The position numbers were made by a program, and so were the translations under genes. Below, piece after piece: positions 1-47,181 of a DNA stretch of 47,181 nt; the first letter of the stretch is position 1; each line of letters starts with the position of its first letter. The stretch lies in assembly GCA_017984435.1 (NCBI GenBank), contig JAGNZK010000021.1, forward strand, positions 1 through 47,181, read 5' to 3'. Source of the stretch: Nitrosomonas sp. (GTDB taxonomy: Bacteria; Pseudomonadota; Gammaproteobacteria; Burkholderiales; Nitrosomonadaceae). A model generated the notes under the pieces. It worked only from the letters and a program-made list of their open reading frames with translations. It made no database searches and was not told the origin of the DNA.

Positions 1-239
1 TGTACCGGTTTTTTTATCAGCAGAGAAACCAGTAAAATAGGGCAGCACAAAGAGAATGCGAACAAAGACAAGCGAAATGATAGGCGCTCACCCAGAGGAG
101 GATTTGTCGTGGTTAGGCAAATAACACGAATCCCGTTTTACCTTACGATAACTGGTTGTGTCGAAAACATACAGATCTAATTCAGAATTCTAGCGCCGTG
201 TTCGGCAAAGTTTTTGAATAGAATAATATCTATCTCTGT
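1..239. other. Left edge, no gene assigned
   Basis: No confident gene. Frame 1 on the plus strand is open from the window edge to a TAA at 178-180, so these 59 codons could be the 3' end of a gene convergent with glgB. The translation (ending in CVENIQI) is not one I recognise and has no family motif. The minus strand has only short open stretches. I see no clear terminator for glgB. Confidence 0.3.
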
Positions 240-2465
240 TTAGAATTCTTTCTTTCTTTCTGCGGTATTTTCGTATGGGTCTTGTAGAGAAAAAATAATT
301 CCTGCTAGTGGTGGTAGGGTAATCGCAATAGAATCAGGAAAACCCATCCAGGGTATCTGCATACTGGTAATATTCCCCGCATTGCCTATATTACTTCCGC
401 CATAGTAGGCTGAATCACTGTTGAATATCTCCCGATAAATCCCTGTAGTCGGAACACCGATGCGATAACCGGTGCGCGGAACCGGGGTGAAGTTGAGGAT
501 CACCAGCACAAAAGAACCATCTTTGGTGTACCGCATGTAGCTGATTACCGAATGATCAGCATCCTGGCAGTCGATCCAGTGAAATCCTTCGGATACAAAA
601 TCGAGTTGATGCAAGGCTGGAATGTGTTTGTAATAATGATTCAAATCACGGTGTGCAGCCTCTATACCGGAGTGTTGTTTTTGTCCAAGCAAATGCCAAT
701 CCAGTTCATGGTTGATGCGCCATTCTTGTTGTTGGGCAAATTCATTACCCATGAAATTGAGCTTTTTGCCTGGCCACGTCATCTGATATACCAACAACAA
801 ACGCACATTGGCGAATTTCTGCCAGGCATCACCGGGCATTTTGTTAAATAGAGAACCTTTGCCATGCACTACTTCGTCATGTGAAAATGGTAAGACAAAG
901 TTTTCGCTATACGCATAGAGCTGACTGAACGTAAGTTGATCCTGGTGATAACGTCGATGGATAGGATCTTGCCGCATATACGTCAAGGTGTCGTGCATCC
1001 AACCCATATTCCATTTCATCGAAAATCCCAGACCACCGATATACGTTGGGCGCGATACGCCCGGCCAAGCAGTGGATTCCTCGGCCAGTGTCAGTGCACC
1101 GGGAAATTCGGCGTGTACCATAATATTCAGCTCGCGCAGGAATTCGATCGCTTCCAGATTTTCCCTGCCGCCGTATTTATTCGGCAACCATTCGTCTTCT
1201 TTGCGTGAGTAATCCAGATATAGCATGGAAGCCACTGCATCGACGCGCAATCCATCCAGGTGAAATTCGGATAACCAATAATGGGCGCTGGACAACAGAA
1301 ACGATTTCACTTCGTTACGTCCATAATTGAAGATATACGTGCCCCAATCCTGATGAAATCCCAGACGGGGATCTTCATGTTCATATAAGGCTGTACCGTC
1401 GAAGCGCGCCAAAGCAAAAGTGTCTTGCGGAAAATGCGCGGGCACCCAATCCAGGATCACGCCAATTCCCGCCTGGTGGCAGCTATCGATAAAAAGCCGG
1501 AAGTCATCAGGAGAACCGTAGCGACTGGTAACTGCAAAATAGCCGGTGGTCTGATAGCCCCAGGATTCGTCCAGCGGATGCTCCGAGATGGGCATCAATT
1601 CAATATGCGTATAACCCATTTCCAGAATATATGGCAGCAGATGATCAGCGAGCTCCCGGTAAGTGTAAAAACGCCCATCTGGATGCCGTTTCCATGATCC
1701 GATATGGATTTCAAAAATATTGAGTGGTGCATGTAACCAATCCCAGTTAGCGCGATTCATCATCCACTGTGTATCGTGCCAACGATAGGTATTATCGCCC
1801 GGTGTCAATGCCGCAGTATTGGGTCTGAGCTCATAGCGATTGGCATAAGGATCTGTTTTTATAAAAATTTCACCGCTATTGCGATTGCAGATCTCAAATT
1901 TGTAAAGTGAATTGGGTGGTAATTCGGGAATGAATAGTTCCCAGACACCACTAGCATGGTGTATCGCCATAGGATGGATACGTCCATCCCAGCGATTGAA
2001 GTCACCCACAACGCTGACTCGTCCGGCGTTGGGTGCCCATACCGAAAATCGCATGCCATCCACGCCGGCATTCCTAACGCACTGAGCTCCCAGCATGCGA
2101 TAGGCTTGCCGCAGTTTGCCTTCATTGAACAGATACACATCATGATCTGAAATTTGCAGCGAAAAAGCATAAGGATCATATGTTTCATAGACCATATGCG
2201 GTGCACCTTTCTCTTCAATCCGCAATCGATATGGCATGTCGTGTGACGATTCCCCGTGCCATTCGAAAATTCCGTCAGAATGGATACATTTCATCGGCTC
2301 AAAACCAACGGTGGTTCTGACCCACACATTCGCATCAAAAGGGCGGAATACTCGTATCAAAATCTGACCGCGCGCTCTATGTAATCCCAAATACGAGAAC
2401 GGATCATGTAGCCGAGCATTCAGCAGTGCATGTTGCAATGAATTAGTCTTTTGGATGGCGATCAC
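240..2465 (-). CDS. glgB: 1,4-alpha-glucan branching enzyme GlgB (GH13)
   Basis: GlgB cuts alpha-1,4-glucan chains and re-attaches them through alpha-1,6 bonds, making the branches of glycogen in the cytoplasm. The 741-aa product has the usual length of a long-form GlgB. An N-terminal beta-sandwich (about residues 1-110) is followed by a CBM48 module (about 130-230, [19 protein letters not shown]) and a GH13 barrel. Catalytic motifs are visible: nucleophile D409 in [10 protein letters not shown], acid/base E462 in LAEES, and H529-D530 in FSHDEVVHG. The C-terminal all-beta domain starts near residue 630. The gene is divergent from glgC, with 144 bp between the two starts, so both promoters must lie in that short gap. 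Annotation is secure. Confidence 0.97.
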
Positions 2466-2609
2466 ATATTACCTATCAGATGAGTTAGCTGGTATAACCT
2501 GAATTATAGCGTGTCTATCCTTGATCATTGACAATTAAAATAGAAGCGATATGTGAGAAAGTGCCATAATGCGATAACATATCCACATGAAGAGGGGAGG
2601 TTTATAGCT

Positions 2610-3929
2610 ATGGACAATATCGAACGGCTGCATGCCGGTGAATCCCAAGCAGGGTACCAAACCAGTACGCGTTTTCACAGCAATATCACGCTCAATACAA
2701 TCGCACTGATACTGGCGGGCGGGCGTGGTAGCCGGCTGCATCAACTGACCGATTGGCGCGCTAAACCAGCAGTCCCCTTTGGAGGTAAATTTCGTATCAT
2801 TGATTTCCCACTTTCCAACTGCGTTAATTCAGGAGTCCGCCGCATTGGCGTGGTTACGCAATACAAGGCACAGAGCCTGATTCGTCATATTCAACATGGC
2901 TGGAGCTTCCTTGATGGACGCTTCAAAGAGTTTGTCGAATTGCTTCCTGCGCAGCAGCGCACAATCGAGGAAACATGGTATCAAGGCACAGCCGACGCCG
3001 TATTCCAGAATCTCGATATCTTGCGACGCCATGATGCTAAATATGTATTAATCCTGGGGGGAGATCATATTTACAAAATGGATTACAGCAAGTTATTGGC
3101 TGAACATATGGAGAAGGGTGCCGATATGACAGTGGCTTGTCTCGAAATTCCGCTGCAGGAAGCCAGTGCCTTTGGCGTCATGGGCGTGAATGATAAATGG
3201 CAAGTAACCAGTTTTGCTGAAAAACCGGAAAACCCAGTATCGATTCCCGGCCAACCGGAAACAGCTCTGGTAAGTATGGGAATTTATGTTTTCAATGCAG
3301 CGTTTCTATATGAACAGCTCATTCGCGACCATCAAATCAATGATTCGTCACATGATTTTGGTAAAGACCTGATTCCCTATCTGGTGCCCCGTTATCGCGT
3401 ATTTGCACATCGATTTCTAAACAGCTGCGTGAATATGGCATCAGGAATACCTTACTGGCGCGATGTAGGAACAGTGGATGCTTATTGGGAAGCCAATTTA
3501 GACCTGATCACCATAACACCTCAGCTTAATCTCTACGATGAAGATTGGCCGATTTGGACGCATCAGGAACAATTACCTCCGGCAAAATTTGTTTTTGATG
3601 ACGTAGATCGCCGTGGCCAGGCGCTGGATTCATCCGTATCAGGGGGCTGTATTATCAGTGGTGCGACGGTGCGCGGTTCCTTGCTGTTTTCCAATGTTAA
3701 AGTCAACAGCTATAGTAATGTGCAAGATTCGGTCATACTACCGAATGTTGTGGTTGGCAGGCATGCGCGTTTGCGGCGTGTTGTGGTGGAAAAACAATGC
3801 ATCATTCCTGAAGGATTGGAAGTAGGATATGATTCAGAGGCAGATCGCAAGCGATTCTATGTGACCGCAAAAGGCATTACACTGATTACACCGGAAATGT
3901 TGGGGCAACGTGTTCATCATATGCGTTAA
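2610..3929 (+). CDS. glgC: Glucose-1-phosphate adenylyltransferase GlgC
   Basis: GlgC makes ADP-glucose from ATP and glucose-1-phosphate, the committed step of glycogen synthesis. The 439-aa product shows the nucleotidyltransferase signature AGGRGSRL (residues 36-43), the WYQGTADA segment (123-130), the substrate-site motif GDHIYKMDY (151-159) and a C-terminal left-handed beta-helix part ([21 protein letters not shown]). The frame is open from 2553, but I chose ATG 2610 because a strong Shine-Dalgarno, GGGGAGG, lies about 11-17 nt upstream and the homologous region starts after it. It heads a rightward series glgC-GH57-GH57-pgi-glgA and is divergent from glgB. Allosteric control is expected from the family, not read here. 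Confidence 0.96.
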
Positions 3930-3962
3930 CTATTGGAAATTTATGAGTATCATCATTTTTAA

Positions 3963-5666
3963 ATGAAGCAGTTAAATCTTGTTTTGTTGTGGCACATGCA
4001 TCAACCGGATTACCGCGACTATGTCACCAAAGAATTCGTATTGCCGTGGGTATATTTGCATGCCATCAAGGATTATACCGACATGGCTTATCACTTAGAG
4101 ATGCATCCAAAAACCAAAGCGGTGATTAATTTTGTGCCGGTACTGTTGGATCAATTAGAAGATTTTACCGAGCAATTTTCTACAGGGCAGATACGTAACC
4201 CTTTGCTGCGCTTGTTAGCCACGCCTGAGCTCGAGCACATTACGCTACAGGATCGCTTGTACGTGTTTGACAGTTGCTTTCTTAGCAATCATGAAACGAT
4301 GTTGAAGCCTTATCCGGCCTATAAACGCCTGCACGAACTTTATCAAATCTTTAACAAACGCAGCGAGAATGAATTCACTTATCTTTCCAGTCAATACATG
4401 GCAGATTTGCTGGTATGGTATCACTTGGCTTGGATGGGCGAAAGTGTGCGCCGCAACAACGAATTCGTAATGAAGTTGATGGCGCAAAGTAAAGGATTTA
4501 CCTGTGCTGATCGCTTACAATTATTTAATTTAATTGGGGAACTGATCCAAAAACTGATTCCACGCTACCGCAAGCTTGCTGAGTCAGGCCAAATTGAGCT
4601 ATCCACGACACCGCACTATCATCCGCTTGCACCGCTGTTGATTGATTTTCCCTCTGCCCGAGATAGTCAACCCGATGTTACTTTGCCGGAGCATTCCTTT
4701 TATCCGGGTGGGCGCAGCCGTGTCGCATTTCACTTATCCTCGGCAACAACCAGCCACACGCAGCGTTTCAATGAAAAACCTTCCGGTATCTGGCCGGCTG
4801 AAGGTGCTGTGTCGGCAGCATTATTGAAAATCCTGGCAGAGCAAGATTGTCAATGGAGTGCTAGTGGCGAAGGCGTTCTGGTGAATAGTCTGCGTGCCTC
4901 TTATCCTGATGCGCCATTACCGGATCGTAACCACTATTTATATCGCCCCTACCGAGTGGCTGGAGAAGCGGAGCAAGTCATGTGTTTTTTTCGTGATGAT
5001 CAGTTATCCGATTTGATCGGTTTTGAATATGCCAAATGGTTTGGGCGTGATGCGGCAGAAAATTTTATCCAGTCGCTGGAGCACATCTACCATAATACAC
5101 CGGCCGAAGAGAATCCGATTGTCAGCGTCATTCTGGATGGAGAGAATGCCTGGGAATCGTATCCCTATAATGGTTATTATTTTCTTGAAGATCTTTACAA
5201 TTTACTCGATAGTCATCCGTTTATTCGCACTACAACATATCGTGACTATATCGCCGATGCTGAAAATATGGATAATATGACGATATTACCTGCCTTAGCT
5301 GCCGGTAGCTGGGTATATGGAACATTCTCTACGTGGATTGGCGACAGGGAAAAAAATTGCGCTTGGGATATGCTTTGTGCCGCCAAGCATAGCTTTGATC
5401 TGGTGATGCAAAGCGACCGGTTAAACGATGAAGAAAAAGCCGAGGCCAGTCGGCAATTGGCATCTTGTGAAAGTTCCGACTGGTTCTGGTGGTTTGGTGA
5501 TTATAATCCAGCACATTCGGTAGCCAGTTTTGATCAACTGTTCAGGCAAAACCTGATGAATCTGTATCGTTTACTTAAACTGCCGATACCTTCGACAGTA
5601 CTCGAGTCTATTAGCAAAGGCAGTAAAGAAATTGAAGCAAACAGTACCATGCGGCGATCTTCATGA
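3963..5666 (+). CDS. GH57 family alpha-glucan hydrolase (amylase/pullulanase-like)
   Basis: A 567-aa glycoside hydrolase of family 57, probably acting on alpha-glucan (glycogen or maltodextrin) in the cytoplasm; no signal peptide is visible. GH57 motifs: HMHQP at residues 11-15 (motif 1), GIWPAEGAVS with likely nucleophile E280, LDGENAWESYPYNG with likely acid/base D392, and SDWFWWFGD at 505-513, a typical GH57 closing motif. The gene starts 33 bp after glgC and no good ribosome binding site is seen before ATG 3963, so translation may depend on the upstream gene. Whether it is an alpha-amylase, amylopullulanase or branching-type enzyme cannot be told from motifs alone. Confidence 0.88.
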   Translation: MKQLNLVLLWHMHQPDYRDYVTKEFVLPWVYLHAIKDYTDMAYHLEMHPKTKAVINFVPVLLDQLEDFTEQFSTGQIRNPLLRLLATPELEHITLQDRLYVFDSCFLSNHETMLKPYPAYKRLHELYQIFNKRSENEFTYLSSQYMADLLVWYHLAWMGESVRRNNEFVMKLMAQSKGFTCADRLQLFNLIGELIQKLIPRYRKLAESGQIELSTTPHYHPLAPLLIDFPSARDSQPDVTLPEHSFYPGGRSRVAFHLSSATTSHTQRFNEKPSGIWPAEGAVSAALLKILAEQDCQWSASGEGVLVNSLRASYPDAPLPDRNHYLYRPYRVAGEAEQVMCFFRDDQLSDLIGFEYAKWFGRDAAENFIQSLEHIYHNTPAEENPIVSVILDGENAWESYPYNGYYFLEDLYNLLDSHPFIRTTTYRDYIADAENMDNMTILPALAAGSWVYGTFSTWIGDREKNCAWDMLCAAKHSFDLVMQSDRLNDEEKAEASRQLASCESSDWFWWFGDYNPAHSVASFDQLFRQNLMNLYRLLKLPIPSTVLESISKGSKEIEANSTMRRSS

Positions 5667-5755
5667 ATACCTGATTGATTTCAAGCTATACTAAACAGCA
5701 TTGAAATTGGATTCTCGGTTGTCCAGGTTTTTAAAACAATTATCGGAATAATTGA

Positions 5756-7777
5756 ATGTCACAACCTGTATCGCTACTCTTTGGTGTCCACGCGCACCAA
5801 CCCGTCGGCAACTTTCCCAGCGTGCTGATGGATGCACATCTGCGTTGTTATCGACCATTCTTGCAAGTGCTCTATCGCTATCCGGATTTTCGTTTTGCTG
5901 TCCATTTCTCCGGTTGGTTGCTTGATTATCTAATGCAACATTTTCCTGAAGATATGGCATTACTTCACGAAATGGTGTTGCGAAAACAAGTAGAGCTATT
6001 TGGTGCGGGTGATACCGAGCCGGTTCTGGCGGTTATTCCAAACCGTGACCGTATCGGGCAGATTGAGGCTTTCTCCAGCAAATTGGCAATCCAGTTGGGA
6101 CAACGTCCGCAAGGCGCATGGTTAACCGAACGTGTGTGGGAGTCCACGGTGGTTCCGGCACTTGCAGCGTGCGGCATCCGTTATGTGATTGTGGATGATT
6201 ACCATTTTCTCTGTGCCGGCAAAACACCAGCTGAATTAAATGGTTATTTCACCACTGAAGAAGATTCGCATAAACTGGATTTGTTTCCGATTTCGGAATC
6301 TCTACGTTATAAAATACCATTTTCCCCTGTTGAGGAAACAATCGCTTATCTCGAATCATTAGCAGATGATCATCCCTCAGCTAGCAAAGTTGCAGCGATT
6401 TATTTTGATGATATTGAGAAATTCGGTATTTGGCCGGAAACTTACCAGTGGGTATATGAAAAAGGCTGGCTTGAGCAATTCATTCAAGGTGTACTCACTT
6501 CAACAAAAATTTGTACCCAACATTACAGCGAATATCATGCTGGTGAAAAAACGCGGGGGATTGTTTATTTACCCACGGTATCCTACATTGAAATGAATGA
6601 ATGGACATTACCCGCCCAGTCTGCAAACACCTATGCAGACCTCGTGCAACAGGCGAAGAACAGTGGTTGGTATGAACATAAGAAAGCATTTGTACGCGGC
6701 GGTATCTGGAAGAATTTCTTTTCTCGCTATCCGGAATCCAACTGGATGCATAAACGTATGTTAGGACTCTCTGCAAGGCTGGATGCATTACCGGAGAAAC
6801 AGCATACAGCGTTGATGCAGCAAAAACTCTATGAGTCTCAAGCCAATGATGCTTATTGGCATGGTTTGTTCGGCGGCTTATATCTTCCCCATTTGCGGCG
6901 TGCTGTCTACAACGGTTTGATTGAATTGGAAGCCTTGTTGGATACCTGCGCGCATCGTCCGGCCTATTTCACCGAAGATACCGATCTGGATGGCGTGGCG
7001 GAAGCGTATCTGCAGAATGGCGTTCTCCAGGCAATCATGAAACTGGATAGCTTTGCCGCTATTTGTGAACTGGATGCTTACCAGTTGAAACATAATTTCG
7101 GTGATACCTTACGTTGTCAGGTTGAGCACTATTATCAGAAAATTCAACCGGGAGAACAGCGCTCATCCGATCATGCAGGTAGTGGTATCGCTTCCGTGCA
7201 TGACAGAATCAGTTATAAACATGAAATAAGCGCAACAGATATCCTTGCTGATGATCATCCTCGGAGTCTTTTTGTGGATCGTTTGGATGCAGTGTTTATT
7301 GCCTATCGATCTTTAGCTTCAGCGCTTGAGAATAACCATTTTCAATCTGAAAATGCCCCATACCCTATTCATAAGCACATCATGCTTAACAACAATCAGC
7401 TACAAGTCGCATATCGTTTTACCGCTAAAATGAAACAGGCATTCAGTACCGAGATCAACCTTGCTATGCCGAGCTGTGATGGAATGGGCGGGCGCTATAT
7501 TTACCAAGGAGAGATTCCCGGTGGCTTCGGTCATTTACTTAAATTGACAGATTTAATCGAAATTACACTGGATGACGATACGTTGGGTGGCAATATTGTG
7601 TTAAGGACTTCTTCTCCTGTGACGTTCCAGGCACATCCACATTTCTCAGTATCACAATCTGAGAGCGGGTTTGAGAAAATTATGCAAGCAGTGACGCTAC
7701 TATTGGAATGGCCGATAATAACGCAAGAATTGGTTATCACGCTGGAGATCAATTCACGAAAACAGATCAAGCCATGA
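5756..7777 (+). CDS. GH57 4-alpha-glucanotransferase (DUF1925/DUF1926 type)
   Basis: A 673-aa enzyme expected to move alpha-1,4-glucan segments between acceptors (amylomaltase-like reaction). It resembles the Thermococcus litoralis GH57 glucanotransferase type: AHQPVGNF (13-20), WLTERVWE with likely nucleophile E125, and [12 protein letters not shown] with catalytic Asp at 218 or 219. The C-terminal half (about 400-673) matches the beta-rich domains of that subfamily, including [19 protein letters not shown]. It sits between the first GH57 gene and pgi, with 89 bp upstream and 91 bp downstream. Together with GlgB and the other GH57 enzyme it probably remodels linear glucan. No secretion signal was seen. 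The substrate is inferred from family and context. Confidence 0.9.
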
Positions 7778-7868
7778 GCAATTAATCCAGTGTGAGTGTT
7801 CGATTTGGAAACCAGCACGTGGTCTAAGCGGATCCGTACAATTCATAACAGTGATTAAAACAAATAAT

Positions 7869-9503
7869 ATGTCTTCTCTTATTCAATCTCCCGCTTGGCT
7901 TGCTTTGCAAGCACATCAACCCGTTATGGCGCAGCAACATCTGCGTGAATTATTTCAAAAAGATCCACTGCGCTTTGAAGAATTCTCGCTACTTTTTAAT
8001 GATATTCTGATGGATTATGCCAAGCAGCCGCTCAGTCGTGAAACAGTTGATCGGCTGCTGGAACTGGCGCACCAACAACAATTGGAAAGCTGGATTGCCC
8101 GCATGTTCTCGGGAGAGAAAATCAACTCAACCGAGCGCCGGGCAGCATTGCATATTGCGTTACGCGGTGAACATCCTATTCAGATGGATGGCGTGGATGT
8201 GATGCCGGAAGTTAAACGCGTATTGAACCAAATGGAGCACTTCTCGATGGGTATCCAAAGCGGTGCACGCAGAGGATATACGGGGAAAATTTTTACCGAT
8301 ATTGTCAATATCGGTATCGGTGGTTCCGATTTGGGACCGGTGATGGTGACCGAAGCGCTTAAGCCTTACTGGTTAAATGGCATTACACCGCACTTTATTT
8401 CAAATATTGATGGCGCACAACTGGCTGAAACATTGCGGCATCTCGATCCGACCACGACATTGTTTGTAATCGCCTCAAAAACCTTTACTACCCAGGAAAC
8501 ACTTACCAATGCACATTCTGCACGGAAATGGTTTCTGACACACGGTGGCAGTGAAGAGCATATTGCACAGCATTTTGTCGCTGTATCCACCAATCGTGCC
8601 GCGGTGGAAAAATTCGGTATCGATCCCGGCAACATGTTTGAGTTCTGGGATTGGGTGGGCGGGCGCTATTCGTTATGGTCGGCGATTGGTCTTCCGATTG
8701 CATTGACCATTGGCATGGATAATTTTTATTCACTGCTCGCAGGCGCACGGGAAATGGATCAGCATTTCGCCGCGACACCATTGAAAAAAAACTTGCCGGT
8801 TATGCTGGGTTTGATCGGGATCTGGCAAATCAATTTTTTCGGCACTTCATCACATACGGTTCTGCCCTATGATCAATCCATGCAATATTTTCCCGCTTAT
8901 TTACAGCAACTGGAAATGGAGAGTAACGGCAAACGGGTCACCCGTGACGGCGAAGTGGTCGACTATGCAACCGGAACAGTCGTTTGGGGCGAACCGGGAA
9001 CCAATGGACAGCATGCTTTTTACCAGTTATTGCATCAAGGAACACAAACCGTTTCAGCCGATTTTCTGGCGCCTTGTCAAAGCCATCATCCGGTTGGCCA
9101 CCATCATCGCATGTTACTGGCTAATTTCTTTGCTCAGACTGAAGCATTAATGGCCGGTAAGAACGAACAAGAAGTACGCACCGAATTAAAAGCGCAAGGT
9201 ATGAGCGATGAATCCGTAAAACAACTACTACTGCATAAAATTTTCCCCGGGAATCGTCCGACAACGTCCATTTTGTTCAAAAAACTCGATCCAAAAACAC
9301 TGGGTTCAATCATTGCACTGTATGAACATAAAGTTTTTGTGCAAAGCGTTATCTGGAATATTAACCCTTTTGATCAATGGGGCGTGGAGCTGGGTAAACA
9401 GTTAGCCGGAAAGATCCTGACGGAATTGGAACAGGATGCTGCAGCGACTTGCCATGATGCCTCCACGAATGGGTTGATCAATTATTTCAAAGCGAATCAG
9501 TAA
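7869..9503 (+). CDS. pgi: Glucose-6-phosphate isomerase
   Basis: Interconverts glucose-6-phosphate and fructose-6-phosphate, linking the glycogen genes around it to central carbon metabolism. The 544-aa product has typical length and PGI landmarks: [37 protein letters not shown], the MESNGKRV region and [12 protein letters not shown]. Family knowledge places the catalytic Glu and His in the [15 protein letters not shown] segment. The frame extends upstream to a GTG at 7851, but ATG 7869 gives [17 protein letters not shown], the usual N-terminus. Neither start has a clear Shine-Dalgarno. It is followed 11 bp later by glgA. In autotrophic ammonia oxidisers this placement would direct Calvin-cycle fructose-6-phosphate to glycogen, which is an inference. 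Confidence 0.97.
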
Positions 9504-9514
9504 TAACATTATTC

Positions 9515-10999
9515 ATGCCGTCATCCCAGCAATTCCGCGTTCTGTTTATTACCTCTGAAGTTTATCCACTGTGCAAAACCGGCGGCTTGGGTGATGTCAG
9601 CGCTGCATTACCTGCTGCGTTACGTATGCTGCAGACCGATGTAAGATTGCTACTGCCCGGTTATCCGCAAGTTCTGGCAGGCGTTAAATATAAATCCAAA
9701 GTAGCCGAGTTCAATGAATTGCCACAATTTCCACCTACCACACTGCTTTCAGCAAGATTATCGCTAAGCAAATCTGAAAATATTCCAGTTTTTGTGGTTG
9801 ATTGCCCAGGATTATTCCGCCGCGAAGGCGGTCCTTATAGGGACATGCTTGGGCGTGACTGGCCGGATAATGCATTACGTTTTGGTCTGCTCTCGAAAAT
9901 TGGCGCCATTCTGGCCAGTGACGCCAGCCCGATTGCCTGGCGTCCGCACATCGCACATTGTAATGACTGGCAAAGTGGTCTCACCCCGGCTTATCTGCAT
10001 TTTTATGAGGGAAAGAAAGCAGCGACTGTAATGACGATCCACAATCTCGCATTCCAAGGCATTTTCCCGCCCGGCAGTGTAGTGCAGTTAGGGTTGCCTG
10101 CAAGTAGTTTTGACATGAATGGTGTGGAATATTACAGCAATCTATCCTTTCTCAAAGCAGGACTTTATTACGCGGACCATATCACGACAGTCAGTCCCAA
10201 TTATGCACAGGAAATTCAAACAGAACCGCTGGGTTTTGGCTTGCAGGGATTACTGGCTGCACGAAGCCAACATCTCACCGGTATTATCAATGGCATAGCC
10301 ATCAACGAATGGGATCCTGCTACGGACCGCCATCTGGTAAAAAACTACAGTAGTAAAAAGTTATCTGATAAAGCTGCTAATAAAAGTGCTTTGCAACAAC
10401 AAATGGGGTTAGCAGTTGATGCCGATATTCCGCTATTCGGTGTGGTTAGCCGCTTAAGTCACCAGAAAGGTATTGATTTATTGATACAAATTATACCACA
10501 GCTGATAAAAATACCCGCGCAACTGGTTGTGCTAGGTAGCGACCATGCGGAACTCGAACACCAGCTTTCGACGCTGGCCCAAACCTACCCTGATACAATT
10601 GCTGTTCGTATCGGTTTTAATGAAACTTTGTCTCACTTGATTGAAGCTGGTGCAGATTGTTTCCTGATGCCATCACGTTTTGAACCGTGCGGTCTGAATC
10701 AAATGTATAGTCAGCGTTATGGTACGCCACCCGTAGTACATGCTACTGGCGGCTTACTCGACACCGTGGTGGATTACACACCAGCAACACTTGCGACTGG
10801 AAACGCTAGTGGTTTTTTATTACACCCAATGACTGCTGACAACCTGCTAAGCACGATCCAGCGTGCAACACTTGCTTATCACAATAAAAAAACTTGGCAG
10901 CGCTTACAGAAAAATGGCATGGCAAAAGACTTTAGCTGGCAAGCTAGCGCAACGGCTTATCAAGAAATTTACTATTCTCTGCACGCTGATCGAAGATAA
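9515..10999 (+). CDS. glgA: Glycogen (starch) synthase GlgA, GT5
   Basis: Transfers glucose from ADP-glucose to the non-reducing end of the glucan chain. The 494-aa protein has the ADP-glucose-binding KTGGL motif at residues 21-25, the N-terminal GT5 domain (CNDWQSGLTPAY) and a C-terminal GT-B domain with GVVSRLSHQKGIDLL and PSRFEPCGLNQMYSQRYG, including the conserved Glu of the retaining GT motif. It starts 11 bp after pgi, so it is very likely cotranscribed with it. It ends the rightward glycogen series; a 137-bp gap follows before the next gene, with no strong terminator hairpin. Confidence 0.97.
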   Translation: MPSSQQFRVLFITSEVYPLCKTGGLGDVSAALPAALRMLQTDVRLLLPGYPQVLAGVKYKSKVAEFNELPQFPPTTLLSARLSLSKSENIPVFVVDCPGLFRREGGPYRDMLGRDWPDNALRFGLLSKIGAILASDASPIAWRPHIAHCNDWQSGLTPAYLHFYEGKKAATVMTIHNLAFQGIFPPGSVVQLGLPASSFDMNGVEYYSNLSFLKAGLYYADHITTVSPNYAQEIQTEPLGFGLQGLLAARSQHLTGIINGIAINEWDPATDRHLVKNYSSKKLSDKAANKSALQQQMGLAVDADIPLFGVVSRLSHQKGIDLLIQIIPQLIKIPAQLVVLGSDHAELEHQLSTLAQTYPDTIAVRIGFNETLSHLIEAGADCFLMPSRFEPCGLNQMYSQRYGTPPVVHATGGLLDTVVDYTPATLATGNASGFLLHPMTADNLLSTIQRATLAYHNKKTWQRLQKNGMAKDFSWQASATAYQEIYYSLHADRR

Positions 11000-11039
11000 A
11001 TAATTTCTAATTCTTTCTACAAGAAATTATCCTCTCTTA

Positions 11040-11071
11040 ATGGTTTCCATTAGTAAAAAACCATGGTTTCC
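11040..11071 (+). promoter_or_regulatory. Direct repeat ATGGTTTCC x2 in leader of exported protein gene, copy 1
   Basis: Two identical 9-mers ATGGTTTCC start 23 bp apart (11040 and 11063), about two helical turns, 66 bp before the start codon. The same pair with the same 23-bp spacing occurs before the paralogue (13287-13319). Because about 100 bp of leader is conserved between the duplicated modules, this is a reasonable candidate for a regulator binding site. Regulator unknown. Confidence 0.45.
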
Positions 11072-11136
11072 CCAATATACACATAGTGTTGATAAAATTA
11101 AGATGATGCCATGTCGTTTATATATGGAGATTGATC

Positions 11137-11532
11137 ATGAAAGCAATGAAATTTTCAGCACTGATACCTTTGTTTGCTCTGAGTCTGTTAGCTTCACCTG
11201 TCGTTGCTGACAATGACCATGAAGCATTGGTAAAGCATTACGGAAATTTGGTTGAGGAAGCAAAAGTAAGATTGCAGGAGAACAGAAGAATATTGGAAGA
11301 ATATGAAGATCATCCTTATTATTATGGTAGACAAGGGCAAGATGTCAGATCACATGCTTCTGCCAATATTCGCGAATATGAAAAAACTTTGAAAGAGAAT
11401 TTGGCCAATGTTGATCTGCACAGAAGAATGGCAGTAGCGCAACGAAATGATCAAACAAATAAAACAGAGGTCGGTCTTAATCGTGATTTTACGGCAGCAA
11501 ACCCCGAATATTCTGATAGCAGAGGACTCTGA
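11137..11532 (+). CDS. Small exported protein, duplicated module copy 1
   Basis: A 131-aa protein of unknown function with a clear Sec signal peptide, predicted cleavage after VVA (residue 24), giving a periplasmic or secreted protein of about 107 residues. The mature part is charged and helical (NDHEALVKHYGNLVEEAK, RLQENRRILEEYE) with a conserved YYYGRQGQD segment and a second helical block ending in DLHRRMA. ATG 11137 is preferred to the in-frame TTG 11131 because GGAG lies 7 nt upstream. It is a paralogue of the lipoprotein at 13387. It is convergent with the porin at 11608 and shares a terminator with it. Coupling to the porin is suggested only by the duplication of both together. Confidence 0.85.
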   Translation: MKAMKFSALIPLFALSLLASPVVADNDHEALVKHYGNLVEEAKVRLQENRRILEEYEDHPYYYGRQGQDVRSHASANIREYEKTLKENLANVDLHRRMAVAQRNDQTNKTEVGLNRDFTAANPEYSDSRGL

Positions 11533-11541
11533 GAAAAACCA

Positions 11542-11571
11542 AACAGCCATCAACCGAAATTGATGGCTGTT
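11542..11571. terminator. Bidirectional rho-independent terminator
   Basis: A perfect 12-bp stem (AACAGCCATCAA pairing with TTGATGGCTGTT) around a 6-nt loop, followed by a T-rich run on the plus strand and preceded by A-rich sequence that gives U's on the minus strand. It lies between the convergent small exported protein gene and the porin gene and can serve both. Confidence 0.85.
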
Positions 11572-11607
11572 TTAATTTTCTTCGTACATCTATTTAAAAT
11601 AGAATCA

Positions 11608-12963
11608 TCAGAAGGGCAGTAAGAAATCAAGTGAGAACAAGATTTGGTCTTTGTTACCGCCAAATGGTCGATAAGCTGCTGCTCGATAGGCATCAACTCT
11701 GTCGTAACGGATATTTGGGCGAATATTCAGCTTTTTCAATAAATCCCATTTAAGTTTCAACGTCTTGGCTGCCTTCCAGTTTAACCCCACAGTCGCTGAA
11801 TAATAATCTGCCGGTGTGATCGTGACACTGTTAAGATCACCTGCATAACTGACTGCTGAGCCATTAACAATATTGGTAGCAGCAGCTATCCGGAAAGGTG
11901 ATGGATTACGAAAGCCATCTGCATCGCGGTACCATTCACCTCGGACACCCAAAGATAAATTGTCCGTTAAATCATAATACAAATGTGCGATAGCACTAAG
12001 CCATTCGGCGTCTTTTGTTACATTGGTATATTTCGGATTGTTCAGTAAGACCCCACCTGCATGACCATAAACATGGTGCAATACTAAAAGAGTTTTGGGG
12101 GTAATCTTGTGTTGCAGCACAATATTATAAAATCCCCAAGATTCGCTGCTCCGCGTTGAAATTTCACCATAAGTACCGGAGAAGTGAAACGAGGTGGCGC
12201 GATTATCGCTAGTCCAAGTAAAACCAGCAAGTCCACTCCAGTTCCCTAGTTGTTTATCCCATCCGCCATCCCAGCCACCATTAGCGCTGCCGGTAAGCGG
12301 TCCTCCCAAGATTAACCAGTTTTTGTTAACTGTATAGTTTGCCAGCATCCCTGTATGCGTAAAAGGTTCGCCGACATTCAAGGTATAAGCACGGGTATAA
12401 AAAAAATTGTCCGGTGCAGGAACAGTTTCAAAACCTGTCGGGGTATAGAAATGACCTAACTTGATATTGAGTCCGTTACCAAGGGGTACATAGGTTTCCA
12501 GGTATGCTTGTGGAAGAGCAATACCATAGGTCCGTGTGGAAGCACAACATAGATTGAGATCCCAGTTATTTCTTTGCAGCGGCTCTCCCGAGTTCACATC
12601 AAAAGTTGGAACGCCAAAAGCTTGAGTAAATATGGCGTCTGTTCCAAACATAAAATCAAAGCGCCCGCCAAAATCCCATACTCTGCCTTCTGAAACAACC
12701 GGACGCCGCATGTATAAGTTAAATTGATTGAGTTGAAATCGGTTAGCCTGATCAGCAAAGATAACCGGGCCATTAAATCCATTATTCTGGCTGGGATTAA
12801 GAGTTGCTCCGCCATGAATCCAACCACCCAATTCTAATTTGCTATCGCTAAATAATTTTCTAAGATTATTAGCATACAGATTATCTGAATGTACTGTAAA
12901 AATTAATACACTGCTTGCTAAAACAAATAACAAACAGCCTGGTAGTTTCAAGATGCATTGCAT
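11608..12963 (-). CDS. Outer-membrane beta-barrel porin (BBP2-like), copy 1
   Basis: A 451-aa outer-membrane protein: N-terminal signal peptide (cleavage probably after LYA near residue 31), many alternating beta-strand segments with aromatic girdles, and a terminal Phe (DFLLPF) as needed for BAM recognition. It resembles the putative beta-barrel porin-2 group (GGWIHGGATLNPS, RFDFMFGTDAIFTQAFG, GHFYTPTGFETVPAPDNFF). A CC pair (NLCCAST) could form a disulphide in an extracellular loop. It is a close paralogue of the porin at 13888-15234 over its whole length. Substrate is unknown. It is convergent with the small exported protein gene and ends 36 bp from their shared terminator. Confidence 0.88.
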   Translation of the reverse strand: MQCILKLPGCLLFVLASSVLIFTVHSDNLYANNLRKLFSDSKLELGGWIHGGATLNPSQNNGFNGPVIFADQANRFQLNQFNLYMRRPVVSEGRVWDFGGRFDFMFGTDAIFTQAFGVPTFDVNSGEPLQRNNWDLNLCCASTRTYGIALPQAYLETYVPLGNGLNIKLGHFYTPTGFETVPAPDNFFYTRAYTLNVGEPFTHTGMLANYTVNKNWLILGGPLTGSANGGWDGGWDKQLGNWSGLAGFTWTSDNRATSFHFSGTYGEISTRSSESWGFYNIVLQHKITPKTLLVLHHVYGHAGGVLLNNPKYTNVTKDAEWLSAIAHLYYDLTDNLSLGVRGEWYRDADGFRNPSPFRIAAATNIVNGSAVSYAGDLNSVTITPADYYSATVGLNWKAAKTLKLKWDLLKKLNIRPNIRYDRVDAYRAAAYRPFGGNKDQILFSLDFLLPF

Positions 12964-13286
12964 TTTTGGAGTTATTCCGCAAGAAGAAAGCGAGTGCTAT
13001 ATCAGTATTGGATTTGTTGGGTACTTCATATCCGACAGAAGAGATATATGCGGACAGAATTATAGACGCTTTAACGAAATATTCCCATTATCGTGCGCCA
13101 GTTTACTGTAAGAGTTTATGGCAATTATTAATCTGTGTAGTATATTCATTTTGAGTTGTCTAGATAACTCAGACGCCATCATTTTTTATGTATTTTTGGT
13201 ACTTTTGGGTTCTTTCCTTTCGGTTTTACAAGTAACTGAACACTGAGAAAATAGCTTTTAATTTAATATTAGATGCGTAATGGTTA
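12964..13286. other. Intergenic region between the two duplicated modules
   Basis: This gap must hold the promoter of the leftward porin copy 1. A plus-strand open frame (12915-13154, C-terminal part ASAISVLDLLGTSYPTEE onward) has a protein-like composition and might be the relic of another gene, but it starts inside the porin N-terminus and has no convincing ribosome binding site. No sequence comparable to this gap is seen upstream of porin copy 2. Confidence 0.35.
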
Positions 13287-13319
13287 ATGGTTTCCATTAA
13301 TGAAAAACAATGGTTTTCC
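13287..13319 (+). promoter_or_regulatory. Direct repeat ATGGTTTCC / ATGGTTTTCC in leader, copy 2
   Basis: The second copy of the 23-bp-spaced repeat, at 13287 and 13310, in a leader that closely follows the one at 11040-11136 (shared ATATACACAT, GTGTTGAT, AATTAAGATGATGCCAT). The retained spacing after duplication supports a binding site and not chance. Confidence 0.45.
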
Positions 13320-13386
13320 TAATATACACATTGTGTTGATCGAATTAAGATGATGCCATTCGTTTTATGTCTGGAGGGTATTTATC

Positions 13387-13809
13387 ATGAAAGCACTCAA
13401 ATTCTCAATACTGTTGCTTGCGCTTACTATGTTGGCCTCGTGCGCACAAATGGGTTCGTCTGTAATCGCACCGGCAGGAATTGCTAGTAATGATCACGAG
13501 GCTTTAGTAAGTTATTACGAGAACTCAGCTAAGGAAGCAAAAATAAGGTTGCAAGAAAATAAAAAAATGCTTGAAGCATACGAAGCGCGTTCTTATTACT
13601 ATGGTAGACAAGGTCTGGATCTATCATCACACACTTCGGCTAATATTCGCGCCCACGAAAAAACTTTAAGGGAGAGCCTGATATATGCAGACCTTCATCG
13701 ACGGATAGCACTGGAGCAACAAAATAATCAGATAAATAAAGCTGAGGTCGATCCAGATAGCGATTTTACGACTGAAGAATCAGAGTATTCCGGCAACAGA
13801 AAACTTTGA
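13387..13809 (+). CDS. Small lipoprotein, duplicated module copy 2
   Basis: A 140-aa paralogue of the 11137 gene. The mature parts align throughout (NDHEALV, RLQEN, YYYGRQG, SANIR, EKTL, DLHRR), but this copy carries a lipobox LASC with the acylated Cys at residue 19, and about 15 extra residues before the shared domain. It is therefore predicted to be membrane-anchored, whereas its paralogue is soluble. GGAGGG lies 9 nt before the ATG. Function unknown. It faces porin copy 2 in the same convergent arrangement as the first module. Confidence 0.86.
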   Translation: MKALKFSILLLALTMLASCAQMGSSVIAPAGIASNDHEALVSYYENSAKEAKIRLQENKKMLEAYEARSYYYGRQGLDLSSHTSANIRAHEKTLRESLIYADLHRRIALEQQNNQINKAEVDPDSDFTTEESEYSGNRKL

Positions 13810-13862
13810 GAAACTGAGCAACCACCGACTGAAAAAGGTGATTACAGTTTCTTAGAACGATG

Positions 13863-13881
13863 CATTTCATTTTCTGAAATG
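13863..13881. terminator. Weak hairpin between convergent genes
   Basis: A 7-bp stem (CATTTCA / TGAAATG) with a 5-nt loop, between the lipoprotein stop and the porin stop. An outer pairing GAAACTG / CAGTTTC (13810-13816 with 13845-13851) also exists. It occupies the place of the strong terminator of module 1 but is much weaker and lacks a good T-run. Confidence 0.35.
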
Positions 13882-13887
13882 GAATGA

Positions 13888-15234
13888 TTAGAAGGGCAAC
13901 ACGAAATCAAGGGAAAACAGAATCTGGTCTTTGTTGCCGGCAAATGGCCGATAAGCAGGTGCCTGATAGGCATCAACTCTGTCGTAACGAATGTTTGGAC
14001 GGATACTAAGCTTCTTAATTGCATCCCATTTAAGCTTCAATGTCTTGGCTGCTTTCCAGTTCATGCCGATAGTGGCAGAATAATAATCTGCTGGCATAAT
14101 GGTTACATTGCTGAGGTTGCCTGCGTAACTGACCGGTACACCATTCACAAGATTGGTGGCTGCTGCAATTCGGAAAGGAGACGGGTTACGAAAACCGTCT
14201 CTATCACGAAACCACTCTCCTCGAGCGCCAACTGACAGATTTTCTGTTAAATCATAGTATAGATGCATCACTAAGCCCGTCCATTTAGCATCTTTTACTA
14301 CATTCGTATACTTCAGATTGTTCAATAAAACACCATCAGCGAAACCATGTACATGGTGCAATACCAACAAGGTTTTGGGGTTGATTCTGTGTTGAAACAC
14401 AATATTATACATTCCCCATGCTTCGTTGCTTCGCGCTGAAGCTTCACTGTAAGTGCCGGTAACATTGAGTGAAGTTGCACGGTCATCGCTAGTCCAAGTG
14501 ATGCCGCTCACGCTACCCCAATTACCTAATTGTCTATTCCAGCCGCCATCCCAACCGCCGGTAGCGCTACCAGTAACGGCACTGGCAGAAACTGTCCAAT
14601 TATTATTAATGTCGTAGTTTGCCTGTAAGCCGGTGTGTGTAAAAGGTTCACCGGCATTAAAAGAATATGCGCGCGTATAAAAAAAGTTATCAGGTGCCGG
14701 GACTGTTTCAAAACCGGTTGGAGAATAAAAATGTCCTAATTTGAGATTGAGACCATTTTTACCAATCGGCACATGCGCTTCCAGATAAGCTTGCGGAAGG
14801 GCAATACCATAGGTGCGCGAAGAAGAACAGCATATATTGAGATCCCAGTTATTTCTATTTAGTGCTTCGCCAGAATTGGCATCAAAAGTTGGAACCCCGA
14901 ATGCTTGGGTGTAAATAGCATCTGTTCCAAATAAAAAATCGAAGCGTCCACCAAAATCCCATTTTTTTGTTTCGGATACAACCGTGCGTTGTAAAAACAA
15001 ATTAAATTGATTTAACTGGAAGCGGTTCGCTTGATCAGCAAACGCAACCGGACCGTTAAATCCGTTAGCTTGGCTGGGGTTAAAGGTTGCACCGCCATGA
15101 ACCCAGCCCCCGAATTCAATCCTGTTATCTTTAACAAATTTTTTTAGCGTGCTTGCATGCAGAGTAACCGAGTGGGCAACAAGAAAAAGTGTGCTGCCGA
15201 CTATGGCAGATAATAACCATTTTGAATATTTCAT
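13888..15234 (-). CDS. Outer-membrane beta-barrel porin (BBP2-like), copy 2
   Basis: A 448-aa porin with a signal peptide (cleavage probably after LHA near residue 27) and a C-terminal Phe (DFVLPF). It matches copy 1 nearly residue for residue in strands such as FGGWVHGGATFNPSQANGF, GGRFDFLFGTDAIYTQAFG and NKDQILFSLDF; most differences lie in probable loops (for example NLKYTNVVKDAKWTGLVMH). The CC pair (NICCSSS) is kept. The pattern indicates a tandem duplication followed by divergence under constraint. The transported solute is unknown. The region upstream, 15235-15976, differs from that upstream of copy 1, so the two may be regulated differently. Confidence 0.88.
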   Translation of the reverse strand: MKYSKWLLSAIVGSTLFLVAHSVTLHASTLKKFVKDNRIEFGGWVHGGATFNPSQANGFNGPVAFADQANRFQLNQFNLFLQRTVVSETKKWDFGGRFDFLFGTDAIYTQAFGVPTFDANSGEALNRNNWDLNICCSSSRTYGIALPQAYLEAHVPIGKNGLNLKLGHFYSPTGFETVPAPDNFFYTRAYSFNAGEPFTHTGLQANYDINNNWTVSASAVTGSATGGWDGGWNRQLGNWGSVSGITWTSDDRATSLNVTGTYSEASARSNEAWGMYNIVFQHRINPKTLLVLHHVHGFADGVLLNNLKYTNVVKDAKWTGLVMHLYYDLTENLSVGARGEWFRDRDGFRNPSPFRIAAATNLVNGVPVSYAGNLSNVTIMPADYYSATIGMNWKAAKTLKLKWDAIKKLSIRPNIRYDRVDAYQAPAYRPFAGNKDQILFSLDFVLPF

Positions 15235-15976
15235 GTTTGAGTCACAAGTAAGGATTCATTCGTAAATAAGCGACATCTACCAAAAGTCATTGGACTGATT
15301 ATGATTATTAGACTAAGACTTCAGGACTTTTGTAAGCTCTGCTAATTCGTGAGGTTAGTTCGGTTTTTGTTGAAGAGGAAGAACATATTTACTTTCTATA
15401 ACTATCTGATATGCAAAGTTTTTATATAGTATCATAAGAATCATTGGATTGGAGTATAAACATCCAGTATTCGGAAATGCTAAATAGATTTGTCTACTTC
15501 AAGATTGTATTCAATGTAAACCATTTCTTTCATTCAATGTAAGAAATATTTTTATTTTGCTATTTTATTTTGGATACCGCATCAAATGATAAGCAAAATC
15601 AGTTACTGCTTATAGTTTGCCTGATTTTATTTTCAATGTATCTAAAATAAGAATGCGAGTGCCGCAAATTTCTTATGCAATAGGACGCGTTATTTTACAA
15701 TAAAAAAATGAATTCGAACGTAAGGCAATCTATAAAGCTCTTCTTATGTTTTAGTTGCGAGCTTAGCTTATTCAGTTTTTCAACAAGAAGAAGGGTTCCT
15801 TTTCTATATTTCTCCTTTAACTTTCCATAAAACATCATTATATTCCCATGTTTTTATAGATTCTGTAAGGTTAGGGGGTCTTGCAGATCATATCTAAAAC
15901 TCGATTGCTTGTACTCTAGTTTTTAGGCTTAGAAAAATGGCACAAGGATCTATTCATTAAATGGGGATTTGAGTTC
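15235..15976. other. Long AT-rich non-coding stretch upstream of lptC
   Basis: About 740 bp without a convincing gene on either strand. It is AT-rich with frequent stops. It must include the porin copy 2 promoter near its left end. In many beta-proteobacteria kdsD and kdsC stand immediately before lptC; no trace of either is recognisable here, so the LPS cluster seems to have been separated from them by the porin module. Confidence 0.5.
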
Positions 15977-15985
15977 TGGTATAAT
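15977..15985 (+). promoter_or_regulatory. Extended -10 promoter for lptCAB
   Basis: TGGTATAAT is a consensus extended -10 element (TGn-TATAAT), about 82 bp before the lptC start. No good -35 is seen at 17 bp spacing, which extended -10 promoters tolerate. It is the best candidate promoter for the lptC-lptA-lptB run. Confidence 0.5.
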
Positions 15986-16066
15986 TCATTGAGGTGAATA
16001 TTTAAATCAATGCGATCAGATTGGTATTAAATATTCTGGAATAATAAAAATAGGTCGTATTTTTAA

Positions 16067-16633
16067 ATGATCAGTCGTCTGCATATCAGCTTTCCTTTGA
16101 TTCTTTTCATTCTTCTGATTTTATTGACATTCTGGTTAGATCAAGTAACTCGTCCGCCTGAGCGAAGTAAAGATGATGATTTGTACCGCACCCCGGATTA
16201 TATTGTTGAAAATCTATCCGGTATTCGAATGGATTATGAGCGGACAATTCAGCGAAAATTTGCTGCTGAGAAATTATTTCATTATCTTAATGAAGAAGTT
16301 ACTCAGATGGAGCAAATCAGCTTTATAAGCATTGGGGCGGAAAAACCACCTCTTCGTTTGCAAGCAGATCGTGCAGAAATAAGAAACAAAGGTAAGAATA
16401 TTTATCTGACTGAAAATGTAACTGTATTCAGAGGTGCTGAGGATGACAGAGGCAAGATCACTTTGACGACGCATTCTCTACATCTTATGCCAGATGAGAA
16501 CTTAGTAAAGACAGATCAAGCGGTAGCTATTTCAAAATTGAATACCATGATCAATGCCATCGGTATGGAATTAAATAATCATACTGGCGTAATACAGCTC
16601 TGGACACGAGTGAAAGTAATTAACGATAAATAA
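16067..16633 (+). CDS. lptC: LPS export protein LptC
   Basis: LptC is the bitopic inner-membrane subunit that receives LPS from LptB2FG and passes it to LptA. The 188-aa product has one N-terminal membrane segment (about residues 8-24, LILFILLILLTFWL) and a periplasmic beta-jellyroll region (FISIGAEKPPLRLQADRAEI, KGKNIYLTENVTVFRG). Length and order before lptA and lptB fit LptC. It is separated from lptA by 12 bp. Confidence 0.9.
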   Translation: MISRLHISFPLILFILLILLTFWLDQVTRPPERSKDDDLYRTPDYIVENLSGIRMDYERTIQRKFAAEKLFHYLNEEVTQMEQISFISIGAEKPPLRLQADRAEIRNKGKNIYLTENVTVFRGAEDDRGKITLTTHSLHLMPDENLVKTDQAVAISKLNTMINAIGMELNNHTGVIQLWTRVKVINDK

Positions 16634-16645
16634 TCAAAGAAAATA

Positions 16646-17176
16646 ATGAGATTAATTCTAATTGTAGGTTTATCTGGTTTATTTCTTGTTCAGCCTGTGC
16701 TGGCTGAACGGGCTGATCGGAATAAACCTGTTTACCTGGAAGCTGATCGCGCTACCGTTGAGGATGTGAATCGTAAAGAAGCGAGCCGAGTCAGTATATT
16801 TACCGGGAATGTGGTGCTAACTCAGGGAACAATGCGGATTAGTGCAGATAAAGTGGTTATGAAAGAAGATCTTAACGGATTCCGTTATGCAACAGCAACC
16901 GGAAATCTGGTTAGTTTTCGTCAGAAACGCGATGGTTTGGATGAATATGTTGAAGGATGGAGTGAGCGGGCCGAGTACGATAGTAAAACGGATAAAATTG
17001 AGCTATTTCGGCAAGCGCGATTAAAACGTGGTTCTGATGAAGTGCAGGGCGATTATATTTCCTATGATATGACCAGTGAATTCTTTAAAGTGATTGGTAG
17101 TACGGAGCGTGGGATCGAAACAGGTCCTAATAAACGGGTGCGGATAACGATTCAACCTAAAAATAAATCTGAATAA
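16646..17176 (+). CDS. lptA: LPS transport periplasmic protein LptA
   Basis: LptA forms the periplasmic bridge carrying LPS from LptC to LptD. The 176-aa protein has a signal peptide (cleavage probably after VLA near residue 20) followed by the OstA-like beta-jellyroll: YLEADRATVED, SIFTGNVVLTQGTMRISADKV, ATATGNLVSFRQK and a second half with SERAEYDSKTDKIELF. It lies 12 bp after lptC, in the expected order. A 121-bp gap separates it from lptB, unusually long within this cluster. Confidence 0.93.
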   Translation: MRLILIVGLSGLFLVQPVLAERADRNKPVYLEADRATVEDVNRKEASRVSIFTGNVVLTQGTMRISADKVVMKEDLNGFRYATATGNLVSFRQKRDGLDEYVEGWSERAEYDSKTDKIELFRQARLKRGSDEVQGDYISYDMTSEFFKVIGSTERGIETGPNKRVRITIQPKNKSE

Positions 17177-17297
17177 TTAAAAAATTCTGAGTACCTATAA
17201 AAATTCAAACTTTAAATGAAGCGAGTGCGAAGCGCTACCATGAAATTTGGATTTCTACCGATGTATACTAGATCAGAGACAAATGTAATTTCAGCAA

Positions 17298-18020
17298 ATG
17301 AGCGAGTTAAAAGCTAATAATTTAAAAAAACGCTATAAATCACGCACTGTGGTACAGGATGTTTCTTTCTCACTGAGCAGTGGTGAAGTGGTTGGTTTGC
17401 TGGGCCCTAACGGTGCCGGAAAAACGACCTGTTTCTATATGATCGTTGGTTTGGTGCCTCTGGATGGAGGAGGAATATATCTGGATGATCGCGACTTAAG
17501 CCGGTTACCGATTCATCAGAGAGCGGAGCTCGGATTGAGTTACTTACCTCAAGAAGCATCGATTTTCCGGCGTTTGACTGTCGAGGAAAATATTCTTGCT
17601 GTCTTAGAGTTGCAAAATTTGGATGAGGATACAAAACAGCGGTATTTAGATGGCTTATTACACGATTTGCATATCAGTCATTTACGTAATAATTCAGCCA
17701 TCAGTTTGTCTGGGGGTGAACGTCGCCGCGTTGAGATAGCTCGTGCATTAGCGTCGCAGCCGCGTTTTATCCTGTTGGATGAACCTTTTGCCGGTGTTGA
17801 TCCAATTGCCGTGGTGGATATACAGAAAGTTATCTCTTTTCTTAGAGAACGAAAAATTGGTGTACTGATTACCGATCACAATGTCCGGGAAACATTAGGA
17901 ATTTGTGATCGCGCTTATATCATTAGTGAAGGTCATGTGCTAGCTAAAGGTAAACCTGAGGAGATCATTCATAATGAACAAGTTAAGGAAGTTTATTTGG
18001 GAGAGCACTTCCGACTGTGA
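17298..18020 (+). CDS. lptB: LPS export ABC transporter ATPase LptB
   Basis: The cytoplasmic ATPase that powers LPS extraction by LptB2FG. At 240 aa it is full length. Walker A GPNGAGKT is at residues 36-43, the ABC signature LSGGE at 137-141 and Walker B ILLDE at 158-162. The FAGVDP segment after Walker B and the C-terminal VYLGEHFRL are typical of LptB. It follows lptA and precedes rpoN, the order seen widely in proteobacteria. Confidence 0.96.
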
Positions 18021-18063
18021 CGTAATGAATTAAGTTATTTTGCAATGGTTGCTTTACAAAATC

Positions 18064-19509
18064 ATGAAACCGACACTTCAATTAAAGCTGTCACAACAGC
18101 TTAAACTTACGCCTCAACTGCAACAATCTATTCGATTGCTGCAGTTATCAACGATTGAGCTCAATCAAGAGATTGAGCGCATTGTGCAGGAGAATCCACT
18201 GCTGGAATTGCGCGAGGATTGGAATATACCTGTAGCAGAATATCCATTCGCACATGCAGAGTCCGATGCGACAAATTTAGAGAGTACGCCATCAGAAACG
18301 GTAGCATCTGGAACAGTATCAGAAGAAAGCCATTCGCATGATTCTGAATGGTTTCAAGAAAATATTTTTTCTTATAATACCTATGAAGACGATGATTATG
18401 AAGCCCCGCAAATCCCTGCCAAGCCATTAAGCCTGCGTGAATATCTGAATCTGCAGATTGCCTGCCTGCATCAAGTTTCTGAGTATGAGAGAAGGATTAT
18501 CGGCTTATTGGTTGATAGCCTGGATGATGATGGTTATCTGCCTCAATCGCTGGATGAGTTAATGGAGATGTTGCCTGCAGAGCTGGGCGTCCATCTGCAT
18601 GACCTGCAGCATGCACTTGTCTATTTGCAACACTTTGATCCACCAGGTGTGGGCGCACGTAGCCTTCAGGAATGTCTAGTGCTGCAACTGCAAGCACTGC
18701 CCGATAATGTCGCACATCGTGATCAAGCGCTAAGCGTAGTACAAGAGCATTTGAACATTTTGGCATCGCATGATTTTGGTCAAATCAAGAAATTATTGGC
18801 ATGCGATGATCAGAGCCTGCGCGCTATCCAGAAATTGATTATCCATCTGAATCCTAAACCCGGTGCTGAATTCAGTTCTCAAAGCGACCGCTATGTTGTG
18901 CCTGATATCACCGTGACAAGAAATAATGGGATCTGGGTTGCAAATCTTAATATGGACGCACTTCCGAGGCTGAGTATTAATCATCTGTATGCTAACATAT
19001 TGAAACAAGCACATCATAATGCAACAGGTGGATTAGCAAGCCAATTGAATGAGGCCAAGTGGTTGATTAAAAATGTTCAGCAGCGCTCAAGCACCATTCT
19101 AAGCGTAGCAAGTGCCATCGTGGCGCGGCAGCAGCAATTTTTTGAACACGGAGAAGTTGCTATGCGTCCGCTGGTATTGCGGGAGATTGCAGAAACTTTG
19201 AATTTACATGAATCTACAGTATCCCGTGTAACGACACAAAAATTTATGCATACACCTCGCGGGATTTTTGAATTGAAGTATTTTTTTGGCAGCCATGTGT
19301 CCACAGATTCAGGGGGAGCTTGCTCGTCCACAGCGATCCGTGCATTAATCAAACAATTGGTGCAAGAAGAAAACGCAAAGAAACCACTTAGCGATAACAA
19401 AATCGCAAACATTCTTGAACAGCAAGGTATTGTTGTTGCTCGTCGAACCATTGCGAAGTATCGGGAATCGTTACAGATTCCTGCAGCAAATCTTCGCAAA
19501 TCATTTTAA
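18064..19509 (+). CDS. rpoN: RNA polymerase sigma-54 factor RpoN
   Basis: Sigma-54 directs RNA polymerase to -24/-12 promoters, used with AAA+ activators, often for nitrogen and envelope functions. The 481-aa product has the Gln- and Leu-rich region I (LQLKLSQQLKLTPQLQQSIRLLQL), an acidic spacer (region II, about 50-130), the core-binding domain, the HTH region (LREIAETLNLHESTVSRVT) and the RpoN box ARRTIAKYRE at about 459-468. The frame opens at a TTG at 18040, but ATG 18064 gives the canonical MKPTLQLKL N-terminus. It follows lptB by 43 bp. Confidence 0.97.
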   Translation: MKPTLQLKLSQQLKLTPQLQQSIRLLQLSTIELNQEIERIVQENPLLELREDWNIPVAEYPFAHAESDATNLESTPSETVASGTVSEESHSHDSEWFQENIFSYNTYEDDDYEAPQIPAKPLSLREYLNLQIACLHQVSEYERRIIGLLVDSLDDDGYLPQSLDELMEMLPAELGVHLHDLQHALVYLQHFDPPGVGARSLQECLVLQLQALPDNVAHRDQALSVVQEHLNILASHDFGQIKKLLACDDQSLRAIQKLIIHLNPKPGAEFSSQSDRYVVPDITVTRNNGIWVANLNMDALPRLSINHLYANILKQAHHNATGGLASQLNEAKWLIKNVQQRSSTILSVASAIVARQQQFFEHGEVAMRPLVLREIAETLNLHESTVSRVTTQKFMHTPRGIFELKYFFGSHVSTDSGGACSSTAIRALIKQLVQEENAKKPLSDNKIANILEQQGIVVARRTIAKYRESLQIPAANLRKSF

Positions 19510-19527
19510 TTAGAATAAAGGAAGGAT

Positions 19528-19854
19528 ATGAATCTTAAACTTACCGGCAACCATGTGGAAATTACCGATGCTATGCGTGAATATGTCATTTCAAAGATTG
19601 GTAAAATCACGCGTCATTTTGATCATGTCATTGATGTCAGTGTCATTCTATCGGTAGAGAAACTTAAGCAAAAGGCGGAGGCGAATGTTCATGTGCGCGG
19701 CAAAGACATTTTTGTCGAGACCGACAGTGAAGATATGTATGCATCCATCGATAGCCTGGTCGACAAATTGGACCGGCAAATACTCAAACACAAAGAAAAA
19801 AACCTTGAACGTCGCAACCATGGTGCATTGAAAGACCAGGATTTTGAGCAATAA
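19528..19854 (+). CDS. hpf: Ribosome hibernation promoting factor (HPF/YfiA family)
   Basis: Binds the 30S decoding centre in slow growth and inactivates ribosomes. The 108-aa product is of the short HPF type (N-terminal beta-alpha-beta-beta-beta-alpha domain, no long C-terminal dimerisation domain): MNLKLTGNHVEITDAMREYV, HFDHVIDVSVILSVEK and SIDSLVDKLDRQILKHKEK. A strong Shine-Dalgarno (AAGGAAGG) precedes the ATG. It sits directly after rpoN, 18 bp apart, its usual position. Confidence 0.95.
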   Translation: MNLKLTGNHVEITDAMREYVISKIGKITRHFDHVIDVSVILSVEKLKQKAEANVHVRGKDIFVETDSEDMYASIDSLVDKLDRQILKHKEKNLERRNHGALKDQDFEQ

Positions 19855-19947
19855 GGAATCATTACGCAGACCTCTATTTCCAAGCGATAATCTCATGATA
19901 TTTCTTGGGATTCCGTGTTAGCATTTGACTGAACTCATCTTTTTTCC

Positions 19948-20415
19948 ATGAATTTAATTTCACAATTATTACCACTGTCCAATGTTATTGTTGATTTAGA
20001 TGTTGCTAGTAAGAAACGTGTTTTTGAGCAAGCCGGATTATTATTTGAAAATACCAGTCAGATCGGACGCAGTCAGGTTTTTGATAGCTTGTTTGCACGT
20101 GAGAAACTGGGTTCGACAGGTTTGGGGCAGGGTGTTGCAATTCCGCATGGCCGCATCAAAGGACTACGCGAAGCGGTTGCGGCTTTGGTAACTATGAAGG
20201 AGGCTATTCCATTTGATGCACCGGATGGTCAGCCAGTCAATATTGCTTGTATCTTGTTAGTGCCGGAGAAAGCTACCGATAAGCATCTGCAGATTTTAAG
20301 TGAACTGGCGCAAATGTTTAGTGATAAACAGTTTCGTGAGAATATCCTGCAAAGTAAGGATGCCGCTGAGATTCATAAACTCATTGCTGACTGGGAACCG
20401 AATGTCACAAATTAG
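19948..20415 (+). CDS. ptsN: PTS-Ntr IIA component
   Basis: EIIA-Ntr, the last phosphocarrier of the nitrogen-related PTS, which regulates potassium transport and other targets through its phosphorylation state. The 155-aa protein has the phosphorylated His in GVAIPHGRIKG at residue 67 and the typical C-terminal EHLQILSELAQMFSD-like stretch (KHLQILSELAQMFSDKQFR). Its end overlaps the start of hprK by 14 nt, suggesting translational coupling. Confidence 0.95.
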   Translation: MNLISQLLPLSNVIVDLDVASKKRVFEQAGLLFENTSQIGRSQVFDSLFAREKLGSTGLGQGVAIPHGRIKGLREAVAALVTMKEAIPFDAPDGQPVNIACILLVPEKATDKHLQILSELAQMFSDKQFRENILQSKDAAEIHKLIADWEPNVTN

Positions 20416-21355
20416 TATTGCACAGCTATTTGAAGATAAGCGGGAAAAGCTTGAATTGGCCTGGATTGCCGGTCAGAGTGGCGGCGCAATAGAACTCAGC
20501 GATGCAGCGATTGCGCAATCTGACCAGGGTATGATCGGCCACTTGAATTTTATTCATCCAGACTGGATTCAGGTGCTGAGTAGCGATGAAATTCATTATT
20601 TAAACAAGCTGGAAGCTGCTTCACTGGAAAAGAAGCTACATCAGCTTACGCAAAGTAATCTGGCATGTATTATTGTTGCGGATGGCGCGGCAGTTCCTCA
20701 AACCATCTACAATATGGCCAGTACATCCAATATCCCTCTGTGGCGCTCACCCTATCCCAGTTTGGAAATTATTTGGTTGATACGCACTTACCTGGGAAGA
20801 GTGCTGGCACCTTCCTGTAGTTTGCATGGCGTGCTTCTGGATGTTTTGGGTATGGGCGTCATGATAACGGGTGAAAGTGGTGTAGGTAAAAGTGAGCTGG
20901 CCTTGGAATTAATCAGCCGAGGTCATGGTCTGGTTGCCGATGATGTCGTGGAGTTACGGCGTATTGCCCCTGAGACCTTAGAAGGCCGCTGCCCGCCGAT
21001 GTTAAGGGATTACTTGGAGGTACGAGGTTTAGGCATGCTGAATATCCGCACAATTTTTGGCGAAACAGCGGTGCGGCGTCATAAAAATATGAAATTGATT
21101 GTTCATTTACAAAACAGTGGAACAGATACTGTCTTGGAACGATTGCCTCTCAGTAACCTTAACGAGAATATTATGAATGTTGATATTCGTAAAGTTATTA
21201 TTCCTGTGGCTGCTGGTCGGAACCTAGCAGTTCTGGTGGAGGCGGCGGTACGCAACTATGTCTTGCAATTACGCGGTATTGATAGCATGAAGGATTTCAT
21301 TGAACGGCATGAACAGGCAATGGGTAGTGAATCTGTAAATAAGAATGAACACTAG
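20402..21355 (+). CDS. hprK: HPr kinase/phosphorylase
   Basis: Phosphorylates and dephosphorylates the seryl residue of HPr-type proteins. The 317-aa product has Walker A GESGVGKS at 157-164, the ADD segment at 179-181 and the HPrK signature EVRGLGMLNI at 206-215. ATG 20402, inside the ptsN 3' end, gives the standard N-terminus MSQISIAQLFEDK; the frame is open further upstream but those residues are the ptsN overlap. In many beta-proteobacteria rapZ follows hprK; here ubiX comes next after 76 bp. Confidence 0.95.
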   Translation: MSQISIAQLFEDKREKLELAWIAGQSGGAIELSDAAIAQSDQGMIGHLNFIHPDWIQVLSSDEIHYLNKLEAASLEKKLHQLTQSNLACIIVADGAAVPQTIYNMASTSNIPLWRSPYPSLEIIWLIRTYLGRVLAPSCSLHGVLLDVLGMGVMITGESGVGKSELALELISRGHGLVADDVVELRRIAPETLEGRCPPMLRDYLEVRGLGMLNIRTIFGETAVRRHKNMKLIVHLQNSGTDTVLERLPLSNLNENIMNVDIRKVIIPVAAGRNLAVLVEAAVRNYVLQLRGIDSMKDFIERHEQAMGSESVNKNEH

Positions 21356-21431
21356 AGCACGACGGGGCTATTGGTTAAATTTCCTGCTGCGACCCCCATG
21401 GAGAGCGCTCTCTCAGGTTAATTCCGATTAA

Positions 21432-22046
21432 ATGAAAAATCCTCAAACGATTACTTTAGCACTTACCGGGGCATCCGGGATGCCTTATGGTATTCGTTTA
21501 CTGGAAATGTTATTAGCTGAGGGTAAACAGGTTTACTTGCTTTATTCACAAGTTGCACAGATTGTTGCGCAGCAGGAAATGAATCTGGCTTTACCTTCTC
21601 GCGCCAAGGAAGCCGAAGTATTTTTTAATCAATTATATTGTTTGCCCGCAGGACAACTACGCGTATTTGGACGCGAAGAATGGTTTGCGCCGGTAGCTTC
21701 CGGTTCTAATCCTGCTGATGCCATGGTGATTTGTCCTTGTACGATGGGAACCTTAGCGGCGGTTGCTGCGGGCATGAGCCAGAATTTAATCGAACGCGCG
21801 GCGGATGTGGCATTAAAGGAAAACCGTCCGCTTATTATTGTGCCAAGAGAGGCACCGTTTTCTGTCATTCATCTTGAAAATATGCTCAAACTGGCGCGTG
21901 GTGGCGCAGTCATTCTTCCGGCGAATCCGGGTTTTTATCATCACCCACAGACGATACAAGATATGGTGGATTTTGTTGTTGCCCGTATTCTGGATCATCT
22001 GGGTATCCAACATGCATTGATGCCTCGTTGGGGAGCGGGAAGCTAG
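21432..22046 (+). CDS. ubiX: Flavin prenyltransferase UbiX
   Basis: Makes the prenylated FMN cofactor used by UbiD-type decarboxylases in ubiquinone synthesis. The 204-aa product has the N-terminal LALTGASGMPYGIRLLE FMN-binding segment, GSNPADAMVICPCTMGTLAAVAAG and RPLIIVPREAPFSVIHLENM, all standard for UbiX. A 12-bp palindrome GAGAGCGCTCTC (21401-21412) lies just upstream without a T-run. The gene is convergent with the cyclo-ligase gene, 21 bp between stops. Confidence 0.95.
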   Translation: MKNPQTITLALTGASGMPYGIRLLEMLLAEGKQVYLLYSQVAQIVAQQEMNLALPSRAKEAEVFFNQLYCLPAGQLRVFGREEWFAPVASGSNPADAMVICPCTMGTLAAVAAGMSQNLIERAADVALKENRPLIIVPREAPFSVIHLENMLKLARGGAVILPANPGFYHHPQTIQDMVDFVVARILDHLGIQHALMPRWGAGS

Positions 22047-22067
22047 TATTAACGCTCTTTCAAGTGT

Positions 22068-22673
22068 TTATTCACCAGCATTCTGAGACGGATTGAGTAC
22101 ATCATTTCCCATTCGAAAAATGCCCGCTTCTGTCACAATATAATGCATTGCAATATCATGTGGTTGTGGGTAAATATTTGCTAATCGCTGTATCTCAAAA
22201 GCTATTCCGATGGTTAATGGTTGTGGTTGATAAGTAGCCAAAGTACGATCAAAATACCCGCTGCCATAGCCCAAACGATAACCCTGTTGATCAAAACCGA
22301 CCATTGGAATAATCACCGCATCAACCCTGACAGTTTTTGCATCTACAGGAACAGGGATATCATAAGCGCCATTCTTCATCGGTGTATCAGGCAACCACTC
22401 ACGAAAACAAAGCGGTTCATTTTTACCAATGATTTCCGGTAATGCGATGGTTGCTCCCTGTTGCCTAAAGTACTGCGCAATTAGCCGTGGATCGTATTCG
22501 CCGCGGAATGGCCAATAAATTCCAATCGTCATTTTCTGAAGTAGAGGAAAACCTTGTTTGAGAAAATCAGAAATTGCCTGGCTCCATTGCTGATGAATCT
22601 CATCCGATATAGCCTCGCGCGCTGCAATCAATTGCTTGCGGTGATGTTTTCGCCATTCCGATAAATTTTTCAT
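22068..22673 (-). CDS. 5-formyltetrahydrofolate cyclo-ligase family protein
   Basis: Converts 5-formyl-THF to 5,10-methenyl-THF using ATP. The 201-aa product has a basic N-terminal segment (WRKHHRKQLIAAREAISDEI), the GEYDP stretch and the family signature GYRLGYGSGYFDRTLA. In many proteobacteria this gene is associated with ssrS (6S RNA) and zapA; neither is seen here. It lies 15 bp downstream of mutY on the same strand, so the two are probably cotranscribed. Confidence 0.92.
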   Translation of the reverse strand: MKNLSEWRKHHRKQLIAAREAISDEIHQQWSQAISDFLKQGFPLLQKMTIGIYWPFRGEYDPRLIAQYFRQQGATIALPEIIGKNEPLCFREWLPDTPMKNGAYDIPVPVDAKTVRVDAVIIPMVGFDQQGYRLGYGSGYFDRTLATYQPQPLTIGIAFEIQRLANIYPQPHDIAMHYIVTEAGIFRMGNDVLNPSQNAGE

Positions 22674-22688
22674 TGTTTTTATTTGAAT

Positions 22689-23759
22689 TTAGGTAGTAAG
22701 GGTACAGCTATCAGATAAAAAATTTTGTTTTAATAGTTTCCTGACAGGTGTCGGAATCGCTTGCTCAAGCGCGTCAGATGGTTTGATCCAGATAAATTTG
22801 TTTTGCTGTATGAGAGTGCTTGAAATCACCTGTAGTAGCCGTGGATAAATGCGTAACTTGAAATGTGTGAATTGATGATCGAGTACTGGTAATTCAATGG
22901 AGGATTGGACTTTAATGCCCCAATGGCGCTGGCAATAAAGAGCGGTATCTGTTCTGGTTTCAATTTCGGGCAAACACCATAATTCTCCCCAGATACCTGA
23001 GGCGGGTCTTTTTTCCAAAAGTAATTTTTGATGTTGTACGAGCAGTAAAAAAACAGTTTCTTTTTGCGGTAAAGGCTTGCGAGGTTTTTTGGTTGGTAAT
23101 TGATCCACACGATTTTCTTTGAAAGCAACACAACATTGTTGTAGCGGACAAATCTCACAAAGCGGGTTATGGCGCGTACAAACAGTAGCGCCCAAATCCA
23201 TCAATGCTTGCGTGTAAGTTTCAATTCGGCCTTCATGATAATTAACGGGTAATGATTCTGTAGCTTTTTCCCATAACAGATTTTGTATCTTACTTTCTCC
23301 GGGGTAACCTGTAATGCCAAAATAACGTGTGAAAATTCGCTTAACATTACCATCCAGTATAGCCTCGTGTTTGCCAAAAGCAAAAACCGCTATGGCAGCG
23401 GCTGTCGAACGCCCAATTCCCGGTAGTTGTTGAATCAAAGCCTGAGTGTCTGGAAATTTCCCTTGATAGTCCTGCACAAGGATGCGTGCAGCCCGGTGTA
23501 AGTTGCGGGCACGTGAATAATAACCGAGACCACTCCAGAGTGCCAATACAGCATCAAGCGAAGTCTGTGCCAGGCTATGAATTGTTGGGAATTCCCGCAT
23601 GAAGCGCAGATAATAAGGAATGACTGTATTGACTTGCGTCTGCTGCAACATGATTTCAGATAGCCAGATCGCATAGGGATCTCGATTCCTTTGCCAAGGG
23701 AGATGATGACGGCCATGTTGTTTATGCCAGTGGATAAGCTGAGTTGCGATAGATGACAT
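22689..23759 (-). CDS. mutY: Adenine DNA glycosylase MutY
   Basis: Removes adenine mispaired with 8-oxoguanine. The 356-aa product shows catalytic E35 in SEIMLQQTQV, the HhH motif LPGIGRSTAAAI (about 112-123), catalytic D136 in LDGNVKR, and the 4Fe-4S ligands C194-X6-C201-X2-C204-X5-C210. The C-terminal NUDIX-like domain that recognises 8-oxoG is present (about 230-350, RPASGIWGELWCLPEIE, LDHQFTHFKLRIYP). Normal length; upstream partner of the cyclo-ligase gene. Confidence 0.96.
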   Translation of the reverse strand: MSSIATQLIHWHKQHGRHHLPWQRNRDPYAIWLSEIMLQQTQVNTVIPYYLRFMREFPTIHSLAQTSLDAVLALWSGLGYYSRARNLHRAARILVQDYQGKFPDTQALIQQLPGIGRSTAAAIAVFAFGKHEAILDGNVKRIFTRYFGITGYPGESKIQNLLWEKATESLPVNYHEGRIETYTQALMDLGATVCTRHNPLCEICPLQQCCVAFKENRVDQLPTKKPRKPLPQKETVFLLLVQHQKLLLEKRPASGIWGELWCLPEIETRTDTALYCQRHWGIKVQSSIELPVLDHQFTHFKLRIYPRLLQVISSTLIQQNKFIWIKPSDALEQAIPTPVRKLLKQNFLSDSCTLTT

Positions 23760-23869
23760 CTTTGTGCAGGTGTAGAGCGGTTTTCGTCATTATTAGGGTT
23801 AGCGACTTGATCAAAATGAGTTCATTATGTTAGTCAGAGCGCGTGATGCGAACAGCTTTTTATAATATT

Positions 23870-24124
23870 TCACTGAAAAATAACCTCGCTAAATTTGGCG
23901 TTGGGTGTCAGTACCTGCATTTTGGCAAGCTGGATCAATTCAATTTGCTGTCTTGGATCACTATCAATAACCAAACATTCACGTTTTTCGGGAGAATTAA
24001 CGATATCAATGGCTTTGCCTTCGACGATCTGATTATTTTTTAAGATGAGTCTTAGTTGATAACCATACATACAAGCAACTTCGACAAAATCATGAAGCTC
24101 ACACGAGATTGCATCTTGAGTCAT
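23870..24124 (-). CDS. Rof-like Rho-binding antiterminator
   Basis: An 84-aa protein whose pattern follows E. coli Rof (YaeO), which binds Rho and blocks termination: ISCELHDFVEVACMYGYQLR lines up with the CDDYDNLELACQHHL region of Rof, followed by a long strand (LRLILKNNQIVEGKAIDIV), then CLVID and IELIQLAKMQVLT. It is predicted to fold as the Sm-like barrel of Rof and not as Hfq. A good Shine-Dalgarno (AAGGA) precedes the ATG. It is a single leftward gene between the mutY pair and the lipid-kinase gene. The family call rests on pattern recall. Confidence 0.75.
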   Translation of the reverse strand: MTQDAISCELHDFVEVACMYGYQLRLILKNNQIVEGKAIDIVNSPEKRECLVIDSDPRQQIELIQLAKMQVLTPNAKFSEVIFQ

Positions 24125-24371
24125 AGTGATAGATTCCTTTCATGGCATAAGGTAAGGCATTCTATATACGATACCAGAAGCTGAATAGCAAGACCGTATT
24201 TAAACTGAATTTTGCTGAACGGAAAAACAATGAGATATGCCGATTCCCATGGAGTTCGATGATGGATTGACTTTGGTGAAGTAGCGAAAAGATTGTCTTT
24301 ATCGAAATAGATATTAAAAAACTGGATTATGCTAATAAGCGCGATGAACTTGCGACGATGGGCAATTGTCG

Positions 24372-25427
24372 TCAGCCACTGACTGAATTAGCAGCATGGA
24401 TTTCCGATCCATTATTTGCAGCCTGTAGCGCGTTATTGTTCAGGTAAGGTGGAATCAATACCCGGATTGGTCTTGGGCTAATGCTAAACTCAACGGTGCT
24501 TTCAGCCTCGATGTCGCGATTGCGAAAATAGTCGCCATCGACTTGCAATGGGTAAGATTGTTGATGCAAGGTACACGCAATATTTTTTCCTGAGAAGTAC
24601 CGCATAGGCAGATTTGCGGGTTTGCGTTGCAAAATTTTCATGGCTTTGACCAATTCATGCTGATGTCGTGCTCCCGGTAAAAAGCCAAGCACGAGCTCAT
24701 TTCTTGAGGGATTAGCGGCCGGGACAAGTTGTAAATTCCGCGCATAGGCTGAATTATTGGCCACAATGATATATCCGCATTCATGATCAATCACTTGCTC
24801 TCCATCCACGCTGACAGATACAGTCGGGTGATGTAATGAGCACAAAGCTCTCAGTCCATGCCAAACATAGATCGAATCATTGAGGGGGCCTTTTCTTTTG
24901 CCAATATTTTTCACGGTTAATGAATCCAGACCCATCGAAGCCATATGAAAAAAAGGCTTTTCCCCTTGAATCCCTTTCCCTTTGATCAACCCATAAAATT
25001 GTTGCAGACATGTTCCTGAGGCTATCGCTTGTAGTAAATCATCTGCATGGATACTCATTTCATAGGAGCGAGCAAATAACGATTCGTTGCCACCAGGGAC
25101 GGCATAAATGGGTGTATCTGTTTTATTGATAGTATCTAACAACTTTCTGATCGTTCCGTCGCCACCGACGACGACGACGAGATCACTCGCAGTGATGTCG
25201 TCTGAGATGCGCGTATAACTCTTCATCTTTTTCTCGGATGTGCGCACTACAACACTTTTTCCATGAAAAGTCAGTTCCATTTCCAGTTTGCAGGCGAGTG
25301 CTTCGGTGTTGCCTGCGCTGGATATCGGATTGTAAATAATTAGGATTTTTTGCGGTGACGGTATTTTAATGATCAACTGATCCGGTTGAAATATGCGTGT
25401 GTCGTTCATGGAGGGTGTTACTTCCAT
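24372..25427 (-). CDS. Diacylglycerol/sphingosine kinase-family lipid kinase
   Basis: A 351-aa soluble lipid kinase of the DAGK_cat (YegS/LCB5) fold. ATP-binding motifs: ILIIYNPISSAGN near residue 28-40 and VVVVGGDGTIRKLLDTI; the conserved PxGTxN motif appears as the variant PGGNESLFARSYEMS. A C-terminal beta-rich domain follows (GLDSLTVKNIGKRKGPLND, LQVDGDY). ATG 25427 is followed by another ATG seven codons later; neither has a strong ribosome binding site. It is the last gene of a leftward trio with a glycosyltransferase and an LpxH-like phosphatase, suggesting envelope lipid modification. The lipid substrate is unknown. Confidence 0.85.
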   Translation of the reverse strand: MEVTPSMNDTRIFQPDQLIIKIPSPQKILIIYNPISSAGNTEALACKLEMELTFHGKSVVVRTSEKKMKSYTRISDDITASDLVVVVGGDGTIRKLLDTINKTDTPIYAVPGGNESLFARSYEMSIHADDLLQAIASGTCLQQFYGLIKGKGIQGEKPFFHMASMGLDSLTVKNIGKRKGPLNDSIYVWHGLRALCSLHHPTVSVSVDGEQVIDHECGYIIVANNSAYARNLQLVPAANPSRNELVLGFLPGARHQHELVKAMKILQRKPANLPMRYFSGKNIACTLHQQSYPLQVDGDYFRNRDIEAESTVEFSISPRPIRVLIPPYLNNNALQAANNGSEIHAANSVSG

Positions 25428-25483
25428 ACTGATGATGAATTAACGAAATAATATGTATTAGGATTTGATTAATGGTGGTTTTA

Positions 25484-26518
25484 TTAAATTGGCGCTATCT
25501 TTACTTCCGACCAGATTTGATCGCACCACGATTGAGTAATCGGCGGCATGCCGTCTTCAATCCATTGCACCAGATGTTTGGCGGTATTGGGATAGATGAC
25601 GCGCATGGCTTTGGTTTCATATAGCCACTGTTCAATCATCGCTGAATCTATTTTGTGCATCATCTGCCCGTAGCCCAATGTTTGCAGCGCCACCGCATTA
25701 GAGACTTGTTCCATCTGCGCATGAACCGGTTTCACCAGGATTTTCTTGCCTAACTGTAATGATTCGCTGGCCAGTTCAAAGCCAGCATTGCAAATAATGC
25801 CTGCGCAATCCGACAAATCTCTCTGGAAACCTTGCAGGGATAACGGTTTGCAATGAATATGCGGATGTGTGGAAGGAACAACCTCGGGAGCATAGTTAAA
25901 AAACTCAAAGTCCTTAAATGGCGCTAAAAACGCGATGACACGATGCTGATCCTCGAATGGCAGATAGACGACAATCTTATTTTTGTTGGTTTGTTGCGGA
26001 ACGATGGGTGTTTCAATCACCGGTGGCAAAATGGGTTGATCAAAATGATGCCAGTGCAAACCAATGCCGATATCAACTGGCGCAAAGTTTTTCATGACGG
26101 TTTCAGAAATCCGATCATTGCCGGCGCGCGGTATTTTGTGTTGAAAGGCATACTGATGGCTGATACCGATGGTTTTTTTGTTTTGCTGGCGCGCGGCCCA
26201 CGCAGTTACCGGCTCAAAATCACAGATAACCAGATCATAGTCACTCAAATCCAATTGTTTGATGTCTCTCAGGAAATTGAGCGGTTTAGACTGCAATACT
26301 GTTTTTAAGTGATTAATTTTGCCGTTCTTCGTGCTGAAAGTCAGGCCTTCACGCCATTGATGGCCATTAAAAACCTGCATATCAAAGAATTTATCCTGTG
26401 GCCTGCCGGTAAACTGATAAGTCACTTCAATATTGGCAGCCTGTAATTCCTTTGCCATAATCCGTCCGCGCGTAATATGACCGTTCCCCGTTCCTTGAAT
26501 ACCATAAAATATTTTCAT
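25484..26518 (-). CDS. MJ1255/VC2487-type glycosyltransferase
   Basis: A 344-aa GT-B fold glycosyltransferase. The N-terminus MKIFYGIQGTGNGHITRGR is the hallmark of the MJ1255/VC2487 group, related to GT28 (MurG-like) enzymes. The C-terminal half has the nucleotide-sugar site pattern GIICNAGFELASESLQLGK followed by KPVHAQMEQVSNA, equivalent to GT28 sugar-donor contacts. It lies 56 bp upstream of the lipid kinase gene and 128 bp downstream of the phosphatase. The acceptor could be a diacylglycerol-type lipid made or used by the neighbouring kinase; that is inference. Confidence 0.85.
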   Translation of the reverse strand: MKIFYGIQGTGNGHITRGRIMAKELQAANIEVTYQFTGRPQDKFFDMQVFNGHQWREGLTFSTKNGKINHLKTVLQSKPLNFLRDIKQLDLSDYDLVICDFEPVTAWAARQQNKKTIGISHQYAFQHKIPRAGNDRISETVMKNFAPVDIGIGLHWHHFDQPILPPVIETPIVPQQTNKNKIVVYLPFEDQHRVIAFLAPFKDFEFFNYAPEVVPSTHPHIHCKPLSLQGFQRDLSDCAGIICNAGFELASESLQLGKKILVKPVHAQMEQVSNAVALQTLGYGQMMHKIDSAMIEQWLYETKAMRVIYPNTAKHLVQWIEDGMPPITQSWCDQIWSEVKIAPI

Positions 26519-26646
26519 TGCAATACGATTCCTTAGTTAACGAATACCCAGCAAACTAGAAAATTCTAATAAACGACTATGACAGTCGAATGATGCTAAG
26601 AAGCGCTTAATGACAATGGGTGATTTAAGTCCGCAATGTGCATTAC

Positions 26647-27456
26647 TCAAGCCGCTTTTTTGCTAGCAAGCAATTCATCCTGCAAGTGGTTTTTGTCTTG
26701 TTCAAACCGTTCAGCCCAGAAAACCAATTCCAGTGAGCCATCGGTATGTTCAAGCAAAGTAGAGCAGCTCTCTACCCAATCACCATCATTACAGTACAGT
26801 ATTGCATTGATTTCTCTCAGTTCAGCATGATGAATATGTCCGCAGACGACACCATCAACGCCGCGATCCTTTGCTAAATGGGCGAGTGCATCTTCAAAAC
26901 TGCTGATATAACTGACTGCATTTTTTACCTTCAATTTTAAATATGCGGCCAATGACCAATACGAGAAACCGAATATTTTGCGCAAGCCGTTGATATAATG
27001 ATTCAGATCCAAAAGTGTGTCGTAAGCGGCATTTCCCAGTTTTGCGAGCCATCGGCTATTTTTGACGATGACATCAAACTCATCACCATGTAATACCAGT
27101 AGTTTCTTACCTTCTGCGGTGGTATGCACATAATCCTGATGGATCTCAACATTGCCGAATACATGGCCAATACAATCCCGCATGGCTTCGTCATGATTTC
27201 CCGGTATGTAAATGACTTTGGTGCCATGCTTGGCTTTGCCCAGAATAGATCGGATTACATTGGTATGTTTCTGTGGCCAATATGGGTTCTTTTTGATACT
27301 CCAGAAATCGACAATGTCGCCAACCAGGAAAAGATAATCGGTCTCAACAGAATGCAAAAAATGCAGAAGTGCTTCTGCCTGGCAACCGCGAAATCCGAGA
27401 TGAACATCTGAGATCCAAACACTTCTTACTTTAATGGGAGTTTTATTCTTCACCAT
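26647..27456 (-). CDS. LpxH-like UDP-2,3-diacylglucosamine diphosphatase family metallophosphatase
   Basis: A 269-aa calcineurin-like phosphoesterase. Metal-binding motifs: SDVHLGFRG (block I), GDIVDFW (II), PGNHDEAMRD (III), HGDEFD (IV) and CGHIHHAEL (V). The set and spacing match the UDP-2,3-diacylglucosamine hydrolase family, but the protein is longer than typical LpxH (about 240 aa) and stands in a glycosyltransferase/lipid-kinase cluster, so it may be an LpxH-family paralogue acting on another phospholipid and not the essential lipid A enzyme. Probably first gene of the leftward trio. Confidence 0.85.
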   Translation of the reverse strand: MVKNKTPIKVRSVWISDVHLGFRGCQAEALLHFLHSVETDYLFLVGDIVDFWSIKKNPYWPQKHTNVIRSILGKAKHGTKVIYIPGNHDEAMRDCIGHVFGNVEIHQDYVHTTAEGKKLLVLHGDEFDVIVKNSRWLAKLGNAAYDTLLDLNHYINGLRKIFGFSYWSLAAYLKLKVKNAVSYISSFEDALAHLAKDRGVDGVVCGHIHHAELREINAILYCNDGDWVESCSTLLEHTDGSLELVFWAERFEQDKNHLQDELLASKKAA

Positions 27457-28028
27457 ACATACCTTTTAAAATGGTTAGTGATGGCATAACAGAATAAAGA
27501 GAATTTATTAAACTTCTTTGAAGTATTTGTTAAATATTGATGAAATCTTTATTAAAGAGGATCAAGGTGATATTTTTAATATTCCGGCATCCCTAAAGCA
27601 TTGTGCCAATGAATTCCATGAATCAGGTCAGGCGCAAGAAAGAATGATATGTGCTTGGACGATCAATGCGTATAGAGACAGAACATTAGAAAAAACGAGC
27701 GTATCGAAGTACTTGGAAATCAAGTAGAATGCCGTTTTGTCTAATCTCGAGTGAAAGAATCATCCTACGATTATGTTTTTCAAGATCATGAGCGTTAAAC
27801 TAAGAGTTGCGATTGTAAAAAACGATATAACAAAAAGAGATCTCGATGAAAATAACTTATTATAACTTACACCCAATTTCTCCAGAATTAAGAAATTTAT
27901 TTTCCACAAAGGGTGATAGGGTTTTGAAATCATTCTTTCACCATCCTAGTGCATTCTTCTAGATTCATGCAACGAAACTGAATCCTGCCTAGTATTTGAT
28001 AAGTAACAGATAATTAAAGAAGGCGTGT
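27457..28028. other. Intergenic region, possible small ORFs
   Basis: About 570 bp between divergent genes. A TTG-started frame (27518-27727, 69 codons) and an ATG frame at 27846-27962 (38 codons, preceded by AAGAGA) exist. Neither resembles a known family. The 38-codon frame has a plausible ribosome binding site, but no further support. Promoters for the leftward phosphatase and rightward SGNH gene should lie here. Confidence 0.35.
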
Positions 28029-28592
28029 ATGCATTACCAGAATCTGCTCTGCATAGGAGACAGCCAAACCTTTGGTGCTCGGACTTACGGTTGTTATCCT
28101 TTGTATCTTGCCCAAATATTAACCACACATACTCCCTATCAATGGCGTACTATCAATCGTAGCGTTAATGGCTATACGGCTCGTGAATTGTGGTTCTTGC
28201 TCAGCAATGAGATTGAAGTCATTAGTGATACTTATCAAGCATGTGTGCTCATCGGGACTAATGATGTGGGAAATGAAACGCCACTGGATCTTTTTGAAGA
28301 ATACTACCGGCAAATTATCCGAACATTATTAATCAAGAAATACAAGGCTGTTTTTTGCGGTGAAATTCCGCCTATTTATCCGGATGGTCATGTTTTCTTC
28401 TGCAAAGATACCATTGAGCGACGCAATCAATACAATACCGTAGTGAAGAAAATTTCGGCTGAAAATAAAAACACAATTTGGGTACCGATCAGTGGACTGG
28501 ATCGTGATTGTTATGTTGATTCCGTTCACTTCAATGAACAAGGAAATCGCCTTGTCGCCGAGTCATTTACCAAAGCTATCCTTGAGCGGTGA
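28029..28592 (+). CDS. SGNH/GDSL-type hydrolase
   Basis: A 187-aa cytoplasmic-looking esterase/acyl-hydrolase. SGNH blocks are visible: GDSQTFGA with nucleophile Ser12 (block I), a Gly/Asn region around NRSVNGYTA (block II), GTNDVG (block III) and DSVHFNEQG with the catalytic Asp-x-x-His (block V). Its stop overlaps the GTG start of the UDP-GlcNAc 2-epimerase gene (GTGA), so they are translationally coupled. The neighbourhood suggests it removes acyl or acetyl groups from a polysaccharide or its precursor. Confidence 0.9.
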   Translation: MHYQNLLCIGDSQTFGARTYGCYPLYLAQILTTHTPYQWRTINRSVNGYTARELWFLLSNEIEVISDTYQACVLIGTNDVGNETPLDLFEEYYRQIIRTLLIKKYKAVFCGEIPPIYPDGHVFFCKDTIERRNQYNTVVKKISAENKNTIWVPISGLDRDCYVDSVHFNEQGNRLVAESFTKAILER

Positions 28593-29647
28593 AAGTAGGG
28601 ATTGTCATCGGTACTCGACCCGAGGTCATGAAGAATTATGCGATCGTGCGAGCGCTGCGCGAGGCCAGCATAGATTTTGTCGTTTTGCATACCAATCAAC
28701 ATCAAGATCCATTGCTGCGCGAGGCGATATTCGCCAGGATGGGGTATGCACCGGATTTTATTTTTCCCCGGCCTTATAGTATTGGTGCGGCAATTGATTG
28801 GACGTGTGAGCTCATTCGTTTCTGCCAGATCGACCTGATCCTGGTTAACGGTGATACGGCTGCTTCTCTCGTCGGCGCAGTTGCCGCGGTGTACTCTGAT
28901 GTCGGATTGGCGCATATTGAAGCAGGATTGCGCGCCTTTGATAACTGCATGTACGAAGAACGTAACCGAATCATGGTCGATAGTGCCGCGCACTATCTCT
29001 TTACTTACACGCAGCATCAAACCGAGTATTTAAAGAAGATTCCGGATTTGCGAGGACGGATTTTTAATGTTGGTAACACCACTATTGATCTCATTCAGGA
29101 TTTCTCTGCCGAACTGGTGAAACCACGCCCGGATACCTACGCCTATATCACCCTGCATCGCAAAGAATTTACTGATAGCCGTGCAAGAATGATAGATGTT
29201 TTTACAACACTCAACACCTTGGCTAACGAATTTGACGCCATGATTTTTCCGATGCACCCACGGACACGGGCAGCTATGAAAGATTACAATCTCAATCCGG
29301 ATATTTTGTCACGAATAACTGTGACTGATCCGGTTGATCCATTCGTATCACTTTCCTATGAAAAATTTGCCGATTTGATTATTACCGATAGTGGTTGTAT
29401 TCAAGAGGAAGCGTATATTTTCGGTGTACCTTGTGTGACAGTGCGAGACAATACCGAGAGACCCGAAACAATCGCGGCTGGCGCTAACGTCCTAACGGGT
29501 TTCTCCCCGGCAATCATTCATGACAAGGTATGTTCGCAGAGACGTTGCCGTAATCAGCAATTTCCGTCAGTTTATGGTGAGCGGGGCGCTGGTCAGCGTA
29601 TTGTTCGAATGCTGCAGGAGCATTTCGAGAATTGGCATAATTACTAA
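28589..29647 (+). CDS. UDP-N-acetylglucosamine 2-epimerase (WecB/MnaA-like)
   Basis: Interconverts UDP-GlcNAc and UDP-ManNAc for surface-polysaccharide synthesis. The 352-aa product has GTRPEVMKNYAIVRAL at the N-terminus, the HTNQHQD segment, HIEAGLRAFDN and the C-terminal DSGCIQEEAYIFGVPCVTVRDNTERPET signature (split here: DSGCIQEEA and TERPE carry the catalytic and UDP-binding residues). GTG is the start, coupled to the SGNH gene by a 4-nt overlap. It is slightly shorter than standard WecB (about 375 aa). The gene is convergent with the heparinase-family gene, 24 bp apart. Confidence 0.92.
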   Translation: MKVGIVIGTRPEVMKNYAIVRALREASIDFVVLHTNQHQDPLLREAIFARMGYAPDFIFPRPYSIGAAIDWTCELIRFCQIDLILVNGDTAASLVGAVAAVYSDVGLAHIEAGLRAFDNCMYEERNRIMVDSAAHYLFTYTQHQTEYLKKIPDLRGRIFNVGNTTIDLIQDFSAELVKPRPDTYAYITLHRKEFTDSRARMIDVFTTLNTLANEFDAMIFPMHPRTRAAMKDYNLNPDILSRITVTDPVDPFVSLSYEKFADLIITDSGCIQEEAYIFGVPCVTVRDNTERPETIAAGANVLTGFSPAIIHDKVCSQRRCRNQQFPSVYGERGAGQRIVRMLQEHFENWHNY

Positions 29648-29671
29648 CCCCCCTCATAATCAACACCCGTA

Positions 29672-31552
29672 CTAATCTTGCCTGATGTCGTAGGTTCTGC
29701 ATCTATCTCGAAGTGCACACATCAATTCATCATCCAGGGAAAACTCTGCCCGATCTACAGGCTGCGGCTTAATTATCGTCAGGAACTCATGAGGTAAGCG
29801 AGCCTGCGCACTCACTTTTAAGGTATTTATCGGTTCCCGTACTCCATATTTTCTGGAGATCCATCCCAGCGGCAGGTCCTCATTGCCATGATATATCTCA
29901 GGTGTTCCGCCTACTATCCGGATAGACCACCGTGTACTTGCAGGGTTAATGATCAGTCCTTGGTGAATCATCTCGATCTGTGCATCAATATGCCAATGCA
30001 TCTCGAGAGTATGTTCGCCTGTGCCATCTAAACGATCCCAGACTATCCACCCGAACTTAGGATCATATATCAGTGCTCTCCAGTGTATGATTCCGATACT
30101 TGCATAGCCATTATGATTCGCTAAAAGCACAGTCCGTCCATCAAAATCTTCGTGATGCCATACTAATTCTGCATTGTAGGGGCGTATCCAGCCAAATGCG
30201 GTTTGATAATCTTGCAGTGCTTGATCAGAACCATCGACGACAACTGTGTTATGCGCTGCTGTGCCGCGGAAATAATATCTAAAATGCGGATCTCTATCGT
30301 ATAGATGGGTTCCTGGATCAACGAGTAGTGTTTTGCCATCCCAATCCCAGCAAATAGATAAAGCATCGGCATGTCCATGACCAAACCCGGACGCTATGCC
30401 AAGTTTTCCATGATGGAAATGCATATTGCCATGAGCAATACCACCAAAAACCCTTGAGTATCCGGAGACCTCAAAGACTTGCAGACGCTGCATCGGCAAT
30501 CTACGTGCATGACTATTATTCTGCCATGACAATCGGAGATAAGGGGATAACGCATAGCCATCATCACTATCACCCACGGTAGGTAGGTCATCAGGTGCAA
30601 TGGCAAATGCTTGCAAATAAATACTGCCACGAATCCATGCCTGCTCAATAGCATTGGGTACAGACTTGCCATAATGTTTTAACAATGCCGTAACAAGCCC
30701 GCATAGATCGACAATCATTGCCAAATAGCGAAACGATTGCTCGCGATTTCCTCCATCTTGAAGAATCTGAATACTGGCTTCCCGTTCCATATGCTGCAAT
30801 CCGGTTTGTAACCATTCTTTCGAATCCGGTAATTCAGGAAAGAGCACACCTGCGTAGACAAGTCCTGCACATTCTCCGATGGTATGATTGCCAGCATAAG
30901 CATAAAGACAAAGTCTGCGTTGGATAAAATAGGCATGACTGTGTACAAGATACACGAGTCCCTGCCAAGCTTGCTGGCTGACGCCATGATTTCTGACCAT
31001 ATCAAACGCATGGCATATGCTAATGAGTCTGAGTGCACATTCCATGGTGGAAATATAATGAATGCCTCGAAGCCATGGATTTTCATTGATCCATGACAGC
31101 ATGATTCTTTCCATTTTCCGGGTAATGCGATGCTGAGCGCCGGAATCATTGGTCAGATTGCTGATCAACCCGAGAGTAACCAAATTTTGTAATCGAGATC
31201 GCCCCCAAACAAGTTGTATATCTCCCGTTGGATTACCTGGGAGAAAAGAGATGCGTGCAAAGAATTTAAGCGGCCAGAAGCGTCCGGTATCGGGCTCTTT
31301 ATGCCAGGAGAGATCATGTTCGTATCCGGTCGGAATCGCTGCATGTGATGCAACACACAGCCGTCCATTAATTCCAAGACCTTCATAAGACCATGGCAGA
31401 TAGGGAAGACAAGATTGTTTACTACCGCAGAATGTCGTGTGCTCCGGATGGTCGGTTTTTTTGAATGGTAAATAACCCGTGCGCATCCTGAACCACATGC
31501 CGGCAAGCGATGCGCGGCGCACAATGCGATACAATAATTCCTTGAGATTCAT
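29672..31552 (-). CDS. Heparinase II/III family protein
   Basis: A 626-aa protein of the heparinase II/III superfamily: an N-terminal alpha/alpha toroid (about 90-340, with NHTIGECAGLVYAG) and a C-terminal beta-sandwich (about 370-600) that includes the conserved GHGHADALS and FRGTAAHNTVVVDG motifs. Members are polysaccharide lyases or, in polysaccharide clusters, proteins involved in processing uronate-containing chains. No signal peptide is evident at the N-terminus (MNLKELLYRIVRRASLAG), which is unusual for a secreted lyase and fits a cytoplasmic or membrane-associated role. It follows the radical SAM gene on the same strand, 84 bp downstream. Confidence 0.88.
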   Translation of the reverse strand: MNLKELLYRIVRRASLAGMWFRMRTGYLPFKKTDHPEHTTFCGSKQSCLPYLPWSYEGLGINGRLCVASHAAIPTGYEHDLSWHKEPDTGRFWPLKFFARISFLPGNPTGDIQLVWGRSRLQNLVTLGLISNLTNDSGAQHRITRKMERIMLSWINENPWLRGIHYISTMECALRLISICHAFDMVRNHGVSQQAWQGLVYLVHSHAYFIQRRLCLYAYAGNHTIGECAGLVYAGVLFPELPDSKEWLQTGLQHMEREASIQILQDGGNREQSFRYLAMIVDLCGLVTALLKHYGKSVPNAIEQAWIRGSIYLQAFAIAPDDLPTVGDSDDGYALSPYLRLSWQNNSHARRLPMQRLQVFEVSGYSRVFGGIAHGNMHFHHGKLGIASGFGHGHADALSICWDWDGKTLLVDPGTHLYDRDPHFRYYFRGTAAHNTVVVDGSDQALQDYQTAFGWIRPYNAELVWHHEDFDGRTVLLANHNGYASIGIIHWRALIYDPKFGWIVWDRLDGTGEHTLEMHWHIDAQIEMIHQGLIINPASTRWSIRIVGGTPEIYHGNEDLPLGWISRKYGVREPINTLKVSAQARLPHEFLTIIKPQPVDRAEFSLDDELMCALRDRCRTYDIRQD

Positions 31553-31636
31553 CGCTTATGCATGCTGAATAATTGACTATTCTTACTGCTTGTTTGTATT
31601 GCGTGCTGTCGTTATCCTATTGAATCTGCTCAGTAG

Positions 31637-32827
31637 TTATAACTCACCCATGATTTCACGTTTTATTTCATTGCTAGCCCATGGCAATGAATTATTGCTA
31701 CCAATCGTCAGCTCACGTTTTTTGGGCAGCTCACCCGGTTTACGAATTCTCGCGGCATTCATAATCCATGCCGGATTACGTATCTTACTGCCGGGTATAG
31801 GAATCACCTCTTTTTCACCATAAACATCGTGATAGTGTTTATAAATGTAATCGCATACGTTTTCATACGCACATTGTTTACAAGACTTTGTCTTAATTCG
31901 ATCCTTTATGACATAGAAGCGACTTATTCCCGCGGCACACACAGCTCTCAATCCATGTCTGATAGCAAAAGCGAGGTAGGGTATGCGCAGAATACCGAGC
32001 AACATACAGAGCCAGGATATTAACCCGCCTTTTCTGATTCTGAAACTGGCGAAATTATCCCATTCGTCCGGATCGAAGGTCATCTGATCCAGGTTTGTTA
32101 CATATTTTTCATACCCCGGAAGAAAACAAAAAGGCATATATCTTACGTTGAAATGCGGCAATTCAGCTTCGCACGATTTGATGGCATTCATGATTTCTCT
32201 GCCCGCATCCGCATAGTTAACATATACATCTTTGACGATATCAATGTTCTTTGCCTGGAGTACAGGATTGAACATCACAAAGTTAATATTATCGACATTC
32301 TTGTGAATGAGCAGCTGCAGAACTTGAGTGAGATGCCTATAATTCGACTTACAGACAACGGTGTTTGTGCGCACACGTAACCCAAATTCGTTGGCGTGAT
32401 CTATCGCTTCCATAATATGCTGAAAGCTTCGCGGTACTTTTGTCAGGTCGTCATGCGTATGGGCATCATGACCATGGATGCTGAACAGGATATCATCGAT
32501 ACCCGCATCGACGAGGCTGGCAATATAATCACGCTTGGACAACCGGATACCATTTGTAATGATACAAATAATCGAAAAGCCAAGCGTTTTTTTGGCATAT
32601 GAGATCAATTCAGGTAAATCATTGCGCAACGTAACTTCTCCGCCGGTAAACTCAATCTCTTCTATACCAAGCTTCTTGGCTTGTATGAGTTGCTTCTTCG
32701 CCTCTTCGGTTGTCAGCGTATTTTCATTTGACTTCGTTACGACAGAGTCATAGTAGTAACAGAAAGGACATTTAGCATTGCACGCATACCCCAGATTAAT
32801 TTCGACTTTTTTTGTATAGTTCAGCAT
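31637..32827 (-). CDS. Radical SAM/SPASM-type protein
   Basis: A 396-aa radical SAM enzyme. The 4Fe-4S motif is at C16-N-A-K-C20-P-F-C23 (NLGYACNAKCPFCYYYDS), followed by the GGEVTLR motif (here FTGGEVTLRNDLPEL) and the SAM-binding strands of the partial TIM barrel (IICIITNGI, DILFSIHGHDAHTHDDLTK). A Cys-rich C-terminal segment (SCKQCAYENVCDYIYKHY) suggests an auxiliary SPASM/Twitch-like cluster. Substrate unknown; lying upstream of the heparinase-family gene on one strand in a polysaccharide region it may modify a sugar or a peptide on the cell surface. Confidence 0.85.
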   Translation of the reverse strand: MLNYTKKVEINLGYACNAKCPFCYYYDSVVTKSNENTLTTEEAKKQLIQAKKLGIEEIEFTGGEVTLRNDLPELISYAKKTLGFSIICIITNGIRLSKRDYIASLVDAGIDDILFSIHGHDAHTHDDLTKVPRSFQHIMEAIDHANEFGLRVRTNTVVCKSNYRHLTQVLQLLIHKNVDNINFVMFNPVLQAKNIDIVKDVYVNYADAGREIMNAIKSCEAELPHFNVRYMPFCFLPGYEKYVTNLDQMTFDPDEWDNFASFRIRKGGLISWLCMLLGILRIPYLAFAIRHGLRAVCAAGISRFYVIKDRIKTKSCKQCAYENVCDYIYKHYHDVYGEKEVIPIPGSKIRNPAWIMNAARIRKPGELPKKRELTIGSNNSLPWASNEIKREIMGEL

Positions 32828-33044
32828 GGCGGGTTATTCTCTTTTTTAAATGCAAATTGTTCCAACAGGCATATGGATGATTACTGAATTTTGAGAATCC
32901 TTTTTGTCGTCAGTTTACCTCAGATATCTCTTAGGTCGCTAAGATGAGTGTACTGGAAACTGGATGCGTTGCTAAATACATTGCGAATATCGCTGAATAT
33001 TGAATGCAAGAAGATATTTTATTGAATTAATCAAAGGAGCCTTT

Positions 33045-34022
33045 ATGACCGCATTGGTCCGATGGGGTATATTGAGTGCTGGGCGAATTGCCGATCACTT
33101 TGCCGGTGATCTCAAAAAAACTCCCGGCGCGAAGGTAGTTGCTGTGGCTGCGAGATCGGCTCAGCGGGCGACAGCCTTCGCTACAAAACATAGTATTCCC
33201 CGCGCGTATGGTTCATACGAAGAACTGGCTAAAGACCCGGATATCGATGTTATCTATATTGGAACAACGCATAATTTTCACAAAGCGCATACATTGTTAT
33301 GCCTTGAAAACGGTAAACATGTGCTGTGTGAAAAACCATTTGCACTCAATGCGGTAGAGGCTCGTCAGATGATTGCCTGTGCCCATGAGAAAAAACTTTT
33401 TCTCATGGAAGCCATGTGGTCGAGATTTAATCCAGTCTATATGCAAGCCATGCGATGGGTCAATGATGGATTGATCGGAGAGGTTCGAATGCTCAAAGCC
33501 GATTTTGGGTTCAGGGCACCCTGGGAACCCGAGCGTAGACTGCTTAATCCAGCGCTTGGCGGTGGATCGATCCTGGATGTCGGTATTTATCCGATTGCAC
33601 TGGCATCACACTTATTTGGTTTACAGCCATCTCACATTCAGGCGCTTGCATTTTTAGGCACAACCGGTGTCGACGAACAGGCGGGTATAATTTTAAAATA
33701 TACGCATGGCCAACAACTTGCTTTGCTCTCAAGTGCCGTTCGTACACGCATTCCGAATAACGCTTTGATTATCGGCACCGAAGGAATGGTTTGGATGCCC
33801 ATGTTCTGGCGTGCCCGGCTGGCGCTGCTTTGGCGCCCGAAAAAATTGCCTCGGATCACTTGGGGCAGGGCGGGATATCAATTTGAAGCAACTGAAGTAG
33901 GTCAATGTATCCGAGAGAAAAGAATGGAAAGCACTGTGATTCCTCTTGACGAGTCTCTAGCGCTGATGGAAACAATGGACCAGATAAGGGAAAAAATCGG
34001 TCTGAAATATCCAGAGGAATAA
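33045..34022 (+). CDS. Gfo/Idh/MocA family oxidoreductase
   Basis: A 325-aa NAD(P)-dependent oxidoreductase with an N-terminal Rossmann fold (RWGILSAGRIADHF) and the family EKP motif (LCEKPFALNAVEAR), followed by the C-terminal alpha/beta substrate domain (GGGSILDVGIYPIALASHLFG). ATG 33045 was chosen because AAAGGAG lies 7 nt upstream; the frame is open from 33000. Members act on sugars, nucleotide-sugars or inositols; also trans-dihydrodiol dehydrogenase-like proteins. Divergent from the radical SAM gene, with a 217-bp gap. Confidence 0.92.
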   Translation: MTALVRWGILSAGRIADHFAGDLKKTPGAKVVAVAARSAQRATAFATKHSIPRAYGSYEELAKDPDIDVIYIGTTHNFHKAHTLLCLENGKHVLCEKPFALNAVEARQMIACAHEKKLFLMEAMWSRFNPVYMQAMRWVNDGLIGEVRMLKADFGFRAPWEPERRLLNPALGGGSILDVGIYPIALASHLFGLQPSHIQALAFLGTTGVDEQAGIILKYTHGQQLALLSSAVRTRIPNNALIIGTEGMVWMPMFWRARLALLWRPKKLPRITWGRAGYQFEATEVGQCIREKRMESTVIPLDESLALMETMDQIREKIGLKYPEE

Positions 34023-34303
34023 ATAACATAAGGATCTTAGGAAGTTAAAGCGGTTTTGAACGTATTAATTTAAGAGTTTTCCTGATAAATTCTGATGTTC
34101 TTATTTGCTCCGAAGTGAGTGCATTCAACATCAAAATTATTTGATATATTCACATTGGAGTAATTAGCTATCTACTGGTATACTTCCGGCACTCTTTATG
34201 GCTTTACCTTATAAAGTAAGAAATCCGGGTTTAAGTTGTTAAGTATGGTATCTATTTTCTGGCCAGCAATTGAACTGACAGACTGGTTATGGGGTGATAG
34301 ATA
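34023..34303. other. Intergenic region upstream of ffs
   Basis: No gene recognised on either strand. Short inverted repeats occur but none looks like a strong terminator for the oxidoreductase gene. Confidence 0.4.
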
Positions 34304-34331
34304 TTACATTAATACAAAATAGATTTATAAA
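34304..34331 (+). promoter_or_regulatory. Sigma-70 promoter of ffs
   Basis: TTACAT (34304-34309) and TATAAA (34326-34331) are separated by 16 bp, and the expected transcription start falls about 7 nt downstream at the predicted 5' end of the 4.5S RNA (34338). The position makes this a credible stable-RNA promoter. Confidence 0.55.
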
Positions 34332-34337
34332 TTTTTA

Positions 34338-34438
34338 TGGCGGGCCTCCCCGCATTGCAAGATGGTGAATCTGGTCAGGTCCGGAAGGAAGCAGCCACAG
34401 CTATTTATTGCGAGTGCCGGGGGTCGGGCTCGCCACCC
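34338..34438 (+). ncRNA. ffs: Signal recognition particle 4.5S RNA
   Basis: The conserved SRP apical domain is plain: GGTCAGGTCCGGAAGGAAGC with the tetraloop and the symmetric and asymmetric internal loops that bind Ffh, followed by AGCCAC. The flanks pair: GGCGGGC at the 5' end with GCTCGCC at the 3' end, and CCCCGCA with TGCCGGGG along the rod. About 101 nt, the usual bacterial small form. Location just before dnaX is common in beta-proteobacteria. Ends are estimated from the base pairing. Confidence 0.95.
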
Positions 34439-34518
34439 CAACAATATTGGGATCTGTTTTTCCGGACTACTCACTGGCCTAATAGAATCTAATTCGCTCT
34501 TCAATCCAATCAAAAAAC

Positions 34519-36123
34519 GTGTCTCAAACACAAGCCCTTGCGCGTAAGTGGCGCCCAAGAAATTTCTCAGAATTAACTGGACAGGAACATGTGGTCAGGG
34601 CATTGACTAATGCACTTGAACAAAACAGACTGCATCATGCCTATTTGCTAACCGGTACGCGTGGTGTGGGCAAAACAACCATTGCCCGTATCCTGGCTAA
34701 GTCACTCAACTGTGAAACAGGGGTAACTGCAACGCCATGTGGTACTTGCTCGGCATGTCTACAGATTGATGCGGGGAGTTTTATCGATCTCACTGAATTG
34801 GATGCGGCCTCAAACACGCAAGTCGATAACATGCGTGAGCTGTTGGAGAATACGCTTTACGCACCCACCAGTGCCCGCTACAAAATTTACATCATTGATG
34901 AAGTTCACATGCTTTCCAAATCGGCTTTCAATGCCATGTTGAAAACATTGGAAGAACCTCCGGCGCATGTCAAATTCGTGTTGGCAACAACAGATCCGCA
35001 GAAAATACCGATCACGGTTTTATCCCGCTGTCTGCAATTCAATCTAAAACAAATTCCGCAAACACAAATTGCCGATCATCTTAAAAAGATATTGGCACAA
35101 GAAAAAATTCCGTGTGATACGCTATCCATGCAATTAATTGCCCGTGCCGCGCAAGGCAGCATGCGCGATGCCTTAAGCTTGCTGGATCAAGCCATTGCCT
35201 TCGGCGAGGGGAAAATTGAGGAAGCAGTTGTACGGAATATGCTGGGTATCATTGATCAGAGCTATCTTTTCAATCTGCTGGAAGCATTGGCGCTGAAAAA
35301 TGGTGTAATGCTATTGTCATTAGCGGATGAAATGGAAGCACAGTGTCTTTCGTTTGATACCGCTTTACAAGATATCGCGACTTTATTGCATCGTATCGCA
35401 TTGGCACAAACTGTTCCACAGGCGATCAATGAGGATTTACCCGAATACACGCGTATTTTTGCATTAGCGAAGACTTTTAATCCCGATGATATTCAGTTGT
35501 TTTATCAGATTTCATTGCACGGACGCAGTGATCTAAGCCTGGCACCCGATGAATACGCTGGTTTTACCATGACGCTGATGCGCATGCTGACGTTCATGCC
35601 GAATGATCATGCTGCAGATCATCAACCGCAGCCAATTTCATCAATTGACAGTAAATCATGCGGAAAAACGGATAACAAACAACAAATAGAATCAAAGCAG
35701 GCTGCGCAGCATTCGACGCAGACTATGAATAATGATTCATCGAATCTTGATTGGCCGCAATTAATCCAGCAATTAAAGCTGACAGGAATGGCCAAAATGT
35801 TAGCGCAACACAGCGAAGCTAAAATACTTTCAGCAGAAAAGATAGAATTGTATGTGCCCGATGTACATAAGCATCTGTTGGAGAAAAAATATCAGGATAA
35901 GATCCGGGAAGCACTGAATATTTACTTTAACAAGCCTATCACGCTCAATTTTTCTGTTGGCAGTATCACAGGACTGACGCCTGTGGCACTGCAACAACGT
36001 ACTGAAGAAAAAAAGCAGGCAAACGCCATTGCAGCGATTGAGAAAGATCCGATCGTACAAGAACTCATTGAACAATTTGACGCAAAATTAATCGTCTCTT
36101 CAATTAAACCAATTCAAAAATAA
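34519..36123 (+). CDS. dnaX: DNA polymerase III subunit tau (gamma/tau)
   Basis: Clamp-loader ATPase subunit that also couples the polymerase to the helicase. The 534-aa product starts with GTG ([19 protein letters not shown], standard). Walker A GTRGVGKT is at 46-53; the zinc ligands C65, C74, C77, C80 and the sensor/Walker B region [23 protein letters not shown] follow. Domain III ends near 370; a Gln- and Ser-rich linker (about 375-410) leads to the tau-specific C-terminal domain. It is relatively short for tau (E. coli 643). An A-AAA-AAG heptamer occurs in frame at 36009-36015 but too late to make a gamma-sized product. It precedes ybaB by 14 bp. Confidence 0.96.
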
Positions 36124-36137
36124 AGGAGGTAACAAAA

Positions 36138-36461
36138 ATGAGAGGTAATCTGGGAAACATGATGAAGCAAGCGCAAATGATGCAGGAAAATATGCAGAAA
36201 ATGCAGGAGAATCTATCCGCTATCGAAGTGGAAGGCCAGTCAGGAGCGGGTATGGTTAAGATTGTGATGACCTGTCGGCATGATGTTAAAAGGATCAGTA
36301 TTGATGACAGTCTTATAGGTGACGACAAGGAAATGCTGGAAGATCTCATCGCAGCTGCTTTTAACGATGCTGTGCGCCGTGTGGAATCCACCACTCAGGA
36401 AAAGATGGCAGAACTTACCAGTGGTTTAGGTTTACCCCCTGGATTCAAGTTGCCTTTTTAA
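36138..36461 (+). CDS. YbaB/EbfC family nucleoid-associated protein
   Basis: A 107-aa DNA-binding protein of the YbaB/EbfC family: N-terminal coiled-coil-like helix ([18 protein letters not shown]), central strands ([19 protein letters not shown]) and the C-terminal [26 protein letters not shown] tail (the LPPG segment is family-typical). A perfect AAAGGAGG ribosome binding site precedes it. It normally stands in dnaX-ybaB-recR; here the next recognisable sequence is an IS3 remnant about 90 bp on, and recR is absent from the window. Confidence 0.95.
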
Positions 36462-36552
36462 TCTCTTCAAAGCTCAATTGTAGTAGTTCAGACTTGACCT
36501 GACAGTAAGGTCTTGCCAAAGGGTGGGATTACCCGGTTTGATAGAGGTGTGA

Positions 36553-36847
36553 TGTGGTCCAATAGATCCGGACACTCCAGTTAAGAGAAAATAGTCTTAA
36601 TTGGAGGAAGAAATGGAATCAAGGAAACAATATACAAAGGAATTCAAACTGGATGCAATTAGCTTGATACTGGATCAGGGATTAACGATAGCAGAAGCTG
36701 CTAGAAGCCTGGAAATCAGGGCAAACATGCTTGGGCGATGAGTCAGGGAGAGCCAGGCGGATACTAATGCTTGAGCGGCAAATATTAAAGGAGGCGGCGG
36801 TCTTTTTCGCGAAAGAAACGAAGTGAAGTATTCGTATCAACCAACGC
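36553..36847 (+). pseudogene. Degenerate IS3-family orfA with left inverted repeat
   Basis: A terminal-repeat-like sequence TGTGGTCCAATAGATCCGGA begins at 36553. An orfA start follows at ATG 36613 (after GGAGG): the reading MESRKQYTKEFKLDAISL then EAARSLEIRANMLGR is the IS3 orfA helix-turn-helix, but it hits TGA at 36739-36741. The leucine-zipper part is mostly deleted, and its end (RQILKEAAVFFAKETK, stop at 36824-36826) is found in another frame. The first codons of orfB (KYSYQ) follow and are cut by the IS256 remnant. Clearly non-functional. Confidence 0.85.
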
Positions 36848-36958
36848 TTTGGTGAGTTGCTTGAGAAGACCATGCTCACCAATTAAGTCTTCCGGTTTTT
36901 TATAATCAGCCAACAGGCTATCAATTAGGCCGGTCGGCAGGGGTTTGGGTGTGGCCAT
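36785..36958 (-). pseudogene. Truncated IS256-family transposase N-terminus
   Basis: A 57-codon frame that starts at ATG 36958 after AGGAG. The residues PTGLIDSLLADYKKPEDLIG and then GLLKQLTKALV are the usual IS256-family (Mutator-like) N-terminus. After LTKALV it runs into the IS3 remnant on the opposite strand (DTNTSL onward is not transposase) and stops at 36785. Only the first forty or so residues of a roughly 400-aa transposase remain. Confidence 0.85.
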
Positions 36959-37025
36959 TTTTACTCCTAAAGTTTATAAGCAGTTTCCTGCTAAATGACC
37001 ATTTACACAAAATTATTTACACCCT
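36848..37025 (-). mobile_element. IS256-family remnant with one terminal repeat
   Basis: From the junction with the IS3 remnant to the outer end near 37025. The sequence GAGGGTGTAAATAATTTTGT on the minus strand, just upstream of the truncated transposase gene, is the typical IS256-family terminal inverted repeat. The other end is missing, so the element is dead. Confidence 0.75.
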
Positions 37026-37134
37026 CTAATTCGTTACTAGTTAATTATATGTTTTATAATTATAATTGCAGTAATTAAAAGAAGATGCGTATTAAATATT
37101 ACTAGTAATAGTTGATGATTTTACATGTCATGTT

Positions 37135-37302
37135 CTATTGGAACGTACCATCCTTTTTGGCTTTTTTGATTTTTTCAATGACATTCCAGTTTTTTATATA
37201 ACTTTCTTTATAATTTTCTCTAATTCGTGGAGCATTAATATTCATCCACTTATCTATGTCTTCATAGGTTACTGAAATTTCACCAAATAAATCCTCATTC
37301 AT
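37135..37302 (-). CDS. Small hypothetical protein (55 aa)
   Basis: A 55-aa frame starting at ATG 37302 with an AGGA element about 12 nt upstream. The product begins MNEDLFGEISVTYEDIDKW and ends in a basic stretch (IEKIKKAKKDGTFQ), with normal-looking amino-acid composition. No family recognised. It lies between the IS256 remnant and the left prophage attachment site, so it belongs to the flanking accessory DNA and not to the phage. Confidence 0.5.
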   Translation of the reverse strand: MNEDLFGEISVTYEDIDKWMNINAPRIRENYKESYIKNWNVIEKIKKAKKDGTFQ

Positions 37303-37430
37303 CTAATTTTTTCCTAAAAAAAAGCACGCAAGTGCGGCTCGTTTTAATCATTACGGCTAAATTACGCCAATACTAAATAGTAATTCTGTAGTAACAATTT
37401 GTTTATTAATGCTTTAATAGAAAAAATGCA
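37303..37430. other. AT-rich flank before the prophage
   Basis: No gene seen between the small hypothetical gene and the left attachment site. It is very AT-rich and carries the leftward gene's promoter region. Confidence 0.4.
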
Positions 37431-37458
37431 ATTGCTAATAATTTGTATTATGTTAAAT
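37431..37458 (+). repeat. Left prophage attachment site, dif-like
   Basis: The 28-mer has the XerC-arm/centre/XerD-arm layout of dif: ATTGCTAATAA, TTTGTA, TTATGTTAAAT. The XerD arm is identical to that of E. coli dif (11/11), the XerC arm matches 7/11 and the centre 4/6. The stretch AATTTGTATTATGT is repeated exactly in the right site 8057 bp away. Identification as an XerCD site is by comparison with the remembered E. coli sequence. Confidence 0.75.
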
Positions 37459-37598
37459 TAAACCGCAGAAATAAATTTCGCAGAAAATATGATAAATTTT
37501 CTCAATTTCTCGATCAGCTAATCAATGGGTGTGAAAATACTCGTCTAAGTCTTTAGATCCCTTTTTCTGTAACATAAATCCAAGATACCCTCATATCC

Positions 37599-37634
37599 GA
37601 CAAGCAATAACAACTTCTGAGTTGGTTGCTTGTC
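37599..37634. other. Hairpin near the left attachment site
   Basis: GACAAGCAA pairs with TTGCTTGTC (9 bp), with a further inner CAAC/GTTG pairing around TTCTGA. There is no T-run in either direction, so it is not an ordinary terminator. In filamentous phages the intergenic region near attP commonly carries hairpins for packaging or complementary-strand initiation; that role is possible here. Confidence 0.4.
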
Positions 37635-37708
37635 TTGGTTCTGTTAGTTAAATTGCAATCAATAAAAATTTGTAAAGATAACGATCTTGCTTTTAGATTG
37701 AGAAAAAA

Positions 37709-38137
37709 ATGAACGATCTAATTTATGGCATCAACATAGAAGAAATAGAGCAAATCACGGGAGAAGATCCAAAAGTTATAAAGAAGTGGAAAAAAGGAAC
37801 CAAAGAAATACCGGAATCTGCAATTAGGCTCTTAAGGCTATATCTCAATGGTGATGCGAGTGCTTTACTTGGAGATCAATGGAAAGGTTACCGCTTCATG
37901 GGCAATTTGATATTTGTACCTGAATGGAGGAATGGTTTTACTCCGGATGAAATAAGAGCTTTTTTTTGGAATGCTCAGCAAATTTCAAGCTTAAAGAATG
38001 AAATTGCTGTGTTAAAACAAGAGCTAGAAAGACGTAACAATGATATTGATCTTCTTGAAGTTAAGGCAGATTTCTATAGACGCCAACTGATACTTGAAAG
38101 CAAATTTGGCCTTATTTTACAGAGAACGTTTTCTTAA
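37709..38137 (+). CDS. DUF3653-type phage protein
   Basis: A 142-aa protein. The N-terminal 50 residues look like an HTH region (IEEIEQITGEDPKVIKKWKK), followed by the W-x-G-x(5)-L-x(2)-P layout of DUF3653 phage proteins (QWKGYRFMGNLIFVPEW, FTPDEIRAFF) and a C-terminal coiled coil (about 95-130). Such proteins occur in Vibrio VSK-type filamentous phages. It reads in the same direction as the repressor, from which it would lie downstream in the circular phage. Its stop overlaps the last bases of the convergent 411-aa gene by 4 nt. A regulatory role is likely but unproven. Confidence 0.7.
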   Translation: MNDLIYGINIEEIEQITGEDPKVIKKWKKGTKEIPESAIRLLRLYLNGDASALLGDQWKGYRFMGNLIFVPEWRNGFTPDEIRAFFWNAQQISSLKNEIAVLKQELERRNNDIDLLEVKADFYRRQLILESKFGLILQRTFS

Positions 38138-39369
38138 TTAAACTTCTTAAGATATCTACTAAAAACCCAGCCCTCGGCAATTTCACCTAATTCATTCCTA
38201 AAATTAATCTTTGACCAATTTCTATCTTTTTGAATAAGAAGAATAGTTTGTCCAAAAGTAAGCTCATCTACAATTTCGCTTTTCTGATTGGGTTTCACAT
38301 AAACATTAAGATATTTTTGAGAAACGAATCTAAAATATATAAATTCTGAATTATCACTAAGCAAAGATTTAAAAGAATTTAATTCTTTACGAAGTGGTTG
38401 ATCGATCTCTTTTTCTGTGGGTTGACAGGAAATTAAAGGTAGATGACATTCAGCAAAGTTCTTTATATACGTATCAACAATAGATGGGAAAACTAAATAT
38501 AGTGCAATAAAAGACAAGCTAATAAAAATATACCTTAACCATTCAGGAAGCTGATTAAATAAATCTGCAATCTTTTCAGCATCTTGTGATTCAGTTATAG
38601 AAGTAAGCTGTTGTTTGATAGCTTCTTCATCAAGAATATCATTACTTACACTATGAAACCTATCTTTGCTTCTTATTGAATAAAGTTCACTAATATCAAA
38701 AGAATTTGCAATTAAAGCCGCCGATCTTAAATGCAAATTGGATTCCAATACTAATTCGTTAAGTACAGAATCATTTAAAAATGATTTTATCCCCTGATTT
38801 AAAGAAGACTTGTTAAAAGAATCTAGTACACCTAAACCGCCCGCAGATCTTAAATCATTCTTTAATTTTTCTAAAGCAGTGCTCTCAGCAAGAGAAGCTA
38901 ATCCTCGTGTTGAATGCATTTGAGTAAACGCAGCTTCTGCTAAACCGATATGAGATCCTAAATCGTTTTGTAACTTTTCATATGAATTATTTACAGCAAG
39001 GGAACCTAAGCCTCTAATTGACTGAGAATTAATTAAAGAATCGACCACGCCTAAACCGCCTAAAGATCTTAAATCGTTCTTCAATTTTTCTAGAGCAGTG
39101 CTCTCAGCAAGAGAAGCTAATCCTCGTGTTGAATGCATTTGAGTAAACGCAGCTTCTGCTAAACCAATATGAGATCCTAAATCGTTTTGTAACTTTTCAT
39201 ATGAATTATTTATAGCAAGGGAAGCTAAGCCTCTAATTGACTGAGAATTAATCAAAGAATCGACCACATCCAAACCAGTAAATCTTAAATCATTTTGTAA
39301 TTTTTTGAGTGTATTGTGATTAGCAAGGGAAGCCAATCCTCGTGCTGAATTAAGTTCATCTATAAACAT
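38134..39369 (-). CDS. Repeat-membrane-SH3 cargo protein
   Basis: A 411-aa protein not recognised as a known phage protein. Residues 10-190 are five 36-37-aa repeats, each starting RGLASLA or RGLGSLA and containing KLQNDL or KLKNDL; two alternating types form a 73-aa higher-order unit. A helical region follows, then one membrane segment (about 279-299, YIFISLSFIALYLVFPSIV) and a C-terminal bacterial SH3 domain (about 347-411, VYVKPNQKSEIVDELTFGQ, NWSKINF, GWVFSRYL). No signal peptide. The likely topology is repeats in the cytoplasm and SH3 in the periplasm. It sits beyond zot, the usual place for phage cargo genes, so host defence, superinfection exclusion or cell-wall sensing are possible roles. 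Confidence 0.8.
   Translation of the reverse strand: MFIDELNSARGLASLANHNTLKKLQNDLRFTGLDVVDSLINSQSIRGLASLAINNSYEKLQNDLGSHIGLAEAAFTQMHSTRGLASLAESTALEKLKNDLRSLGGLGVVDSLINSQSIRGLGSLAVNNSYEKLQNDLGSHIGLAEAAFTQMHSTRGLASLAESTALEKLKNDLRSAGGLGVLDSFNKSSLNQGIKSFLNDSVLNELVLESNLHLRSAALIANSFDISELYSIRSKDRFHSVSNDILDEEAIKQQLTSITESQDAEKIADLFNQLPEWLRYIFISLSFIALYLVFPSIVDTYIKNFAECHLPLISCQPTEKEIDQPLRKELNSFKSLLSDNSEFIYFRFVSQKYLNVYVKPNQKSEIVDELTFGQTILLIQKDRNWSKINFRNELGEIAEGWVFSRYLKKFN
38831..39268. repeat. Two tandem 219-bp DNA repeats inside the cargo gene
   Basis: Copies at 38831-39049 and 39050-39268 are nearly identical (for instance 38876-39040 against 39095-39259 differ at only a few positions). Each encodes one 73-aa double repeat of the 411-aa protein. 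The near identity at DNA level indicates recent duplication or gene conversion, and copy number may vary between strains. Confidence 0.85.
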
Positions 39370-39679
39370 ACAATCTCCAATCTAAATATTTAATCAGATA
39401 ATATTTCTTTTAATAAAACCATTATATTGTTTACCAGAATGGCATTAGGCGATCATTAACCAAGATAAAAATGACATCAATGCATTGACCCGCTACGAAA
39501 AATCGAGAACTCCTACATTTTGCCTTTGGCAAAGCCTCGGAGCCTCCTTTCGATATTTTCTGCTAGTTAAAATTTAAGTTAGCCAAGTTGCCCTACTTAA
39601 GCAGTAAAGTAGTAACTACATTTCCTCACTTAGCTTTCACTCAGGTAGGGGCAATTATTCTCGCAGATTTATTAAGTCA
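39370..39679. other. Non-coding stretch between two cargo genes with hairpins
   Basis: About 310 bp with no convincing gene. It holds hairpins TTTGCC-TTT-GGCAAA (39519-39533) and CTACTT/AAGTAG (39593-39612). It could contain the promoter of the 411-aa gene or a phage origin or packaging element. Confidence 0.4.
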
Positions 39680-39928
39680 TTAACGTTCTTTTACAGATTG
39701 AGAAAGAACTGATCCCGCTAGACTTTTTGTTTCATCACTAAATTTCTTACTATTAAGAACTATTGCTGCACGATCCTCCATTTTAGAGCTAGTTTGCTTC
39801 GCACTATTAATTTGTGATAACGCAGAACCTGCCAAACTCTTTGCTACTGCGGATGAGTTTGGGTCTCTTAATGTTTTAGATGCTTGTGAGCCTAAGCTTT
39901 TTGATGTTTTACGTGAATTACCTGACAT
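39680..39928 (-). CDS. Small Ser/Ala-rich internally repeated protein
   Basis: An 82-aa protein starting at ATG 39928, with GGAG 9 nt upstream (the frame extends 21 codons further but without a ribosome binding site). It holds two copies of a KSLAGSxLSQ motif (KSLAGSALSQ and KSLAGSVLSQ) about 35 residues apart, and related fragments (SKSLGSQASKTL). Highly polar, no membrane segment. Similar Ser/Ala-rich proteins are widespread in proteobacteria without known role, from memory. It lies between zot and the 411-aa gene. Confidence 0.7.
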   Translation of the reverse strand: MSGNSRKTSKSLGSQASKTLRDPNSSAVAKSLAGSALSQINSAKQTSSKMEDRAAIVLNSKKFSDETKSLAGSVLSQSVKER

Positions 39929-40080
39929 ATAAAACTCCATATTTAGATAAAAATAGTCAAATAAATATTTTTTTGAAATATCCAAAACCACTATATGTAG
40001 TATTTAAAAAAATATTTATGGCCAATTATAGTATATGTGCGTGAATTTGTAAATTTTGACTATTAAGAATATTTTAATTG

Positions 40081-41043
40081 TCAATTAATATTTTTATTAT
40101 TTAACCATCCAAACCTAACCGCCGCCGCACAACTCTCCGGAACAATATTCAAGCGTTGCGCCTTATGTCCATAACAAACACAGTTCGTTTTGTTCTCAAC
40201 ACAAGCCGCAACCTGTGACCAGTCCACTTGATCCGATACCATTGATAAACTTGATTTGGTTTCAGTCGTGATGATTGGTTGCGAAATATTGACCGCTTTA
40301 ACTGGCTCTATAGGCTCTTGTTTTACTGTTGCTGATGCTGCGGTATCATTTAATGCGATGGGCGTCTCCAATCGCTCTGTAATGCGTCCATACGTGAACA
40401 TCGCCATAGCGGGTACCGCGAACAATAGAAAAAGTGCTGCATAGACCATTTTGGGTATGGCACGCTTCGGTTTTTCTAAATGAAGGCTGGCTGAATAGTA
40501 AAGTTCGAAGGCTTTCTTTTCGATGTGATACGGTTTTTTGACTGCATTCTGCCGATTGGTTTTCAGTTTCGGATTAGCGCAGTATTCCGACCATTCATAA
40601 CTTTTAGATCCTGACCATTCCTGACTTAAGTGAATATGACGATCTGCATTCTCCAATACGAACGGATGCACGAACTTTGGCGATTGGGTAATCACCAGGA
40701 AATCCAGGCCGTGCTTTCTGTGTTGAGAGAGATACTTGATATATTCCGGTGGATCTCTTAGATCGATGGCCGGCCAAGGATAAGCAGCTTCATCCACTAC
40801 AATCAGACTGCCTTCTACGATGTTGTTTAGTTTCTGTTTTCCTTCCGGCTCAGTTTCATCGACCGGTGTGCGTTCTGCCCAGGTTTTGAGCTTGGCTATC
40901 GATAATTTGATGTGCATGAGTTTCAAGTCAGGAATGCCGCACACGTAAACAATGCGATCCGCTTCCACAGCAGGTTTGATGTGGCTCCATACCGCATGAT
41001 TGGTTTTGCCACATCCAGGCGTGGCGGTCAGTATGATGATCAT
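40081..41043 (-). CDS. Zot-like assembly ATPase (gpI)
   Basis: The filamentous-phage assembly/export ATPase. The 320-aa protein has Walker A TPGCGKT at 8-14, Walker B IVVDEA at 81-86, a QHRKHGLDFLVITQSP segment typical of the Zot family, and one membrane segment at about 199-218 (MVYAALFLLFAVPAMAMF). The C-terminal periplasmic tail has four Cys residues (CVENKTNCVCYG, ESCAAA). Despite the name zonula occludens toxin, its phage role is virion extrusion. It overlaps the upstream gene by 4 nt. Confidence 0.93.
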   Translation of the reverse strand: MIIILTATPGCGKTNHAVWSHIKPAVEADRIVYVCGIPDLKLMHIKLSIAKLKTWAERTPVDETEPEGKQKLNNIVEGSLIVVDEAAYPWPAIDLRDPPEYIKYLSQHRKHGLDFLVITQSPKFVHPFVLENADRHIHLSQEWSGSKSYEWSEYCANPKLKTNRQNAVKKPYHIEKKAFELYYSASLHLEKPKRAIPKMVYAALFLLFAVPAMAMFTYGRITERLETPIALNDTAASATVKQEPIEPVKAVNISQPIITTETKSSLSMVSDQVDWSQVAACVENKTNCVCYGHKAQRLNIVPESCAAAVRFGWLNNKNIN

Positions 41044-41333
41044 TTCGGTATCACTCCCAGTTTAGGCAACAATAAAAAGGTCATGCGGAACGTAATCGCA
41101 CCCATGATGATGCCAAGCGCTTGGCCAAACCCGGCCAGGTTGATGATCTGCAATGCAAACGATGGGATGTTGCCGTAGTAGCCTTGTGCCTGGGCATAGA
41201 GCAATTCAAACGCAATGGCGATGGCGCCATAGCTGATAACCCCTATTCCCAAACCCATAAGTGCGCGAACCGCTAAGAATCCAACATAAGAACTTAAGAA
41301 AGCACCAAGGGGTATGATCAGAAGATTAAACAT
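41040..41333 (-). CDS. Minor coat protein pVI-like (DUF2523)
   Basis: A 97-aa hydrophobic protein with three predicted membrane segments (about 2-20, 24-45, 66-90). It has the size, position between pIII and zot, and composition of the pVI-like DUF2523 family, which caps the virion end together with pIII. Its start and stop overlap both neighbours (1 nt and 4 nt), showing tight translational coupling. Confidence 0.82.
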   Translation of the reverse strand: MFNLLIIPLGAFLSSYVGFLAVRALMGLGIGVISYGAIAIAFELLYAQAQGYYGNIPSFALQIINLAGFGQALGIIMGAITFRMTFLLLPKLGVIPK

Positions 41334-42646
41334 TATTTAGCCTCCGTGCTGCGTACACCTGAAACGATGTAGATGCCAGCGATTGACGCCAGCAGTAAGA
41401 TGAAAGGATTGATCATGATGGCGGTATCACAAATCGGTTGGGTTGGAATGGTGAACGTGTGACCTACGCCGGATAAAGCGACATCGATATCCGGTGGACA
41501 GGTGCCCTCTCCCCAACTGGTACTTGAGAATGTAGCCTGGACGTTATGCGTAGGCAGTTCAGCCGGTGGCACTTCATCGAACTTGATCTCGAAGGTCTGC
41601 GGCTTGTTCTCTGTTTGTGGCTGTGAACTGTAGCTGGTGGAGGTATTGGAGCTGATCTGCGTGTTGTTGTTATCGTACTGGATCTTGGTGACCGTTTCCT
41701 TGATGATGACTTTGCCGGGTTTTTCCGTGGTACCGGCATCAATGGCTTCAATTTCTGTGACTGTTTCTTGTCTGCCGGTAACATTGCCTTGTGCGTCTTT
41801 GGTAGGTGTTGATTCAACGCCCAGGCGTGCTTTTTGGTTTGGGTTTAGCGTTGGAATGCCGGTGGTTGGAATCGGTATTCCTTTATCGTTTAACTCAGGT
41901 ACAAAGCGGGCATCGTTGAGCAATGATTCTTTAGCATTCCAATCTGCGGTAGTTGTCGGTGTTGACGTAGGTACAGGTGGAACAAAAGTACCTATCATTG
42001 TGCCCTGAAAAAGCTCTGAATAAGATCCGTCAGATTTAAACCTTAGACGATAATCAAGACCGACAAGCGTTCCAGCGTTATAACGTGGCTGTGAGTCGCC
42101 AAACTCGCAATTAGATGGATTAGCAGCAAAACACGCATTGGCAGCTTGAACAGCAGCACGATAATTCTTGTCTGGATAACAGGGAGCACCTCCACCATTA
42201 TTGATGCACCAGCCAACATGGGTTTCGATGGCGGCTGTTCCTGTCGGGCTGGAGAATGTCTTAAAAACGCCATCGACATTGCAAATGTCAGTCAATTCAC
42301 AAACCAGTGATGCGGCGGTGATTGCCATGCCAACGGGACCACCCAGAACCGCCAGAGCACGAACGGCTTTACCGACTCTCGATACATCAACATCGGCGGT
42401 TTTGGTGATGTCAAAGGATTGCAGACCCTTGGAAGTCTGAATCATTGCGGTCGATGTGGTGCTTAATCCGGTTGGCGGTGAATTGAGCGTAATGCGCGAT
42501 GTGCCATTGCTGTCTGAGAATGCTTTGGTATAGGTACCGGATTCATTCTTGATCCATCCAGCCAGGTCGATTTCGCCTGGCTCGGCGGCATAGGATGAAC
42601 TTGCACAGAATAGCAAACTGATTAAACAGCGGTGAATATAAGCCAT
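41333..42646 (-). CDS. pIII-like adsorption/minor coat protein
   Basis: The presumed receptor-binding tip protein. From ATG 42646 it has 437 aa: a signal peptide (MAYIHRCLISLLFCASSSYA), a large Thr/Ser/Asn-rich extracellular part with paired cysteines (LVCELTDICN, CINNGGGAPCY, NACFAANPSNCEFG), a linker rich in Thr/Gln/Lys (about 270-370), and a C-terminal membrane anchor (INPFILLLASIAGIYIVSGV). The frame is open further upstream, but ATG 42646 starts the signal peptide. The upstream end overlaps the 25-aa peptide gene in another frame. Receptor unknown; pIII-type proteins are not conserved in sequence. Confidence 0.85.
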   Translation of the reverse strand: MAYIHRCLISLLFCASSSYAAEPGEIDLAGWIKNESGTYTKAFSDSNGTSRITLNSPPTGLSTTSTAMIQTSKGLQSFDITKTADVDVSRVGKAVRALAVLGGPVGMAITAASLVCELTDICNVDGVFKTFSSPTGTAAIETHVGWCINNGGGAPCYPDKNYRAAVQAANACFAANPSNCEFGDSQPRYNAGTLVGLDYRLRFKSDGSYSELFQGTMIGTFVPPVPTSTPTTTADWNAKESLLNDARFVPELNDKGIPIPTTGIPTLNPNQKARLGVESTPTKDAQGNVTGRQETVTEIEAIDAGTTEKPGKVIIKETVTKIQYDNNNTQISSNTSTSYSSQPQTENKPQTFEIKFDEVPPAELPTHNVQATFSSTSWGEGTCPPDIDVALSGVGHTFTIPTQPICDTAIMINPFILLLASIAGIYIVSGVRSTEAK

Positions 42647-42699
42647 AGTGCACCCATGAAAGCGAGAAGATAGAAAAAGTCGTAGAGCCAAAGTTCCAT
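42622..42699 (-). CDS. 25-aa hydrophobic minor coat peptide (pVII/pIX-like)
   Basis: A frame of 25 codons, MELWLYDFFYLLAFMGALWL then IFTAV, almost wholly a single membrane helix. Its ATG shares one base with the stop codon of the 104-aa gene (TAATG), a classic re-initiation arrangement, and its 3' end overlaps the pIII start in a different frame. Filamentous phages have pVII and pIX of about 32-33 hydrophobic residues in this part of the genome. Too short for routine gene callers. Supported by position, composition and coupling, not by a database match. Confidence 0.6.
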   Translation of the reverse strand: MELWLYDFFYLLAFMGALWLIFTAV

Positions 42700-43013
42700 T
42701 ATTGAAATGCCTTGATAATTGCGCGGATGGTGAAACCGGCGATCAGAATCAATGCCAGTTCCCACATGAGGGCGGTTTGATTAAGTAGGGATGGATCACA
42801 GGTGACGGCTTGCGGCGTGAAATTCCAAGGTGTACCAGATGTTCCGTTGGTGACGTTGTAGGACTGCATAATCACATAACCGCCAGGATCGGCAGTGCAG
42901 TTAATCATTGTGGTAGTTAAGCCGCCACCCGACAACTTGAAACATTCTTGCGCGAAGGCAACGTGAAAATCGTATAAGGTGTCGTGGCAGATGCTATGGA
43001 ATTTATAGCCCAT
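42699..43013 (-). CDS. Inovirus membrane protein, 104 aa
   Basis: A 104-aa protein with a Cys-containing N-terminal part (C9, C24, C39, C72) and a C-terminal membrane helix (about 81-98, ALMWELALILIAGFTIRAII). No cleavable signal peptide. It is positioned between the major coat and the minor-tip genes, where CTX- and Xanthomonas-type phages carry similar small membrane proteins of unclear role (minor coat). Its stop is coupled to the 25-aa peptide start. Confidence 0.7.
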   Translation of the reverse strand: MGYKFHSICHDTLYDFHVAFAQECFKLSGGGLTTTMINCTADPGGYVIMQSYNVTNGTSGTPWNFTPQAVTCDPSLLNQTALMWELALILIAGFTIRAIIKAFQ

Positions 43014-43064
43014 CTTTAGATGTCCGAAGTGTTGAAGGGGGCAAAAGCCCCCTTATGAATCAGG

Positions 43065-43340
43065 TTAGAATGCGTTTCTGATCCACTTCCAAACTTTGAT
43101 GCCAATGTGAACCAAGATCACGGCAGCGCCTACGGTTGCGACGTCCGTTGCTGCGGATGTGATGGCCGTGGTGACGCCTTCGGGGACTGCGGAATGTGCT
43201 GGAGAAAGAAAACCAAATGTGAGACCGAAGGTAAGCAGGATTGCAGTCAAAGAGTGTTTGGTTTTGTTGATTACACGGTTACCGACAGTCGTCACGACGT
43301 CTTTTACTTTCTTGCAGATGTTTTTAACGTTTTGCCACAT
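43065..43340 (-). CDS. Major coat protein pVIII-like
   Basis: From ATG 43340 (AAGGAG 9 nt upstream) the preprotein has 91 aa: a long leader of about 51 residues with a basic N-terminus and a hydrophobic core (LTAILLTFGLTFGFLSPAHSA), then a mature coat of 40 residues. The mature part shows the pVIII pattern: short amphipathic N-terminus (VPEGVTTAITSAATDVATVG), hydrophobic helix (AAVILVHIGI) and basic C-terminus (KVWKWIRNAF) for DNA contact. The leader is more than twice that of phage fd (23 residues). Confidence 0.87.
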   Translation of the reverse strand: MWQNVKNICKKVKDVVTTVGNRVINKTKHSLTAILLTFGLTFGFLSPAHSAVPEGVTTAITSAATDVATVGAAVILVHIGIKVWKWIRNAF

Positions 43341-43410
43341 GGTTAATACTCCTTTTGAAATGGTGCGGGATTGCACCCCATACGCCCACACGTGAGCGTA
43401 TAGGCTGGAA

Positions 43411-44430
43411 TCACTCCCCTACTGCTTTTAAGTGTGGAATGTCATCTTCCAGGCTGTACCATTCCGGCATTGATAGAGGTTTCATTTCTACTATGCGAAC
43501 CTTGACCGGGAAAGTTTCGATATTTCGCGGTTCGGTAATATCGATACCGTAATCGCGCAAGATTCGCGCGTGACGATAAAAAGTACCATTGCTTAACAAT
43601 TGTCTGAGATCCTGTCCTGCCATCCATGCCGCCGCATGTACTCTGCTTTTTGTCGGTATTGCATCCAAAATGTCCGGCTCGTCACTGCGATCAACGGCGT
43701 TGAAGATTTCAGTTTGTTCATGAAAAATCTTAACAAGTTTTTCATCACTGATTTTGTTAATTTCCATCATGTCGAGATCGTTTAAGAGTCTACGTTTCAG
43801 TTCAATTTCCACTCGAACCACTCCTTGTTCTTTACACCATAAATAAGTTGGATCATCTTCTGCACATCCATGTTTTAGCATTTCGATGTGCTTGATATAG
43901 GCTTTTAGCATGTGCCGGGAATTTACCCACCAGACTGACTCATCCCCTGCCCGGCCTTTCTTCATTCTTGATACTGAACGGGTAGCAAGCCAGCGTATTA
44001 GGTGCCTTGCCTGTGATTCTGAACCCGTCGCAAAATTGGCGGTAAGGTCGATGCGAGATACTCGCGCCGATGGTGCCCCTGACTCACCAATTGCATGCCC
44101 AACTTTTCCGGCATTGAAAGCTGGTAGGCTTCTAGCCAGCAATATTCGATTACATTTTCTAAGGGTTTCCTGCCATCCACAATTGAACAGGTTGTCTTTG
44201 CGAGAAAACCTGCCCACGTTTCCACTAAGTGATATATGTCTACCGTCACTTTTGATACGTAGGCTGGTTTCATGAGACCCTGAAAAATTCGCGGCGCGAA
44301 CTCTTTCAAAACGAGCATTTCCAAGGGGATCGTAGTCGACATTGATTCCGCCGGTGTAGATGGGGAACGGTTCCGACTCTGTATGTAACTGAGAAATGGT
44401 GAGCCAATCGATAAAGATTTCATTAGCCAT
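43411..44430 (-). CDS. Rolling-circle replication initiator (RstA/gpII type)
   Basis: A 339-aa phage replication protein beginning MANEIFIDWLTISQLH, the usual N-terminus of the Phage_CRI/Rep_trans family. Other family features: the RFSRKDNLF region, SRIDLTANFATGS and VRVEIELKRRLLNDLD; a catalytic Tyr for nicking the plus strand should lie in the ARHLIRWLA to YIKHIEMLKHG region, but I cannot point to it with certainty. The frame opens 10 codons earlier at ATG 44460 without a good ribosome binding site. It is transcribed with the ssDNA-binding protein from the early promoter. Confidence 0.88.
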   Translation of the reverse strand: MANEIFIDWLTISQLHTESEPFPIYTGGINVDYDPLGNARFERVRAANFSGSHETSLRIKSDGRHISLSGNVGRFSRKDNLFNCGWQETLRKCNRILLARSLPAFNAGKVGHAIGESGAPSARVSRIDLTANFATGSESQARHLIRWLATRSVSRMKKGRAGDESVWWVNSRHMLKAYIKHIEMLKHGCAEDDPTYLWCKEQGVVRVEIELKRRLLNDLDMMEINKISDEKLVKIFHEQTEIFNAVDRSDEPDILDAIPTKSRVHAAAWMAGQDLRQLLSNGTFYRHARILRDYGIDITEPRNIETFPVKVRIVEMKPLSMPEWYSLEDDIPHLKAVGE

Positions 44431-44472
44431 GCTCGAATATTTAAGAGGTAAATTGATCACAAATTAATAAAA

Positions 44473-44489
44473 ATTCCCAAAATGGGAAT
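44473..44489. other. Perfect hairpin between ssb-like and rep genes
   Basis: ATTCCCA-AAA-TGGGAAT, a 7-bp perfect stem with a 3-nt loop, immediately before the replication gene on the minus strand. It could be a translational operator of the phage ssDNA-binding protein, known in fd-type phages to repress translation, or part of the replication origin. Confidence 0.45.
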
Positions 44490-44505
44490 GAACGGCGTAG
44501 TGTTA

Positions 44506-44820
44506 CTAGCCGTTGGATGCAGATTTCAAAACTGGCTGAGTTGTGGTGCCGGTCACAATCTGTGAAATTTTGCCTTTGTACAAAGATGGTTCAAGAACCA
44601 AATCCAAGGTGCAGGGATATTTGAAGGTTGAGAATTGATCGATGATGGAAGGATCAAGCGGCATTTCACCAGGTTCATAACCATAACCTTTCACGCTGAA
44701 TTTTGCGCTAGCAACATTTTCAATAGGGACAATTACAAAAATGGCACCCATATCGAACTGGTTGCCGGATTCCTTCGCTGTTCCTTTCATTTCTTTAACG
44801 CCAAGTACGTGGATTTTCAT
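44506..44820 (-). CDS. Phage single-stranded DNA-binding protein (gV/RstB-like)
   Basis: A 104-aa beta-rich protein in the position of gV/RstB, just upstream of the replication gene. MKIHVLGVKEMKGTAKESGN followed by DMGAIFVIVPIENV and a KYPCTLDLVLEP strand agrees with the OB-like helix-destabilising proteins of filamentous phages. AAAGGAG precedes the ATG. It should coat the plus strand and hold it for assembly. Family assignment is by position and pattern. Confidence 0.75.
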   Translation of the reverse strand: MKIHVLGVKEMKGTAKESGNQFDMGAIFVIVPIENVASAKFSVKGYGYEPGEMPLDPSIIDQFSTFKYPCTLDLVLEPSLYKGKISQIVTGTTTQPVLKSASNG

Positions 44821-44886
44821 TTTTGATGCTCCTTTGAAGATAGATAAAAAAATAGATCATGCCTTCGCTCTTCCTTGCGTCATCGC

Positions 44887-45051
44887 TCAGTCATGATCCT
44901 CGTCTGCTACTAAATCGTGTGTGTCGGTTATATATTGATAATCGCTGTCAGACATGATTGCGTCGGGGTGGTAGCTGCGCCAACAATCGCCGAGTTCTGG
45001 AAATTTGCTATTGTCGGTAGCTTGAATTATTGCTAAGTGATATGAATTCAT
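44887..45051 (-). CDS. Small early phage protein (54 aa)
   Basis: A 54-codon frame from ATG 45051 to TGA at 44887, the first gene downstream of the leftward early promoter, with GGGG upstream of the start. The product is acidic, beginning MNSYHLAIIQATDNSKFPEL and ending DLVADEDHD. No family recognised. Its place at the head of the early operon and the absence of stops in an otherwise non-coding 328-bp gap support it. Confidence 0.6.
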   Translation of the reverse strand: MNSYHLAIIQATDNSKFPELGDCWRSYHPDAIMSDSDYQYITDTHDLVADEDHD

Positions 45052-45061
45052 AAAAACCCCG

Positions 45062-45090
45062 TTGACATGTAGAAATTAGAATCGTAAGAT
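45062..45090 (+). promoter_or_regulatory. Rightward promoter of the repressor gene
   Basis: TTGACA (45062-45067), 17 bp, TAAGAT (45085-45090). Transcription would start near 45097, within the first operator, so the repressor is probably autoregulated. Confidence 0.6.
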
Positions 45091-45092
45091 GC

Positions 45093-45106
45093 GAACAAAT
45101 ATGTTC
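45093..45106. promoter_or_regulatory. Operator O1 (GAACAAATATGTTC)
   Basis: Inverted repeat GAACA-AATA-TGTTC. The identical 14-mer is found again 26 bp downstream. It lies over the start site of the rightward promoter and just downstream of the leftward one. Likely bound by the adjacent HTH repressor. Confidence 0.7.
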
Positions 45107-45108
45107 AC

Positions 45109-45138
45109 ACTATAAACAGAACAAATATGTTCTGTCAA
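45109..45138 (-). promoter_or_regulatory. Leftward early promoter
   Basis: On the minus strand TTGACA (45138-45133), 18 bp, TATAGT (45114-45109). It would transcribe the 54-aa gene, the ssDNA-binding protein and the replication initiator. Operator O2 fills the spacer and overlaps the -35, so a bound repressor should exclude RNA polymerase. Confidence 0.65.
45116..45135. promoter_or_regulatory. Operator O2 (ACAGAACA-AATA-TGTTCTGT)
   Basis: The second operator, with longer arms of 8 bp and the same AATA centre as O1. It sits between the -35 and -10 of the leftward early promoter. The longer arms suggest the stronger site. Confidence 0.7.
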
Positions 45139-45148
45139 GGGGAAAATT

Positions 45149-45517
45149 ATGGAATTAAAAGAATACTTAGAACTCGCTGAGAAAAAAGCAGGAAAACAAA
45201 TAGAACTAGCGAAAATACTTGATATCTCTGAAGCTTATATAAGAATGGCAAAAACAGGAAAAAGGGGTCTACCCGATGCAGTATGTATGATGCTTGCGGA
45301 TTATTTAGAGATTGATAGATTAGAAATTATCGCTAAAAGTAACCTCATCACCGAGAAAGATGAAAAACGAAGAAAAATATTAGAAAGTTGTATTTCCAAA
45401 GCTGCAACTATCGCGGCGGCAGCACTAATTTTCGGTGGTAGTTCAATGACTTCCAGCCCTGCTCATGCGGCTATGTCAGAAAACATGAGTGGCAACAATT
45501 TGTATTATGTAAAATAA
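45149..45517 (+). CDS. Phage HTH repressor (DUF3693-like) ending in the attachment site
   Basis: A 122-aa protein. Residues 1-60 form an HTH: ELAEKKAGKQIELAKILDIS as helices before the turn, EAYIRMAKTGKRGLP as recognition region. The C-terminal part has a hydrophobic stretch (about 89-111, AATIAAAALIFGGSSMTSSP), as in DUF3693 phage regulators, perhaps membrane-associated. AAGGGG lies 9 nt upstream of the ATG. It is divergent from the early operon, like rstR and rstA of CTX phage, with paired operators between. Its last codons (NNLYYVK) and stop overlap the right attachment site; in the circular phage the frame would run on for 32 residues. Confidence 0.82.
   Translation: MELKEYLELAEKKAGKQIELAKILDISEAYIRMAKTGKRGLPDAVCMMLADYLEIDRLEIIAKSNLITEKDEKRRKILESCISKAATIAAAALIFGGSSMTSSPAHAAMSENMSGNNLYYVK
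45488..45515 (+). repeat. Right prophage attachment site, dif-like
   Basis: AGTGGCAACAA, TTTGTA, TTATGTAAAAT. The centre is identical to the left site, the XerD-like arm differs at one base, and the XerC-like arm matches E. coli dif at 6 of 11. AATTTGTATTATGT is shared exactly with the left site. It overlaps the 3' end of the repressor gene and its stop codon begins at the last base of the arm. Confidence 0.72.
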
Positions 45518-45538
45518 TAAATATAATAACATTTATAA

Positions 45539-45793
45539 TCAATTACTTACAAAGTGGTCTTTTTTATAACGTTCCAACCTGCTTTCGGCGTGTGAATTTT
45601 GCCTTTTACTAAGCGCTCTACAATAAAGTCGCAGATACTCCATATCAACGCCTGATTCAATCAGGCGTTTTTTTTCCTTCATAACATACCGATAATATTT
45701 TCTTTTTTCAGATTTATTTCTTGTATATCGTATAAACCAATATAGATTATTCAGTTTTGAGAACATTTTTAAGAAATAAGAATGTAACGACAA
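45539..45793 (-). CDS. Small basic hypothetical protein
   Basis: An 84-aa, strongly basic protein (or 75 aa from the internal Met at 45766) with a charged helical C-terminal half (KKRLIESGVDMEYLRLYCRA, RLERYKKD). Not recognised. Its coding region contains a strong rightward terminator on the other strand (45647-45676), so either the sequence serves both purposes or the frame is fortuitous. Composition looks protein-like. It lies just outside the prophage. Confidence 0.5.
   Translation of the reverse strand: MSLHSYFLKMFSKLNNLYWFIRYTRNKSEKRKYYRYVMKEKKRLIESGVDMEYLRLYCRALSKRQNSHAESRLERYKKDHFVSN
45647..45676 (+). terminator. Rho-independent terminator downstream of the repressor
   Basis: AACGCCTGA-TTCAA-TCAGGCGTT (9-bp perfect stem) followed by a further run of T. 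It would end rightward transcription coming out of the prophage repressor gene into host DNA. It is not part of the phage, so this stop exists only in the integrated state. Confidence 0.8.
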
Positions 45794-45961
45794 ATATATT
45801 AAATATTTACCCGTTTAAACATAGAGATAATTGGTTAACTAATGCTATATTATTTAAATATCAGTTTTTATTTCTATTAATGGACTCACAAATAGTTAAA
45901 CTTATCTATTTTAAAATGGATTTTGCAAGTGAAACTCGACAAATAAATGGATGAAAGAATT

Positions 45962-47023
45962 ATGCTAAAAAAAATTATTTATCTTTTGCTTTTTATTTTT
46001 CTATTTACGTTGAAAGCTGCTATAGCTCAGTCAACGCAAGCAACTAATAACAATAACCAAATATATGATAATGAAAATGAGTACTTGAAAAAAATTATAA
46101 AGATTAATACAGATGAGATTGAAATTTTACGCCGAGACCAGATTAATTACAGAATTGAAAAAGATCTGTTGAAAGAGGCATATTCTGCTAATTATGAAAG
46201 AATCAATTTATCCATTACCCTTCTTTTAGGTTTAATAGGGGCTTTCGGAATCTTTGCGACAACAAGGATTAATAGTGTAAACAAGGACTATAGAAAAGAA
46301 TTACAAGAATTAACTGCACTAAAAGTACAATTCGACACAGAGTTAAAAGAAGTTACGCGTAAGCAAGATAAGGTTCAAAATCAAGTAGATGAATTGTCTA
46401 AGGATCAAGTACTAACACTGCAGGTGATGGATATTATTGAAAGAGTAATTAATCATTTAAATATGAAAAATTGGCAGTGGGCGCTGCAATGGATTTCTCA
46501 AGGTCTTCAGATCGATCCAGATAATATTCTTTTATTAGATACAAAAACTCATTGTTTAGTACAACTTGGAGATTACCAAGGAGCTGCTCAAGTGAGCAAG
46601 AAGTTGGTTGGAAGTTCAACTGATAACCCACAACATACTAAATGTGTTTTAAATTTACTGGAAATTTTAGCATTACTTAAAGATGATGATTTCAATGATT
46701 ATTATCAAAAATATAAAGACACAATTTCTAAAGATTATAATGATAATTTGATAGCGGACTTCTTACGCATTTTCAAATTCATAATTGATAATAAACTCGA
46801 CGAAGCCACAAAAATTATTTCTCCATTCGTTAGTATTAGTAGTGGTGAAACTTTCGTACATGCTTTTGAATCTTTGTGGCCGCTAGATATAGCAAAAAAT
46901 TTGATCCCTAAGCTTGAAACTCCTCTCCAAAAAAAATATCTGCAAATTATTATAGATTTCTATTCAGGAAAAATTCACGGAAATAAGGTTAAAGAATTCT
47001 TAGCAACCCAGCAAAGTGCATAA
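45962..47023 (+). CDS. Exported/membrane coiled-coil and TPR-like protein
   Basis: A 353-aa protein of unknown function from ATG 45962 (another ATG lies 5 codons upstream at 45947). It has an N-terminal hydrophobic signal (KKIIYLLLFIFLFTLKAAIA), a second membrane segment (about 82-101, SITLLLGLIGAFGIFATT), a coiled coil (about 108-150, Lys/Glu/Gln-rich) and a C-terminal helical-repeat region with TPR character (NWQWALQWISQGLQIDPDN, LGDYQGAAQVSKKL). Two hydrophobic segments suggest an inner-membrane protein with cytoplasmic repeats. AT-rich coding and position between prophage and IS mark it as accessory. Confidence 0.7.
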   Translation: MLKKIIYLLLFIFLFTLKAAIAQSTQATNNNNQIYDNENEYLKKIIKINTDEIEILRRDQINYRIEKDLLKEAYSANYERINLSITLLLGLIGAFGIFATTRINSVNKDYRKELQELTALKVQFDTELKEVTRKQDKVQNQVDELSKDQVLTLQVMDIIERVINHLNMKNWQWALQWISQGLQIDPDNILLLDTKTHCLVQLGDYQGAAQVSKKLVGSSTDNPQHTKCVLNLLEILALLKDDDFNDYYQKYKDTISKDYNDNLIADFLRIFKFIIDNKLDEATKIISPFVSISSGETFVHAFESLWPLDIAKNLIPKLETPLQKKYLQIIIDFYSGKIHGNKVKEFLATQQSA

Positions 47024-47054
47024 TTTTTTACCAAAAAATGTGATTAGGCTTAAA

Positions 47055-47181
47055 AGAAGTGGCCTCACTTGATTGGACAGTTTTTTGCATTTCTTAAGTG
47101 GAAATCTTGCGTAAATGCCTACCCTGCTTTTTGCATTGCAGGCAGGTTATCGAAGTAGAACTCATTGGGTGTTTTGTCGTC
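47055..47181 (-). mobile_element. IS3-family element, one end, cut by the window edge
   Basis: The terminal sequence GAAGTGGCCTCACTTGATTG (from about 47055) reads inward like an IS3-family repeat and resembles the IR at 36553 (both carry GTGG-C and GGACA at matching places). The transposase 3' end follows inside it on the minus strand. The remainder lies beyond the window. Confidence 0.75.
47119..47181 (-). CDS. IS3-family transposase orfB, C-terminal fragment
   Basis: The last 20 codons before TAG (47119-47121): DDKTPNEFYFDNLPAMQKAG. KTPNE-YFDNLP is the common C-terminal ending of IS3-family orfB (DDE integrase-type) transposases. The gene is truncated only by the window edge, so its integrity cannot be judged. 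Confidence 0.85.
   Translation of the reverse strand, partial: DDKTPNEFYFDNLPAMQKAG

Follow-up and report, generated by a model that had tools for sequence, protein, structure and literature searches.

The window, the whole 47,181-nucleotide stretch of Nitrosomonas DNA analysed here, contains an inovirus prophage that spans positions 37454 to about 45496 and is bounded by two dif-like sites 8,057 bp apart (Table 1). The minus strand carries the replication, RstB-like, Zot and probable virion genes, and the plus strand an HTH repressor gene, located at the right end. The assignment to the inoviruses follows from G2P/Phage_CRI, Zot and CTX_RstB matches above cut-off in a profile scan. Near the left end, a 411-aa minus-strand ORF (38134–39369) has internal repeats, RGLASLA units as read by eye, and the ORF beside that end (37709–38137) gives weak DUF3653 and HTH matches; by eye, its start is like the reading frame to the right of the prophage in locus L010, which suggests a common left-end gene. 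The host encodes XerD (TIGR02225) and XerC (TIGR02224), both above curated cut-offs. Of six tyrosine recombinase matches in the genome, none is on the prophage contig, and no serine recombinase was found among the window proteins scanned, a subset of the ORFs. The element is presumably an inovirus that integrates at dif by means of the host XerC and XerD, without an integrase of its own.

Table 1 Features of the prophage and its flanks in the window.
Feature	Positions	Strand	Description	Basis
Left attachment site	37431..37458	+	dif; XerC arm ATTGCTAATAA (genus-type), centre TTTGTA, XerD arm TTATGTTAAAT	genus dif pattern, sole match in genome
Phage-borne repressor tail	37454..37556	+	VKLNRRNKFRRKYDKFSQFLDQLINGCENTRLSL, stop 37554–37556; extends the repressor frame in the predicted circle	junction joining, relatives
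Zot/pI assembly ATPase	40081..41043	-		profile and phrog matches
phrog_1242 match	41040..41333	-	named minor head protein	phrog match
Probable adsorption protein	41333..42691	-		position; best phrog matches without assigned function
Replication initiator (G2P/Phage_CRI)	43411..44460	-		profile and phrog matches
RstB-like protein	44506..44820	-		profile and phrog matches
Palindrome GAACAAATATGTTC	45093..45132	.	two copies (45093–45106, 45119–45132) upstream of the repressor; likely operators	
HTH repressor gene	45149..45517	+	prophage form 122 aa; hydrophobic stretch, residues 81–97, before the site	phrog_638, E=7e-13; HTH_3 below cut-off
Right attachment site	45488..45515	+	dif-like; degenerate XerC arm	overlaps repressor 3′ end
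Tail-like open frame	45511..45612	+	KIINIITFIINYLQSGLFYNVPTCFRRVNFAFY; phase differs from that of the resident repressor	left tails of L050 and L040a similar by eye

The genus dif pattern, allowing up to 2 mismatches, is present in 69 of the 86 genomes of the genus, and its only match in this genome is the left site. The whole assembly has two copies of a 14-base core, one in each site, and a window search with a 19-base core at up to 3 mismatches returns two matches, both exact, against 0.20 expected; two matches were reached in 2 of 100 shuffles. Because the genus XerC arm (ATTGC...ATAA) stands at the left and a degenerate XerC arm at the right, the left site is predicted to consist of the host XerC arm and the phage XerD arm, and the right site of the phage XerC arm and the former host XerD arm. 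In three relatives (L046, L048 and L055) the sites are oppositely oriented, and it is the XerC arm that faces the tail. Two attP polarities are thus seen in one phage family, with either the XerC arm degenerate (the window type) or the XerD arm (the TLCphi type), and the repressor reads through the site in either polarity. The XerD arm of dif is itself polymorphic among the 69 genomes, being TTATGTTAAAT or TTATGTAAAAT; integration puts the phage arm on the remaining full dif, and phages may therefore drive this polymorphism. In a survey of 69 dif left sites, 13 had an ORF running into a right site. The L161 element, like an additional right site found in the window, gave a poor site match (score −3.0); both were taken as chance and left uncounted.

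Within the window, the 122-aa ORF runs into the right site, which overlaps its NNLYYVK codons and its stop. The left site carries the identical codons in the identical phase without the stop, so that translation from 37440 gives NLYYVKLNRRNKFRRKYDKFSQFLDQLINGCENTRLSL and ends at 37554–37556. Joining the repressor in silico to the phage side of the left site yields a protein of 154 aa, 32 residues beyond the 122-aa form. This is the arrangement that a sequence-only reading of the window had described, and each element of it was borne out: the coverage of NNLYYVK and the stop by the right site, the left site 8,057 bp away with the same codons and frame, and the extension to 154 aa. Its placing of attP inside the repressor with the short form in the prophage, the geometry of mycobacteriophage BPs, likewise agrees with the sequence and the predicted junction, and its caveat that an open run of 33 codons is not rare by chance was justified: we estimate the chance of 34 open codons after the junction at 0.09 with the composition of the left flank and 0.16 with that of the whole window. 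A single open run at such odds is weak evidence, and support therefore has to come from relatives.

The DNA to the right of the right site is unlike plain chromosome. It contains an open tail-like frame, KIINIITFIINYLQ..., of 33 codons, followed at 45647–45669 by a terminator-like hairpin, AACGCCTGATTCAATCAGGCGTT, and then T's; the stretch has 5 such terminator-like hairpins where shuffles have 7.4 on average, and so no excess of them. This flank is probably the left end of another, older and probably decayed prophage, and in the circle the hairpin probably terminates the repressor transcript. Very similar hairpins are seen after the left-end tail in L066 and downstream of the repressor in L008 and L021. 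Tandem arrays of different inoviruses at dif occur in L040 and L138 (both of genome G060) and in L065. All four repressors in the G060 and L065 arrays precede tail-like sequence that is out of their own phase, and the sequence to the right of a prophage can be the tail of the neighbouring prophage. The newest prophage in such an array would sit leftmost. Upstream of the repressor, in the place occupied by the palindromes of the window, the phages of L004–L006 each have a repeated motif of their own, differing between phages by eye. Such phage-specific motifs possibly define separate immunity groups, which would permit tandem prophages at one dif.

Searches of the genus returned 32 matches to the repressor, in 24 of the 86 genomes. 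The 22 named loci with this repressor comprise 20 titled Nitrosomonas and 2 assemblies labelled Proteobacteria and Alphaproteobacteria bacterium, which makes a Nitrosomonas host almost certain. Eighteen elements can be joined across their sites, 15 from the 32 matches and 3 from the viral contigs L065 and L068. A further 15 matches have no usable left site or run into a contig end (L009, L012, L013, L042, L044 (two), L047, L052, L053, L054, L056, L057, L059, L060 and L063; in L044 the left site is oppositely oriented), and two have broken repressors (L061, which stops before the site, and L062). At the predicted circle junction, the repressor stays open in its own phase for 32–42 codons past the join in 17 of the 18 elements, the exception being L068, where the own phase is open for 2 codons. 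Non-own phases are open for at least 28 codons in 3 of 36 cases, a threshold that was set after a first look at the joined elements, some of which are related or on a shared contig. Phases 0, 1 and 2 are used 7, 9 and 2 times, and 100,000 shuffles of phase among the elements averaged 7.3 and never exceeded 16 of 18, compared with the 17 observed. In the 15 elements of the same orientation, the variable base of the XerD arm is A in 6 of 6 phase-0 elements and T in 7 of 7 phase-1 and 2 of 2 phase-2 elements; the open frame implies this relation, so it is not independent evidence. Where dif and the repressor lie on different contigs (4 cases, compared in phase only), G050 and G018 agree, and in G046 the tail is open in phase 2, matching the repressor phase as read by eye. 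G074 fails: its own phase is open for 22 codons, a different one for 34. The pairing is a guess in G018 and G046, as each has more than one repressor.

The tails themselves carry a substitution signal. The ten most alike pairs involve five tails, those of the window, L039, L040b, L065a and L068. In nine of these pairs pS is 0.51–1.0 and pN 0.15–0.25 (differences per site), and the tenth, L039/L065a, is nearly identical (pS 0.13, pN 0.01). The next six pairs are weaker, with pS 0.25–0.84 and pN 0.33–0.45, and in L050/L040a pN is above pS. By this measure, substitution among the five closest tails is of coding type and the signal in wider comparisons is weak. Conservation, judged by eye, is highest in a basic stretch like NRRNKFRRKYDKF that adjoins the site, and the ends differ. 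Tail net charge is +3 to +9 in the 17 in-frame elements. On the other side of the site, a 17-residue hydrophobic stretch (mean hydropathy at least 1.2) precedes it in 17 of the 18; in L011 this stretch extends into the site codons, and L051 keeps the tail without it.

The sequence-only reading had proposed comparing the 3′ ends of repressors in free and integrated relatives, and the presumed free forms available read through the site. L069, a viral contig with 55-bp terminal repeats and probably circular, encodes a repressor 35% identical to that of the window, which continues through a dif-like site into a basic tail for 158 aa in total. None of the other loci among the 86 viral ones examined has a terminal repeat of this kind, so the probable-circle evidence near the window amounts to one case; a search with its repressor returned L069 itself only. 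Farther afield, the gene reads through the site in the circular-marked records of XacF1, phiXv2, phiLf, SHP2, Cf2 and SMA6, with 22–30 residues after the core in the last five; the SMA6 record is labelled proviral genome and the phiLf record is unverified. The records of phiXv2 and Cf2 annotate attP inside the gene. Phage WC36-1 (unverified, linear record) reads through a similar core, and SMA7 is not counted because its record ends at the site. The window repressor has no match at E 0.01 in the phage collection, XacF1 included, and its resemblance to the XacF1-type regulator is one of architecture.

A second group, 79 viral contigs with an XacF1/SHP2-type repressor, repeats the pattern of phase. 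A conserved tail stands directly after the upstream dif core in 45 of the 79, in the phase of the repressor in 44 of these 45 (the exception is L268). Clustering the contigs on the repressor N-part at 90% leaves 20 clusters, of which 19 agree in phase, compared with a shuffled mean of 7.5 and maximum of 17. The tail is already fused to the repressor in four contigs (L212, L236, L256 and L283), and no tail was seen in 30. In the unfused contigs, the repressor frame continues past the core for 0 to 196 codons into mostly differing sequence. Beyond this group, phrog_638 loci from other genera of the order have a dif-like core (up to 1 mismatch, from 150 bases before the stop to 60 after it) in 19 of 29, at or before the stop in 14 and 5–18 codons after it in 5, and control windows from the same loci have one in 3 of 587. 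In at least 4 of the ten coreless loci (L197, L204, L207, perhaps L206) the frame is wrong or the ORF start, near a contig end, is unreliable, and the phrog_638 profile is broad, also matching 3 of 14 control genomes.

Integrated repressors end in diverse ways. In the prophage form of the Nitrosomonas elements, the stop falls 0–2 codons past the join in 12 of 18, and the other 6 read on for 6–34 codons. The earlier claim that the junction supplies the stop thus stands for the window and for these 12 elements and fails for the other 6, as it does for the long read-through frames of the second group; a junction stop is common, not universal. We reject a fixed truncation length as the essential feature, because the C-termini joined to the repressor vary.

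The sequence-only reading knew of no such description for inoviruses, but one exists for Ralstonia phage phiRSS0 (PMC3816273; see also PMC4471427, and PMC5666396 on XacF1). Like the window phage, which presumably does so, phiRSS0 is an inovirus that uses host XerCD; its dif attP sits at the 3′ end of a repressor-like gene of the HTH type (PMC3816273, PMC4471427). A new stop upon integration shortens its ORF13 from 156 to 130 aa (Yamada 2013, citing a manuscript in preparation; PMC3816273). Yamada 2013 proposes distinct functions for the long and short ORF13, of which the truncated form would hold the prophage and confer immunity, and the phiRSS0 lysogen is resistant to phiRSS0 (PMC3816273). 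In the passages cited, the case is a single phage without comparative or selection evidence, and it is likened to the window here by description, not by sequence. The idea is already known, having been proposed in 2013, and the present addition is comparative support. Among the titles and abstracts retrieved from the open-licence literature, we saw none that treats this switch comparatively and none that is devoted to inoviruses of Nitrosomonas. Yamada 2013 also describes phiRSM, whose repressor ORF15 is unaltered by integration, yet whose lysogens seldom make phage (PMC3816273); such a switch is therefore not necessary for a quiet lysogen.

Other known systems share parts of the arrangement. 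In XacF1, attP lies in ORF12, which integration splits (PMC5666396, PMC4076744), and without the 5′ part of ORF12 the integrated state is unstable, although the authors note that the altered sequence beside attP could also explain delayed integration (PMC5666396). XacF1/Cf1c ORF12 resembles the window gene: each is an HTH regulator gene whose interior contains attP, preceded by a hydrophobic stretch and followed by a tail. Unlike in the window, the XacF1 site is oppositely oriented, as in L046, L048 and L055, and the XacF1 tail is hydrophobic with a basic end. TLCphi also integrates at dif through host XerC and XerD with one attP arm degenerate, and does so reversibly; its degenerate arm is XerD, that of the window phage XerC, a mirror image (PMC4246890). 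The tested precedent for an attP within a repressor is mycobacteriophage BPs, whose gp33 goes from 136 to 103 aa upon integration, the prophage form being 33 residues shorter at the C-terminus (PMC4557955). BPs has its own integrase gene beside the repressor, whereas the window contig has no tyrosine-recombinase match.

Taken together, these observations suggest a switch in which the repressor C-terminus differs between circle and prophage. The attP, dif-like and presumably used by host XerC/XerD, would lie inside the repressor gene, so that in the free circle the gene would read through the site to give the long, 154-aa repressor with its basic C-terminal tail, which selection keeps, and keeps in phase. 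Insertion into the chromosomal dif would strand the tail at the far end of the prophage and join the repressor to whatever lies to the right of dif, in the window an immediate stop that gives 122 aa. Integration thus parts the repressor from a selected tail; and as the C-terminus of the prophage form looks unconstrained, the tail would have to act in the free state. There it would most likely restrain the repressor, through instability, mislocation or weaker repression, so that the replicating circle is not shut down. Loss of the tail would leave a constitutively active repressor, a silent prophage and an immune cell. That the long and short forms exist as predicted from sequence is very likely. 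For the complete mechanism, in which the short form is the repressor that locks lysogeny, we put the probability at roughly 0.6: excision at the two sites, expression, the identity of the repressing form and the action of the tail are all inferred. The proposal that loss of the tail activates the repressor, and that the tailless form would lock lysogeny, is helped by the resistance of the phiRSS0 lysogen and by the XacF1 ORF12 deletion.

The opposite polarity deserves to be weighed first. The tail could be a positive functional part, with the long form serving as the full repressor or as a host-gene regulator needed in the free state, and truncation weakening it, so that the prophage would be leaky and able to restart replication. 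Tails as basic as these could add a DNA- or membrane-binding element, and full-length ORF13 of phiRSS0 has been suggested to regulate host genes (Yamada 2013, PMC3816273). However, the phiRSS0 lysogen is resistant despite its truncated ORF13, and ORF12 of XacF1 stabilizes the prophage, which suggests that a tailless form works; we regard the positive role as unlikely. About equally unlikely is the special case of the restraining tail in which it acts exactly as in BPs, as a C-terminal degradation tag. The geometry is the same and the lengths are nearly equal (136 to 103 aa in BPs, 154 to 122 in the window), and some tails have small nonpolar ends (DGAAAA in L069, RHGA in SHP2, RLAC in L051 and L058). 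In BPs, degradation of the long form through an ssrA-like tag has been shown experimentally (PMC4557955), whereas no such tag is evident in the window-type tails: the ends are not common to them (RLSL in the window, SISH, TISK and NSN in others), and the best-conserved part adjoins the site, not the end. No common ssrA-like end was found by eye among the Nitrosomonas and circular-phage tails, and a shared degron is therefore not evident.

Two readings that deny a fusion fare far worse. The tail might be a separate small gene that starts within the site, as phase-1 tails directly follow an ATG in the site and both phase-2 elements have an in-phase TTG in the core (by eye), but phase-0 junctions are open too, with no ATG, GTG or TTG inside the core by eye, and the phase of the tail tracks that of the repressor, which makes such a gene highly improbable. 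Chance overlap of site and stop with an open frame, for which one could cite the commonness of a single 34-codon run and the coding signal that is weak beyond the five closest tails and absent in one pair, is the least probable of all, being disfavoured by the phase matching in both groups (17 of 18 elements over three phases, 19 of 20 clusters) and by the coding-type substitution among the closest tails.

A restraining tail lost on integration may have a wider reach. We advance tentatively, at somewhat less than even odds, that a single integration-sensing switch is common to the inoviruses that integrate at dif in many proteobacteria, in which the repressor C-terminus reports whether the genome is circle or prophage, the tail supplied by the circle restrains and any host sequence releases. 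If this is true, the switch would be convergent with mycobacteriophage integration-dependent immunity without needing a phage integrase, would work in all three phases and in both site orientations, and would reshape the host dif allele at each integration. The 2013 remark on a single phage would become a testable rule with many natural replicates, and prophage annotations would misstate the repressor C-terminus of the free phage. A simple rule of lysogeny, in which integrated means a tailless repressor and hence off, would then be widespread in filamentous phages, with an origin separate from that of the mycobacteriophage system.
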